NCBI RefSeq assembly: GCF_000145215.1
Contig: NC_014392.1
Coordinates: 1,992,001-2,056,000 of the forward strand
Reading direction: 5' to 3'
DNA from: Caldicellulosiruptor obsidiansis OB47
GTDB lineage: Bacteria; Bacillota; Thermoanaerobacteria; Caldicellulosiruptorales; Caldicellulosiruptoraceae
Length of the DNA: 64,000 bases
Shown here: positions 1 through 64,000 of the stretch, one piece after another
How positions within the stretch are numbered: position 1 is the first letter of the stretch
Layout of the letters: each line of letters begins with the position of its first letter
The notes under the pieces: generated by a model
What the model was told of the DNA's origin: nothing
What the model saw: only the letters and a program-made list of their open reading frames with translations
Database searches by the model: none
Program-made: the position numbers and the translations under genes

Positions 1-8
1 ATAAAAAA

Positions 9-749
9 ATGAATATAGAAACAGTGTTCAAACCTTATTATCCATCAAATTTGGCACAATTAAAAGAACTTTTTGTTGAAAACCTATTCAATGGAGTAAT
101 AGTAGTCGGAACTACTGACAGTGACATTGAATTTTTGGAAAATCTAAATACCGTTATGCCAATTGTAATGTTTAACAGACAGAGCTCTAAATATAGCTGT
201 ATTTACGTTGACGAATATAGTTTGGGTGAAAAAGTGGCTAAACTGTTTGCTGCAAGAGGTCATAAAAGTGTTGGATTAATTGGACCTTCTTATCTTAACA
301 GGAATTTTAGTATGAGAAGAGTAGGTTTCCTTGATACATGCACAAAACTCAATTTATCAATCTCAGACAACCACATAATAACTGATGATGAAGTCGACAC
401 AGAAGCAGGAAGAAATTGTATGAAAAAAATGCTAAGTAATGGCGATTTGCCAACAGCAATTTTCATTCTTTCCTCTACTATGGCATATGGAGTTTATTCT
501 GTTTTGAAAGAAAATGGATATTCTATCCCAGACGATGTTGAAATTGTAGGATGCAGTGATCTTTTAACATGTGAACTATTAAATCCTAAATTAACAGTAA
601 TTGATTATTCAATTGAAAGAATGGTATACAAATCTTTAAATTTAATTACCGAAATGATAACAGGAATCTCCAGTGAACCTATCAGTCTTATTGAAGATTC
701 ATATTTTATCTTTCGAGAAAGTTGTGGGAATTTTCCAAAATTAGATTAA
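9..749 (+). CDS. LacI-family transcriptional regulator, C-terminal part (5' end outside window)
   Basis: This is the effector-binding half of a LacI/GalR-type repressor. The residues match the periplasmic-binding-protein-like fold: a GVIVVGT strand, an 'RGHKSVGLIGP' turn, the 'PTAIFILSS' sensor strand, and 'IPDDVEIVGCSD' near the end. No N-terminal helix-turn-helix is present, and the frame is open to the left edge of the window, so the first codon shown is probably internal. It ends about 65 bases before the secreted esterase on the same strand, so it may control that gene or a sugar locus further left. The family call is firm. The effector sugar cannot be told. Confidence 0.8.
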   Translation: MNIETVFKPYYPSNLAQLKELFVENLFNGVIVVGTTDSDIEFLENLNTVMPIVMFNRQSSKYSCIYVDEYSLGEKVAKLFAARGHKSVGLIGPSYLNRNFSMRRVGFLDTCTKLNLSISDNHIITDDEVDTEAGRNCMKKMLSNGDLPTAIFILSSTMAYGVYSVLKENGYSIPDDVEIVGCSDLLTCELLNPKLTVIDYSIERMVYKSLNLITEMITGISSEPISLIEDSYFIFRESCGNFPKLD

Positions 750-810
750 TAGGTTTCATAAAAATATTTTACTCATTTGAAAATTAATAAAGTAATTAGC
801 GAGGAGGTAA

Positions 811-2151
<1,341 letters not shown>

Positions 2152-2196
2152 ACTATATCCCATTAGGGTAAAAAATTAATTTATTAAGATACATGG

Positions 2197-2305
2197 GGGG
2201 CTGTCCAAAAGATAGTTGGATGGTTCTTTTGTTTACAACTTTTAACCTTTTTTAGTGCTATCTGCTTATTGTAGAAGAATCCTCGATTTATTTTCAGACA
2301 GCCCC
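2197..2305. repeat. 109-bp MITE-like or IS-remnant element with terminal inverted repeats
   Basis: The two ends are GGGGCTGTC at 2197-2205 and its exact complement GACAGCCCC at 2297-2305, followed inward by A-rich then mixed sequence. GGGGCTGTC ends of this kind are common on clostridial insertion sequences. The interior is too short for a transposase. No clear target-site duplication is visible. It lies between two convergent genes (esterase and GH31), and its potential to fold end-to-end could also serve as a transcription terminator. No second copy was noticed in this window. Confidence 0.5.
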
Positions 2306-2322
2306 AATATTCTTTTTTAAGT

Positions 2323-4307
2323 TTACCAAAGTTCTACCTGATTTTTTATAAAAACTGGTATCGTATTCAATGGAGCTTGGCAAATAATTTCTTTTCCACC
2401 TTCATATACTTTTCCTGTTTCCCATTCATACCATTTAGCTCCTTCAGGCAGATAAACAGTCCTTTCTCTCACACCTTCATATAATACAGGAGCTACTAAT
2501 ATATCAGGTCCGAACATAAATTCATCTTCTATTTCCCATGATCTTGTATCAAAGGGGAAATCATAAAATAATGGTCGCATAATCGGTGTCCCTTTTTCAT
2601 GTGCAAGTAACATCTGCCTTTTTATATATGGCTTGAGCTTTTCACGAATATAAAGATACTTTTTAAAAATCTCATAAGCTTCTTCACCATAGCTCCATAC
2701 TTCATTTGGTCCACCAGTACCCATTTTCCCCCACCTTTATTACTTGTTGGTGGAGTATAAGGTTTTCTGTCACCATGCAGTCTAAATACAGGACAAAATG
2801 CTCCAAATTGAAACCATCTGATTATCAATTCTCTAAAAGAAGGATCCTCTGGATTACCGCCATAGAAACCTCCTATGTCACTTGTCCACCAGGGTATTCC
2901 CGCCATTGCCATATTTAAGCCACATGCAACTTGATTTCTCAATGATTCAAAAGTAGATGCAATATCCCCCGACCACACAACTACTCCATAGCGCTGTGCT
3001 CCAGCCCAAGCACAACGAATTAAGTTAATTATGTTTTCTATACCTTCCTTTTTCAATCCATCATAAAAAGTTTTTGCATACAGTAGAGGATAAATATTTC
3101 CTATTTCTAAACATGTTCCCAAGTAATATCGATAATTATCAAATTCATATTTATGGAACTCTGGCTCGGCTTCATCAAGCCAGTACATTTTAATGCCTTT
3201 TGAAAAATAATTTTCTTTGACTTTTCCCCACATAAATTCACGTGCTTCGGGATTAGTCATATCAACAAAAAGAGTGTCATTTATAAACTGCATTGTCACA
3301 CGTGGTCCCCGGTCGGTACTCATAAGTAATCCCTTCGAAAACATCTCTTCGTAATTTTCACTTTCTTTCTCAACAGTCGGCCATATAGATACCATTACTT
3401 CAATACCCATTTTTCTTAGCTCTTCTACCATTTTCTCTGGATTAGGCCAGTAATCTTCATCAAATTTCCAGTCTCCCTGATGTGGCCAATGGAAAAAATC
3501 AATCACAATTACATCAAGAGGAAGATTACGTCTTTTATATTCATACGCTACATCCATTAATTCTTGAGTATTTCTATACCTCAATTTACTTTGCCAAAAT
3601 CCCATTGCATAGTCAGGCATCATTGGAGGTGTGCCTGTAACTTGCATATATTGTTCTAAAATTTCAGCTGGATTATTACCTGCTGTTATCCAATAATCCA
3701 TAGTTTTAGTTACAAATGCTTCCCATTCAGTTATATTTTTACCAAATACAACCCTTCCAATTGCCGGATTGTTCCACAAAAAACCATATCCAATGTTTGA
3801 AACCAAAAAAGGAACGCTTGATTGGGTGTTTCTATGTGCAAGTTCTAAAGCACATCCCTTTAAATTCAAGTATGGCTGTTGATATTGCCCCATTCCATAA
3901 AGCTTTTCGTTAGGTTCTGATTCAAAGCGAACAGTTAATCTATAGCTACCTCCTGGAATTGGCTGAAACTCACGACCTCTTTTACGCAAGCCTGCTGCAA
4001 ATCTTGATGTATATTCTTTTAATATAATCCTATTTTCATTGTTATAAAACGTAATATCACCAGTTTGTTCTATTACTGCATATATGTTACCATTTCTTAT
4101 TGCTGCTCTATTTCCGTCAATCTCTATTCCCACGTTACTATTGTTATTCTTAGCTTTGGGTAATAAAGCCCAGTCATTTTCTGGCATATTCCCTTCTAAA
4201 GTCGCACGAACTCGCAAGCCATTTTTACCCCATGCCTCAATCCACAGAATTTCTCTGTCATATTTACTTATTAACTTATCTTCACCAACAGTAAAAAGTC
4301 TTGCCAT
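2323..4307 (-). pseudogene. GH31 glycosidase (alpha-xylosidase/alpha-glucosidase type), frameshifted near its C-terminus
   Basis: The first frame (about 560 residues) is a GH31 enzyme: N-terminal beta-sandwich, a (beta/alpha)8 barrel with the nucleophile Asp in MYWLDEAEPE and a probable acid/base Asp in WSGDIAST, and a FRLHGDRKPY segment. Around base 2725 the frame breaks in the run GGTGGGGGAAAATGGG. The rest of the domain (WSYGEEAYEIFKKY through FGPDILVAPVLYEG) continues in another frame to 2323. One missing base in the G5 or A4 run explains it. The start is ATG 4307, preceded by GAGGTG. It follows GH95 and GH127 in the same direction, so it would trim alpha-linked xylose or glucose in the cytoplasm. 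A homopolymer sequencing error is the main alternative to a real pseudogene. Confidence 0.85.
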
Positions 4308-4401
4308 TATTTTCACCTCACTAAACTATTTGATAACTTAGTTGTGTTTCAAATTTATATGGTTGTTTATACCCATATACTTTTAAAATTTTATCAAAAT
4401 A

Positions 4402-6663
4402 TCATATAATAAGAAAATTATCATAAAATATTATTTTTTCTTCTCCTTCACAGCCTCTGATTTCAATACAACTTTTTTTATACTTTAAAATAACACTTTC
4501 TTTAAATCCCAGAATAACTTTTGCTTTTTTAAAAATACCATTCTCCCAATAAATATCAACCGTGTGCCCACCACGTGCTTTTAAACCTTTTATATATCCG
4601 CTTTTCCAATCACTTGGAAGTGCAGGCAAAAGTTCAATGGTATCGTCATATGACTGCATAAGCATCTCTGCTATACCAGCAGTTGCACCAAAGTTTCCAT
4701 CAATTTGAAATGGCGGATGGTTGTCAAGTAAATTAGGCAAAGTTGATCTTTTTAAAAGTTCTAAGATATTTTTATAGGCTTTATCCCCTTCTTTAAGTCT
4801 TGCCAAAATACATATAACCCAAGCCCTGCTCCAACCAGTATGTCCAGAACCATGTTCAAGTCTTCTTTGCAACGTTTTCTTTGCAGCTTCGAAAAGCTGC
4901 GGTGTTTTTTCAAAAGTTATCTGGTTTTCAGGATAAAGCCCAAATAAATGAGAAATATGCCTGTGCCCTGGTTCTGCTTCTTCATAATCTTCTATCCACT
5001 CCTGAATCTGCCCATATTTCCCAATCTTAATCGGTGGAAGTTTTTCAAGCGCATAATCTATTTTTTCAATAATCTCATCATTTAATTTTAAAATATCATT
5101 AGCTTTTTTAACTTTCTCAAAGAGTACACTAATTATTTGAATGTCTATTGTTGGCATATATGTTAGACTATAAACATTACCATTCAGTTTATAGCTATTC
5201 TCCGGTGAACAGGATGGACATGTTACAAGGTAGCCGTTTTTATCTTCAATGAGATAATCTAACAAAAATAGCGCTGCTTCCCTCATTAAATAGTAGTATT
5301 TTTTTAGAAAATCTAAATCTCCTGTATATTCATAATGTTCCCATATATGAAGACAAAGCCATGCAGCTCCCATTGGCCAATATGTTGCGGGAATGTATAT
5401 ATCCTGCGGTGCAGTATCTCCCCAAATATCTGTGTTATGATGTGCACAGAATCCTCGGCAATTGTACATCTTCTGAGCAGTAATTTTCCCATTTTCATAC
5501 ATTCTCTCAAGCAGTGTAAACAAGGGCAAATGGCATTCAGATAAATTACATATTTCAGCTGGCCAGTAATTCATCTGTAGATTAATATTTATGGTATATT
5601 TACTGCCCCAAGGTGGCTTCATTTCTTTGTTCCAAATTCCCTGCAAATTTGGTGGCAAACACCCCGGACGACTACTTGATATTAGCAAATATCTCCCAAA
5701 TTGAAAAAGTAGTACTATTAATTCTTCATCTCTATATCCTTTTTTTAATAAGTTAATTCTCTCTGGAGTTGTCAATCCAATACGGTCGTTAGTATTTGCT
5801 GTATCGATATAAAACTCAACTCTGTCAAACAATGATTTATAATCTTCTGTATGTCTCTTATAAAGTTCTTCAAAATCATGTTTAGATACTTGTTCTAATG
5901 TTTTCAAACACCAGTTAAAATAATCTTTTTCTTTGTAGCTGGTTGTTGAGGTAATTAAAAGCATAACCTCAGTTGCATTTTTTATAAACAAATTGTCACC
6001 AATTGTATAGACATCCCCATCTTTTGATACAGCCTTTAGCATAGCAGAAAAAGAAACCCCTCTTCCACTTCCAGCTGTACACTCAAAAAATATTTTATCA
6101 TTACCTATTTTACCACATCTGTCTATGTCTTCCTGAAATTCACGCCTAAACTTTGCTCTTAAAGTGACTCCACATTTTTCGCTGCAACTTATCTTAATTA
6201 CAATTACTTTATCCGGAAATGATGAAAAGTAAAGCTTATCATACCTTGCTTTACCTACACTGAATTCAACCTTACAAATGGCATTAGAAATATCTAGATA
6301 CCTGCAATAATTCTCAATTTTATCTTTCTCAATCCCTTCAAAGTATATATCAAGGTAACCTAGCGGTTCATAGTTTCCTTCGCTATGGGGTGTTCCAGAA
6401 AGAGCAAAAACAGAAAGTTCTTCAGCTCTTTTTATATTACCTTCTAAAATGCTCTTTCGTATCTCCTGTAAGTACCTCAGTGCATCAGGATTTTCTCTCC
6501 TCCGAGGACCACATGACCAAATACTTTCTTCATTTAACTGGATTGTTTCATATTCAACACCACCATAAATCATCGCTCCCAAACTTCCATTACCTATTGG
6601 AAGTGCTTCTTCCCAACAGTTTGCTGGGTGATTAAAAAGTATTTTTAGATTTTGTGAATACAT
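4402..6663 (-). CDS. GH95 alpha-L-fucosidase / alpha-L-galactosidase
   Basis: The 753-residue protein has the GH95 hallmarks: [16 protein letters not shown] and IQLNEESIW near the N-terminus (beta-sandwich), and an (alpha/alpha)6 barrel with the [11 protein letters not shown] Asn pair, a CSPENSY Glu (probable acid) and [11 protein letters not shown] (probable base Asp). It has no signal peptide, so it acts inside the cell on imported oligosaccharides. The family releases alpha-linked L-fucose or L-galactose, and which one cannot be told here. A GGAGGT site precedes ATG 6663. It sits between GH127 and GH31 on one strand with 35- to 95-base gaps, consistent with one operon. Confidence 0.88.
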
Positions 6664-6698
6664 ACAAATACCTCCGTTGGATTTTTTGTACTTTGGTT

Positions 6699-8462
6699 TT
6701 AATCAATTAGAAAATATACAGTATATTTTTCATCATCTATATAACAAAGCGGTAAAAATAGTATATCTTCAATTTGAGCATAAGTTGTATATTGGATTGG
6801 TCCAAAACCTCTCTCATTAATTGGTACAATTACCTCTTCTATTTTCCTACCATTAATATAAATCTTTCTTCTTCTTTCACACAACCCTGCTAACACAACA
6901 GGACCTACCATGAAAGCTACTTGCTGGGGATCGTCTGGCATTGGACAGGTTTCAACCGTTTTGTAGAAGGTAATCTTAATTTTATCGCTATTCCATCTTC
7001 GCGTTAATTTAATATATGAAGAATCATCAACTCCATAATTTAAGTCTTCATTTACTGCTACTTCAATCTTCTTAGCCCACCACGGTTTTCTTATTGCAAG
7101 CTCAAATTCTATAGGATCCTTGCACTGAACCTCTATACATATTTCATCCTTTTCGGCTGTATAAGCAAAACTTTCCTGTCTTCTTCCATAGTATTGCTTT
7201 ATTGTAATGCCATTTCCTTTGTCATCTTTCCAAGTTACAAAAGAAGGTATAAACTGACTTATTACTACCCCATTTGGGGTTTTGTAATAAATTATGTCAT
7301 TGTAAATAGTATGTGCTTGCACTAACGTTCCATGACAACACCAGAAATCATTTGTCGGTGTTCCCCATCTCTTTTGGCTGCCTGGCATCAGCGGTAGAAA
7401 ATATGTTACCATCCCATCTTTAAGTCTCTGCTGTGCAAATAATCCATTATAAATATTTCTCTCAATATAGTCGCTGTATTTCTTATCCCCTGTCCATCTA
7501 AATAAAAACTCAGCCAAGCGTATCATATTATAAACCACACAATGTTCTTGATTCGTCGGACCAAGGTAATTTCTTATTCTGTGTTTTGGTGTCCATACTT
7601 CCCCTAACGTCTGACCACCTGTACAAAAATATCCACGCTCTTCTACAGCTTCTCTCCAATAAGATTCAACTATCTTTCTAAACTTCTCTTCCCCTGTAAC
7701 TTCCCATACTCTCGCTGCTCCATGTATTTCTGGGATTGTAGTATTTGCATGCCTACCTGTCAATACATCTTCACCATTTAACAGTCTGTCGAATAAGCGA
7801 CCTCTATAGTACCTCTCCATTAATTCTTTATATTTACTATCTTTTGTTATGTTATATAACTCTGCCCATATCTCAAGCATACCACCAGTTTCATAATCTA
7901 AAATGTCATCCATCTTCTCCCGAGAAAATTGTCCACTCCATCTGTAAAACCAATTAGCCCACCTATCTGCTATCTCCAGCGCTTTTTGATTTGAGGTATA
8001 TTTATACATATCTACAAGTCCCATGAAAGTCTTATGAACTGTATAGTGTGGTGCCCATACCCATTTTCCTCTTGCCATCCATTCAAAGTATTTCTCAGGA
8101 ATAGAACCTACCCATTCTCCCCCATTTTCTTTTTGACACCTTTCAAGCTCGTCAACAATATAATCTGCTTTTCCTTTTATCTCTTCATCTCCAAAACTTG
8201 CGTATATTCTTGCCGCCGCTGATAACCAATGCCCTAAGAAATGTCCCCTTAATTGACATGTGGGTGACTCCCATCCACCATGAATATCCTGTGGTAGAAA
8301 ACTCCAACTCATTATTCCAGACTCTAAATAGAAATTCTGAAGCAAGTTTTCGGTTTTCAAAGATGCAATATAGTTTCTGTCTAATTTAAACCTATTGTAG
8401 TATTCACTATCACTGTGAAGAGAAGCTCTTAAAGGTATTAAAGATTGTTTTTGTTCTTTCAT
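6699..8462 (-). CDS. GH127-type beta-L-arabinofuranosidase (former DUF1680)
   Basis: The 587-residue protein matches the GH127/GH146 group. It shows [18 protein letters not shown] in the (alpha/alpha)6 barrel, a conserved [18 protein letters not shown] segment, and [12 protein letters not shown], whose Cys pair includes the unusual catalytic cysteine of this family. Beta-sandwich sequence follows (RKPWW, PVVLAGL). It has no signal peptide. It likely removes beta-linked L-arabinofuranose in the cytoplasm. A GGGGGG tract lies just before ATG 8462. It heads the intact part of the leftward hydrolase block, immediately downstream of a GH31 remnant. Confidence 0.87.
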
Positions 8463-8516
8463 TTATTTTCCCCCGTTCCATGTTTTATTTTTTGTTACTT
8501 TCCTTTAAATTGCCTT

Positions 8517-9327
8517 CTATAATTTTATTATCCTTCCAAGAATTGATTTAGAAAAACCTTTATATGTGTGATCAAAGGTAATTATCTCTGTTTTATTAAA
8601 ATCTATTTCACCTGTATGTTGTACTACGTATGGGTATACTTCCAGCTTAGAGCCGGCAACACAATATACAAGCATTCTTTCCAGTGGATAATAAACATCT
8701 TTCAGCATAACTGGACCTTCAATAAGTTCTCCTGACCAAAAATCTACCCAATTTCCTTTGGGCAAATAAATGTTTCTTCTTCCTGCAGAATTTATAATTG
8801 GAGCCACCAAGAAAACATCTCCACAATAAAATTCATCGTCAATATACCAGCAATATTCATCATCAGGATGATGAATAAGTAACGCTCTTATGAAAGGATA
8901 TCCTGTCTTTGTAACTTTTTTACCTTGCTTAACAAAATATGGAATCAACGCATATCGTAATTTCCACCATTCTCTTATAATATCGGATACATTAGGATAA
9001 TTATAAGGTTCTCGTGGGGAAGCCCCATGGTATCTCATGTGCGAAGTGAATACACCTACCTGTGTCCAGCGAACATAAATATCGTCATCAGGCCAATTAT
9101 TCATAAAATCTGGAAGACCATGAAATCCAGAAACATCATGGCTCCAGAAACCAAACCCTGATACACCAAGATGTAACCCCCCTCGAATTGTAGCTGCCAA
9201 GCCATCCCATGTACTGCTACTATCACCACCCCAGTGAACTGGATATCGCTGACATCCTATCTAACCTGCTCTTGCCCATATAACAGCTTGTTCTTCTCCT
9301 TTAGCTCTTGTTTTATTAAAAAATATT
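8517..9327 (-). pseudogene. GH31 remnant (YicI-like alpha-xylosidase C-terminal third) with an in-frame stop and lost 5' end
   Basis: Bases 8517-9200 read as the end of a GH31 enzyme: GLHLGVSGFGFWSHDVSGF, then WTQVGVFTSHMRYHG and the C-terminal sheet domain. Upstream in the same frame the family sequence continues as QRYPVHWGGDSSSTWDG, then a TAG stop (about 9260), then AVIWARAG, and becomes unrecognisable beyond about 9327. About 450 N-terminal residues, including the nucleophile region, are gone. It is a 5'-deleted pseudogene, and its loss may have removed the original operon promoter in front of GH127. Residual translation from the TTG at 9200 could not give an active enzyme. Confidence 0.85.
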
Positions 9328-9406
9328 GCAGTTTATAAGGTTATTAATTTCAATATATTACAGCTGCTTTTTTAACTTTTTTATAAAGAGAGAATAAAAA
9401 ATATCT

Positions 9407-9414
9407 AAACGTTT
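9407..9414. promoter_or_regulatory. Possible LacI-family operator (AAACGTTT palindrome)
   Basis: A perfect 8-base palindrome with central CG lies in the AT-rich gap between the LacI gene and the hydrolase block. LacI-family operators usually have a central CG and inverted symmetry, and the neighbour is a LacI regulator. No second good copy was located, so this is weak. Confidence 0.3.
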
Positions 9415-9534
9415 TACTTTAAATAAATAAAAATAAAACTTTTAAATTTATCAACATAAAAAATATAACATGTAAATTTATCTGCCAATCCTAATCTTTT
9501 AATTTTTAAAATCAGTATACTCTAAAGAAACTGC

Positions 9535-10548
9535 TTATGTTATCTTTTTGACTGAATTCTTTATCAAAACTTGTGCATTCAACTTTTTCTGAAGAGGAAA
9601 ATCAGTTTTATCTCCTTTTAATCTCTTTAACAATAAAGATGCTACGACTTCTCCTATTTCTTCCATCGGTTGGACAACAAGCGATAACGAGGGTTTTACT
9701 ATCTTTGCCATCTCTAAATTGTCAAAACCTATTACTGACAGATCATCTGGAACTTTTATATCTTTTTCATTTACAGCAATAATTGCCCCAAGAGCCATCT
9801 CATAATTTGTAATAAAAACAGCTGTAGGAGGATTAGCCATTTCAAGTAACTCAATCATCTTTTTGTAGCCTGATTCCATATTATGAAATTCTCCAAATTT
9901 TATATATTCTTCATTTACAGATATTTTATAATCAATATGCGCTTTCATGTAGCCATTTAATCTCTCTTGAGCTGTATAAATATTCTGTGGACCACATATT
10001 ATTCCAATTTTTCTGTGCCCCATTAAAATCAACTTCTCAACTGCCTGATACGAAACTTCAAAGTTATTCACAAGTATCGTATCACACTCAAAGTTTTCAA
10101 TTGGCCTGTCAACCGCCACAATTGGAATGTCTCTTTTTATAATCTTTTTAACATCGCTTCCTTTCAAATATGTGGGTACAATCACTAATGCATCAACTCT
10201 TTTTTTATAAAGAAAATCTAACCTTTCCTTTTCTAACTTTTCATCATCTCTGTAATCACATACGACAACACTATAACCGGTTTCAAGCAAAACATTTTCT
10301 AACGAAGATACAATTGTATTAAAGAAAACCTCAAAAACAGGAATTAAAACTCCAATTGTCATTGTCTTGTTAGTTCTAAGTCCTCTTGCAATCTCATTCA
10401 CTTCAAAATCCAACGCCTTTATTGCCTCTTCAATAAGAATCCTATTTTTTTCTAGCACATTACCACCATTGAGATACTTTGATATAGTCGCTATTGAAAG
10501 TCCTGTATACCTTGCTATATCTTTTATTGTAGCTGGAATCTTAACCAC
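9535..10548 (-). CDS. LacI-family transcriptional regulator of the saccharolytic island
   Basis: A complete LacI/GalR protein. The N-terminal helix-turn-helix is ATIKDIARYTGLSIATISKY, followed by a hinge helix region and a ligand-binding domain (TIGVLIPVFEVFFNTI, MGHRKIGIICGP, PTAVFITNYEMALG, VPDDLSVIGFDN). It would repress by binding operator DNA until a sugar binds. It is divergent from the GH106-like operon and upstream of the GH127-GH95-GH31 block, so both are likely targets. The start is unclear: GTG 10548 overlaps an AGGAG tract, which is too close for ribosome binding, and the well-spaced codon a few residues later is a rare ATT. The family call is firm and the effector is unknown. Confidence 0.9.
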   Translation of the reverse strand: MVKIPATIKDIARYTGLSIATISKYLNGGNVLEKNRILIEEAIKALDFEVNEIARGLRTNKTMTIGVLIPVFEVFFNTIVSSLENVLLETGYSVVVCDYRDDEKLEKERLDFLYKKRVDALVIVPTYLKGSDVKKIIKRDIPIVAVDRPIENFECDTILVNNFEVSYQAVEKLILMGHRKIGIICGPQNIYTAQERLNGYMKAHIDYKISVNEEYIKFGEFHNMESGYKKMIELLEMANPPTAVFITNYEMALGAIIAVNEKDIKVPDDLSVIGFDNLEMAKIVKPSLSLVVQPMEEIGEVVASLLLKRLKGDKTDFPLQKKLNAQVLIKNSVKKIT

Positions 10549-10683
10549 TCCTCTCAGTTTGAACTTTTCTAAAGCTCCTTTATTGTTTATTTTATCACTT
10601 TGTATTTATTCACTTCAATAATTAAGATAATTTGGGCTTCTTAAATATTATAGCATAATGTTTTTGTTTTGTTTAATTCTATG

Positions 10684-10712
10684 TTGATTGTATTTAACTT
10701 GTGGAGTATAAT
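10684..10712 (+). promoter_or_regulatory. SigA-type promoter for the rightward GH106-like operon
   Basis: TTGATT (10684-10689), a 17-base spacer and TATAAT (10707-10712) match the vegetative consensus. The first gene starts 73 bases downstream, and nothing else on this strand lies nearby. Confidence 0.75.
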
Positions 10713-10784
10713 TAAGAATATAATTAATCAAAAAACAAAATAAATAAAATTTAATGCAAATTTCTCTACTTGGGAGTGAAAGAA

Positions 10785-13700
10785 ATGAATATTAACTTCA
10801 AAATAAAACCATTCTGGTTTTGGAACGGAAAAATAAATAATGATGAAATAGCAGAGCAAATAGCTCAGATGCATGAAAAAGGAATTGGCGGGTTCTTCAT
10901 CCATCCACGTCAAGGTCTTGAAATACCCTACCTTTCTCATGAGTGGTTTGAAAAGGTTTCTGTTGCAATTGAATGTGCAAAAAAATATAACATGGAAGTG
11001 TGGCTTTATGATGAATATCCTTATCCGAGTGGAATTTCAGCTGGTGAAGTAATTGCTCAGCATCCTGAATATCAAGCTTTTATATTAGATTATAAGATTG
11101 TCGATGCAAAAGGTAATGAAGAGATTTGCATTGAAATTCCCATGAGCGAAGTTTTACTGGCAAGAGCTTATAAAGTAAGAAATAATGCTATAATATGGAA
11201 TGAATACATAGACTTGATTGATAATATCGGTATAATCTACAAAGAACACATTTACCAAGAAAGTGGACTTACATTTTACAATAGAAAAAGATACTTTGTT
11301 GGAGATAATGCAAAAGTTCTCAAATGGAAAGCACCAAAAGGAGAGTGGAAAATATTTTTGTTTTACCAATATCCATTGAAAAACTTCAAATACTTTGGAA
11401 CATTTATTGATCCTTTAAATAAAGATGCGGTAAAATTGTTTATTCAAACAACTCATGAAAAGTACAAAAAACATTTAGGACATGAATTTGGAAAAACAAT
11501 CAAAGGAATTTTTACAGATGAAACAGCTCCAGTTTCCGTAAAACTTCCCTGGTCAAAACTGCTTCCTAAGCTTTTTGAGCAAACATATGGAGAAAATCTT
11601 ATTGAGAAACTACCCCAAATTATTTGTTTAGATATATTTGATACAGCCGGTTCAAAAATTAAGTATCAGTTTTGGAAGCTTGTTGTGGATACATTTATTG
11701 AAAGCTACGACAAACAAATCCTTGAATGGTGCCACCAGAACAATCTTTTGTATGTGGGTGAAAAGCCAATTTTGAGAAGCTCACAATTAGCCTTTATGGA
11801 TATTCCTGGAATAGACGCAGGACATCAAAAGGCTGGTGACATTCCCCAGGTTGTATCTGAAAACTACAGAGCAAATCCAAAGATAGCATCATCTGCCGCT
11901 CACTTTTATAAAAAGGAAAGGGTTTTGTGTGAATGCTTTCACAGTATTGGCTGGAGCATGACAATGCAAGATATGAAATGGATCTTTGACTGGCTAATAC
12001 TGCAGGGAATAGATATGTTTGTCCCCCATGCCTTTTATTATAGTGCAGATGGACTTAAAAAGCATGATGCTCCACCTTCAGCCTTTTTCCAGATGCCATG
12101 GTGGAAACATCAAAAAGCAATGTCTGAGTATGTGGAAAACATTATAAAAATGATTAAAAATTGCAAAAGAAAAGTTGATGTACTTGTAGTAGACCCAATT
12201 ACAAGCCAGTGGACTTGTTTTAACGACAGAAAAGTAAAAGAAAAGATTTCAAAGGATTTCTGTAGAATTCAACAAATTCTCTTAGAAGAAAATGTAGACT
12301 ACTATGTGATTGACCAGTCATTAGTGGGGAGTTTGGAATGCAGGAATCAGAAAATCTATTATGACAATGAAAAATTTGAATTATTGATCATTCCACCTGT
12401 GACCAATTTAGAAAAAGAGGCTTACATGAAGATAAAAGATCTAATATTGAAAGGATGCAAAGTTGTATTTATTGGCTGTTTGCCATTCCAAAACATCGAA
12501 GATTTTGATGTTGCCAAAGATATTAGCAATTTTCTTGGAGTAAATCCTATGGACATCGCAAAGGCATATACAACAGATTCTAAATTGAACAATACAGTAT
12601 TTCTTAACAGTTGTATCTTCATTGGTAATATAGAAGATTTAGCAACAAAAATTGACAAGATTTGTAAAAAGCCTGTAAGTGTATCATATGAATCTTCTAA
12701 TGACCGTGGTATTCTCTGTGTTTACTTTGAGAACACAGAACATGACTTTTTATTTATTATAAACCCAACTAATGAAAAGAAGATCTGCAAGGTACACTTG
12801 AATTTCAATGCTGATGAGATAAATAAAATTTATTCGGTGCCTTTGACATCGCAAGATTCCGAAGAGGAAATAAATTTTGAAAATTCTTCAGAAAAAAAAC
12901 AAATGGTTTTTTCCATGGATTTTGAGCCTTTTCAATCGTATTTAATTAAATTAGAAAAAAGCTGTGTTAAGAAAAATAACCACAAAAATAATATTGAAAA
13001 GAGAGCTTTTCAATACAAAATATCTCTTGAAGATCCCTGGAAATTTTCAATTGAGAGTTTAAATCCCTTAAGGCTTGGCAGATGGAATTTAAAATTGAAT
13101 TTCAACAACGAAAATGAACAGTACTCAGTCACTTCAAAAATTCCAGTTGCCCCAAAACCGATAATTGACCAATTGGAAGAAGCAAAAATTGCAGTACCAA
13201 TAAAAACAAAAAGTTTCTTTGGATGTCCAAAAGAAATAACGTTGCCAAGCTTTGAGGCAATATACACGACTCCATTTTTTGTAGATGCTAGAGACCAAAA
13301 ATTCTGGCTTGTGATTGAAGATGAAAGTATAAAAGGTGAATGGTTTATACTTTTGAATGGTTACACTATTTTACCAAAAGATTTTGTACCTAAAAGATTT
13401 TATTCTCATACTAATTTGGCATATGACATTAGCAACTTAATTAAATTGGGGGAAAATCAGCTTTCTGTATGTGTAAAGATTAGCAAATCATTTGATGGAC
13501 TTCTTACACCCATTTATATTTTCAGCATGGCAGGTGTATTTAAACTAAATGACAGCTGGCATATAGGCAAACTTCCAACTCAAGGCTGCTTTGGTAAAGA
13601 TATTGAAAATGGCATTCCTTTTTATGCTGGTTTTATAAAGTACGAAAAAGATCTTCAAATGCCGTCTTTGGAAAGTGGTTTTGTAGAATTCTTTATCGAA

Positions 13701-13904
13701 GATAACATAGATCGGTGCGTAAGTCTTTATATAAATGATGAATTTATAGGTACAAGGTGCTGGCAGCCTTATAGGTGGAAGGTAGCTTCTGATTTACTTT
13801 CTTCAAAGAAGATAAAATTTACACTTGAAGTGTCAACTTCAATGCTACAGCTTTTTGAAGGTGAAGTGATTGAACCAAAAATGCATAAAATTAAAACAAT
13901 ATGA
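10785..13904 (+). CDS. GH106-like glycoside hydrolase (probable alpha-L-rhamnosidase class)
   Basis: A 1039-residue cytoplasmic protein. The N-terminus (KPFWFWNGKINNDEI, GIGGFFIHPRQG, then MEVWLYDEYPYPSG) resembles the catalytic barrel of GH106 and related rhamnosidase-like families. Candidate acidic residues lie in FTDETAP and in CECFHSIGWSMT. The last 200 residues look like a galactose-binding beta-sandwich (LYINDEFIGTRCW). GH106 enzymes remove alpha-linked L-rhamnose, and whether this distant member does so is an inference. ATG 10785 has GGGAG eight bases upstream and is preferred over an earlier TTG at 10770. It heads an operon with an SGNH hydrolase and a Gfo/Idh/MocA dehydrogenase. Confidence 0.7.
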   Translation: MNINFKIKPFWFWNGKINNDEIAEQIAQMHEKGIGGFFIHPRQGLEIPYLSHEWFEKVSVAIECAKKYNMEVWLYDEYPYPSGISAGEVIAQHPEYQAFILDYKIVDAKGNEEICIEIPMSEVLLARAYKVRNNAIIWNEYIDLIDNIGIIYKEHIYQESGLTFYNRKRYFVGDNAKVLKWKAPKGEWKIFLFYQYPLKNFKYFGTFIDPLNKDAVKLFIQTTHEKYKKHLGHEFGKTIKGIFTDETAPVSVKLPWSKLLPKLFEQTYGENLIEKLPQIICLDIFDTAGSKIKYQFWKLVVDTFIESYDKQILEWCHQNNLLYVGEKPILRSSQLAFMDIPGIDAGHQKAGDIPQVVSENYRANPKIASSAAHFYKKERVLCECFHSIGWSMTMQDMKWIFDWLILQGIDMFVPHAFYYSADGLKKHDAPPSAFFQMPWWKHQKAMSEYVENIIKMIKNCKRKVDVLVVDPITSQWTCFNDRKVKEKISKDFCRIQQILLEENVDYYVIDQSLVGSLECRNQKIYYDNEKFELLIIPPVTNLEKEAYMKIKDLILKGCKVVFIGCLPFQNIEDFDVAKDISNFLGVNPMDIAKAYTTDSKLNNTVFLNSCIFIGNIEDLATKIDKICKKPVSVSYESSNDRGILCVYFENTEHDFLFIINPTNEKKICKVHLNFNADEINKIYSVPLTSQDSEEEINFENSSEKKQMVFSMDFEPFQSYLIKLEKSCVKKNNHKNNIEKRAFQYKISLEDPWKFSIESLNPLRLGRWNLKLNFNNENEQYSVTSKIPVAPKPIIDQLEEAKIAVPIKTKSFFGCPKEITLPSFEAIYTTPFFVDARDQKFWLVIEDESIKGEWFILLNGYTILPKDFVPKRFYSHTNLAYDISNLIKLGENQLSVCVKISKSFDGLLTPIYIFSMAGVFKLNDSWHIGKLPTQGCFGKDIENGIPFYAGFIKYEKDLQMPSLESGFVEFFIEDNIDRCVSLYINDEFIGTRCWQPYRWKVASDLLSSKKIKFTLEVSTSMLQLFEGEVIEPKMHKIKTI

Positions 13905-13940
13905 AACTTGTCAATATAAAGACTGGAGGCAGATTCGGGA

Positions 13941-14666
13941 ATGATGCGTATTGTAGAAAAAATCAGACAAAAAAATGATAATTATCACTTCAGTCCAATA
14001 CCTACAATTGTCTTTTTAGGAGACAGTGTAACCCACGGTTGTTTTGAGGTTATTGAAGGAACAAAAAGAACATTAGAAGTTGTGTGTGATTTTGAAGCTG
14101 TTTATCACAATCAATTTAAAAAAATCTTATCAATGGTATTTCCGTTTGCTCAGATTAATATAGTTAACGCAGGCATAAGCGGTGATACAGCACAAGGTGG
14201 CTCGCAAAGACTTGAAAGAGACGTTTTAAGGTTTAACCCCGACCTTGTGGTAGTTTGTTATGGATTAAATGATAGCAATAAAGGAAAAGAGTATTTGAAT
14301 GAATATTTAGAAGGTTTAGCAAAAATATTTTTAGAACTTAAGAAGAATGATATCGAAGTAATCTTTTTAACTCCCAATATGAAAAACACTTATATTTCAC
14401 CAGCTATAAAGAGTTTGCCTTTGATTGAGATGGCAAAATTAAATATGGAAAGTCAGATCAATGGAACGTTAGACCTTTACATAGATTCAGCTAAAGAGTT
14501 TTGCCAAAAGGAAAAGATTGTAGTTTGTGATTGTTATCAAAAATGGAAGAAACTTTACTACAGTGGGGTTGATACAACAAATCTCCTTTCAAATTTTATA
14601 AATCACCCCAGTCGCCCGATGCACAAGCTCTTTGCATGGTCATTATTTGAGACAATTATGTTTTAA
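13941..14666 (+). CDS. SGNH/GDSL-family hydrolase (probable carbohydrate esterase)
   Basis: A 241-residue protein with the SGNH blocks: nucleophile Ser in VFLGDSVTHG, the Gly block in NAGISGDTA, the Asn block in CYGLNDSNKG, and the His near the end in NHPSRPMH. There is no signal peptide, so it would de-esterify (for example deacetylate) imported oligosaccharides in the cytoplasm. A GGAGG site precedes the start. It lies 36 bases after the GH106-like gene and 30 before the dehydrogenase, so the three are probably co-transcribed. The substrate is not readable. Confidence 0.8.
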   Translation: MMRIVEKIRQKNDNYHFSPIPTIVFLGDSVTHGCFEVIEGTKRTLEVVCDFEAVYHNQFKKILSMVFPFAQINIVNAGISGDTAQGGSQRLERDVLRFNPDLVVVCYGLNDSNKGKEYLNEYLEGLAKIFLELKKNDIEVIFLTPNMKNTYISPAIKSLPLIEMAKLNMESQINGTLDLYIDSAKEFCQKEKIVVCDCYQKWKKLYYSGVDTTNLLSNFINHPSRPMHKLFAWSLFETIMF

Positions 14667-14696
14667 AAAATTTAAATGAAAGGTGTGAGATTTTAA

Positions 14697-15686
14697 ATGA
14701 AAATTTGCATAGTAGGCAGTAGTGGACACTATGTATATGCTTTAAGAGGAATAAAAGAAGACCCTGATGCCAAAATTGTGGGAATTTCCCCTGGATGTGA
14801 AGGAGAGAATATAGAAAAATTATTTTCTCAAGTAAATGAGATGGGATTTGCTCCTGAGGTCTATAGCAATCCTATAAGGATGTTTGAAGAACTCAAACCT
14901 GACATTGCTGTGATTAATACATTTTTTTATAAAAATTCTAAGCTTGCAATTGAAGCTATGAAAAGAGGAATTCACGTATATGTTGAAAAACCTGTTGCAC
15001 TATCAATCGAAGAACTTGAAGAACTAAAGAGTGTGTGGAAGCAAACAAAAGTAAAACTTTCGTCAATGCTGGGATTGCGGTATACACCCCATTTTTGGAC
15101 AGCTTATAAACTTATAAAAGAAAATAAGATAGGCGAAATCAGACTTTTACATGCTCAAAAATCTTATAAGCTTGGAAATAGACCCGACTTTTACAAGCAG
15201 AGAAGAACATATGGCGGAACAATTCCCTGGGTTGGTATTCATGCCATCGATTGGATTTATTGGCTGAGTGGCAAGAAATTTAAATTGGTCTTTGCAAGAC
15301 ATTCAAGACTTTACAATAATGATCATGGTGAGCTTGAAACTACTGCTTTTTGTAGTTTTTTGATGGAAGATGAAATTTTAGCAACGGTGAACATTGATTA
15401 TTTACGTCCTGCTACTGCTCCTACTCATGATGATGACAGAGTTAGAATTGTGGGGACAAAAGGAATTCTTGAAGTTTTAAACGGAAAAGTTTACCTGCTA
15501 AATGATACAACTAAAGAAGTCACAGAAGTCTCCCTAGAAAAACCACCTATTGTGTTTTTAGATTTCTTAAATGAAGTAAGAGGTACAGAGAAGTGCTTAG
15601 TAAGTAGCGAAGATAGCTTTTACGTGACCCTGGCTTCGCTTTTAGCAAGGCAGTCTGCTGACGAGGGAAAGGTGATTGAATTTTAA
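14697..15686 (+). CDS. Gfo/Idh/MocA-family NAD(P)-dependent dehydrogenase
   Basis: The 329-residue protein opens with a Rossmann fold (KICIVGSSGHYVYALRGI) and carries the diagnostic HVYVEKPVALS loop, in which the EKP Lys is the usual catalytic residue. The C-terminal alpha/beta domain includes WVGIHAIDWIYWLSG. Such enzymes oxidise or reduce sugars, inositols or sugar acids. It is last in the rightward operon, ending just before a strong hairpin. A role in oxidising a sugar freed by the GH106-like enzyme is plausible but inferred. Another member of this family, with little visible likeness beyond the fold, lies convergent at 15754-16968. Confidence 0.85.
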   Translation: MKICIVGSSGHYVYALRGIKEDPDAKIVGISPGCEGENIEKLFSQVNEMGFAPEVYSNPIRMFEELKPDIAVINTFFYKNSKLAIEAMKRGIHVYVEKPVALSIEELEELKSVWKQTKVKLSSMLGLRYTPHFWTAYKLIKENKIGEIRLLHAQKSYKLGNRPDFYKQRRTYGGTIPWVGIHAIDWIYWLSGKKFKLVFARHSRLYNNDHGELETTAFCSFLMEDEILATVNIDYLRPATAPTHDDDRVRIVGTKGILEVLNGKVYLLNDTTKEVTEVSLEKPPIVFLDFLNEVRGTEKCLVSSEDSFYVTLASLLARQSADEGKVIEF

Positions 15687-15695
15687 AATTGACAT

Positions 15696-15737
15696 AAAAA
15701 GACCTCCCTATAAACAATTCCAAGGAGGTCTCTTTTT
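15696..15737. terminator. Bidirectional intrinsic terminator between convergent dehydrogenase genes
   Basis: Stem GACCTCC (15701-15707) pairs with GGAGGTC (15724-15730), flanked by A5 on the left and a T-rich tract on the right, so it can stop transcription from both sides. Confidence 0.85.
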
Positions 15738-15753
15738 CTTTTGAGTTCTTTAA

Positions 15754-16968
15754 TCACTTCTCTCTAAACATATTGAATTTCTTATAATTTGTTAAATCAA
15801 AAGGTTCTGTCTCCTTGCCCCACGGCACTCCTATTTCTGAAAAAAGCTTTTTACTTTCAGCCGCCTCATCTATAATTTCTTTGATATTTTTGATATAGGT
15901 ACATATCTTCCCATTTTCACTGTTAATCTCTAAATACTCATCTGGAATATCGAAAATTCTTTTAGACGACTCAAAAGCCCCGTTTGATGCCAATACAAAA
16001 TTGCGGGTTATTTCCAGCGGACAATAAAGCTGTTTACCTTCAAATAAATGTTCTACCATATTTACATACATATTGACAAACAAATCTTCTTTGCCACCAT
16101 CAAATTCTTCAACAGAACCATCACAATACTCAATCTTAAATCTATTAGAAAACCACCAATTCGCTTTAGCCTTTTCAGCTTCAATAATTATAAATGGAGA
16201 TTCTTCATCTCTATTGCAAAGGGTCGAGTAAAAATATACTTCTGTGCCTCCATGAGTAATTATTCTCACACATGCTGTGTCTTCACCTTCAATTTTATGA
16301 CCATGATAAAGCTCTGCTTGAACATGTGCAGGAACTCCTCCACCTGGTTGAGCTGTTTCAGCAATAATTAGTTCATTGTTTAAAAGATGTGCAAGAGGAT
16401 TGTTTATTGTTCCATCCAAGACATAGTTGCCATCAACAACGAGTTTACCAGCCCATGCATTTCTTTGATAATAGCTTTCATCCCTTTTCCAACGTCCAAC
16501 ACCAACAATTGATTTTATTCTACCAAGTCGGCCTTCTTTTATATACTCAAGAAGTTTTCTAAATGCTTTACCTGAAGTGTTTTGAAAGTTCACACTACAA
16601 ACCCTATTTGTTTTTCTCTTTGTCTCAATTATAGCGTCAATATCTTGAATTGTCACAGCAGGCGGCTTTTCAAGCAGGACATTAAAACCTCTTTTCATTG
16701 CATCAATTGCCATTGGAGCATGTAGGTGTATGGGTGTTGAGATGGCAACAAAATCTAAGTCTTTGTGGTTTTCAAGCATTAATCTATAATCCTGATAATA
16801 CTCAACACCTCGAGAAGTCAATCTATCTATCACTTCTTTATTTTTTTCGTAGCTTGTTGCAACAATTGCCTTCAAGTCAACCATCTTTCCCTGGAGCTGT
16901 TCTATTGACCGTAAGTGTATACTCCCAAATCCACTAATTCCAATGAGACCAACCTTTGCAATCTTCAA
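15754..16968 (-). CDS. Gfo/Idh/MocA-family dehydrogenase (last gene of the redox operon)
   Basis: A 404-residue protein with Rossmann start KVGLIGISGFGSIHL, the catalytic-loop signature NVLLEKPPAVT, and the large C-terminal sheet domain. The start is a TTG (16968) with GGGGGC ten or so bases ahead. It follows the zinc alcohol dehydrogenase by only 27 bases, which points to a joint operon with the flavoprotein and the PreA-like protein. It probably carries out an NAD(P)-linked step on a sugar or sugar acid. Substrate and direction are not evident. Confidence 0.85.
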   Translation of the reverse strand: MKIAKVGLIGISGFGSIHLRSIEQLQGKMVDLKAIVATSYEKNKEVIDRLTSRGVEYYQDYRLMLENHKDLDFVAISTPIHLHAPMAIDAMKRGFNVLLEKPPAVTIQDIDAIIETKRKTNRVCSVNFQNTSGKAFRKLLEYIKEGRLGRIKSIVGVGRWKRDESYYQRNAWAGKLVVDGNYVLDGTINNPLAHLLNNELIIAETAQPGGGVPAHVQAELYHGHKIEGEDTACVRIITHGGTEVYFYSTLCNRDEESPFIIIEAEKAKANWWFSNRFKIEYCDGSVEEFDGGKEDLFVNMYVNMVEHLFEGKQLYCPLEITRNFVLASNGAFESSKRIFDIPDEYLEINSENGKICTYIKNIKEIIDEAAESKKLFSEIGVPWGKETEPFDLTNYKKFNMFREK

Positions 16969-16995
16969 GACTGTATGCCCCCTTTTAAATTATCT

Positions 16996-18084
16996 TCATG
17001 GCTTCAGAACAGATTTTATTGTATTTCTGTTTCCCATATCCTCAAGTGCTTTTGTCGCATCAGTCAATTTATAAATATTCGTAACCATTTTTTTAAAAAG
17101 TTTTTTATTTTGTAACACCACATTAACTGCCATATTTAAATGTTTTGTATCACTGACCCATACTCCTTGATATCTTAAATTTTTCCTTACAATGTCATAA
17201 TAACAGTCAAGTGTAACGCTGCCGTTTGGATCACCAAAACCAAGTGATAAGTAACTTCCACCATTTCGCACAAGTTTTATTCCCTCACTTACTGCTGATG
17301 GATGTCCCACAGCTTCAATTGCCAAATCGACTCCACGCCCATTTGTGATATCCATTATTATTTCCTGTCTTTGCTGAACTGTAGTTGAATTTCTATCAAG
17401 CACATGCGTTGCCCCAAATTCCTCACACATTTTAAGTCTTTCTTTTGTGCCGCCAATCACAATTATACTTCTTGCTCCTTTGAGTTTTGCAAAAATAATC
17501 GCATAAATCCCTATAGGACCTGGTCCTTGAATTAGAACACTGTCACCAAAATCAGGTGAAACAATGTCAAAAGCGTGAGCACATGTTGCGCCAGAACATG
17601 AGGCAGAAACTAAAACTTCTGGCTCAACATTTTCTTTTATTTTAAGAACCTTTGTATTTTTGTGAAGATAAATATATTCTGAATAACATCCTCTCAAATA
17701 TGGGGGCTCTGCGCAGCTAACACTTATACCATATGTCCATCTGTGCGGACACAGATAGCTTTCTTTTTTGACAGCACAAAAGTAGCACTTGCCACACACA
17801 ACACCCCTGTCCCAAATTATCAAATCCCCCTCCTGAATCTTCTCGCCATTTATATCACGCCACTGACCTGAAATAGCATACACACGCCCAACACCTTCGT
17901 GGCCTAAAATCATAGGAAGTTTTGTGCGCGGGTCATTTCCTTTGAACATATGCACATCAGAGCCACAAACACCTGCTGCTTCTATCTTTACTAAAAGTTC
18001 TCCATCAGTTGGAGACATTAATTCAAACTCTTTCATCTTCAATGGCTTGTTAAACTCTTCTAAAACCATTGCATAAGCTTTCAT
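16996..18084 (-). CDS. Zinc-dependent medium-chain alcohol/polyol dehydrogenase
   Basis: A 362-residue MDR enzyme. Catalytic zinc ligands are in GVCGSDVHMFKG and ILGHEGVGRV. The structural zinc lobe is CGKCYFCAVKKESYLC. The NAD(P) fold is VLIQGPGPIGIYAIIFAKLKG. It resembles sorbitol/threonine dehydrogenases and would oxidise a polyol or secondary alcohol. It lies 13 bases after the flavoprotein gene and 27 before a Gfo/Idh/MocA gene. The close spacing suggests a shared pathway, probably for an unusual sugar, polyol or sugar acid from the island's substrates. Confidence 0.87.
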   Translation of the reverse strand: MKAYAMVLEEFNKPLKMKEFELMSPTDGELLVKIEAAGVCGSDVHMFKGNDPRTKLPMILGHEGVGRVYAISGQWRDINGEKIQEGDLIIWDRGVVCGKCYFCAVKKESYLCPHRWTYGISVSCAEPPYLRGCYSEYIYLHKNTKVLKIKENVEPEVLVSASCSGATCAHAFDIVSPDFGDSVLIQGPGPIGIYAIIFAKLKGARSIIVIGGTKERLKMCEEFGATHVLDRNSTTVQQRQEIIMDITNGRGVDLAIEAVGHPSAVSEGIKLVRNGGSYLSLGFGDPNGSVTLDCYYDIVRKNLRYQGVWVSDTKHLNMAVNVVLQNKKLFKKMVTNIYKLTDATKALEDMGNRNTIKSVLKP

Positions 18085-18097
18085 TCTTGTTTTCCCC

Positions 18098-19891
18098 CTA
18101 CGCTTTTGGTTTTACCGGTTGCATTGGAAAGACTTCAATTTGATTGGTATCTTTATTTAGTCTGCATACATGATATACATTGTATCTTTCATCTCTTGGC
18201 TTTGGCCACAAACCGCTGTAATTTTCGAACATCAAGTGCGGTCCTCTGCTTTCATCTCTTAAAATACAGCTCTTTACCACTGCTTCTGCACACAAAAGCA
18301 TGCTTTTTAGCTCTAAAAGATATTCATACTCAACAGGCTTGACTTTTCTTGTTTTCAACTCCTCAATTTTTATAAGCGCTTTTTGAAGTCCATCTTGATA
18401 TCGTACAACACTTGCATACAAGTCCATAACACTATTTAGTTCTGAGATGGCTTTTTCTAAATCAATGCCATCTGCAGCTACATAGCTTTTATAGCTTTCA
18501 AACAAGCGGTTTGCTACCAAAATTGCAGATTCCTCATCAATTGAAGTGTTTAAAGCAAATTCAAAGCTACTTTCTCCTGCTATTTTGCCAAAAACTTGAG
18601 TATCCAAAAGTGCATTGCCACCTGGTCTGTTTGCCCCATGCTGCCCTCCTGCACACTCGCCACAGGCATACAAGCCCTCAACAGTTGTATTTGCTTTTTC
18701 TCTAATTTTTACACCACCCTGAAAATGCTGAATTGATGGCCCAATTTCTAGCATTTGGTTTCTAAGGTCAATTCCCCTCTTCAAGAACCACTCAACAGTC
18801 TGAGGATTTATTTCACACAGTCTTTCATATGGAGTAGATCTTTTATTTGTAAGATTTTTAATTTCTGAGTAATATCTTTGTTTTAAGTCTTCTCTTAGGT
18901 GTTCAAATTCAAAACCTTCTGGATTTTGAGTAAAGTCTAAAAACACTTTACCCCCACGGGCAATCTCTCTGAACACTGCAATGTCTATCAAACATGTCTT
19001 ATGCTCGTAGCTTATTGGCCATGTTGCTCCTTTTTCAAATACATCATTGTATGTAATAGGATAATTTATCAAAAATTCTTCTCCTTTTTCATTTACAAAC
19101 CTGGGGACACATCTCATTATACTTCCCGAACATGCAAGTTTTGTTTTGGGGGATGAAAGACCTATCTGGATAAACTCCATGTTTACAAGCTGGGCTCCTG
19201 CACGAAGTGCCATTGCGTAACCATCACCAGTCATTCGTGGCGGAAACACATTATTCTTATAAATACTTCCTGCCCCGCCTGTTGCAAGCACAACTGCTTT
19301 TGCAAGAATTATTACATTTTGAGCACCCCTAAAACCAACTGCCCCACAAACTTTGTTGTCAATTACAATCAAATCGCTTATCATTACATCCTCTAAAACT
19401 TCAATCTCTTTTATGTTACTAAGCCTTCTAATCAGAGCCTTTTCTATTTGAACAGCAGTATCAGGACCTGTAAAACATGCACGCGCATATATAGAACCAT
19501 CTGTAACAAATTGGACAGGTATCCCATTTTCTTTTACAAAGGGAACACCGAGATTATCTAAGTAAAAGTAAGCATCAGCTGAGTTTTTTGCTAAAATCTC
19601 AGCCAAGTCATAATCAGAAACAAGTCCGCCAATCTCATATATATCTTTTGCATGATATTTCCAGTTATCTTCACCTTTAGGCTCAGTTGTAGGAAGTGTG
19701 ACATGGAATGCCATTCTATCAGAGTATGCAAGAGCAGTTGTTCCACAACTTCCCAGTTTGCCTTTTACTGTTAATAAAACTTTAACTTTATTTCCTGTTT
19801 CATAAGCCTTTTCACATGCAGCAATTGCTGCCCTCAAACCTGCACCGCCACCACCTATTACCAGTATATCTGTTTTATATATCACTTTCAA
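18098..19891 (-). CDS. FAD-dependent oxidoreductase, fumarate reductase / succinate dehydrogenase flavoprotein family
   Basis: A 597-residue flavoprotein. The N-terminal FAD Rossmann motif is ILVIGGGGAGLRAAIAA. Other family features are VVLATGGAGSIY, MTGDGYAMALRAGA and the C-terminal GLYACGECAGGQHGANRPGG FAD loop. No haem or iron-sulfur partner of classical fumarate reductase is adjacent. Its start (TTG 19891) overlaps the stop of the PreA-like gene by four bases, so the two are translationally coupled and may form a complex, with the PreA-like ferredoxin clusters passing electrons to or from the FAD. The substrate is unknown. Fumarate itself is only one option. Confidence 0.82.
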   Translation of the reverse strand: MKVIYKTDILVIGGGGAGLRAAIAACEKAYETGNKVKVLLTVKGKLGSCGTTALAYSDRMAFHVTLPTTEPKGEDNWKYHAKDIYEIGGLVSDYDLAEILAKNSADAYFYLDNLGVPFVKENGIPVQFVTDGSIYARACFTGPDTAVQIEKALIRRLSNIKEIEVLEDVMISDLIVIDNKVCGAVGFRGAQNVIILAKAVVLATGGAGSIYKNNVFPPRMTGDGYAMALRAGAQLVNMEFIQIGLSSPKTKLACSGSIMRCVPRFVNEKGEEFLINYPITYNDVFEKGATWPISYEHKTCLIDIAVFREIARGGKVFLDFTQNPEGFEFEHLREDLKQRYYSEIKNLTNKRSTPYERLCEINPQTVEWFLKRGIDLRNQMLEIGPSIQHFQGGVKIREKANTTVEGLYACGECAGGQHGANRPGGNALLDTQVFGKIAGESSFEFALNTSIDEESAILVANRLFESYKSYVAADGIDLEKAISELNSVMDLYASVVRYQDGLQKALIKIEELKTRKVKPVEYEYLLELKSMLLCAEAVVKSCILRDESRGPHLMFENYSGLWPKPRDERYNVYHVCRLNKDTNQIEVFPMQPVKPKA

Positions 19892-21033
19892 ACTTCACCT
19901 CTTTTTACCATTGAAATTGCCTTGACTGGACAAAGTTCCGCACAAAGACCACAGCCATCGCAGTTCTGATTTACCTTAAACTTTCCGTCATCCTTTTCAA
20001 TTGCATCATATATGCATACTGTGAAGCACTTGCCACATGATGTGCATTTCTCTTTGTTAATCTTAGCAACTGCCCAATGTGTTCTGTCAACAGAGTCCAT
20101 GTCAAGAATTCTGCTGCACACCTTTCCTTTAAAATCATCAATCGTGTTGTAACCTTTTCTCTCCATATACTCTTCTAAATATTTGTTTATCTTATTTATA
20201 ACTCCATAGCCATTCAAAATTACAGTTGTACAAACTTGAACAGCAGATGCTCCTGCCAGTATGTATTTGACTACATCCTCACCGTTCATAGCACCGCCAC
20301 TTGCACTGATACTACATTTTACCTTTGGGGCTACAGCGCTTATCCACCTCAAACCATACATAATCGCCCACGGACCTCCATGCCCTGCATAACCACCGTG
20401 CAAAATGGGAGCTTCTTTTTCTATATCAATGTCAAGCCCTGTGAATCTATTAAACATTACAAGCCCGTCTGCTCCTGCTTGATCAAGTCTTAAGGCATCA
20501 GAGCCTGGATTTGTAGATTGAGGAGTCATTTTTGGTATCACAGGTATTTTTACATTGCTTTTGACAAGTTTTGTTGTATGGACCATCTCTTCAATTACAT
20601 CCATACCAGACATTATATGAACACCGTGCGGGCAAGATAAATTTAACTCTATTGCATCAGCTCCTGCTTGTTCCATAAGCTTACTATACTCAAGCCATGC
20701 ATCATCTGTGTAGCAGTTTATACTTGCAATAACTGGAATGCTTAGTTTTTGTTTTGCTTTGAATATAAATTCAGCATATTCTTGTGGATTTAATTCGCTT
20801 GCCTGTTCATATGAGTAAAGCGTAAATGTGTTTTCATGCTTGACTATTTTAAATCGTGGAGTGGGGGCAATTCTGCACACTTCTTTTTGAAAAAGACTTT
20901 TTGTCACAACAGCACCAGCACCGTTTTCTTCGCATCTTTGAAGCCTCTCCACAGTTCCAGTAATCCCAGCAGATGCAACAATTACAGGTGTTCTTAAAGT
21001 CAGCTTTGCATACGTCGTTGATAGGTTTGGCAT
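19888..21033 (-). CDS. Dihydroorotate-dehydrogenase-like protein with C-terminal 2x[4Fe-4S] ferredoxin domain (PreA-like)
   Basis: Residues 1-300 form an FMN-binding TIM barrel of the dihydroorotate/dihydropyrimidine dehydrogenase type (PVIVASAGITG, ELNLSCPHG, ISASGGAMNGEDVVKYILAGA). Residues 325-375 carry two clusters: CTSCGKCFTVC and CDGCGLCAELCP. This layout matches PreA of dihydropyrimidine dehydrogenase. The usual partner PreT is missing, and instead a fumarate-reductase-like flavoprotein overlaps its 3' end. No pyrimidine genes are nearby, so a pyrimidine role is doubtful. A GAGGAGG site precedes ATG 21033. The family is clear and the reaction is open. Confidence 0.85.
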   Translation of the reverse strand: MPNLSTTYAKLTLRTPVIVASAGITGTVERLQRCEENGAGAVVTKSLFQKEVCRIAPTPRFKIVKHENTFTLYSYEQASELNPQEYAEFIFKAKQKLSIPVIASINCYTDDAWLEYSKLMEQAGADAIELNLSCPHGVHIMSGMDVIEEMVHTTKLVKSNVKIPVIPKMTPQSTNPGSDALRLDQAGADGLVMFNRFTGLDIDIEKEAPILHGGYAGHGGPWAIMYGLRWISAVAPKVKCSISASGGAMNGEDVVKYILAGASAVQVCTTVILNGYGVINKINKYLEEYMERKGYNTIDDFKGKVCSRILDMDSVDRTHWAVAKINKEKCTSCGKCFTVCIYDAIEKDDGKFKVNQNCDGCGLCAELCPVKAISMVKRGEV

Positions 21034-21074
21034 TTTTTAAAACCTCCTCTAATTAAATTGATTTTAATAAAAGT

Positions 21075-21097
21075 AAGGAGTGGAAAAGCCACTCCTT
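21075..21097 (-). terminator. Hairpin between a dead solute-binding protein gene and the PreA-like operon
   Basis: AAGGAGTGG (21075-21083) pairs perfectly with CCACTCCTT (21089-21097) across a 5-base loop. On the minus strand it is followed by a T-rich stretch. It sits exactly where a hairpin also follows the live binding-protein gene at 28.75 kb, suggesting it once limited read-through from the binding-protein gene into the enzymes. Confidence 0.6.
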
Positions 21098-21104
21098 TCT
21101 AAGG

Positions 21105-21745
21105 TTTTAACCAAAACATCTACATTTTTCTCCTTTCCTATTATTAATTTTACAAACATCTCATCATAGAAAGTATTAACATTCTGCTTCCACTGAACTC
21201 ACTTGCTCTGTTCCAGAACTTCAATATCTGCCCCTCTTTAATACGGGATTTTCACAAACCAATATCGAAAATTTTTGTTTACCCTGATAGCTCATAGTAT
21301 AAGTCTGCAGTGAACTTACCGCTGAATTCCAAGCAATCACTTTATCATTCAAAATATCTGGTTCTATCTGATTGGTATTTGTATTTTGTATAAATATGGT
21401 ATTTTTCTAACCAATCCTTCCTAATGGCAGGGCCACGTGTTGAAAATTGCTTCTCTATAATGTCTGGAAAACAATATATCTTTCCATCATCCGTCAACAT
21501 TTGTTTCTGCCAATCAGGATGCTCTTTCAAGAGCTTTTTAAGATTTGGACAATACTTGTCAACATAATTATTTAAAGGAATTATTACTTTATCTGCTATA
21601 GCCTTCATTGGCCCACCATTATAGTTATTGGTTCAGTTCATCTCAATTACATCTGTTAACTTTTGTGAAGCTATCAGTAAATTTAATTGGTCATTGAAAG
21701 CACTTGATGGTGGATGAATAAATTTGAAATCTACTATGATTATTT
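21105..21745 (-). pseudogene. Degraded ABC sugar-binding protein (LipO type)
   Basis: Pieces of an extracellular solute-binding protein read leftward: FKFIHPPSSAFNDQLNLLI, then DVIEMN, a TGA where family members have Trp, TNNYNGGPMKAIADK and ILTDDGKIYCFPDI-type sequence (21345-21608). After a large internal loss come EPDILNDKVIAW and, in a shifted frame, NTFYDEMFVKLIIGKE, which resembles the C-terminal stretch before the family's end. Signal peptide, middle and reading frame are lost. It implies a second sugar importer once fed the adjacent redox operon. The exact boundaries are approximate. Confidence 0.8.
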
Positions 21746-21845
21746 GTTTTTAGGATGATTATATCATTTATCTTTGGAAAAGTCAATGTACTTTCTTGTT
21801 TTTGTTTTGCTTGTTGTGGTTTTAATGAAATTTATAGTTCAATAA

Positions 21846-22997
21846 TTAATATTCAATTGCTTTATCTGGTTTAACATTTAGACCTTCCCAAACCTTTTTG
21901 TTTGTCCAATCTTCGCAAGGATCTTTCCAAAAAGGATCTGATTGTGGAACCCCCAATGGCAAGAATACGGTTGTACATAGATATAGACTTCCTGTTGAAA
22001 TATAATCTTCACTTAAAAGTGGTTGAGCGCCAGCTACACCTATTCGTAACCATCCCTTTTCATCAAATACCCCTTTTTTTTCAAATACTTTTTTCAACAC
22101 AGCAGTAAGCCCACACCTTACCTGTGCTGGTGAAAGCTGAGATGGCAATTTACGATATAAAGAAAGAAGAGCTAATAAATGAAAAACTGCAGTCCTGTAA
22201 GTAATGGACCGACCAATTATTGGAAATGTCCCTTCAGGGGATATAAGTCTTTCAAGCACAACTGCATATCTTTGTGCTCTTTCAATAACTTTTGTTTCTA
22301 ATTCTTTCCATTTGTCATCTTGAGAAGATAGAACTTTAAGAATGTCTATAAGCATAGGGTAAATAACAAAACTATTGTAATAATCCCACCTAAAAAGTGG
22401 TCCATCTCCATATACTCCATCGCCTTTGTACCAACCATCCACTGCCTTTAAAATTAAATCAACTTTTGTCTTGTCCCATTCTTCACCTGCAAAAAACATA
22501 AATGCTTCTATCATTGCTGAAAACAAAAGCCAGTTACTATAATAAGGTTTTATCTTTCTTGTTTTTTTCATCTCCTCTATTAATCTCTTCCTCACAGATG
22601 GATCAATCTGTTCCCAGAGGGATTTAGGTGCTCTTATTATTGCTTGTGCTAAAAATGCTGCATCTACAAGTGGTTGCGCTCCCTCTTCAAAATTCATGTA
22701 GTCTCTACAGTCAGGACAAGTTGCTATATCTAATGACTTTCTTGCTAATCTCAAAAGATGTAGTGCTATTTCCCTTTCCCTTATATCTGTACCAGGCATA
22801 TTAGCATTTAATTCTAAAAAGGGAGAAATCCCACACAGAATTCTTGCAAGCAACTCCAAATGAGTATACTTCTTTCTCTCTTCATTCTTTGCTTCCACAG
22901 GCATAGAATTTTTCAATTCATCTTTTGCAAGAAGTTCAAGTGGCATTTCGCATATTTTTTGAAGCGTTATTATCCAATAAAAACGTGTATCATTCAT
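21846..22997 (-). CDS. DUF2264-family protein
   Basis: The 383-residue protein has the DUF2264 pattern: LLARILCGISPFLEL, CRDYMNFEEGAQPLVDAAFL, NWLLFSAMIEAFMFF, and WYKGDGVYGDGPLFRWDYYN. The family looks like an (alpha/alpha) toroid and commonly sits in polysaccharide-utilisation loci, but its reaction is not settled as far as I know. ATG 22997 is chosen because AAAAGGATG lies just ahead. An earlier ATG (23045) would overlap the GH88 gene. It is the last gene of the uronide block and may act on a disaccharide or uronide product. Confidence 0.8.
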   Translation of the reverse strand: MNDTRFYWIITLQKICEMPLELLAKDELKNSMPVEAKNEERKKYTHLELLARILCGISPFLELNANMPGTDIREREIALHLLRLARKSLDIATCPDCRDYMNFEEGAQPLVDAAFLAQAIIRAPKSLWEQIDPSVRKRLIEEMKKTRKIKPYYSNWLLFSAMIEAFMFFAGEEWDKTKVDLILKAVDGWYKGDGVYGDGPLFRWDYYNSFVIYPMLIDILKVLSSQDDKWKELETKVIERAQRYAVVLERLISPEGTFPIIGRSITYRTAVFHLLALLSLYRKLPSQLSPAQVRCGLTAVLKKVFEKKGVFDEKGWLRIGVAGAQPLLSEDYISTGSLYLCTTVFLPLGVPQSDPFWKDPCEDWTNKKVWEGLNVKPDKAIEY

Positions 22998-23026
22998 GAA
23001 ACAATCATCCTTTTTTGAAATATTTT

Positions 23027-24214
23027 CTACCAATACACGTTCCAATCTTTTACAAGCCTTATTAAGCTTTCAAAAAAGAAATAATCACCCCATATTGTGT
23101 GTTCATCCACACCTTCATTTTTTGGCTTATTATAAACGCCATGCAAAAGCAAACCGTCTGAATCCAGATGTTGAGAAGCTAAGTAGTTTGTTGACAACGA
23201 AAATACCATATTTTTTACTGCATTTTCATAGTACTCTCTGTGCTCATCACAAAGGGGTATAAACTTTAACATCTTTAATATGCCGCAGATACAAATTGCT
23301 GCTGCAGAACTATCTCTCGGCTGCTCGCCTTCTGTGAAAACCAAGTCCCAATAAGGCACGTAGTCCTCTGGCAATCTGTTAAGAAAATAATTTAAAAGTT
23401 TCTTTGCAATATCCATGAAAATCCAATCCCGTGTGTACTTGTAACTCAACACAAATCCATATATCCCCCAAGCTTACCCTCTTGCCCAGCATGAACTATC
23501 TGAGTACCCTTGATGAGTTGAGCCATACAAAGGCTTACCTGTTTCAACATCAAAATAAAATGTATGGAAGGTTGACGCATCTTCTCTTACTATGTTCTCA
23601 GCAGTCCTTTTCGCATGCTTGTGGGCTATCTCAAAAAACTTTTTATCACCTGTTTGGATGCTTGCCCAATACAAAAGCGGAAGGTTCATCAGACAGTCTA
23701 TTATTATCCTGCCTTTTTGGGCAGGGTCGTCCATAGTACCCCATGCCTGAATTATACCAGGTTTTTCCCAGTACCTCGTACAAAGCTGTTTTGCCGCTTC
23801 TATAGCAATGTTTTTAGCTCCTTCATCGCCTGTAACTTTGTAGCATGCAACACACGAAAGAGTATATAAAAATCCAAGGTCGTGGGTATCTATGTGTATC
23901 CTACTTTTGAGTCTTTTTTCAAAGCTATCTAAATGCGTTTTTGCCAAATCTTTATATTTGTTCTCACCTGTGAGTTCATATGCAAGCCAAAGCATACCAG
24001 TGTAAAATGATGAAGTCCAGTAAATATTATCTACAACGTCATACTTGAGACTTTTACTTGCAGGTGATGGAAACTTCTCACCAAACTTCTCTATCATCTT
24101 ATCAAGTTTTGAAAGCACCAGTTTAAAAACTTCTTCCACAAAGGCTTTGTTAACTAAAGGTGAATTGCTAAACTTAAGCCTATCTTTTATACATTCATCT
24201 TTGATTTTAAGCAT
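23027..24214 (-). pseudogene. GH88 unsaturated glucuronyl hydrolase interrupted by one in-frame stop
   Basis: The gene reads as a 395-residue (alpha/alpha)6-barrel GH88 enzyme except for a TAA at 23474-23476. Before it: TSSFYTGMLWLAYELTG, IDTHDLGFLY, GRIIIDCLMNLPLL (catalytic-type Asp) and STHQGYSDSSCWARG. After it in the same frame: AWGIYGFVLSYKYT. The family has Gln here (ARGQAW), so a single C-to-T change (CAA to TAA) explains the stop. An intact enzyme would hydrate and split off 4,5-unsaturated uronic acid left by a lyase. ATG 24214 follows GGAGGAG at the end of the beta-glucuronidase gene, two bases away. True loss, suppression or sequencing error are the choices. Confidence 0.85.
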
Positions 24215-24216
24215 TT

Positions 24217-28709
<4,493 letters not shown>

Positions 28710-28747
28710 CTTTCCAAACCTCCAAATTTAATAAGTGTTTTAAAAAA

Positions 28748-28785
28748 AATCTCGTGCGAAATATTAAAGTATTTCGCACGAGATT
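28748..28785 (-). terminator. Strong intrinsic hairpin after the solute-binding protein gene
   Basis: A 15- to 16-bp perfect stem (28748-28763 with 28770-28785, core TCTCGTGCGAAATA) followed on the minus strand by eight T residues. It lies between the binding-protein gene and the lyase gene. It probably ends most transcripts and stabilises the binding-protein mRNA while allowing some read-through, since no clear separate promoter for the lyase gene is visible. Confidence 0.85.
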
Positions 28786-28817
28786 ACACTTTTCAATAAA
28801 ATCCAAAGTCATAGTTT

Positions 28818-30385
28818 TTAAGGATTTAGTATCTTATACAAATCTTCTTTGTAAGGAATGTTCTTTCTATATTGACGATACAATGCATTTACTTCTTTTA
28901 TAATCTGGTCTCCACCCTGCTTTCTCCAGTTGTCAAGAACTTTCTTGAATCCCTGATCATTGAGCTGACCGGCAATATATTTAACACGTGCATCTTCAAT
29001 CATATTATCAAGGGTAACACCTCTTTTAATATATGTCTGTGACATAGCTTGCAATGGCAATGCCGGATTTGGCACAAGAATATTGAGTTTTTCATTCAAA
29101 GCTTGCATATCTGCTTGTAATTGCAAAAGTGGAGTCATGTATCTTGGTGTACCACCGTTTGTAGGATAAAAATGCAATACCTGGTTAACACCACTTATTT
29201 CTCTTGACAGCTCTGCTGGTAAATTTTGAATAGGGTCTATTTTGCCATCAACTAACTTATAATGTCTATTGGGCAATCCATAACCAAACAAATCCTGCAT
29301 TGTTTTGTCACCAAACTTATCCAAGATTGACATTACTTTTTTGAATGTATTCATGTCTTTTACACTCGTTTTTGAAACCATAAGATATCCTGCATAACCA
29401 GCTGTTGGCATATTTCTCAATCCATATTTCGTCTTTACAGCCAATTTAATGTCCATGATATCTGTATCCTTTGCATCTTTTGGAATCAAACCATTCTTAA
29501 GAAGACCATTGTAAATTCTGTTTGCAGAATCTATAACATCAATCTTAACACCAGCTTTCCCTTGCGAATAATAATCTTCCCATCTTGCACCAGGAACACT
29601 CGGAAAATCATGGTTGAATATCTTTTCTTGATATAATTTACGCCAGAATTTTAAAGCCTCCATATATGCATTGGTCAAGAAAGAAGGAACAAGCTGGCCA
29701 TTTTTATTCAAACCCCAACCATTTGGTCCACCAAACCATACAACTGCTATATAGAATGGTCCATTATAAGAACATTCATACATTCCGTAAGTATCATTCT
29801 TACCATTCTTGTCTGGATCATTGTAAGTAAACTTCTTCAACATATTATACAAATCATCAATAGTTTCAAGCTTAGTGATGCCAACATTTTTAGCCCAATC
29901 TTTTCGGTACACAATTCCATTTCTTCCAAGGGTTCTTGAACGAGGAATACCATAAATCTTACCATCAATAGAAGAATTCCACAGAACTATATCAGGAATC
30001 GTTCTCAAGTTCTTATATTGCTTTATATAGGGGCCTAATTCCCAAAATGCACCTGCTTTACAAGCAGCAACAAATGAAGCTGAATTATCTGGAACGTATA
30101 CAACCATTGGTAGTTTTCCACTTGCCAGCATAATATTTAACTTGTCTTTATAACTATCTGCAGGTACCCATGTAAACTCAAGATTAGTTTTTAAATACTC
30201 TTCAGCCTTTAAAATAACTGGACTATTTGCTGGTGCTGGTTCTGTACCAAAATATTGTGCCATAATAGTAAGTGTAAACGAATATTTAGATTTCTGTGCT
30301 CCAATCCTACCATTGAACTAAATAGTAATCCTAAGATACAGACTCCAACTAAAACTAATTTTAGAAGCTTCTTTATTTTTACCAT
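28818..30385 (-). pseudogene. ABC sugar-binding protein (LipO type), frameshifted within the signal peptide
   Basis: Bases 28818-30263 encode an extracellular solute-binding protein: SFTLTIMAQYFG-type first strand, PADSYKDKLNIMLASGKLP, and a C-terminus ending GQLNDQGFKKVLDNWRKQGG. It lacks a signal sequence in that frame. A good one lies just upstream in another frame: ATG 30385 after GGGAGGGTG, encoding MVKIKKLLKLVLVGVCILGL and FSSMVG. The frames meet at about 30303-30308 (GTAGGATTGG), where one lost base accounts for the break. As read, the mature protein would not be exported. It would deliver oligosaccharides to the two permeases upstream. Confidence 0.8.
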
Positions 30386-30452
30386 TATTCAACACCCTCC
30401 CGTTTTTTTGAAATTTTAAATTTTTAGTTATTATTTCCTCTACATCCTTACA

Positions 30453-31331
30453 TCACTCCTTCAGTGAGCCAATAAACATACCTTTTATGAAATATTTTTG
30501 TAGCCATGGATACAAGAGCATTATTGGCAATGTGGCTACAACAATTACTGCCATTTTAAGAGATTCTTGAGGAGGCTGAAAATTAGGATCAAACTTGGTT
30601 AAATCAGAAGTTATTGTGGTAGAAAGCATCACTATCTGTCGTAAAATTAATTGAACAGGCCATTTTTCCTGGTTATTAATATACAAAAGAGCCCCAAACC
30701 ATGAATTCCAATGCCCAACCCCGTAAAATAAAGCGAAGGTTGCAATAATTGGCTTTGAAAGAGGAAGCACTACCTTCCATAAAATCTGAGCTTCAGTACA
30801 GCCGTCAATTCTTGCTGCATCCTCTAAATCCTGCGGCATTTCCTGGAAAAAGTTTTTGACAACAAAGAAATTAAATGGACTTATTGCTCCTGGAAGCCAA
30901 AGTGCCCAATAAGAATCTAATAACCCTAAACTTTTAACCAGTAGATATGTAGGAATCATTCCTCCTCCAAACAGCATAGAGAAAATTACTGCATTCAATA
31001 TAATACTTCTTCCTATAAAGTTCTTTTTTGAAAGTGCATATGCCATTGTAAAAGTAAAGAAAAGATTTACTAAAGTTCCGCCGACTGTAATAATAACACT
31101 GTTTATCATACTTCTTAAAAAGTAATTAGATTCAAATATATATTTATAAGCTGCAGTTGTAAAATTATGAGGTATCAAAAAGAAATTTCGTGTTTTTATT
31201 TCTGAATCAGGAGCAAACGACGCAGCTAATACATATAAGAAAGGCATTATTGCTATTAGAGCATATATTCCCAGAAAAACATGATTAAATACATCAAAAA
31301 TAACACTACCTATTGTTTTATTCTGCCTCAT
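30453..31331 (-). CDS. ABC carbohydrate transporter permease, LplC type
   Basis: A 292-residue inner-membrane protein with about six hydrophobic segments (first GIYALIAIMPFLYVLAASFA). The EAA loop is EDAARIDGCTEAQILWKVVL, which docks the ATPase. The ending WLQKYFIKGMFIGSLKE is characteristic of LplC-like permeases for oligosaccharides. It follows the LplB-type gene by 36 bases. No ATPase gene is in the cluster, so a shared MsmK-type ATPase elsewhere is expected. Confidence 0.92.
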   Translation of the reverse strand: MRQNKTIGSVIFDVFNHVFLGIYALIAIMPFLYVLAASFAPDSEIKTRNFFLIPHNFTTAAYKYIFESNYFLRSMINSVIITVGGTLVNLFFTFTMAYALSKKNFIGRSIILNAVIFSMLFGGGMIPTYLLVKSLGLLDSYWALWLPGAISPFNFFVVKNFFQEMPQDLEDAARIDGCTEAQILWKVVLPLSKPIIATFALFYGVGHWNSWFGALLYINNQEKWPVQLILRQIVMLSTTITSDLTKFDPNFQPPQESLKMAVIVVATLPIMLLYPWLQKYFIKGMFIGSLKE

Positions 31332-31367
31332 TTATTTGCCACCTCTTTTACTTTCTTCTTGTAATAC

Positions 31368-32282
31368 TTAAAATAACGAAGTCTCAGTAAATTTTTTTGC
31401 TAAATAATTAGAAATTTGTATTAAAATCAAACCTACTACTGATTTAAAAAGTCCAACTGCTGTACTATAACTATATGAACCCTGTGTAACGCCTACTTGA
31501 TAAACATATGTATCAAATACTTCAGCTACTGATCTGTTAAGAGAATTTTTCATTAAAAATATCTGTTCAAAGCCAGTATCAAGAAGATGTCCTAATCGCA
31601 AAATGAAAAGTATAATTACCGTACTCATAATTGAAGGAATAGTGATGTACCAAGTCTGCTGCCCCCTTGTTGCCCCATCCACAATAGCAGCTTCATATAA
31701 AGTCGGGTCAACATTTGAAAGAGCTGCCAAGAAGATTATTGTTCCCCATCCTGCTTCTTTCCATATACTTTGAATTATTATAAGAGGTCTGAACCATCTC
31801 GGATCTGTTAAAAAATCTATTTTTTGACCTGTTAAACTGTATAAAATATTGTTTATTACTCCTGTTTCACTTGAAAGAAAAACAAATGTAATACTTGCTA
31901 TGACCACCATTGAAACAAAGTGAGGAACATAAACACATGTCTGGACAATTCTCTTATAAACTTGATTTCGCACCTCGTTGATAAGTAAAGCTAAAATAAT
32001 TGGCACAGGGAAATAGAAAAGTATATTGTAAAATGAAATTAACAGTGTATTTCTAAACAGCATCGGAAAATCAGGGTCGGTGAAAAGTGTTTTAAAATGC
32101 TCAAAACCTACCCACGGACTTTTCCAGAACCCTAAAAACGGATTAAAATCTTGAAAGGCAACAACTATACCAAACATCGGAATGTACCTGAAAATGACGA
32201 AGTACAGAATACCAGGTAGAGCCAAGATATAAAGCCATTTGTCTTTTTTGAGTCTTTTCCATACAGAAGTGTTAGCTGTCAT
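31368..32282 (-). CDS. ABC carbohydrate transporter permease, LplB type
   Basis: A 304-residue polytopic membrane protein. It starts with a basic cytosolic stretch then WLYILALPGILYFVIFRYIPMFG and has the EAA-like loop PTLYEAAIVDGATRGQQTWYI. The ending ISNYLAKKFTETSLF is typical of LplB-like permeases. It is the first gene of the transporter operon, with GAAGGGAGAG ahead of ATG 32282 and a strong promoter 117 bases upstream. It pairs with the LplC-type permease to form the channel. Confidence 0.92.
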   Translation of the reverse strand: MTANTSVWKRLKKDKWLYILALPGILYFVIFRYIPMFGIVVAFQDFNPFLGFWKSPWVGFEHFKTLFTDPDFPMLFRNTLLISFYNILFYFPVPIILALLINEVRNQVYKRIVQTCVYVPHFVSMVVIASITFVFLSSETGVINNILYSLTGQKIDFLTDPRWFRPLIIIQSIWKEAGWGTIIFLAALSNVDPTLYEAAIVDGATRGQQTWYITIPSIMSTVIILFILRLGHLLDTGFEQIFLMKNSLNRSVAEVFDTYVYQVGVTQGSYSYSTAVGLFKSVVGLILIQISNYLAKKFTETSLF

Positions 32283-32398
32283 TAAAACATTCTCTCCCTT
32301 CTTTTTTTGGTCCCTTGATAATATTGTTTTTCATCAGATTTCCATTATTTTTATCGGTATTAATATTGAGATTTGAATTTTGTTTTTGGTTTAATTTT

Positions 32399-32427
32399 AT
32401 TTTAATACTTTGTTTTTGTTGTGTCAA
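32399..32427 (-). promoter_or_regulatory. SigA-type promoter of the sugar ABC transporter operon
   Basis: On the minus strand TTGACA (32427-32422), a 17-base spacer and TAAAAT (32404-32399). The -35 is a perfect match. The expected transcript leader is about 110 bases to the LplB-type start. The stretch from 32283 to 32578 otherwise holds no gene. Confidence 0.8.
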
Positions 32428-32578
32428 TACCTATTTTTTTATTTTATTTTTGAATAGCTATAAGGACTTTTTAATTTTAAAGTGAGTTAAATATTGCTCA
32501 AAGAAAAGATTTAAAAAACAAAATTAGCTTTTACTTTGCCTTTAGAAGAAATGGTTCGCACAGAAATAGCTTTTTAAA

Positions 32579-35119
32579 CTATTCGAAATAAATAATAGCA
32601 ACCGGAGGTAACAATCCTGATTGAACCATTTCTAGGTCAAATTTTAGAGAAATAGAAAGATAAAAGTTCTTCTCTGCCTCTTTTTTAAATTTTTCCAATT
32701 TTTCTTGTGTCCCAAGAAGAGCTGCTGCAGGTGTATTTTGAACTTCTATCACAAGTTCATTCTTACCAATTTTTAATGCCTTTGTTATATCCCATATAAA
32801 TGGCGAAAAAGCTCTTGCACCAAGATATTTACCATTTAACCATACCTTTGCAGAATACTTTACATTGGGACAGTAGAGGAAAAGATGTTTATTTTTAATA
32901 AAGTCATCATGAGAAAATGAAAAGGTTTTTCTATAAACCACATTGCCAGAATAATCACTAAACCCTAAGCTTTGCCAATCTTTTAAATCTGAATACACAA
33001 TAAAATCTTTATTAAAATGAATTTCCCAGTTATTGTTTAATTCTAAAACTGTTATTGGCAAACTTCCAGGGAGCTTTGTATTTTGAATTCTATCTATATA
33101 CTCATCACTTGCTATTAAAATCAAAGTTTGATACGGATACATGTAAAGATTAAATTGTGTTTCTTTCCCTTTATTTTGGACATTTGATATTATCAAAAAT
33201 TTATTCTTTGTTTGATCCCATAAATATAAATTTTTCCTGGTAAATTTTAATATTATATTACCCAAAAATGAAACTGGTGAATCATTGAAAAGGAAAATCA
33301 GATAATTTTCTTCAATCTTTTTACAAAGAACTCTAATATTATCACTATTCATAACAACAATATTTTTTTCAATGATTTTTGACATCTCCTCAATACTGTT
33401 AAAAATTATACCCATTTCTCCATCCACAAAGTAAAAGAAAGAAGTAAAGGTTTTGTTATAAACAAACATAGGATAGTTTTCAAAGAAAAGAACCTTGCCT
33501 CCTTTGCTTGAGAAAAGCTTTAAAAGTCTATACAACTCTTGTGGTAAATATTTTATGGGAGGAATGATAATAACATCATAACTTCTTCTACCTCTTGTGT
33601 ATATTTTTTGATTTTTTATCTCTAAATATTCTAAAAGAGAATGGTCAAAAAAGTCAAAATCAATTTGATTTTTTAAAAGAGCGTTGCCAACTTCTATTGC
33701 CTTTTGAGCAGATATGTTTTCACCTGCCCAAAGATCAGGTGTAGGAAAATAAACTAGAGCTCTGGCACAACTGGTACTTTTATACAAAAGATATGAAACG
33801 GTGTTAATATATTTTATCAATTCTGGAAAGAAATAATTTTGTGGATGATTATAAAGATGTTTAAAAATTGAACTCAAAAAAAGATTTATATCCATTGAAA
33901 ACTGGTAATCAACTACCCATTTGATTTGTTCAACTGAGATACCCTGTCCATAAACAGCAAAACTCTCAGAAAAAGTTTGATTTATATCTTTTATGTGAGA
34001 AACTGAAGAAGCATATTTGGGAAATATCTCCTCTTTGTCGTACCATATCTGTCTCCAGATCACATCTATTGCCGGAATATGAACATATTTCATATGTGAA
34101 AAGAACTGTCCTTCAGAGTTGATTAATTGCTCTATCATATCTTCATGGTTAAGGTGCACTACAAATTTAAGTCCATTTTCTTCACACCATTTATATATTT
34201 GTTTAAAGAAAGTATTCGTAAAAATATTACTCCATACATCCCAGTAATCTGCCTTTATTCTTTTTATTTCTTCGTCTAATTGCTCTTTAAAGAAATATGG
34301 TATATACTTTTTAACATCATATCCTTTTTCTTTATAAAATATATCAAATATGTTATCTGTAAAAGGAATCCCAGAAATTGAGTAATCAGGTTCGTCAGCA
34401 AAAAATCCAATTATTGTCTTCCCAAATTCTTCTCCCATATAAACTTTGTATTTTTCATATACCTCACTTATGAATAGGTTGACAGCTTCATAGTCAAGAT
34501 AATCACAAAGCGAATATGTAGTATCTTTAGCACCTGTTGGATGGTGAACATACCTTGTTGGAGATGTCCTGAATGCTGAAGATATTATCTTAATCTGCCA
34601 GGTTGTATAATATGGGAGGTATAAAAATCCAGCACTAAATTCAGCCTTTTCAAAAGAAAAGTATTTATTTTGACTCATATCTTTTGCTAAAATTCCAATT
34701 GTTCCAGAGTGAGGCTTAACTTCACATAAATTGCTATCAACAATAAATTCTTTCTCCACGACAATAGCTTTCATCCTTTTATGAGGATACTTTTTACTAA
34801 AAGTTTCACCCGCAAATCCACTTGGATATGTCCCTTCATCAGCAATCCATACCTTAATTCCTTTTTCTTTACAACAGAGAACTGCATATTTTACTATTTC
34901 AAACCAAGCATCTGATAGATATCTTGGTGAAACATTGTGCCCGGCCGCAATCAATACTTGTTTAATACCAAGATTAGAAATGTATTCAAGTTCTTTTATT
35001 ATTCTATCATTTGTTATTTCGCCTGAAAATATCCACCAGTGAATAATACTACTTTCAGCTGGAGTATCTTCGTTAATAATTTTATCAAAAATAATGCTTA
35101 ACCTTTTGTCTTTATTCAA
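32579..35119 (-). CDS. Second GH106-like glycoside hydrolase (divergent)
   Basis: The 846-residue protein shares its plan with the enzyme at 10785-13904: SSIIHWWIFSGEITNDRII, IKVWIADEGTYPSGFAG, GFFADEPDYS, and SESFAVYGQGISVEQIKW. A C-terminal galactose-binding-like sandwich (KVWLNGKYLGARAFSPF) completes it. It has no signal peptide. The likely role is exo-cleavage of L-rhamnose or a related sugar from imported oligosaccharide. Similarity to characterised GH106 is distant, so activity is an inference. The TTG start follows AAAGGAG, and it has its own promoter. Confidence 0.65.
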   Translation of the reverse strand: MNKDKRLSIIFDKIINEDTPAESSIIHWWIFSGEITNDRIIKELEYISNLGIKQVLIAAGHNVSPRYLSDAWFEIVKYAVLCCKEKGIKVWIADEGTYPSGFAGETFSKKYPHKRMKAIVVEKEFIVDSNLCEVKPHSGTIGILAKDMSQNKYFSFEKAEFSAGFLYLPYYTTWQIKIISSAFRTSPTRYVHHPTGAKDTTYSLCDYLDYEAVNLFISEVYEKYKVYMGEEFGKTIIGFFADEPDYSISGIPFTDNIFDIFYKEKGYDVKKYIPYFFKEQLDEEIKRIKADYWDVWSNIFTNTFFKQIYKWCEENGLKFVVHLNHEDMIEQLINSEGQFFSHMKYVHIPAIDVIWRQIWYDKEEIFPKYASSVSHIKDINQTFSESFAVYGQGISVEQIKWVVDYQFSMDINLFLSSIFKHLYNHPQNYFFPELIKYINTVSYLLYKSTSCARALVYFPTPDLWAGENISAQKAIEVGNALLKNQIDFDFFDHSLLEYLEIKNQKIYTRGRRSYDVIIIPPIKYLPQELYRLLKLFSSKGGKVLFFENYPMFVYNKTFTSFFYFVDGEMGIIFNSIEEMSKIIEKNIVVMNSDNIRVLCKKIEENYLIFLFNDSPVSFLGNIILKFTRKNLYLWDQTKNKFLIISNVQNKGKETQFNLYMYPYQTLILIASDEYIDRIQNTKLPGSLPITVLELNNNWEIHFNKDFIVYSDLKDWQSLGFSDYSGNVVYRKTFSFSHDDFIKNKHLFLYCPNVKYSAKVWLNGKYLGARAFSPFIWDITKALKIGKNELVIEVQNTPAAALLGTQEKLEKFKKEAEKNFYLSISLKFDLEMVQSGLLPPVAIIYFE

Positions 35120-35173
35120 TTTTTATTTCTCCTTTCATTTTTATGTGATTTTTATTATTTCTATTTAATAAAG

Positions 35174-35202
35174 ATTCTACACAAAATCATTATAAATATC
35201 AA
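35174..35202 (-). promoter_or_regulatory. SigA-type promoter of the second GH106-like gene
   Basis: On the minus strand TTGATA (35202-35197), a 17-base spacer and TAGAAT (35179-35174). It lies 55 bases ahead of the TTG start. Confidence 0.65.
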
Positions 35203-35235
35203 CAAATATTAAACAACAAAATAATACACAAAAAT

Positions 35236-35273
35236 AAAACCCCCTTCTACAGTAAAAAGTAGAAGGGGGTTTT
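35236..35273 (-). terminator. Intrinsic terminator of the rpsF-ssb-rpsR operon
   Basis: A 15-bp stem (35236-35250 with 35259-35273, core CCCCCTTCTAC) with A/T-rich tails lies just after the rpsR stop. It marks the border between the housekeeping operon and the saccharolytic island. Confidence 0.9.
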
Positions 35274-35289
35274 TACCAATTAAGATCTC

Positions 35290-35568
35290 TTATTCAACTA
35301 TAAACGGCAAAAGCGCTAAAATCCTTGCTCTTTTGATTGCTCTTGTGAGCTGTCTTTGATGTCTTGCACAGTTGCCAGTTGTTCTTCTTGGCATAATTTT
35401 GCCTCTTTCTGTGAGGAATTTCTTGAGTCTGTTCACATCTTTGTAATCTATCTCATATATTCTCTCCACACAGAATGAACATACTCTCTTTTTCTTTTTC
35501 TGCCTTGAACTAACTCTTTCAAATGTTTGAGTAGCTTGAGCTTGCTGCTGATTTTGATTGTTGTTCAA
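35290..35568 (-). CDS. rpsR: 30S ribosomal protein bS18
   Basis: A 92-residue protein with the S18 core ([25 protein letters not shown], then a [24 protein letters not shown] ending). It carries a CSFC pair in the N-terminal part, fitting the zinc-binding (Cys-plus) form of S18. A Gln/Asn-rich head of about 15 residues precedes the core. It binds next to S6 on the small subunit platform. It is the last gene of the standard rpsF-ssb-rpsR operon. Confidence 0.97.
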
Positions 35569-35604
35569 ACCTTTCCCCTCCTTTTTCTTAAATTTCCACT
35601 TTAT

Positions 35605-36090
35605 CTAAAATGGCAGGTCGTCTTCTATACCCTCATCAACATCATTATTTTTTGATGGAATTTTTACATCCTCTTCAAAAAAGTTCTCAAGTTCACCTTC
35701 AATTGTCTCTTCATCTAAGTCAGGCAAAATAATGTCTTCTTTTACCTCTGCTTCGCTGTCCACCGGTACATCCTTAGGTTTTGGTTCTGCAAAGTAAATC
35801 TCTTCCGCCACAACCTCGGTGATGTAGTGACGCCTATTTGCCTCATCATCCCACGTGCGAAGCTGCAGCCTTCCTATTACCACAACTTGCCTTCCTTTTT
35901 TTAGATAGTTTTTTGAAAACTCGGCAAGCCTGCTCCACGCAACAATGGGAATAAAATCGGCATCCTGGTCATTTTCGCGTTTAAAACGTCTGTTGACAGC
36001 AAGCGTGAAGTTTGCAACGGGGGTATTGTTGGCAGTAAGCCTAAACTCTGGGTCGCGCGTAAGGCGACCCATCAAAATAACCTTGTTCAA
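35605..36090 (-). CDS. ssb: Single-stranded DNA-binding protein
   Basis: A 161-residue SSB. The OB-fold occupies the first 105 residues (MNKVILMGRLTRDPEFRLT, VVVIGRLQLRTWDDE), followed by an acidic flexible tail ending DEGIEDDLPF, the conserved tip that recruits repair and replication proteins. It lies between rpsF and rpsR, as in most Firmicutes, and is co-transcribed with them. Confidence 0.97.
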   Translation of the reverse strand: MNKVILMGRLTRDPEFRLTANNTPVANFTLAVNRRFKRENDQDADFIPIVAWSRLAEFSKNYLKKGRQVVVIGRLQLRTWDDEANRRHYITEVVAEEIYFAEPKPKDVPVDSEAEVKEDIILPDLDEETIEGELENFFEEDVKIPSKNNDVDEGIEDDLPF

Positions 36091-36105
36091 AAAAGCCGCC
36101 CCCTC

Positions 36106-36396
36106 TTATTTTTCAAGCTTTACAATCAAGAACCTAATAACCCCGTCTGTAATTCTGTAAACCCTCTCAAGCTCGCGTGGGAACTCAGGCTTGCTTATAA
36201 ATTGCATCAGCACATAATACCCTTCTGCGTGCTTATCAATCTTGTACGCAAGCCTTCTTTTCCCCCACTCCTCAACTGTAAGAAGCTGACCATTGCTTGA
36301 GATAAGGTTTTTGAACTTTTCGACAAGAGCTGCCCTTGCCTCATCGTCAAGTGCGGGGCTTATAATAAATACTGTTTCATACTTTCTCTCAACCAC
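36106..36396 (-). CDS. rpsF: 30S ribosomal protein bS6
   Basis: The 96-residue protein matches bS6: VERKYETVFIISPALDD, WGKRRLAYKIDKHAEGYYVL, and the final RITDGVIRFLIVKLEK. The start is set at GTG 36396, which has GGGAGGTG six bases ahead and gives the usual family length. A longer frame back to 36435 would include the leader hairpin. First gene of the operon. Confidence 0.96.
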   Translation of the reverse strand: MVERKYETVFIISPALDDEARAALVEKFKNLISSNGQLLTVEEWGKRRLAYKIDKHAEGYYVLMQFISKPEFPRELERVYRITDGVIRFLIVKLEK

Positions 36397-36397
36397 A

Positions 36398-36500
36398 GTT
36401 TTCACCTCCCTTGTAGACTTAAAGGCCCCCAACATCTATTTTGGGAGCAAGGGAAGAAAGAATTTTTATCTTCCCACAACATGCAGTATTTTATCATAAA
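36398..36500 (-). promoter_or_regulatory. rpsF leader with hairpin and possible promoter
   Basis: On the minus strand a candidate -10 TAAAAT (about 36490) precedes a leader. The leader contains an 8-bp hairpin, GCTCCCAA pairing with TTGGGGGC, about 25 bases before the ribosome site. Bacterial rpsF leaders often carry an S6:S18-binding hairpin for autoregulation. The exact consensus was not confirmed here. Confidence 0.35.
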
Positions 36501-36527
36501 ATTAGCTTCAAAGTAAATAATCAATTT

Positions 36528-37658
36528 TTATTTTGAAAAATAAGCTGCAACCTCTTTTAAAAGATTCCTAATTGGAAGATTTTGTGGACATTTTGCCTCA
36601 CATACCCCACATTCTATACAATTTTCAGCTCTCTCTTTTTCCTTCTTTAAATAGTCATTTCTCATCTCTTCGAACATGTTATACATGCTTGCATGATTGT
36701 AAATGCTAAAATTCCATGGAATATCAATGCCCTGTGGACATGGCATACAATACTTGCATTCAGTACAGTTGACTTTCCTCAGTTCATTGTACTTTTGGGC
36801 AACCTTTTCTACAAGCTCAAGTTCTTCAGCTGTAAGATGCCCTATATCATATTTGCTTGCATATTCGATATTTTGCTTTACCTGTTCCAATGTACTCATA
36901 CCACTTAACACTACCGAAACTTCTTTTTGGTTCCAAAGCCACGCCAAAGCCCACTCAACAGGTGTTCTTTTGGCAGTTGCCTCATCCCAAAGTTTTTTAA
37001 TCTCCTGAGGTGGCTCTTTTGCCAGTCTTCCACCCAAAAGCGGCTCCATGATGACAACTGCTAAACCTTTTGAGGCAGCATACTTTAAACCCTCTTCTCC
37101 TGCTTGATAGTTCCTGTTTAGAATATTATACTGTATCTGGCAAAATGTCCAGTTATAGCTATCCACTATTTCTTTGAATGTGTTCAAATCATCATGGAAC
37201 GAAAATCCTATATATTTTATTTTGCCTTCATTGAGAACTTTTTCAACCCATTTAAAAATGTTTATCTCTTTTAGCTTTTTCCAGTGGTCTTTATTGAGCG
37301 CATGTAAAAGATAAAAGTCAATATAGTTTGTATCAAGTCTTTTTAGTTGCTCGTCTAAAATCCTCTCAGCATCGTCAAAATTATTTACCTGCCAGACAGG
37401 AAGTTTTGTTGCAATCTTAACCTTTTCTCTATATCCCCCTTTCAAAGCTTTACCAACTAAAACCTCGCTGTTACCGCCATGGTACACATACGCTGTGTCA
37501 ATGTAATTGATTCCATTGTCAATTGCAAAATGAAGCATTTCAATTGCCTTTTCTTCGTCAATCTTCGAATAGTCACCATCCAAGATTGGTAACCTCATTG
37601 CACCAAATCCAAGAGCAGATACCATAAAGTCTGTTTTCCCAAAGGGTCTGTATTTCAT
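36528..37658 (-). CDS. Aldo-keto reductase with C-terminal ferredoxin-type Fe-S domain
   Basis: A 376-residue protein. Residues 1-280 are an aldo-keto reductase barrel (YRPFGKTDFMVSALGFGAMR, with Asp/Tyr in NYIDTAYVYHGGNSE and the Lys in KVKIATKLP). The tail has two cysteine groups, CTECKYCMPCPQGIDIP and NCIECGVCEAKCPQNLP, which would hold [4Fe-4S] clusters. This fused form is frequent in anaerobes and may couple ferredoxin to carbonyl reduction. The substrate is unknown. It stands alone between rpsF and leuB. Confidence 0.9.
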   Translation of the reverse strand: MKYRPFGKTDFMVSALGFGAMRLPILDGDYSKIDEEKAIEMLHFAIDNGINYIDTAYVYHGGNSEVLVGKALKGGYREKVKIATKLPVWQVNNFDDAERILDEQLKRLDTNYIDFYLLHALNKDHWKKLKEINIFKWVEKVLNEGKIKYIGFSFHDDLNTFKEIVDSYNWTFCQIQYNILNRNYQAGEEGLKYAASKGLAVVIMEPLLGGRLAKEPPQEIKKLWDEATAKRTPVEWALAWLWNQKEVSVVLSGMSTLEQVKQNIEYASKYDIGHLTAEELELVEKVAQKYNELRKVNCTECKYCMPCPQGIDIPWNFSIYNHASMYNMFEEMRNDYLKKEKERAENCIECGVCEAKCPQNLPIRNLLKEVAAYFSK

Positions 37659-37741
37659 TTCAAAAACCCCTCCAGTGTATGGTTTATTTAAAAATGTGTT
37701 ATGTTTATATTTTACCTTACTTTAAAAAGATTATAAACACA

Positions 37742-37772
37742 AAAAAGCTGCAGAAAATTCTCTGCAGCTTTT
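37742..37772 (-). terminator. Intrinsic terminator after leuB
   Basis: Stem AAAAGCTGCAGA / TCTGCAGCTTTT with a short loop. It begins within the leuB stop codon and continues into A/T tracts on both sides. Confidence 0.8.
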
Positions 37773-38838
37773 AGATATTTTCACAAATAATTTTTCCCAT
37801 CTGCTTTGTTCCAACAAGTTTGCAATTTTCTGTATAGATATCTCTTGTTCTATATCCCTCTTTGAGAGCAATCTTGACAGCATTTTCTATAGCCTTTGCA
37901 GCATCTTCCATATCAAAGCTGTAGCGAAGCATCATTGCAGCAGACAAAATTGTTGCAACAGGATTTGCCAAATCCTGTCCTGCAATGTCAGGTGCTGTGC
38001 CGTGAATTGGCTCGTAAAGTCCTATACTTCCTTCACCAAGTGAAGCTGAGGCAAGCATACCAATCGACCCTACTATCATTGATGCCTCATCAGACAAAAT
38101 GTCACCGAACATGTTGGAAGTAAGTATAACATCAAACTGTGATGGGTCTTTTACAAGCTGCATTGACGCATTGTCAACATACATGTGGTTTAGCTCAACA
38201 TCTGGATAATCTTTTGCAATCCTGCTTACAACCTCACGCCACAGCCTTGAAGATTCTAAGATATTTGCTTTGTCAACCGAAGTTACCTTTTTTCTCCTCT
38301 TTTTTGCAGCCTCAAATGCAACTTTTGCTATCCTTTCTATTTCACTTACTGAATAAATCTCTGTATCATACGCAACCTCTTCACCATTTCTTATTTCTCT
38401 TCCCTTTGGACCAAAATACATACCACCAATAAGTTCTCTTACAACCAAGATATCAATGCCTTTAGATACAATTTCTCTTCTAAGAGGAGATGAATCTTTT
38501 AATTCATCGTATAGCACAGCAGGTCGAAGGTTTGCATAAACTTTTAGTCCACCTCTTAACTTCAAAAGAGCCTGTTCGGGTCTTAAATTACCTGGGAGAT
38601 TATCCCATTTTGGTCCTCCCACAGCACCCAAAAGTGTTGCTTCACATTTTTTAACCAGTTCCAAATCTTCATCTCTAATTGGTACACCATATTTGTCAAT
38701 TGCGCATCCGCCAGCGTCAATGAAGATATAATCAAATTTTATTCCAAATTTTGAAGATACTTTATCAAGAACAAGAAGTGCTTGCTCAATCACCTCAGGA
38801 CCTATTCCATCACCAGGAATTACAGCTATCCTATGCAT
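37771..38838 (-). CDS. leuB: 3-isopropylmalate dehydrogenase
   Basis: A 355-residue enzyme of leucine synthesis that oxidatively decarboxylates 3-isopropylmalate with NAD. Seen: [32 protein letters not shown], the substrate-binding [27 protein letters not shown], and the metal-binding Asp region [14 protein letters not shown]. Length is normal. Its start overlaps leuD by eight bases, showing translational coupling in leuCDB. Confidence 0.97.
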
Positions 38839-39334
38839 TTTTTTTCAACTCTCCTTTTACAAACTCTATTAGTCCGCCTGCCTTCATTATATTTTGCATA
38901 AACTCTGGAAACGGTTTTGCCTTGAACTCTTTATTTTTTGTAATATTTTTTATAACTCCATTTACAAGGTCAATTTCAACCTCATCGCCAGCTTCTATTC
39001 CATTCACAGCTTCTTCGCATTCAACAATAGGAAGACCAATGTTTATAGCATTTCTGTAAAATATTCTCGCAAACGACTTAGCAATCACACACGAAACTCC
39101 GCATGCCTTTATAGCAATTGGTGCATGCTCTCTTGACGAACCGCAACCAAAGTTCTTCCCTGCAACCAAAATGTCACCTTTTTGAACCTTGTTCACAAAC
39201 TCTTTGTCTAAATCCTCCAAACAATGTTTTGCAAGTTCAGCCGGGTCAGATGTATTAAGATATCTTGCAGGGATTATAACATCTGTATCAATATTATCAT
39301 AATACTTGTGAGCTTTTCCTTTGAAAATCATCAC
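38831..39334 (-). CDS. leuD: 3-isopropylmalate dehydratase small subunit
   Basis: A 167-residue swivel subunit with [18 protein letters not shown] and the substrate-recognition loop [12 protein letters not shown]. It partners LeuC to isomerise 2- to 3-isopropylmalate. It overlaps leuC by four bases (ATGA) and leuB by eight. The short form is typical of clostridia and archaea. Confidence 0.97.
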
Positions 39335-40620
39335 TCTTCATCTCCCTTCATACCAAGCTCTTCTGGTGACCCGATATAGCCTAAAACTGCTGATGCTGCA
39401 GCAATTGCAGGTGATGACAGATAAACTTCACTATTTGGATGACCCATTCTGCCAACAAAGTTTCTATTTGTTGTAGCAAGAGCTTTCTCACCATCTGCCA
39501 AAATTCCCATATGTCCTCCAAGACATGGACCGCATGTTGGTGTCGATACAACACATCCAGCGTCGATGAATATTTCAATGAGCCCCTCTTTTAATGCTTG
39601 CTTGTATATATTCTGTGTTGCAGGGAATATAATACATCTGAGACCTTTTTTAACCTTTCTACCTTTTAGTATCTTTGCTGCAATCCTCAAATCTTCAATT
39701 CTACCATTTGTGCAAGAGCCAATTACCACCTGGTCAATATAAATCCTTTCTGTTATCTCATCAATTGTCTTTGTGTTTTCTGGAAGGTGCGGGAAGGCTA
39801 CTGTAGGTCTTACTTTTGAAATATCTATCTCAAATACCTGTGAATACTCTGCATCCTCGTCTGCCTTAAAGATTTTATAAGGCTTTGTTGAATGTTGTTT
39901 TACATATTCAATTGTCTTCTCATCAACCTCAAATATACCATTCTTTGCGCCTGCTTCAATTGCCATATTAGCAATGGTAAACCTGTCATCCATCGAAAGT
40001 GATTTCAATCCCTCTCCTGTGTATTCCATAGATTTGTAAAGTGCTCCATCAACACCTATCATACCAATAATGTGAAGTATGATATCCTTTCCAGATGTCC
40101 AGCCAGTTTTCTTGCCGTAGAGAACAAATTTTATAGCTTCTGGTACTTTAAACCAGCACTTACCTGTTGCCATTGCACATGCCATGTCAGTTGAACCTAT
40201 TCCTGTTGAGAAGCTGCCAAGAGCACCATATGTGCAAGTATGAGAGTCTGCACCAATTACCAAATCACCCGGCACAACAAGACCTTTTTCAGGTAAAAGC
40301 GCATGTTCAATGCCCATCTCACCAACTTCAAAGTAGTTTGTAATATCATACTTTTTAGCAAACTCGCGAACCATCTTGCATTGTTGAGCAGACTTTATGT
40401 CTTTGTTTGGAGTAAAATGGTCGGGCACAATTGCAATCTTATCTTTATCAAAAACCTTATCAACTCCTATTTTTTCAAACTCTTTTATTGCAACAGGTGT
40501 TGTAACGTCATTCCCCAAAACAAGGTCAACATTTGCAAAAATCAAATCTCCTGGCTCAACATATTCTTTTCCTGCATGGTAAGCTAAAATCTTTTGTGAC
40601 ATTGTCATAGGTTTTGCCAT
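39331..40620 (-). CDS. leuC: 3-isopropylmalate dehydratase large subunit
   Basis: A 429-residue aconitase-family enzyme. The [4Fe-4S] ligands lie in [13 protein letters not shown] and [13 protein letters not shown], and the active-site HTCTYGALG segment is present. ATG 40620 is used because GAGGTGAAAAG precedes it and family members begin MxxTxxQKIL. First gene of leuCDB, behind a good promoter with a palindromic spacer. Confidence 0.97.
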
Positions 40621-40654
40621 TTTACTTTTCACCTCATCAATATTTTTGAAAATA

Positions 40655-40683
40655 ATTTTAGTATACCTGTATACACTTTTCAA
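40655..40683 (-). promoter_or_regulatory. leuCDB promoter with a palindromic operator in its spacer
   Basis: On the minus strand TTGAAA (40683-40678), a 17-base spacer and TAAAAT (40660-40655). The spacer contains GTATACAGGTATAC (40661-40674), two GTATAC half sites around AG. A protein bound there would block RNA polymerase. Confidence 0.75.
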
Positions 40684-40735
40684 TTAACTCTTTTTCTAAC
40701 TGAAAAAATTTTTATAATGTTTTTTGCAAAAGAAA

Positions 40736-40764
40736 AAGGGCTAAAATTAACATTTAAAGCCCTT
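40736..40764 (-). terminator. Intrinsic terminator after cheW
   Basis: AAGGGCT (40736-40742) pairs with AGCCCTT (40758-40764), flanked by A- and T-rich tracts. It separates prfB-cheW from the leu promoter. Confidence 0.7.
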
Positions 40765-40776
40765 AAAAAATTGAAG

Positions 40777-41232
40777 CTATTGATTATTCTCTGCAAGCAT
40801 GTCAGATATTTCATTTTCTTCTTCTACTGTGAGCACGTTTTTAAGGTCAAGAATAATAATCATATCATCGCCCACCCGAGCAACTGAATCAATAAACTTT
40901 CTCTTGATTCCTCTGATATTCTCATTTGCCTTTTCAATCTTGTCATTTTCAATCTTGAGTATCTCAGATACATCATCCACCAAAAAACCAACAGGAAATT
41001 TAGAAAGCTCAACAATCATGATTTTTTGAGTTTCCGACTTTGACTCAATCTCAAGCCGTTTTGCAAGGTTGTAAACAGGGACAGACGTTCCTCTTACATC
41101 AATTATTCCTTCAACATACTGGGGCATAGCTGGTACTTTTACAATCTTGCTTGGCTTTATAATCTCAACAATCTCAAGTATGTCAACCCCAAAGCTGAAT
41201 TCGCCCACATTGAAAATGACATACTGTTTCAT
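40777..41232 (-). CDS. cheW: CheW-like chemotaxis coupling protein
   Basis: A 151-residue CheW fold: QYVIFNVGEFSFGVDILEI, VPAMPQYVEGIIDVRGTSVPVYNL, and VGFLVDDVSEILKI. CheW links receptors to the CheA kinase. No other chemotaxis gene is near. Its ATG overlaps the prfB stop (ATGA), so it is translated with release factor 2. This is an odd pairing that may reflect only operon history. Confidence 0.92.
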   Translation of the reverse strand: MKQYVIFNVGEFSFGVDILEIVEIIKPSKIVKVPAMPQYVEGIIDVRGTSVPVYNLAKRLEIESKSETQKIMIVELSKFPVGFLVDDVSEILKIENDKIEKANENIRGIKRKFIDSVARVGDDMIIILDLKNVLTVEEENEISDMLAENNQ

Positions 41233-42348
41233 GCAACTTCCTCCTCATTTCTAAACTTTTTCAAATACGCATTTATGAAGACATCTATCTCACCGTCCAT
41301 TACTGCCTCAACATTTCCTACTTCTGCTTCTGTCCTGTGGTCTTTTACCAGTGTATACGGGCAAAATACATAAGACCGTATCTGGTTCCCCCATCCAATA
41401 TCTGTCTGCTCACCCTTGAGTTTTTGAATCTTCTCTCTTCTTTCCTTTTCTTTGAGCTCTAACAGTTTTGCTTTTAAGATCTTAAGTGCAATTTCTCTGT
41501 TCTTGTGCTGGGACCTTTCATTCTGGCATGTAACAACAATACCAGTTGGAATATGCTTTATTCTAACAGCCGACTCTGTCTTGTTAACATGCTGGCCACC
41601 TGCCCCAGATGCTCTGAAGGTGTCTATCTCAAGGTCCTCTTCCTTTATCTCAATGTCTGTGTCATCTTCAACCTCGGGCAGAACTTCAACCGCTGCAAAT
41701 GAAGTATGTCTTCTTCCTGCTGCATCAAATGGAGAAATCCTCACAAGTCTGTGAACACCTTTTTCTGCTTTCAGATACCCATAAGCATTTTCACCAACTA
41801 TACGAATTGTAACATTCTTTATACCTGCCTCTTCGCCGGGCAAAATGTCCAGAGTTTCAACCTTGTACCCCTTTTTTGCTGCCCAGCGCGTATACATTCT
41901 TAAAAGCATCTCTGCCCAGTCCTGAGCTTCTGTTCCACCTGCACCAGCATGAATTGAAAGTATTGCATTGTTTTTGTCATAAGGACCGTTCAAAAGGACC
42001 TCTATCTTGAAATCCTCTATTTTCTTCTCAAGGTCCAAAAGCTCTTTTTCAAGCTCTTCTGCCATTTCATGATTTCCTTCTTCTATGCTCAGCTCTGTCA
42101 GAACTTTCAAATCTTCCCACTGTGAACATAACTTTTGGAATCTTTCTATCTTGTCCTTTAGCCTCTTTATTTTCTGCAAAACTTTTTGAGAGTTCTCTAA
42201 ATCCTGCCAGAAATCAGGATTTGAAGTCTCACTCTCCAACCATTTTAGTTCACTTTGCAGCCTGTCGATGTCAAAGAGAAACCCTCATTTCCTTGAGGTC
42301 TTCTTCTGCTTTTTCAAGTCTTTGCAAAATCTCTTCAAGCATCAGCAT
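41229..42348 (-). CDS. prfB: Peptide chain release factor 2, with programmed +1 frameshift
   Basis: Codons 1-25 (start ATG 42348 or 42342) end at CTT TGA (stop at 42273-42271), and the next base is C. Slipping forward one base at CTT-T gives GAC and continues for 347 residues to 41229. An AGGG tract lies a few bases upstream of the slip site, as in other bacteria. RF2 hallmarks are the GGQ loop in ASGAGGQHVNKTESAVR and the stop-reading region RVSPFDAAGRRHTSFA-like sequence. The frameshift lets RF2 levels control their own synthesis. It reads UGA and UAA. Overlaps cheW. Confidence 0.96.
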
Positions 42349-42390
42349 CTTCTAAAACCACCCTTTCCAAAAAATGATAAGGTTAAAAAA

Positions 42391-44937
42391 TCAAACTGCA
42401 CCGCAACATTTTTTGTATTTTTTGCCGCTGCCACAAGGACACGGGTCGTTTCTTCCAACTTTTTGTGTTTTTACAACAGGTTTTCTCACAGGTGTATCTG
42501 ATGGAGCATTTTCATACATCTCTTTTGCTACTCTTTCTCTCTGTGGCATGTTCTCAACATTTGCATGAAGTATAATCTTTATTGTATCTTCTTGTATTCT
42601 CTTTATCATTTCATCAAACATCTCAAACGCTTCGAACCTGAACTCAACTACTGGGTCTTTTTGACCAATCGCGCGAAGAGATATGCCTTCTCTCAGCTGT
42701 TCTACTGCATCTATGTGTTCCATCCAGTGCATGTCAACAACTCGCAAAAGCACAACCCTTTCAAGCTCGCGCATAAGCTCGCCAACTTCTTGTTCTTTCT
42801 TCTCATATTTTTCTTTTGCAATTGAGATGAGCTTTTCTTTTAGCTCCTGTTTTGTCATATTTTTTGCATCCTGCTCAGAAAGTTCACTATCCAAGAATAT
42901 AAACTTCAAATCCTGCAAAAGACCTTTTATATCCCAGTCTTCAGGATGAGGACTTTCACCTGTGTACACCTTTATCTTGTAGTCAACAAGCTCATCTATC
43001 ATGCCAAGGATAGAATCTCTCAAGTTTTCGCCTTCTAAAACCTTGCGCCTTTGTGAGTAAATTATTTCTCTTTGCTTGTTCAAAACATCGTCAAACTGCA
43101 AAAGGTGTTTGCGTATTTCAAAGTTTCGCGCTTCAACCCTCTTTTGTGCCTTTTCAATGGCATCAGACAAGAGCTTGTGTTCAATTGGCTGGTCATCAGG
43201 AAGTCCCAGCGACTCAACAAGATTTTTGATCCTCTCAGACCCAAAAAGCCTCATTAAATCGTCCTCAAGCGACACATAAAATCTTGATTCACCCGGGTCA
43301 CCCTGACGACCGGCTCTTCCTCGAAGCTGGTTGTCTATTCGCCTGCTCTCATGCCTCTCTGTACCAATTACTTTCAGTCCGCCAAGCTCAGCAACACCCT
43401 CGCCTAAAACAATGTCTGTTCCACGGCCAGCCATGTTAGTTGCTATTGTAACAGCACCTTTTTGACCAGCCTTTGCAATTATCATAGCCTCTTTTTCGTG
43501 GTGTTTTGCGTTTAAAACCTCATGTTTTATGCCATGTTTTTTGAGCATCTCGCTCAGCATCTCAGACTTCTCAATTGACACTGTGCCAACCAAAACAGGC
43601 TGCCCTTTTTTGTGAGTTTCAACAATTTCCTGAACAATTGCATCAAACTTGGCTTTTTCTGTCTTGTAAACCTTATCCGGGTGATCAATTCTAATCATTG
43701 GCTTGTGTGTAGGAATTTCTATGACATCAAGCTTGTAGATCTCTCTGAACTCCTGCTCTTCAGTTTTTGCAGTACCTGTCATACCAGCAAGTTTTTTGTA
43801 CAATCTGAAATAGTTCTGAAAAGTTATTGTTGCCAGAGTTTTGCTTTCTCTCTCAATTCTTACGCCCTCTTTTGCCTCTATTGCCTGATGAAGTCCTTCT
43901 GAAAACCTTCGCCCGTACATAAGTCTCCCAGTAAACTCATCAACAATTATTACCTGCCCATCTTTTACAACATAGTCTCTATCTCTTTTCATAAGAGCGT
44001 GAGCTTTAAGTGCCTGAATAATGTGATGATGAAGTGTTGCGTTTTCCGGGTCTGCTAAGTTACCTACACCAAAATATTTCTCAGCTTTCTTGATACCCTC
44101 TTCTGTGAGCGAAACTGTGTGTCTTTTCTCGTTTACTATATAGTCATAGCCAGTTGTATCTGGCATCTGCTTGTCATCATCACTGTTATAATAAAGAGGT
44201 TTTAGTCTTCTTACAAAATTGTCTGCTCTTTTGTAAAGGTCTGTTGATTTCTCAGCAGGACCTGAGATAATAAGAGGCGTTCTTGCCTCATCAATCAAGA
44301 TTGAGTCAACCTCATCTATTATTGCATAGTTCAGCTCTCTTTGTACAAGCTCTTCTTTGTAAATTGCCATGTTATCGCGCAAGTAGTCAAAACCAAACTC
44401 ATTGTTTGTCCCATAGGTAATATCACAGTGATAAGCCTTTTTCCTCTCTTCATGTGTCAATCCATGTACTATAACACCAACAGAAAGTCCCAGAAAATTG
44501 TAAATAGGTCCCATCCACTCAGCATCTCTTCTGGCAAGATAATCGTTGACCGTTACTATATGAACACCCTTGCCCTCCAAAGCGTTCAAGTACGCAGGCA
44601 GAGTTGCCACAAGGGTCTTACCTTCACCAGTTTTCATCTCTGCAATCCTACCTTGATGCAAAACCACACCACCAATTAACTGAACTCTGAAATGACGCAT
44701 TTTCAAAGTTCTCCATGCAGCTTCTCGAACAGCAGCAAATGCTTCTGGCAGGATATCGTCTAATGTTTCTCCATTTTGTAACCTCTGTTTAAATATATCT
44801 GTCTTTTGTCTCAGTTCTGCATCTGTTAATTTTTCATATTCAGGTGCAAGTGATTCTATCTTGTCAATTATCGGCAAGATCTTCTTAATTTCTCTTTCAC
44901 TGTAACTACCTATAAGTTTTTCGATTATCTTTAACAT
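42391..44937 (-). CDS. secA: Preprotein translocase ATPase SecA
   Basis: An 848-residue motor of the Sec system. Walker A is [21 protein letters not shown], the DEAD-type box is [21 protein letters not shown], and the second RecA domain has [16 protein letters not shown] and [13 protein letters not shown]. The C-terminal zinc motif [13 protein letters not shown] is intact. It sits between hpf and prfB, with its own promoter. The secG partner is about 6.6 kb away. Confidence 0.98.
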
Positions 44938-44986
44938 TGTTCCACCCTCGATTTTTTTGATAATTTTTTAGACATTTCAAATAAAT

Positions 44987-45015
44987 ATTTTATCATTTCT
45001 CAAGACTATATTCAA
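44987..45015 (-). promoter_or_regulatory. SigA-type promoter of secA
   Basis: On the minus strand TTGAAT (45015-45010), a 17-base spacer and TAAAAT (44992-44987), just after the hpf terminator and 50 bases before secA. Confidence 0.7.
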
Positions 45016-45023
45016 ACAAAAAT

Positions 45024-45055
45024 CCGCTCAAGGCATTTTTATAAACCTTGAGCGG
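45024..45055 (-). terminator. Intrinsic terminator after hpf
   Basis: CCGCTCAAGG (45024-45033) pairs exactly with CCTTGAGCGG (45046-45055), followed on the minus strand by ATTTTTGTTT. Confidence 0.85.
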
Positions 45056-45094
45056 GGGCAGTGATTCTCTTGTTCTTCTTTTGTGAAAAACTTT

Positions 45095-45643
45095 TTAATA
45101 TTCAGGTTCAATTATACCATACGCACCGTCTTTTCTTTTATAAACCACATTCACCTTATCTGTGTCTTGATTCAAAAATACAAAGAAGTTATGACCAAGT
45201 AAATTCATTTGCAATATAGCCTCTTCAACACTCATGGGTTTTATTGGAAACTTCTTTGTCTTGGCAATAACAAACTCTCCATTTTCTTCTGACTCTTCCT
45301 TTTCAGGCTCTTCAGGAGCATATGTCATGTATCGCAAAGACTCTACATCTTTTTCCTTTTTTGCTATCTTTGTTTTGAACTTTCTAATTTGCCTTTCCAA
45401 GGTGTCAACAACCAAATCTATTGCGCTGTACATATCGTTGCTTCTCTCTTCAGCTCTCAATATCATTCCATGAAATGGTATTGTCACTTCAATGATATGC
45501 GAAATTTTTTCCACACTCAAAGTTACATGAACATCTGTATCAAGTTTTATATACCTCTCAAGCTTTGAAAGTTTTTTTTCTATCCTATCTTTTAGTGCAT
45601 CTGTTACTTCAATGTTTTTACCACTGATGATAAAGTTCATCAT
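45095..45643 (-). CDS. hpf: Ribosome hibernation promoting factor, long form
   Basis: A 182-residue protein. The N-domain (MNFIISGKNIEVTDALKDRIEKK through VDTLERQIRKFKTKI) binds the 30S subunit. A linker and the C-domain (IVKTKKFPIKPMSVEEAILQ-like, LLGHNFFVFLNQDTDKVNVVYKRKDG) drive 100S dimer formation. ATG 45643 lies eight bases after AAGGA. It is expressed alone ahead of a terminator, with a TATAAT-like box about 45 bases upstream. It silences ribosomes in slow growth. Confidence 0.95.
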   Translation of the reverse strand: MMNFIISGKNIEVTDALKDRIEKKLSKLERYIKLDTDVHVTLSVEKISHIIEVTIPFHGMILRAEERSNDMYSAIDLVVDTLERQIRKFKTKIAKKEKDVESLRYMTYAPEEPEKEESEENGEFVIAKTKKFPIKPMSVEEAILQMNLLGHNFFVFLNQDTDKVNVVYKRKDGAYGIIEPEY

Positions 45644-45724
45644 ATCAATCATCCTTTCTATGTAGAAGGTTTTGTTTTGATATTATATATATACCACCAA
45701 ATTCGACTTATTTACACAAAAATT

Positions 45725-45815
45725 TTTTCCACAGAATTATTCACAATTCACAACAGACAAATATTCATTCTGTTAAAAATTGAGCTGTGGATAATGTGGA
45801 TAACTTTGTGGATAT
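45725..45815. promoter_or_regulatory. Cluster of DnaA-box sequences
   Basis: Matches to TTATNCACA: TTATTCACA (45737-45745) and near match TTTTCCACA (45725-45733) in one orientation; TGTGGATAA (45786-45794), TGTGGATAA (45795-45803) and near match TGTGGATAT (45807-45815) in the other. Two perfect boxes abut head to tail. An AT-rich stretch separates the groups. The gap (45653-45931) has no gene. It resembles an origin-like or DnaA-titration site. Confidence 0.6.
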
Positions 45816-45881
45816 CTCATTTGTCAAGCCACTGTGGTTGTTGAAAATTTAATCACTATCCCATCAAACTTTATAAAAAAA

Positions 45882-45912
45882 GGCACACACATCTTCTATA
45901 AATGTATGTGCC
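45882..45912 (-). terminator. Intrinsic terminator after the DUF362 gene
   Basis: GGCACACACAT (45882-45892) pairs with ATGTATGTGCC (45902-45912) with one mismatch, followed on the minus strand by seven T residues. Confidence 0.8.
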
Positions 45913-45931
45913 CTGAGGAATAAATATTTTC

Positions 45932-47014
45932 CTATAAATTCTGTTTTAAAAACTCAACAATTTCATTAGACTTTGGAGGACAGCCATATTTGCATACTTT
46001 AAAATCTTTTGTGCAGCTCCCAATTCCAATTCCATCCATAGATTTGCCTTTATAACCCTGACCTATATAAAGTTTTTTGTTAAGTCTTTTTAAAAATCCC
46101 TGTTCATCTAACCTCATAAGCGCGCTTATAAGATTTGCATAGCAAACCGAACAAGCATCTTTTTCTTCAATATATTTTGCATATCTTGAAACAATAGATG
46201 ACCTTTTTGAAAATTCTTTTGGTTTGCTTTCGGGATTTATTTCTATAAGATTATATTCTCCTGCTTTCCCAATACCTAATTTTTCTGCTAAGCGTATGTA
46301 TTCAATATCATATGGATTATATCCTAAATGCTCGGCAGCAAAACTGTCAATGAGAACCGGGTCAAAACCAAGGGCTATAAAATCCTTTTCAACAGGATTC
46401 CCTCCCTCTTCAAAATCAGGGTCCGGCATAATACTGTCTACAACAACAAGATGTGTTTTTATTGCTTTGTTCAAGTAAGCAATTGGTTTGTGAAGACCAA
46501 GGGTATGAAATCTCCTTTTTTCACTATCTGGAATCAAGCCCTTTAAATTTTTGAGTGCACATGTAAGTTGTGTCTGGCAGTGCCCTTTCAAAAGCGGAAC
46601 GTTTATTAAAAAGTCATATTCATAAACCTTGCTACAAATGTTTATATCATACCCACCTACTTTTACCTTAACTGGTTTATCATCCTTTGTATCAACCAGC
46701 TTTATACCATACCTTCTTGCAATATCATTATAACCACAAACTTCAAACGCCCTTTTTGTGGAATCACCAAGCCATGAACCTTCTAAAATTCCAATTTGAT
46801 CATATCCGTTTTCTTTTAAATATTCTATAATTCCTTCAACAATGTGCGGATTTGTGGTTGCTCCCGATGTATAAGGCTTTGCAACAACTAAGTTGGGTTT
46901 TATAGCAATTTTACTCCCCGCTGGAATATACCTCTTTACATCTGCATATTCAAGAAGTTGTTTTGTCATAGATTTAGCATTTTTACCGTAGATAACGTAA
47001 ATATTGTTGTTCAT
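45932..47014 (-). CDS. DUF362-family protein
   Basis: The 360-residue protein has the DUF362 features: KIAIKPNLVVAKPYTSGATTNP, LINVPLLKGHCQTQLTCALKNLKG and a late group of cysteines (DACSVCYANLISAL, IGIGSCTKDFKVCKYGCPP). The cysteines suggest an iron-sulfur cluster. The reaction is not known to me. It lies 20 bases after dnaX on the same strand, then a terminator and the DnaA-box cluster. Confidence 0.85.
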   Translation of the reverse strand: MNNNIYVIYGKNAKSMTKQLLEYADVKRYIPAGSKIAIKPNLVVAKPYTSGATTNPHIVEGIIEYLKENGYDQIGILEGSWLGDSTKRAFEVCGYNDIARRYGIKLVDTKDDKPVKVKVGGYDINICSKVYEYDFLINVPLLKGHCQTQLTCALKNLKGLIPDSEKRRFHTLGLHKPIAYLNKAIKTHLVVVDSIMPDPDFEEGGNPVEKDFIALGFDPVLIDSFAAEHLGYNPYDIEYIRLAEKLGIGKAGEYNLIEINPESKPKEFSKRSSIVSRYAKYIEEKDACSVCYANLISALMRLDEQGFLKRLNKKLYIGQGYKGKSMDGIGIGSCTKDFKVCKYGCPPKSNEIVEFLKQNL

Positions 47015-47033
47015 ATTTATTACATTTCTCCTT

Positions 47034-48638
47034 TCACTCTTTTACAGTAATCTCTGTATCAGGAAACATATCCTTGAGCTTGTTTATTATCTCTTTTTCT
47101 GACACAGCATTTTCTTGTACAGGTTTTTGGTTTTCAACTTCAATAAATATCTCACCATCATATTCTATAATTCTCTTTAAAACCGATTTAAAATAATCTA
47201 AATTTCTGCTTAAAACCTCTGCAAACACACTATCTTCCTGCTTGAAACATACCTTCACACCATTTTCAAACTTCAGGCTGGCACTTTGAAGAACATGTGA
47301 AAGTCCCGGCTTTTCCTCCTTGACAGCCTCTTTTATTTCCTCCCATCTGCTCAAAATCTCAGACCATGAAAAAGATGCATTGGTATCTACACCTTCTGCG
47401 CTTTTGTCAGCTATATGCGGGGTCTTTTGCTCTTGTTTTGTGGATTGAGCCTTGTCAAGTTTCATGGCATCAAAAGCTTTGGGATTTTCGGCAAGCTGTG
47501 ATAGCTTTGTCTCAAGTTTTCGCACTCTCTCAAGGAGTGTTTCAAATGAGGTGTCAAACTGGCTATCGCAAAGCTTTATTGTGTTTATTTCAAGCAAGAC
47601 CTTTGGAAACCTTGTCCAGCGTATCTGGTTGGCAGTGTCAATAAGCATCTTTATGCTCGACACAAGCCTGTTTGAGTCAACAAGGTTTGAGATGTTTATG
47701 ACAAAAGCTTTATCATCCTCAAGCATGTCAATTAGAACTTCTTTTGCACCAAGTCGTAAAATCAGTGCACTTCTCAAAAGTTTCACAGCCTCTTCTAAAA
47801 AGGTATTTACATCCATCCCTTCATCCCAGAGCCTGTTTACAACTTTAAGTCCTTTGTTTGAATCGTTTTCTACAACAGCAGCAATAAAATCTTTTACTAT
47901 CTCAGTTGAAGTAACACCTAAAAGGTTTGCAACAAACTTGTAGGTTATATGTTCATCAGATGTATTTATGCATCTTTCTAATATGGTCAAAGCATCCCTC
48001 AGAGCTCCTTCTGCCTTTTGCGAAATCAAATAGAGGGCATTATCGTCAATTGAAATATTTTCCATCTGAACAATCTTTTTGAGTCTTTCATATATGTCCT
48101 TTACAGAAATCCTTTTAAAATCAAACCTCTGACACCTGGATAAAATGGTTGCAGGCACTTTCTGGATATCTGTGGTTGCAAGAATAAAAAGTGCATGGGA
48201 GGGGGGCTCTTCAATGGTTTTTAAAAGCGCGTTGAAAGCCCCTGTTGAGAGCATGTGAACCTCGTCTATTATATACACTTTCTTTTTGCACATAGAAGGC
48301 GGGTACCTAACTTCGTCCCTGATTTGCCTCACGTCATTGACACTGGTGTTTGATGCAGCGTCAATCTCCAAAACGTCAAGTGTCTTTTCGTCTAAGATGC
48401 TCCTGCAAACCTCACATTCGTTGCATGGATTTCCATCCTTGGGATTCAAACAGTTCACAGCTCTTGACATTATCTTTGCGGTTGTTGTCTTGCCAGTTCC
48501 TCTCGGACCGCAAAAGATGTATGCGTGTGCTACTTTGTCCTGTTTTATCTGGTTTTTTAACGTTTTGGTTATATGATCCTGAGCAACAACATCTTCAAAC
48601 ACTTTGGGCCTGTATTTCCTATAAAGTGCTATGTGCAT
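47034..48638 (-). CDS. dnaX: DNA polymerase III subunit gamma/tau
   Basis: The 534-residue clamp-loader ATPase has LYRKYRPKVFEDVVAQDHI, Walker A GPRGTGKTTTAKIMS, the zinc finger CLNPKDGNPCNECEVC, and Walker B VYIIDEVHMLS. A shorter C-terminal tau region follows. ATG 48638 is chosen after AAGGGTGATG; it overlaps the end of rnr. It loads the sliding clamp for replication. The usual downstream ybaB-recR genes are absent; a DUF362 gene follows. Confidence 0.95.
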   Translation of the reverse strand: MHIALYRKYRPKVFEDVVAQDHITKTLKNQIKQDKVAHAYIFCGPRGTGKTTTAKIMSRAVNCLNPKDGNPCNECEVCRSILDEKTLDVLEIDAASNTSVNDVRQIRDEVRYPPSMCKKKVYIIDEVHMLSTGAFNALLKTIEEPPSHALFILATTDIQKVPATILSRCQRFDFKRISVKDIYERLKKIVQMENISIDDNALYLISQKAEGALRDALTILERCINTSDEHITYKFVANLLGVTSTEIVKDFIAAVVENDSNKGLKVVNRLWDEGMDVNTFLEEAVKLLRSALILRLGAKEVLIDMLEDDKAFVINISNLVDSNRLVSSIKMLIDTANQIRWTRFPKVLLEINTIKLCDSQFDTSFETLLERVRKLETKLSQLAENPKAFDAMKLDKAQSTKQEQKTPHIADKSAEGVDTNASFSWSEILSRWEEIKEAVKEEKPGLSHVLQSASLKFENGVKVCFKQEDSVFAEVLSRNLDYFKSVLKRIIEYDGEIFIEVENQKPVQENAVSEKEIINKLKDMFPDTEITVKE

Positions 48639-48654
48639 GCGCATCACCCTTTTT

Positions 48655-50805
48655 CTACATTTTGAGTTTTTCCACAACAGCAAACTCTATTTGTCTTAGC
48701 GGCACATTAGCGTCAATGAGCATTACTTTTACCCTGTCACCTATCTTATACACCTTTTTTGACTTTTCGCCTATAAGCTGATAAGTCTTTTCATTGAAGA
48801 CATAATAATCATCCTCTAATGAGCTGACTCTTACTAAGCCTTCAATTGTATTCTCAAGCTCAACAAAAAATCCAAAAGGTGTAACGTTTGAAATAATACC
48901 TTCGAATACCTGACCAATTTTATCCTGCATAAACTCTACTTTCTTAAGATCAACCGTCTCACGTTCTGCCTCTTCTGCAACTCTTTCTCTCTGTGATGTC
49001 CATTTTGCAATCTCTGGCATTTTAAGTTTCAGTCTCTGAGCTTTCTTCTCTGTCATTTTGCCTTTCAAAACATCTTTCATAATCCTGTGGATTACAAGGT
49101 CAGGATACCTTCTTATTGGAGAGGTAAAATGACAATAGTATTCTGTCGAAAGACCAAAGTGACCAAGGTTTTCTTCACAGTACCTTGCTTTCTTAAGAGA
49201 CCTCAAACACAGCGTATGAATAACCCTTTCTTCTGGCGTGCCACGGCTTTGCTCTAAAACCGCCTGCAAAGCTTTGGGATGTACCTTGTTCGAAATACCT
49301 TTTAGAACATACCCCATGTTGTATATAAATTCTGCAAACTGGTAAATCTTTTCAATATCAGGCTCTTCATGAACCCTGTACAAAAACGGAACATTTAGCC
49401 AGTAGAAATGATTTGCAACTGTCTCGTTGCAAATTAGCATAAACTCTTCAATTATTTTATTAGAGATTGTAAGCTCATATCGGATAACGTCTATGGGTTT
49501 GCCGTTTTTGTCAAGTATGACTTTTGTCTCGTCAAAATCAAAGTCCAAAGCTCCTCTTTTCATTCTCTTTTCTCGCAAAATTAAAGCAAGCTCGCGCATT
49601 AGCTCTAAGTCTTCTCTTATATGTTCATACCTTTTCAAAAGCTCTTTGTCCTCTTCTTTGAGAATCTTTGTCACATTTGTATACGTCATTCTCTCTTTGC
49701 TTCTGATCACACTTTCAAAGATGTCATGCTTCACAACATTTCCCTGCTTGTCAATCTCCATAAGAACAGAAAATGTCAACCTGTCAACGTTTGGGTTGAG
49801 TGAACAGATGCCATTTGAAAGCTTAAACGGAAGCATTGGGATGACTCTGTCAACAAGATACACAGACGTTCCGCGCCTGTAAGCTTCCTTGTCAAGATGG
49901 GTGTTTGGCTTTACATAGTGGCTAACATCTGCAATATGAACACCTAAAAGATAGTTCCCGTTTGGAAGTTTTTTGATAGACACTGCATCGTCAAAGTCTT
50001 TTGCATCCTCACCATCGATTGTAAAGATTGTCCAGTTGCGCAGGTCAACTCTTCCTTCTAAATCCTCTTGTGTAACCTCGTCTGGAATATTCTCAATTTC
50101 TTTTAAAACTTCTTTTGGAAACTCTTCATCAAGCTCATATTTTTTGATTATTGAAAGAATATCAACGCCTTTAGCATTCTCATATCCTAAAATTTCAACA
50201 ATTTTTCCCTCTGGATTTCTTCTTTTTTCAGGATATCTTGTAATTTCAACAACAACCTTTTGTCCTGTCTTTGCTTTGTTTTTTCCACTTTTAGGAATAT
50301 ATATATCATAAATTATCCTCTGGTCGTCCGGAATTACAAATCCAAAATTTCTGCTATCCTCATATCTTCCAACAACTTTTGTAATACCTCGTTGCAATAT
50401 TCTTTCAACATATCCCTCAATTTTCTTACCTTCAACAGGAACAGCAGAAAGCGCTTTGACAAGTACCCTGTCGCCATGCATAGCACCATTCATATTCTCA
50501 GCCGAAACATATATATCAGGAATATTGGGATTATCCGGTATCAAAAAACCATAGCCCCGCGGATTTACCTCAAGAGTGCCTGCAAAGAGATTCATCTCTT
50601 CAGCAAGACCAAATCTACCTCGTTTTGTCTTTACAATTTTGCCCTCCTGTTCAAGTTCATCTAATATTCTTTTGAGAGTTTTTTCACCCTTTTCGTCCCA
50701 ATTTAATACTTCCACTATCTCTGAAAACGTCATGGGATGATAACTTTCTTCTTGAAACAGAGCTAAAACCTCTTGTTTTTTCTCTTCAATCCTTGCCTTT
50801 TTCAC
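48655..50805 (-). CDS. rnr: Ribonuclease R
   Basis: A 716-residue RNase II-superfamily exonuclease: winged-helix start (EEKKQEVLALFQEESYHPMTF), cold-shock domains, the catalytic RNB block (IDGEDAKDFDDAVSI, GVHIADVSHYVKPNT, ERMTYTNVTKIL, HFTSPIRRYPDLVIHR), and a C-terminal S1 domain (GQVFEGIISNVTPFGFFVELE). GTG 50805 has AAGGATGTG nine bases ahead. It degrades structured RNA. It lies between an HD gene and dnaX; smpB and ssrA, often nearby, are absent. Confidence 0.95.
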   Translation of the reverse strand: MKKARIEEKKQEVLALFQEESYHPMTFSEIVEVLNWDEKGEKTLKRILDELEQEGKIVKTKRGRFGLAEEMNLFAGTLEVNPRGYGFLIPDNPNIPDIYVSAENMNGAMHGDRVLVKALSAVPVEGKKIEGYVERILQRGITKVVGRYEDSRNFGFVIPDDQRIIYDIYIPKSGKNKAKTGQKVVVEITRYPEKRRNPEGKIVEILGYENAKGVDILSIIKKYELDEEFPKEVLKEIENIPDEVTQEDLEGRVDLRNWTIFTIDGEDAKDFDDAVSIKKLPNGNYLLGVHIADVSHYVKPNTHLDKEAYRRGTSVYLVDRVIPMLPFKLSNGICSLNPNVDRLTFSVLMEIDKQGNVVKHDIFESVIRSKERMTYTNVTKILKEEDKELLKRYEHIREDLELMRELALILREKRMKRGALDFDFDETKVILDKNGKPIDVIRYELTISNKIIEEFMLICNETVANHFYWLNVPFLYRVHEEPDIEKIYQFAEFIYNMGYVLKGISNKVHPKALQAVLEQSRGTPEERVIHTLCLRSLKKARYCEENLGHFGLSTEYYCHFTSPIRRYPDLVIHRIMKDVLKGKMTEKKAQRLKLKMPEIAKWTSQRERVAEEAERETVDLKKVEFMQDKIGQVFEGIISNVTPFGFFVELENTIEGLVRVSSLEDDYYVFNEKTYQLIGEKSKKVYKIGDRVKVMLIDANVPLRQIEFAVVEKLKM

Positions 50806-50836
50806 AGAAGTATCACATCCTTTTACTCTTTTAATC

Positions 50837-51394
50837 TCATAAACCAAGTTCATTAGATATTTTTTGCATTGCTTTTAGTGCTATTCCTAAAAATTCTTCA
50901 AGTTCAAGTCCAAGTTCAGAACATGCCTTCATTTGTTCCCTGTTTGCCCCCTTTGCAAAACCTTTTTCATTGAACCTGTTTAACAAAAACGGTACTGTAA
51001 CGTCCGAAAGTTTTTTAGATGGTAGAATCAAAGCACCAGCTACAATAAAGCCTGATGTTGGGTCAACACAGTAAAGAGCTTTATCCATAAGAGAAAGTCT
51101 TGGAAGTCCATGTGCATCATTATGAACCTTTACGGCATATACAATATCTTTATCAAAACCTAAATCCTCTAATATTTTTGAACCTACCAGGCTGTGTTCA
51201 TCAGGTTTATCTTTTGTCTCTTCATAATCTATGTCATGAACAAGTCCACAAATCCCCCACTTATCCATATCTTGTTCAAAATAACATGCAAGCTCACGCA
51301 TGATAGCCTCACAAGCCAGACAATGTTTTAAAAGATTCTGGGTTTTTATTCGCTTTTTAACTTCGTCCAGTGCAACTTCACGAGCAACAGACAT
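50837..51394 (-). CDS. HD-domain hydrolase
   Basis: A 185-residue protein with the HD metal motif: LLKHCLACEAIMRELACYF, WGICGLVHDIDYEET, and DEHSLVGSKIL. The paired His/Asp residues match small HDIG phosphohydrolases. Substrate unknown, possibly a nucleotide. ATG 51394 has AGGAGGGA ten bases ahead. It lies between secG and rnr on one strand. Confidence 0.88.
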   Translation of the reverse strand: MSVAREVALDEVKKRIKTQNLLKHCLACEAIMRELACYFEQDMDKWGICGLVHDIDYEETKDKPDEHSLVGSKILEDLGFDKDIVYAVKVHNDAHGLPRLSLMDKALYCVDPTSGFIVAGALILPSKKLSDVTVPFLLNRFNEKGFAKGANREQMKACSELGLELEEFLGIALKAMQKISNELGL

Positions 51395-51465
51395 GTTTTG
51401 TGTCCCTCCTTTTGTATTTTTGTTTGATGTAAAATATATTGAACGAAAATGGCAGTTAAAATAAA

Positions 51466-51494
51466 AACCCAAGGTTGACATTCAACCTCAGGTT
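51466..51494 (-). terminator. Intrinsic terminator after secG
   Basis: AACCCAAGGTTGA (51466-51478) pairs with TCAACCTCAGGTT (51482-51494) with two mismatches. The minus strand continues into a T-rich tract. Confidence 0.75.
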
Positions 51495-51731
51495 TTACTT
51501 TATTACAAAGAATAAAACTATTGATACAACAAAGAAAGCTGCTGCTATAATCCACGTATATCTTCCAAGCATAGCATCAAGAGTTCTTCCTTTATACTTT
51601 CCAAAAAATGTCTCAGCACCACCTGCAATTGAACCTGAAAGTCCTGCACTTTTTCCAGATTGCAAAAGCACAACAATTATAAGTGCAATTGCTAAAAGAA
51701 GCTCTAAAACGGTTAGAATTATCTTTGCCAT
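51495..51731 (-). CDS. secG: Preprotein translocase subunit SecG
   Basis: A 78-residue membrane protein with two hydrophobic helices (LTVLELLLAIALIIVVLLQ and WIIAAAFFVVSIVLFFVI) around the conserved QSGKSAGLSGSIAGGAETFFG loop. It forms the small channel subunit with SecYE. AGGAGG precedes ATG 51731. It carries its own terminator. Confidence 0.95.
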   Translation of the reverse strand: MAKIILTVLELLLAIALIIVVLLQSGKSAGLSGSIAGGAETFFGKYKGRTLDAMLGRYTWIIAAAFFVVSIVLFFVIK

Positions 51732-51788
51732 TGTGATTAAAAACCTCCTAAAAAATTTGTATTAATTTGTAACAAATTTTAATTCAAA

Positions 51789-51953
51789 TCATAAATCTAC
51801 TTCCCTGCACTTTGTTTCAACAAGCTTGATATTTCCTTCTTTGTCTTCACCTAAAAGTATATCACACATCTCTTTTGCTTTAGCGTTTGTGAGAAAAACA
51901 TCTTCTGCCTTTTTTCCATCTTTATACTCAATATTAACGTAGAAAATTTTCAA
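51789..51953 (-). CDS. Small conserved-looking protein, 54 residues, TTG start
   Basis: Reading leftward from TTG 51953 gives KIFYVNIEYKDGKKAEDVF, a helix-like middle (AKAKEMCDILLGEDKE) and NIKLVETKCREVDL, ending TGA at 51789. GGAAGGTGAG lies just upstream at good spacing. Codon use and charge pattern look like a real gene. It has no membrane segment. The function is unknown. It sits 57 bases before secG on the same strand. Confidence 0.65.
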   Translation of the reverse strand: MKIFYVNIEYKDGKKAEDVFLTNAKAKEMCDILLGEDKEGNIKLVETKCREVDL

Positions 51954-52273
51954 TTAACTCACCTTCCCTGCAAAAAGCCATAAAACCATATTACAATTAT
52001 ATCACATGCTGAAAAAAATTCAATCAAAATGATTAATTCAGATATTTTATTCTTCCTCAAGCAAAACCAACCGTACATATTGTGTGTTGATTTTTAAAAA
52101 CATACAACACTTAAAAACTGCAAACTGCTACCTTCTATTGATTCAAAAAAAATAAAAATTGGAATATTCCCTCCTTAAAGTAAATAGAGGTTGAATATCA
52201 TCAATTTTCTGACTGGAAACTCCCCTACCTCAATGTTTACAAAAGAAACCTTTAAATTTGGTTGAAAACTAAA
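51954..52273. other. Intergenic, no recognised feature
   Basis: AT-rich sequence between the 54-residue gene and a small membrane protein gene. No long frame, RNA gene or convincing repeat was seen. Confidence 0.5.
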
Positions 52274-52615
52274 TTACAACATATTGCTTTTTTTATAGAT
52301 TTCCTTCGTTAGTTTATAAATTTCTTGAACGGCATTTTCAAGTCTAAAGTAGTATATTGTATAGAAAAAGGTCATAACTATCAATATTGCAATTAGTATA
52401 TACCCACACAGAGATTGTACATTGCTGTATACAAATATAAACGCTAATATTGTAATTAGTCCAAAGAAGAGTGTAACCAATAAGTGTACTAATCTTTCAT
52501 GTTGAAAATTTTTTATCATTTGGTCATTATAAATGAAAAATTTTTCGTTTAACTGAATTTCATTATTTAATGCTTCTTCTAACAACTTTTTGTGTTCCAA
52601 TATCAAGTTCAACAT
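52274..52615 (-). CDS. Small membrane protein with two transmembrane helices
   Basis: A 113-residue protein. A charged N-terminal helix (about 1-40) leads into two hydrophobic segments (LVHLLVTLFFGLITILAFIF and GYILIAILIVMTFFYTIYYF), followed by a charged coiled-coil-like tail (LENAVQEIYKLTKEIYKKSN). I do not recognise the family. It stands alone and opposite to the orphan genes that follow. Confidence 0.6.
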   Translation of the reverse strand: MLNLILEHKKLLEEALNNEIQLNEKFFIYNDQMIKNFQHERLVHLLVTLFFGLITILAFIFVYSNVQSLCGYILIAILIVMTFFYTIYYFRLENAVQEIYKLTKEIYKKSNML

Positions 52616-52784
52616 TTTTCAACCCCTATTTTTTACACATTTTAATTGTATTTTTGTAATTAACTGGACAATAAAAACTTTGCATAATTCTTCTTTTAGC
52701 TAATTTTTATTATATCTCAATGTTGCTAAATTCAAAATATCTTCTAATATCAAATAATCAAAGTTTCTATAAACATGTTTTTAA

Positions 52785-52895
52785 AACTTAAAGTCAAAGC
52801 TAATTGATGATAAAACAAAAGAAGAGTATAATATTGGTGATTTGGACACTGTCTCTGCACAGTTTGCTATAGCTTTGCCTATTGCATTAGGATAA
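52785..52895 (+). pseudogene. Possible C-terminal gene fragment upstream of the orphan family
   Basis: The frame KLIDDKTKEEYNIGDLDTVS followed by AQFAIALPIALG ends at 52895, in the ribosome-binding site of the next gene. It has a stop just before it and no proper start codon. It may be the tail of a deleted gene. The family is not recognised and the call is weak. Confidence 0.25.
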
Positions 52896-52908
52896 GGAGG
52901 TCAACTAA

Positions 52909-54216
52909 TTGAGGAAAATTTCTTTATTTGATAGTTTAAGAGAATATTTATCGAATTATAATACCAGAGAATTTTCAAACTTTTGTCTTTACAAAAATAA
53001 TAAAATTTTTTGTTGGACTTATAAACATCCATTTAAATTATATCAGATGGGAGTATTTTATATTGATACTAAAAAATATAAATCTAAATACTTTAAACTT
53101 TTCAATGATGTTAAAATTTTATATAATGATATGTGCGAAGATATATTTACAATTCATGGCTCTTTTACTTCTTGTCTCAAACTCCATATAAAAAAACTGA
53201 ACTCTGAGTTAGAAGAAGAGGATATAATAGTCATTCCCCTCCCTTTAGAACTGGAAGACTTTGATAACAGCCTTTTTTGTAAAACTAAATATTCAATACA
53301 TGCAAAATTATTAGATAAAAGATATATCTTTGTGAAATTAATGCTATACTTTGATAAAAATAACAAATTAGAGATGTTTGAGCCATTGTTTATTTTTATT
53401 GATATTATAGCAAGAAAATATTATCTATTGTCTTCTCGACTATCAAAAAAAATAAAACATATCGACGTGGTCCAAGTACATCTGTTTGATTCTAAATACT
53501 TATTTTTTGAAATTAGCAACCTTGGAAGTTCCGAAAAACATGATCTCCTTGTCAATAATAAAGAAGGAAGTGATATTGTTTCAACCGATCATTTTACTCA
53601 AAAGCACATAATTTATCCTATTGAACAATTAAAAGTTGATATTTTAAAAGATACAGTAGATTTCGAAAAATACACTTTTACATGTACTCAATTCGATGCT
53701 GTTTTACCCTTTTATTTCATTGAGAATGATAACTATTATTATCTTAAAACATATGTTAATGAAAATAAATCTGAATTTTACAAAATTAATCTTCTTGAGA
53801 AGAATAATTCTTCACATCTTATTTGTACTATCAGGGAAAAAATATTAGAAAATTCTAGTTATACCAATTACAAAATTATTAAAGTAAATAAGATTGATAA
53901 AAAAGATGTTCTTTACATTGCAAGAGAAATAGTTGAAAATCAAGAAATAAGTATTATAGAAGCTCTCTATTTAGGAAAAAAAATAGTTACTAAGAATTAC
54001 AACACATTTAAGTTTAACAAAAAAGAAAGATGTATAGATATTTGTGAAAGTGATGGCTACCTTGTAACAATGGAATATTTGGAGCCTAATAACACCATTT
54101 TTAAGTTTTTTTCACTTTATGATAAAAGATTACTACTACAAACCGAACCTTGTTCAAATATTTTGTATTTTAATAATCCTCTAGATAATGAGGAAATCTT
54201 GGTTGTACCATATTGA
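52909..54216 (+). CDS. Orphan protein, tandem family copy 1
   Basis: A 435-residue, lysine- and tyrosine-rich protein with no signal peptide or membrane segment. Short strand-like repeats such as KYLFFEISNLGSSEK and YYYLKTYVNENKSEFYKINL suggest a beta-propeller or other all-beta repeat fold. It aligns with copies 2 and 3 downstream in the segment from KYLFFEI through HIIYPIEQL to KSEFYKINL. TTG 52909 follows AAGGAGG (52894-52900) by eight bases. Function unknown. AT content is visibly higher than in the housekeeping genes to the left. Confidence 0.75.
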   Translation: MRKISLFDSLREYLSNYNTREFSNFCLYKNNKIFCWTYKHPFKLYQMGVFYIDTKKYKSKYFKLFNDVKILYNDMCEDIFTIHGSFTSCLKLHIKKLNSELEEEDIIVIPLPLELEDFDNSLFCKTKYSIHAKLLDKRYIFVKLMLYFDKNNKLEMFEPLFIFIDIIARKYYLLSSRLSKKIKHIDVVQVHLFDSKYLFFEISNLGSSEKHDLLVNNKEGSDIVSTDHFTQKHIIYPIEQLKVDILKDTVDFEKYTFTCTQFDAVLPFYFIENDNYYYLKTYVNENKSEFYKINLLEKNNSSHLICTIREKILENSSYTNYKIIKVNKIDKKDVLYIAREIVENQEISIIEALYLGKKIVTKNYNTFKFNKKERCIDICESDGYLVTMEYLEPNNTIFKFFSLYDKRLLLQTEPCSNILYFNNPLDNEEILVVPY

Positions 54217-54363
54217 TAAAGTTTCTAATCATTGATATTCTTTGAATTACAGTCGTTTTCCAGTTGTCAAAAGTAGTTTGGACAACAATTAGAATAATGT
54301 ATGCAAAATAAGCTTGTGACGCCAAAAAGTCAAAAATAGAAATATCAATTGAGGTGTAAATAA

Positions 54364-55756
54364 GTGGGTAATGTAACTTTTGTAGGACATTTGTTTATTC
54401 CACAAAAAAGCATATTGTCTGAAAATCTATTAAAAATTTGTTCTAAGACGAGACTTTTGTACCACGAAGATACTTTATTTATTGCAACAAGAGAGGAAAA
54501 TTCTTCTAATCTAAAAATTACAAATTTGCTAATATACACTCTTGAAGCAGATAAACGTCTTCACCTTTTGACTGAATACAGTTTAAAAATACCAATAGAT
54601 AATATTATTGGTATTGATAAGACAAAAATGATTGTCTATGGTTTGTCTATAGAGCAAAACTCTTCGGCTTTTTGCATATTAAAAATAGATATATTAAACC
54701 ATGCCGAAGTAAACTTATATGAAATAAAACTGCTACAGTTTAGGAAAACTGAATCTAAAATTTCCTTAAATCAGATAGAATGTTTCTGTCAAACTAAGAT
54801 TCTTGATGGTAAATATTCTATTTTTACAATAGATTGTTTGATAGAAACAATGAATAAAAAGAAAAAAGATAAATCTTATCTTTTCTTCTTTGACTCAACA
54901 GTTGAGAAAATTTATGATCTTTCATACATTTCTGAAAAGTTTATAAAAGAAATTGAAATAGTTCAGACAACCTTGTTGGGAGGAAAATATATTCTTTTTC
55001 AAACTGGTAGAATTGGTGATTCTGAAAAATTTGATATTATCTTTGAGGCAATACAAGAAAAAAAGAAAATTTTGAGCTTTCTAATTTCCGTGTTAATCAA
55101 AAGATGATAATTTATCCTCTCAGGAAATTTTTTGAAGACATTTCTATTCGTAATGTTGATCTCGAAAGATATTGTTTTGAGAGAATGGATTTTAACGTTG
55201 TTGTTCCAACTTGTTGCAGATGGTTCGAAAATGATGAGTTTTTCTATATAAAGACTTTTATAACTCAAAACAAGTCAGAACTAATAAGAGTCAAAGTTTC
55301 TAGGTGTAAAAACAAAAGAAACCGTCTGCAGCCTTGATGAGAGAATTTTAAGTGATTCAATGTTCGTAAAAGAACGTATATTGGACAGCAATAAAATTCC
55401 AAAAAAAGAATTTATTTTATATTGTGAAAGCCAATAAAATAAATTCGTATTGTTTTAAAGTTACTATTTTGTTTTTTGGAAAAAGGATAATTAAGAGGGA
55501 CTTTTATTTTGAATTTGAGGAAAATGAAAATATCATTAAATTAAATTTAAAAAAAGATTACATAATTACATCTAAAATGCATTTTAATGAAGAAGATATA
55601 TTGCAAAATCCCGACCATCTTTATTTAACTTACAAGTCTTATAGTTGCTCTAATAAACAGTTTATTGATTCTCAAGATCAAGTTCACATGCTATATAAAG
55701 ATATGGTTTTAGATAATCCTTATAATCAAATGGAGACACTGATATATTTTTACTGA
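54364..55756 (+). pseudogene. Orphan protein, tandem family copy 2, broken by at least three frameshifts
   Basis: The first frame (GTG 54364, after GAGGTG) gives 247 residues ending near 55107. The sequence homologous to copy 1 resumes in a second frame (NQKMIIYPLRKFFEDI to FFYIKTFITQNKSELI, up to 55337), then a third (VCSLDERILSDSMFVKERI, about 55320-55427), and then a fourth (INSYCFKVTILFFGKRII, 55424-55756). Breaks fall in A-rich runs. Joined, the pieces match copy 1 over its length. It is a clear pseudogene of a former intact paralogue. Confidence 0.8.
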
Positions 55757-55760
55757 TTTA

Positions 55761-55889
55761 TTCTTGATAGCTAATGAAATTTATAAAGTGCTTTTGAAAT
55801 TATCTAAAGACATGGGAAAAGAAGGAAAAGACAATATCTTTGGTTATGGTTTAGTAAAATTTTGTAATACAAAAATTACAAAGAGGTAG
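55761..55889 (+). pseudogene. Possible subtilase C-terminal remnant
   Basis: The frame LIANEIYKVLLKLSKDMGKE followed by GKDNIFGYGLVKF resembles the last helices of S8 subtilases, which often end with a GYGLV segment. There is no start and no catalytic motif. It directly follows copy 2. The match is short, so this is tentative. Confidence 0.3.
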
Positions 55890-55964
55890 CTAAACAAACT
55901 TTTCAAAGCTACTTCTTGTCTTTTAACAAAGCAGTCAATACTTTTATTTAGGAGGATAAAAATA

Positions 55965-57311
55965 ATGAACATTGATGTTGTTTATATCCAAGATTTATCA
56001 TCCGAAATGCATAATGTTTTAAAAAATAATCAATTGGGTAGTTTACCAATAGAGTGCAAAAATTTCTTATTAAGAAGTGTATTAAACCGAAGCACATATA
56101 AATCTGTTGGTATATGTTTTATTGATATCTCAAATCTTCAACTTAAAACTTACCTGTTTAAAAAAGAATTAGATAAAATCATTTATTTTGATGAAATAAA
56201 TAATACACTATATGGGTATTACTGGAATATTGCAGATGACTATGTTAAAATTACTGTCAGGAGTATTAACCTGCTAAATAGAGACGAAAAAGACATTCTT
56301 GAAATTCCTATTGTTGAATTAAAGCTATGGGAAAATCACTTAAAACAGGAAGGTATAAGTAATTTCATTGTGCCTCCCCTCCTTTTTTTTGAAATGGTAA
56401 ATTTTCGCTATATAATAACTATACACGACAAGTTTTATGCTTCCAACTCTAATAATAAATGGCAAATTTATGTAATAGACCTTTTTGAAAATAAATTCTA
56501 TAGTTACATTTACGATAATGATCCTAAAAAGCCGTTTCCTATATCCTATATAAGGTATTTTCCTATTAGCAACGCTGACGGTTTTATATTTATTAAATTT
56601 GGACAAATTGACGCTGAGGAAAAGGAAATGTATCGGCCACCAGAAAATTCAAAAATGACTCGACACTTTTGGGAGGCTTTTGCATTTTATCCACTGAATA
56701 AATTTATTGAAGACATTAAAAATCAAAAATTATTTTTAGACGCTTATATTGTTGAACGTGTCTCAGAAAATTTTTCTTTTCGCTTTTTAGATGATATTGA
56801 ATCGATAAAAGATTTGTGCTTCTACTATATTAAGAAATCTATAAAAACTAATTTATCCAGACTTATAAAATTAGAACTTAAAAATTATACAAAAGAGATA
56901 ATGCAAACTTCAATCAATCTTGATAATAAATTCCTGCGCTATAATAATGGTTTACTAACGACTATTTCTTTATCAATTGAAGAAATAAATGATAAACAAA
57001 ATCTGTTAAGAATAAGTAAAGAATTTTTAAATGGTAACAATACAAAAAGTGTAAATATTCTCCTGAGCAAAGAAGAGCAATTTATGCCAGATATCATGTA
57101 CAAGTACATCTTAAAACATGGTCTTTTTTTAACTTTCTCCCCTCGTTTTGACTATAGAGATATTCCAAAGCATTATAAAATAAAGGTATATTCATTAGAT
57201 TCTTCTTCAGCTTTTCTTGAATTTACCACAAAATATCCCCTTTCAAGTCCTTTTACAATTACACTTGTTGAAAAAAGTAGAACTAAAGATAAATTTTTAT
57301 TAATTATATAA
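55965..57311 (+). CDS. Orphan protein, tandem family copy 3
   Basis: A 448-residue soluble protein with the same plan as copy 1: IYVIDLFENKFYSYIYDND, DGFIFIKFGQIDAEEKE, AFYPLNKFIEDI and CFYYIKKSIKTNLSRLIKLEL correspond to family segments. Repeated strand-turn units again suggest an all-beta fold. ATG 55965 follows AGGAGG. It ends before a bidirectional terminator. Function unknown. Identity to copy 1 looks low, so the copies are old or fast-evolving. Confidence 0.75.
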   Translation: MNIDVVYIQDLSSEMHNVLKNNQLGSLPIECKNFLLRSVLNRSTYKSVGICFIDISNLQLKTYLFKKELDKIIYFDEINNTLYGYYWNIADDYVKITVRSINLLNRDEKDILEIPIVELKLWENHLKQEGISNFIVPPLLFFEMVNFRYIITIHDKFYASNSNNKWQIYVIDLFENKFYSYIYDNDPKKPFPISYIRYFPISNADGFIFIKFGQIDAEEKEMYRPPENSKMTRHFWEAFAFYPLNKFIEDIKNQKLFLDAYIVERVSENFSFRFLDDIESIKDLCFYYIKKSIKTNLSRLIKLELKNYTKEIMQTSINLDNKFLRYNNGLLTTISLSIEEINDKQNLLRISKEFLNGNNTKSVNILLSKEEQFMPDIMYKYILKHGLFLTFSPRFDYRDIPKHYKIKVYSLDSSSAFLEFTTKYPLSSPFTITLVEKSRTKDKFLLII

Positions 57312-57334
57312 TACCAAATTTTAATTGTTAAATA

Positions 57335-57401
57335 AAAAAGCTCTCATTCTTGGCATCTATTTTTATTTATAAGCTTTATAACCAAGATAAGAGAGCTTTT
57401 T
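57335..57401. terminator. Bidirectional terminator between the orphan family and dapF
   Basis: AAAAAGCTCTC (57335-57345) pairs with GAGAGCTTTTT (57391-57401), and inner TTCTTGG pairs with CCAAGA. Convergent genes flank it. Confidence 0.85.
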
Positions 57402-57424
57402 TCTGTAATTTCTAAAAATAATCT

Positions 57425-58261
57425 TTAATCCAAATACTCTCCAACAAAAACCTCCTCGGCAGGTCCTGTCATGAATACTGTGCCATCATCTTGCCACTCT
57501 ATTTCAAGCATGCCAAAATAAAGGTGGACGTTTACCTTCTTTTCTGTAAAACCGTTCAAGTTTGATGCTATCACAGAGGCACAAGAGCCTGTTCCACATG
57601 CAAATGTAGCTCCGGCTCCTCTTTCCCACGTTCTCACCTTAATATTATTCTTGTCAATCACCTGAACAAAATTGACATTTGTTTTCCTTGGAAATACCTC
57701 ATGCTTTTCTATTTTAGGACCTAAAGTATAAATGTCAACCTTTTCTACATCGTCAACAAACAACACTGTGTGAGGAACCCCCATCAACAGGGATGTAATC
57801 TTATACTCTTTGCCTTCAACCTCTATTGAGGTATTTATAGCATCGCTCTCGGGGTCACCCTGCATAGGAATGTCTTTTCTTTTAAAACTTGGCTTTCCCA
57901 TGTTAACCCTTACTTTCTCAACAAGCCCATAATCGTTTAAGATAAGCTGTGGTTCTATTATTCCTGCCAATGTTTCAACTTTGAATTTGTCTTTTTTCAC
58001 TATTCCTCTTTCAAATACATACTTAGAAAAACATCGAATGCCATTACCACACATTTCTGCTTCAGACCCGTCTGAGTTTATAATTCTCATCCTGATATCA
58101 GCAAGCTTCGAATCTAAAACAAGCAATATCCCATCTGCTCCAACACCAATATGGCGATGACACATCTTTTTTGCAAGCAAGTTATAATCTATATCTTCTT
58201 TACCCCTTGCATCTATCACAATAAAGTCATTGCCAAGTCCATGCATCTTAGAAAAAAGCAT
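57425..58261 (-). CDS. dapF: Diaminopimelate epimerase
   Basis: A 278-residue enzyme converting LL- to meso-diaminopimelate for lysine and peptidoglycan. The two catalytic cysteines are in EMCGNGIRCFSKY and ATFACGTGSCAS. The start MLFSKMHGLGNDFIVID is typical. It follows the DUF711 gene by about 30 bases. Confidence 0.97.
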   Translation of the reverse strand: MLFSKMHGLGNDFIVIDARGKEDIDYNLLAKKMCHRHIGVGADGILLVLDSKLADIRMRIINSDGSEAEMCGNGIRCFSKYVFERGIVKKDKFKVETLAGIIEPQLILNDYGLVEKVRVNMGKPSFKRKDIPMQGDPESDAINTSIEVEGKEYKITSLLMGVPHTVLFVDDVEKVDIYTLGPKIEKHEVFPRKTNVNFVQVIDKNNIKVRTWERGAGATFACGTGSCASVIASNLNGFTEKKVNVHLYFGMLEIEWQDDGTVFMTGPAEEVFVGEYLD

Positions 58262-58290
58262 AAATTTACTACCTCCTCTAAAAAACTTTT

Positions 58291-59649
58291 TTAATTTCTC
58301 AGCGATATTATAGGTGGTGGAACTCTTCCCCCACGTTTTATAAGCTTTTCAGGTGAGTTTCTGTTTATTCTTATTACCTTTGAACCTCCCAAAAGCCCAC
58401 CAAAGTTAACCTCATCGCCTTCTTTTTTACCATACGCAGGAATGACTCTCACAGCAGTTGTTTTGTTATTATATACACCAATTGCTATCTCATCTGCTAT
58501 CATCCCTGAAATTAATTCAGGTTCAACATCTCCCGGCACAACAATCATATCAAGCCCAACAGAACACACACTTGTCATAGCTTCTAGTTTTTCCAATGAA
58601 AGTGTTCCACTTTCAACCCCTTTTACCATTCCAGAATCTTCTGAGACAGGAATAAACGCACCAGATAAACCCCCTGTAAACGTTGCAGCCATCGCTCCGC
58701 CCTTTTTTACAGCATCATTCAAAAGCGCTAAAGCAAATGTTGTGCCATATCCACCAACCTTTTCAACTCCTATCTCTTCAAGTATCTCTGCAATGCTATC
58801 ACCAACTTTCGGTGTTGGTGCTAAAGATAGGTCTACAATCCCGGCTGGAATTTGGAGCTTTTTGCTTGCATACTGCAAAACAAGCTGACCAGCCCTTGTT
58901 ATTTTAAATGCCATCTTTTTTATTGTCTCATAAATCTCATCAATTGAAGCATCTTTCTTCTCTTCCAATGCTCTTTTCACAACACCAGGACCTGAGATTC
59001 CCACATTTATACAGCAATCTCCCTCGCCTGTCCCATGAAACGCACCTGCCATAAATGGATTATCATCTGGTGCGTTTGCAAACACAACAAACCTTGCGCA
59101 GCCGAAACTGTCTTTGTCCTTTGTTTTTTGTGCAATATCTTTTATTATAAACCCAAGATGGGCAATCACATCAAGGTTAATACCCGACCTTGTTGTGCCA
59201 ACGTCAACCGAAGAACATAGTCTATCTGTTGAGGCCAATGCATCTGGGATAGAAGATATGAATTTTTTAGTATTTTCATCATAGTTTTTGTGAACAGCCG
59301 CAGAGTAACCACCTATCAGATCAACCTCAAGCTCTTTGGCAATCTCATCAATGGCAATCGCAACTTCTATGAGATCTTCATATGAATAAGAAAAGGTCAA
59401 AAGAGAAATAGGTGTAAGAGCTACCCTTCTGTTGACAATTGGAAGTCCAAACATATCCTCAATTTCATCTGCTACACTTTTAAGATTGCCGGCATATTTT
59501 GTAATCTTTTTCTTCATGTTATCAATAAATCTTTGTGGAACATCTGAACAGCAATCAAAAAGACTAATACCTATTGTAATTGTTCTGATATCTAAATTGC
59601 TCTGCTTTACCATATTAATAGTTTCAATTATCTCCTGTGATGTGAACAT
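58291..59649 (-). CDS. PFL-family DUF711 protein
   Basis: A 452-residue protein matching the conserved DUF711/UPF0210 family ([53 protein letters not shown]). It has a pyruvate-formate-lyase-like fold without clear activity. It is usually next to the ACT-domain protein found just upstream here, so the pair may sense or regulate amino-acid metabolism. Function open. Confidence 0.93.
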
Positions 59650-59680
59650 TCTGCTTTCATCTCCTCAAAAAGAAAAATTA

Positions 59681-59950
59681 TTATATTCTGTTTATGCTAT
59701 TGAAAAGGTCTTCGTGCTGCATATTTACATCAACGCCTATTTCCTCTCCTTTTTTTATGAGAAGATCTTTCAGTTCAGAAAACTTCAATTTGCAATCTTT
59801 AAGGTCAACAAGCATTATCATCGTAAAAAATCCTTGCATGATCGTCTGGCTTATATCAAGTATATTTACATTGTTCTGGGCAAGTAAGCTCGAGATTGCC
59901 GCAATTATACCAACCTTATCTTTACCAACAACCGTTATTATTGCTCTCAT
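59681..59950 (-). CDS. ACT-domain protein (UPF0237 type)
   Basis: An 89-residue single ACT domain: RAIITVVGKDKVGIIAAISS then LLAQNNVNILDISQTIMQG. Such stand-alone domains bind amino acids. ATG 59950 gives the standard length; GGGGGA lies ahead. It precedes the DUF711 gene by 31 bases, the pairing seen in many bacteria. Confidence 0.93.
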   Translation of the reverse strand: MRAIITVVGKDKVGIIAAISSLLAQNNVNILDISQTIMQGFFTMIMLVDLKDCKLKFSELKDLLIKKGEEIGVDVNMQHEDLFNSINRI

Positions 59951-59993
59951 CATTCTTTCCCCCAAAAGTTTTTATAATAAAGTTTTTTGGACT

Positions 59994-60917
59994 TCAAAGC
60001 CTTTCTAAAACCCAACTGTACTCAGGAATTGCGGGAATAGCACCTTTTTTGGTCGCACACAGAGCCCCTGCTATGTTTGCCTTTCTTACAATTTTAACAA
60101 TTTCATCTTCTGATAAATTTTCAATTGGCAAAGATTTTGAAATTTCATACAAAACCATACCAACAAAACAGTCTCCACAACCAGTTGTGTCAACCACATC
60201 AACTTTTATTGTATCAACAAAATATGACTTTCCCTTAAAGAAAACCATGCTACCCTTTTCGCCAAATGTTACAAGAAAAATCTTTACCTTGTCTTTTATT
60301 CTATTATAAAAGTTATTTACCTCCTTTTCATATAGCAAAACCTCTTCCTCAGACATCTTCAGAATATCAACAAACCCATTTTCAACAGGCTCAATCATGG
60401 TATCTAAAGCCTTTTTTTGACTTTCCCACAGGCTACTTCGGTAATTTGGGTCATATGAGATTGTGCTGCCACTTTGTCTTGCAATCTTTAAAAGCTCAAA
60501 GGTGGTTCTTTTGTTTTGTTCATATGTCATTGAAAGCGAGCCAAAGTGAAATATATCAGCTGATTTTATAACATTAACATCAATATCCTCTACCTTTAAG
60601 TAAACATCTGCACCATGTTTTCTTGAGAAGGAAAAAGATCTCTCACCACGGCTGTCAAGCTTTACAAACGCAAGAGTTGTAAAATACTCATCTGTCATTT
60701 TAATATTTGAAATATCAACACCACAGGTAGAAAGGCTATCTATAATCATTTTTCCAAATATGTCATTTCCAACCTGTGAGATTAAACAGGATTCCCCACC
60801 AAACTTCGCAACCACTGCCGCAACATTTGCAGGAGCACCGCCCGGGTTTGCTTCAAACAGGTTATCTTTTACATTCAAAAAATCTATCAAAACCTCGCCG
60901 TAGCAGACAACTTTCAA
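59994..60917 (-). CDS. PfkB-family sugar kinase (fructokinase-like)
   Basis: A 307-residue ribokinase-fold kinase: VVCYGEVLIDFL, NPGGAPANVAAVVAKFGG, and the catalytic DTTGCGDCFVGMVLYE motif with the anion hole GCGD. Closest in style to fructokinases (ScrK). It likely phosphorylates fructose. TTG 60917 is the start. Transcribed alone or ahead of the ACT gene. Confidence 0.88.
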   Translation of the reverse strand: MKVVCYGEVLIDFLNVKDNLFEANPGGAPANVAAVVAKFGGESCLISQVGNDIFGKMIIDSLSTCGVDISNIKMTDEYFTTLAFVKLDSRGERSFSFSRKHGADVYLKVEDIDVNVIKSADIFHFGSLSMTYEQNKRTTFELLKIARQSGSTISYDPNYRSSLWESQKKALDTMIEPVENGFVDILKMSEEEVLLYEKEVNNFYNRIKDKVKIFLVTFGEKGSMVFFKGKSYFVDTIKVDVVDTTGCGDCFVGMVLYEISKSLPIENLSEDEIVKIVRKANIAGALCATKKGAIPAIPEYSWVLERL

Positions 60918-61100
60918 AAACCAATAGCCCCCTTTTCTTTGAGTATAACATTATTATAGAACATTTAATATTCAGAAGTGAAGAAGATATAGAGGGATAA
61001 ATAAACCTTGTGAGAAACCTTTTAATATACTCTTAAGCATACTTTTTAAAAGTTCTTTACAGAAGAAGTGTCAAAATTTTTTATAGCATATTAAAAAATA

Positions 61101-61118
61101 AGGGGCTCTTCTGCCCCT
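61101..61118 (-). terminator. Intrinsic terminator after the immunity-like gene
   Basis: AGGGGC (61101-61106) pairs with GCCCCT (61113-61118), followed on the minus strand by TATTTTTT. Confidence 0.75.
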
Positions 61119-61138
61119 CTCAAAAGTCCTCAATATCA

Positions 61139-61732
61139 TTAAACACTAATATCATGCACACTCTTAATACTTATATTCTTTACCTTCTCCTTCTCAAACA
61201 CATCCTTTACCCTCTTTGTAACTATTAAAGATATACCATCAAGCAGGTTAAAATCACTGCCGTCCCAGTCCTCAGGCTCAAAATACCATCCAAACTTCCT
61301 TATCTTCTTAGTCCCATCCAGCCTCTCCTCTACTATCTCGCGATATAAATCCCACCTGTTTCTCAATATATTACTCACAACACTTATTCCCCAGTAACCT
61401 TCGCTTATTACACCCTTCCTCTCATCCTTTATCACTACCTTAAATTTCCTCCAACCCATAAGTCCATACCTCTCCAAAATCTCTATCACCCTGCTCGACA
61501 CTATCAGTATGTCACTTCCTGTGGTAAGAACATCTGATAACCTTTTATTCCTTATCCTCCAAAACTCTATCGCCCCTTCTTTTTCCACTATCTCATGCCC
61601 TCGTCTTAATATCTCTAAATATTTACCACTTAAATAGTCTTCCTGTCGCAATTCTACTTGCATTGAGCGCCAATCAGATCTAAGATGATAAAAATTATCA
61701 TAAAAGCTAAAATCTAACCCTTGTGAACCCAT
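61139..61732 (-). CDS. Probable immunity protein (Imm11/DUF1629-like)
   Basis: A 197-residue soluble protein with WRIRNKRLSDVLTTGSDILIVSSRVIEIL, an internal pattern seen in DUF1629/Imm11-like immunity proteins: a region that names 'what to look up', then a mid-domain, then GWYFEPEDWDGSDFNLLDG. The homology is by overall pattern only. It is the next gene downstream of the toxin-like gene, the expected place for an immunity partner, which would neutralise self-delivered toxin in the cytoplasm. Confidence 0.55.
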   Translation of the reverse strand: MGSQGLDFSFYDNFYHLRSDWRSMQVELRQEDYLSGKYLEILRRGHEIVEKEGAIEFWRIRNKRLSDVLTTGSDILIVSSRVIEILERYGLMGWRKFKVVIKDERKGVISEGYWGISVVSNILRNRWDLYREIVEERLDGTKKIRKFGWYFEPEDWDGSDFNLLDGISLIVTKRVKDVFEKEKVKNISIKSVHDISV

Positions 61733-61832
61733 ATCTATCCGCTATCTCCCTTCCTTTTTCTATCACTTCAATTATATCAATATCCTCTATCCGATCTCCA
61801 TGTTTTCACAGCAACTTCCTCATTTCCTCTAA

Positions 61833-64000
61833 TCATTCTCTATTATAATCATACTTTTTCTTCAAATGGTCCTTTGCATCCCACAGCCCCAAAAACCTCA
61901 CATCGTGGACATTCAACCCCGCTCTTTTAAATATCGATTCATAAAGACCACCTTCCCCAAATAAACTCTGTGGAAATATGTGGTGAACTTGATATGCCTT
62001 GTTTGCCAAATCCTTTATGTTATCTATACCCAGATATTTATACAAACAATCTCGATAGTTGGATTCTTTGAAAGCACTCACACCCAGCGACTTTGCCAGC
62101 TCATCGCTGCTATTTATAAAATATACTAAATCTTCTTTATTTTTTATCTCTCTTGTATTTTTAAAAATCACAACCAGTCTTCTTTCGGCATTCTCCAACC
62201 CCTCGTGAATGCTCAAATAAACTGCCTCTCTGCCATACTCTTCTGATAATTCCATCAGTTTTTTGTAATGTGAGTCTATATAGATATTTAATCCTTGGGT
62301 AAAAAATTCGCCTATCTTATTATACAGTCTTCCTGCCGCTGATATTTCAGAATTCGACAATTTCCTGCAAATTTTTTCGGCAAACTCAGGTGAATATTTC
62401 GCAACAGAGTCCCTGAATTCTTTACTTGAATTTTTCTCTATTTCATCCAAATATTTAAGCCACTTTTCAATATCATCTGCTCTTCTTATATCATTAGCAT
62501 TTAAAGTTAAAAACAGTAACCTTTCAACTTTCTCGATACCTGGAATCTCTTCGCCAGTTATGATGTCTTCGCCTGCTAATATTTCTATGATATCTTTAAT
62601 ACCACAAGGATCTAATAATCCTAAAATAGCTGAAAATAGAGTTTCGCTTGTTGATGCTCCCTCAAATTTTACGATAGGCTCTATGGTTTCTAAAAACCGT
62701 GTATGTCTATCTACAATAACCTTAGGATTTACTTGGCGCAAAATTGAGCAATATTTGTGCCCTTCAAATACACAATCATTTATAAATACTATTGTTTTGT
62801 GATAATAAGCATGTATTCCAATGCTATTGTTTCTAAATGCACAGGATAAAAATAGAATGTTTTTTGAGCCTCTTTGCAGTGTTCTAAATGCCGGTTCATC
62901 TTTGCTGTTATTGCAGTTTTCGAATATACATTCATCAAACCTCAAATTTGCATCCTTGCTGTCAACTATAACAGGGGCACTATAAAATATGCTCTTATTT
63001 ATCCTGACAGGTTTGATATTTGCGCAAAGCCACAGCCCGGCTGTTGAGCAGCTATGGAATGTGGTATTTGAAATCAAAAGCTGGGAACCCTGCGGAGAAC
63101 AAACCGGGCTTACATATACACCCGTCTTCACATTCTTAAGTGTGCAACCATCTATCTTAACATATCCCTTGTGTCCTATGCTTAAAAAACCCGCAAATGA
63201 AGAAAGCTCTATATTCGTAATTTCGCATCTGGGTTGGTTACCACACTCCATTGGGGCTACTACCGCAAAAATGGTCATTCTTGAAGTATATTCTCTAATT
63301 GCTTTGAGTGTATTGGACTTTGATGAATTATTTGGATTTCCTATTTTCACATAAGTTTTTTTGTTAGGTCCACCTATTTTTAAAGAGCCGTAAACTTTAA
63401 ACAATTCAGGGTATTTGCTGTTAACATAAATAGTTGAGCCCTCACAAATTATTAACTCTTCATCCGGTTCAATCAGAAGTTTTTCATCATTTCTTGAGCA
63501 AAAAACTATGTTTTTATTCAACATTGTAACTTTGCTTCTTTTTCTGGAATTATTTAAAGTTTTCTGCTTTTTGTAAAGAGAGTATGTTGTTGTTAAGATT
63601 ACATCCTCAACTGTGTTTCTTTTCACATAAAGCGGAAGCTCTTCTCTTAAATAGAGGAGTGCTTCTTCATAGTCACATCCCCACAAAGTTGTTTCAGTGT
63701 TAGGATCAAAAGCTTCATCACCAGGAAATAGATAAAACTCAATACTATCACTCAAACCATCTTCATCGCTATCAACAACAACCGGATTTGTCCCTGCTTC
63801 TATTTCCTCAAGATCGCTCAAAAGGTCGCAGTCGGTATCATAATCGATAGGAGATGTTTTGTATTTAAGTACCTCATCGTAATCTGAAAGTCCATCCTCA
63901 TCACTATCAACTTTGGTAGGATAGCTTACAAAATCCCAAATTTCTAAATTTTCCAGCAATCCACCCCATGGAAGTTCCAGTGTTATTTTCTGGGAGTTCT
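61833..64000 (-). CDS. Polymorphic-toxin-like protein: calcium-binding repeats, beta-helix, HHxFPQ terminal domain (5' end outside window)
   Basis: The frame is open to the right edge. The visible part begins with thrombospondin type 3-like repeats (DSDEDGLSDYDEV, DTDCDLLSDLEEIEAGTNP, DSDEDGLSDSIEF). It then has a right-handed parallel beta-helix (about residues 150-410), an all-helical pre-toxin stretch, and a C-terminal domain with VHHIFPQSLFG and DVRFLGLWDAKDHL, a His-rich motif of HNH-like/DUF2380-type toxins. It likely is exported and displayed, with the tip as a nuclease-like toxin. The stop (TGA 61835-61833) falls where WLEEMRKLL could continue (see findings). Confidence 0.6.
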   Translation of the reverse strand, partial: NSQKITLELPWGGLLENLEIWDFVSYPTKVDSDEDGLSDYDEVLKYKTSPIDYDTDCDLLSDLEEIEAGTNPVVVDSDEDGLSDSIEFYLFPGDEAFDPNTETTLWGCDYEEALLYLREELPLYVKRNTVEDVILTTTYSLYKKQKTLNNSRKRSKVTMLNKNIVFCSRNDEKLLIEPDEELIICEGSTIYVNSKYPELFKVYGSLKIGGPNKKTYVKIGNPNNSSKSNTLKAIREYTSRMTIFAVVAPMECGNQPRCEITNIELSSFAGFLSIGHKGYVKIDGCTLKNVKTGVYVSPVCSPQGSQLLISNTTFHSCSTAGLWLCANIKPVRINKSIFYSAPVIVDSKDANLRFDECIFENCNNSKDEPAFRTLQRGSKNILFLSCAFRNNSIGIHAYYHKTIVFINDCVFEGHKYCSILRQVNPKVIVDRHTRFLETIEPIVKFEGASTSETLFSAILGLLDPCGIKDIIEILAGEDIITGEEIPGIEKVERLLFLTLNANDIRRADDIEKWLKYLDEIEKNSSKEFRDSVAKYSPEFAEKICRKLSNSEISAAGRLYNKIGEFFTQGLNIYIDSHYKKLMELSEEYGREAVYLSIHEGLENAERRLVVIFKNTREIKNKEDLVYFINSSDELAKSLGVSAFKESNYRDCLYKYLGIDNIKDLANKAYQVHHIFPQSLFGEGGLYESIFKRAGLNVHDVRFLGLWDAKDHLKKKYDYNRE

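Follow-up and report, generated by a model that had tools for sequence, protein, structure and literature searches.

The stretch of DNA analysed here (the window; 64,000 nucleotides of the genome of Caldicellulosiruptor obsidiansis OB47, a heat-loving plant degrader, contig NC_014392.1) carries on its minus strand a set of four redox genes that had been pointed out in a sequence-only reading; the four ORFs (PreA-like protein, fumarate-reductase-like flavoprotein, zinc dehydrogenase and Gfo/Idh/MocA protein) are all open at that place, and Pfam agrees with every assignment. The flavoprotein belongs to an uncharacterised family, hereafter FLAV. The genes and their accompanying features are the following:

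19888..21033, minus strand: PreA-like (DHOD-like) FMN barrel with a C-terminal two-[4Fe-4S] ferredoxin domain, 381 aa (PF01180 DHO_dh plus Fer4 domains)
18098..19891, minus strand: FLAV, fumarate-reductase-like FAD flavoprotein, 597 aa (PF00890 and PF02910)
16996..18084, minus strand: zinc-dependent dehydrogenase of the MDR family, 362 aa (PF08240 and PF00107)
15754..16968, minus strand: Gfo/Idh/MocA oxidoreductase, 404 aa, last gene of the operon (PF01408)
14697..15686, plus strand: second Gfo/Idh/MocA oxidoreductase, 329 aa, convergent neighbour (400.8 bits to PDB 3ip3)
19888..19891, minus strand: overlap of the PreA-like stop and the FLAV start, 4 bp (from the coordinates)
20014..20046, minus strand: first 4Fe-4S motif, CTSCGKCFTVC, PreA-like residues 330-340, all four cysteines invariant
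19930..19962, minus strand: second 4Fe-4S motif, CDGCGLCAELC, PreA-like residues 358-368, cysteines 1-3 invariant and the fourth nearly so
15700..15740, no strand assigned: inverted repeat AGACCTCC...GGAGGTCT plus a run of T, lying between the convergent genes and probably a terminator (found by direct reading of the sequence)

The four minus-strand genes are likely to form one operon, since the first two overlap by 4 bp, exactly as the sequence-only reading had it, and the following gaps measure 13 bp (FLAV/zinc dehydrogenase) and 27 bp (zinc dehydrogenase/Gfo/Idh/MocA). The inverted repeat between the convergent genes was not listed by a pattern scan confined to short loops. A GC-rich hairpin with a T-rich tail (21075-21097, minus strand) precedes the PreA-like gene by about 40 bp and lies downstream of both promoter-like sites at 21646 and 21786; it is possibly a leader element or an upstream terminator.

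By curated cut-offs the barrel protein is not PreA: it reaches 220.2 bits against the NF006183 (PreA) model, whose cut-off is 335. Its best PDB match is dihydropyrimidine dehydrogenase (DPD; 1gt8), and the catalytic-type Cys134 is invariant in 12 aligned relatives; in its pocket (N82, Q84, N131, S133, C134, N195, R196), five of the seven residues of the pig enzyme are kept, the aligned counterparts (N609, E611, N668, S670, C671, N736, T737) being those that line the pyrimidine pocket, and the two exchanges being E611 to Gln84 and T737 to Arg196. The predicted model of this protein is moderate (pLDDT 77.5) and was left out of further analysis. No PreT-like gene was found in the unit or among its neighbours, no pyrimidine genes were recognised in the loci examined, and pyrimidine degradation was rejected on scores, pocket residues and genomic context. 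Relatives of the barrel in three genomes (G024, G044, G086) have no adjoining FLAV and are fused to a domain read as GltD/PreT-like; FLAV therefore seems to occupy the place held elsewhere by an NAD(P)H module. The long PreA-like ORFs being fusions to this domain and not to FLAV, a PreA-like/FLAV gene fusion was rejected. A further PreA-like gene (47% identity; genome G374, L174:10371-15777) lies with a cupin gene, two zinc dehydrogenase genes and a putative IlvD/Edd-type dehydratase gene (assigned by reading), without FLAV.

FLAV, in turn, is not a fumarate reductase by curated cut-offs, scoring 214.7 bits against 567 for TIGR01812 (SDH/FRD flavoprotein) and 317 against 718 for TfrA. Its predicted model (pLDDT 93.4) has the FrdA/SdhA fold, and a Foldseek comparison with 1kf6 gave an E-value of 5e-41 and a TM-score of 0.8. 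Some 100 positions are invariant in an alignment of 42 relatives, in which His389, Arg422 and Arg260 are conserved, the last being, from its place, the putative catalytic arginine; alignment with 7d6v puts Gly244 at the position of the HPT-motif histidine. No FrdB/SdhB iron-sulfur subunit is encoded in the unit or its neighbours, and fumarate respiration is disfavoured by the FLAV scores, the lost histidine and the missing subunits. The absence of the usual partners, remarked upon from the letters of the sequence, is borne out (no PreT-like, FrdB/SdhB or membrane-subunit gene at the locus), and a role outside both pyrimidine and fumarate metabolism is supported by the scores below cut-offs, the changed pocket, the lost histidine and the context.

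The zinc dehydrogenase (397.9 bits to PDB 1vj0) is a core member of the unit, its gene adjoining FLAV in 31 of 37 core loci (defined below), and the Gfo/Idh/MocA genes are accessory. Orthologues of the gene at 15754-16968 adjoin the unit in Thermoanaerobacterium and at the loci L103 and L115; those of the convergent gene at 14697-15686 do so at L103 and L115, and, because the two types are next to each other and to the unit at these two distant loci, the convergent gene probably belongs with it as well. The protein of 15754-16968 scores 55.1 bits against a cut-off of 750 for glycoside 3-dehydrogenase (NF058561), and its best PDB match, glucuronide-3-dehydrogenase 8tdi, reaches only 50.6 bits.

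The unit is real and conserved. FLAV is found in seven of the 12 genomes of the genus, that of the window included; its presence with 88-92% identity and in the same gene order in six of the 11 other genomes, and with 72% identity in two genomes of the same class (Thermoanaerobacterium), is more than chance. True FLAV occurs in 24 of 398 sampled genomes of the phylum, two further matches (36-39% identity) having been set aside as an outgroup, and a contig scan returned 80 FLAV loci in Bacillota, Thermodesulfobacteriota, Myxococcota, Chloroflexota, Planctomycetota, Latescibacterota, Thermotogota, Dictyoglomota and others; carriers are also found in Deltaproteobacteria, and every one of them is apparently an anaerobe. 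FLAV is thus a widespread and apparently unstudied family of anaerobes. The profiling of the PreA-like/FLAV pair that the sequence-only reading had proposed comes out in its favour: with the PreA-like protein counted as present at 45% identity or more, 11 of the 398 phylum genomes have both, three the PreA-like protein without FLAV and 13 FLAV without the PreA-like protein (Fisher p ~1e-12, phylogeny ignored).

The neighbours of FLAV were compared in the 37 core loci that remained after deduplication and had 4 kb or more of sequence on either side, whose genes were called, clustered and turned into profiles, partners being counted within seven genes. An FMN barrel is present in 29 of them, PreA-like in 11 and OYE-like in 18, never both together. 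The OYE-like partner, of about 450 aa, has four invariant cysteines, that is, one Fe-S site, and matches the N-terminal half only of BaiCD-like proteins, the C-terminal FAD/NAD half being absent; both barrel types carry Fe-S cysteines and no NAD(P) domain. On a quick FLAV tree, whose deep nodes are weak, the partner labels need 20 changes in total, and its well-supported branches at least six for PreA and at least nine for OYE ("none" counted as a state); partners are swapped even between close relatives (L053 against L041/L071, and L063/L072 against L059-L070). Because the labels alternate so repeatedly, the two unrelated FMN/Fe-S barrels apparently take each other's place next to a single FAD protein. 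Of the partnership first proposed, the FMN barrel stands as a genuine partner, and a PreA-like one is not obligatory. Nor is a barrel beside FLAV a universal rule, since in a Chloroflexota/Planctomycetota/Latescibacterota clade no barrel or dehydrogenase was found near FLAV; a search for partner genes in the Chloroflexota clade met neighbours that appeared unrelated.

The placement of the unit inside a sugar island, also noted at first reading, is correct and can be made more specific: the flanking genes (GH106, GDSL esterase, PcRGLX-type (PL26-like) rhamnogalacturonan exolyase, GH88/GH105-type, GH2, GH95, GH127, GH31, DUF2264, sugar ABC transporter) make it an island for rhamnogalacturonan-I (RG-I) use, and relatives of the same genus have the unit also near S-layer PL11 rhamnogalacturonan lyases. 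The redox unit is intact in an island that seems to be decaying in places. A single in-frame stop codon breaks the GH88/GH105-type gene (23027-24370, minus strand) into two ORFs, probably through pseudogene formation or a sequencing error; one GH31 gene appears to carry a frameshift near the beginning of its C-terminal third, and of a second only a C-terminal remnant is present (2323-4316 and 8517-9200, minus strand). In two genomes of the same genus, the neighbouring GH2 gene is broken by the same pair of ORFs (400 + 254 aa; L031:4585-6572, L033:13869-15856), probably an insertion element.

At other FLAV loci the neighbours include pectin lyases or xylanases and TRAP or tricarboxylate transporters, and RG-I, pectin or xylan enzymes adjoin the unit in several lineages. 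A gene for KDG (2-keto-3-deoxygluconate) kinase, KDPG aldolase or both, with the family assignments confirmed, is found no more than seven genes from FLAV in 10 of the 37 core loci, seven of which have both (~1e-10 by a rough chance model), and UxuA lies within 25 kb in four of 13 genomes, one copy being broken (rough chance ~5e-5). Altronate/galactarate dehydratase (UxaA), tagaturonate reductase (UxaB), Eda and KdgK are encoded near FLAV in G247, with UxaE at 21 kb, and UxuA and UxuB-like genes with organic-acid-type transporters in G098 and G110. G390 has two copies, one among UxuAB-like, GH10, GH52, GH39-like and acetyl-xylan esterase genes, the other adjoining RhaA, FGGY kinase, GH106 and GH4, with UxaC 7 kb away. 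A Dictyoglomus locus (L117) has GH4 and a pectate lyase (the latter by reading only), and a Peptococcaceae locus (L101) an oligogalacturonate-lyase-like gene. The genomic neighbours thus indicate that the unit feeds the hexuronate-to-KDG trunk. In Moorella sulfitireducens a broken UxuA lies directly downstream of the OYE/FLAV pair (L183:14466-14966, minus strand). UroD/MtaA-like, LarA-like, AroE-like or CoA-transferase-like genes are present at some FLAV loci, and the substrates may therefore differ between lineages; those of the UroD/MtaA-like methyltransferase family occur in the Moorella group and other Clostridia (L040, L043, L044, L045, L047, L185), beside FLAV or in adjoining uronate islands. 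Since UxaC is absent from all 16 FLAV-carrying genomes outside the class of the window, free galacturonate or glucuronate is not necessarily the compound that enters the route. The sequence-only reading had argued for an unusual sugar acid or polyol derivative: the KDG, Uxa and Uxu neighbours support the sugar acid, the context pointing to hexuronates and the KDG trunk more than to polyols.

In the genome of the window itself, KduI, Eda, UxaC and UxuA are present, and the kdg operon, like the KDG kinase/KDPG aldolase genes, lies away from the unit. A simple replacement of KduI/KduD was rejected on the presence of KduI and of the kdg operon elsewhere, and a simple replacement of the whole hexuronate pathway on that of UxaC and UxuA; the latter is also contradicted by the distant islands in which UxaA/UxaB or UxuA/UxuB-like genes lie beside the unit. 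According to a C. bescii regulon study (PMC8579813), the galacturonate steps that usually follow UxaC are missing in Caldicellulosiruptor; the study tentatively assigns other gene clusters. In the genomes surveyed, altronate dehydratase is absent from 13/13 of the family and UxaE from 12/12 of the genus. Some of the missing steps may be supplied by the unit; it cannot be the sole answer, since only seven of the 12 genus genomes carry it.

From gene content, conservation, partner exchange, Fe-S ligands and genomic context, all seen directly, we infer complex formation, electron path, substrate class and direction. The reading we prefer, to which we give an even chance, is that the unit would break down a sugar acid derived from hexuronate and released from RG-I (in relatives, from pectin or glucuronoxylan), and that in it FLAV, with its FAD, and the PreA-like protein, with FMN and two [4Fe-4S] clusters, would form one NAD(P)-free complex of two flavins. 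The FAD of FLAV would be the site for the carboxylate-bearing sugar acid and the FMN of the barrel that for a second sugar intermediate, with the Fe-S clusters carrying two electrons between them, so that the pair itself would need neither NAD(P)H nor quinone. Catalytic-type residues are kept in both flavin proteins, and an NAD(P) domain is missing from each; a two-electron relay is the simplest reading. The zinc dehydrogenase would carry out a separate NAD(P)-linked keto/alcohol step, the Gfo/Idh/MocA proteins would prepare uronides or keto forms, and the product would enter the hexuronate trunk to KDG, for use by KDG kinase and KDPG aldolase. Candidate chemistries include a C4 oxidation-reduction interconverting galacto and gluco forms, or the handling of O-methylated glucuronate. 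Against this proposal speak the FLAV islands that also hold standard hexuronate enzymes, so that the unit is no plain replacement, the lack of UxaC in the 16 genomes mentioned, and the clade without a barrel or dehydrogenase nearby. A bolder version, which we hold to be unlikely, makes the pair an internal redox machine that works without NAD(P): successive forms of the same hexuronate-derived acid would be oxidised at one flavin and reduced at the other, and the net reaction would be a redox-neutral isomerisation, epimerisation or dehydration. This would give anaerobes a widespread additional way into KDG, besides Uxa/Uxu and Kdu.

The main rival to the two-flavin relay is coupling to ferredoxin, in which the sugar acid would react at a single flavin site, the Fe-S clusters would exchange electrons with ferredoxin, and the other flavin would be an entry, storage or bifurcating site. 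The ferredoxin-like C-terminal domain of the barrel and the apparently anaerobic life of all carriers are in its favour, as are the GltD/PreT-like fusions, from which it follows that the barrel can accept electrons from elsewhere; set against the catalytic-type residues kept in both flavin subunits and an OYE-type partner with one Fe-S site only, it seems to us somewhat unlikely. The substrate might instead be an O-substituted glucuronate closed to the standard Uxa/Uxu enzymes (for example 4-O-methylglucuronate of glucuronoxylan or arabinogalactan side chains), as suggested by the xylan-type surroundings of the first G390 copy, by the GH2 enzyme of the island in the window, read as beta-glucuronidase-like, and by MtaA/CmuA-like methyltransferase-family genes at several Moorella-group loci; given that no corrinoid protein was recognised at these loci, that there is no direct link to methylated sugars and that the Dictyoglomus locus looks purely pectinolytic, we consider this improbable.

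Fumarate or another small acid could also serve FLAV as terminal electron sink for a sugar-acid dehydrogenase borne by the barrel, in keeping with the FrdA-type fold and the conserved catalytic-type Arg260 and His389/Arg422 pair; the histidine replaced by Gly244 is that which holds the second carboxylate in FrdA/SdhA, and with scores far under the FrdA/SdhA and TfrA cut-offs the idea is very improbable. Least credible of all is a true PreA with an unusual partner, serving pyrimidine metabolism: the DPD match in the PDB faces the shortfall of 220 bits against 335, the Gln84 and Arg196 exchanges and the want of recognised pyrimidine genes in the loci examined.

The gene set was not found described in the open-access literature searched; the unit is therefore probably undescribed, as the sequence-only reading had surmised of the pathway. 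If the two-flavin reading is true, anaerobes of several phyla would share an undescribed enzyme complex for the acidic sugars of plants (pectin, rhamnogalacturonan, glucuronoxylan), and the exchange of partners, with one FAD subunit taking one or the other of two unrelated FMN/Fe-S barrels, would be unusual among flavin complexes. The unit is also a concrete candidate for part of the post-UxaC galacturonate gap in Caldicellulosiruptor, though carried by seven of 12 genus genomes.

Compared with known systems, the PreA-like protein shares the FMN barrel and the SCPHG cysteine with PreA/DPD and class 1B dihydroorotate dehydrogenase, and with DPD also the C-terminal two-cluster ferredoxin domain; it differs from PreA/DPD in the missing PreT partner, the altered pyrimidine pocket and the scores below curated cut-offs. 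FLAV has in common with FrdA/SdhA, TfrA and L-aspartate oxidase the fold, the FAD domains, the His389/Arg422 carboxylate pair and the ESRG motif, but, compared with FrdA/SdhA, it keeps His and Arg for one carboxylate only, and, unlike fumarate reductase, it has an FMN/Fe-S barrel as partner in place of FrdB and membrane subunits. The OYE-like partner shares the FMN barrel and four Fe-S cysteines with Old Yellow Enzyme, BaiCD and mycofactocin OYE_2, whereas it is shorter by the C-terminal FAD/NAD half and far under the cut-offs. Two Thermotoga maritima proteins, TM0436 (1vj0) and TM_0425 (3ip3), match the zinc dehydrogenase and the product of 14697-15686, respectively, with about 400 bits each; both are structural-genomics entries whose functions are, to our knowledge, not established. 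With hexuronate catabolism (UxaABC, UxuAB, UxaE, KduID, KdgK, Eda) the unit has its genomic islands and its predicted end point in common, whereas the two-flavin pair and the zinc dehydrogenase are absent from the hexuronate pathways described so far.
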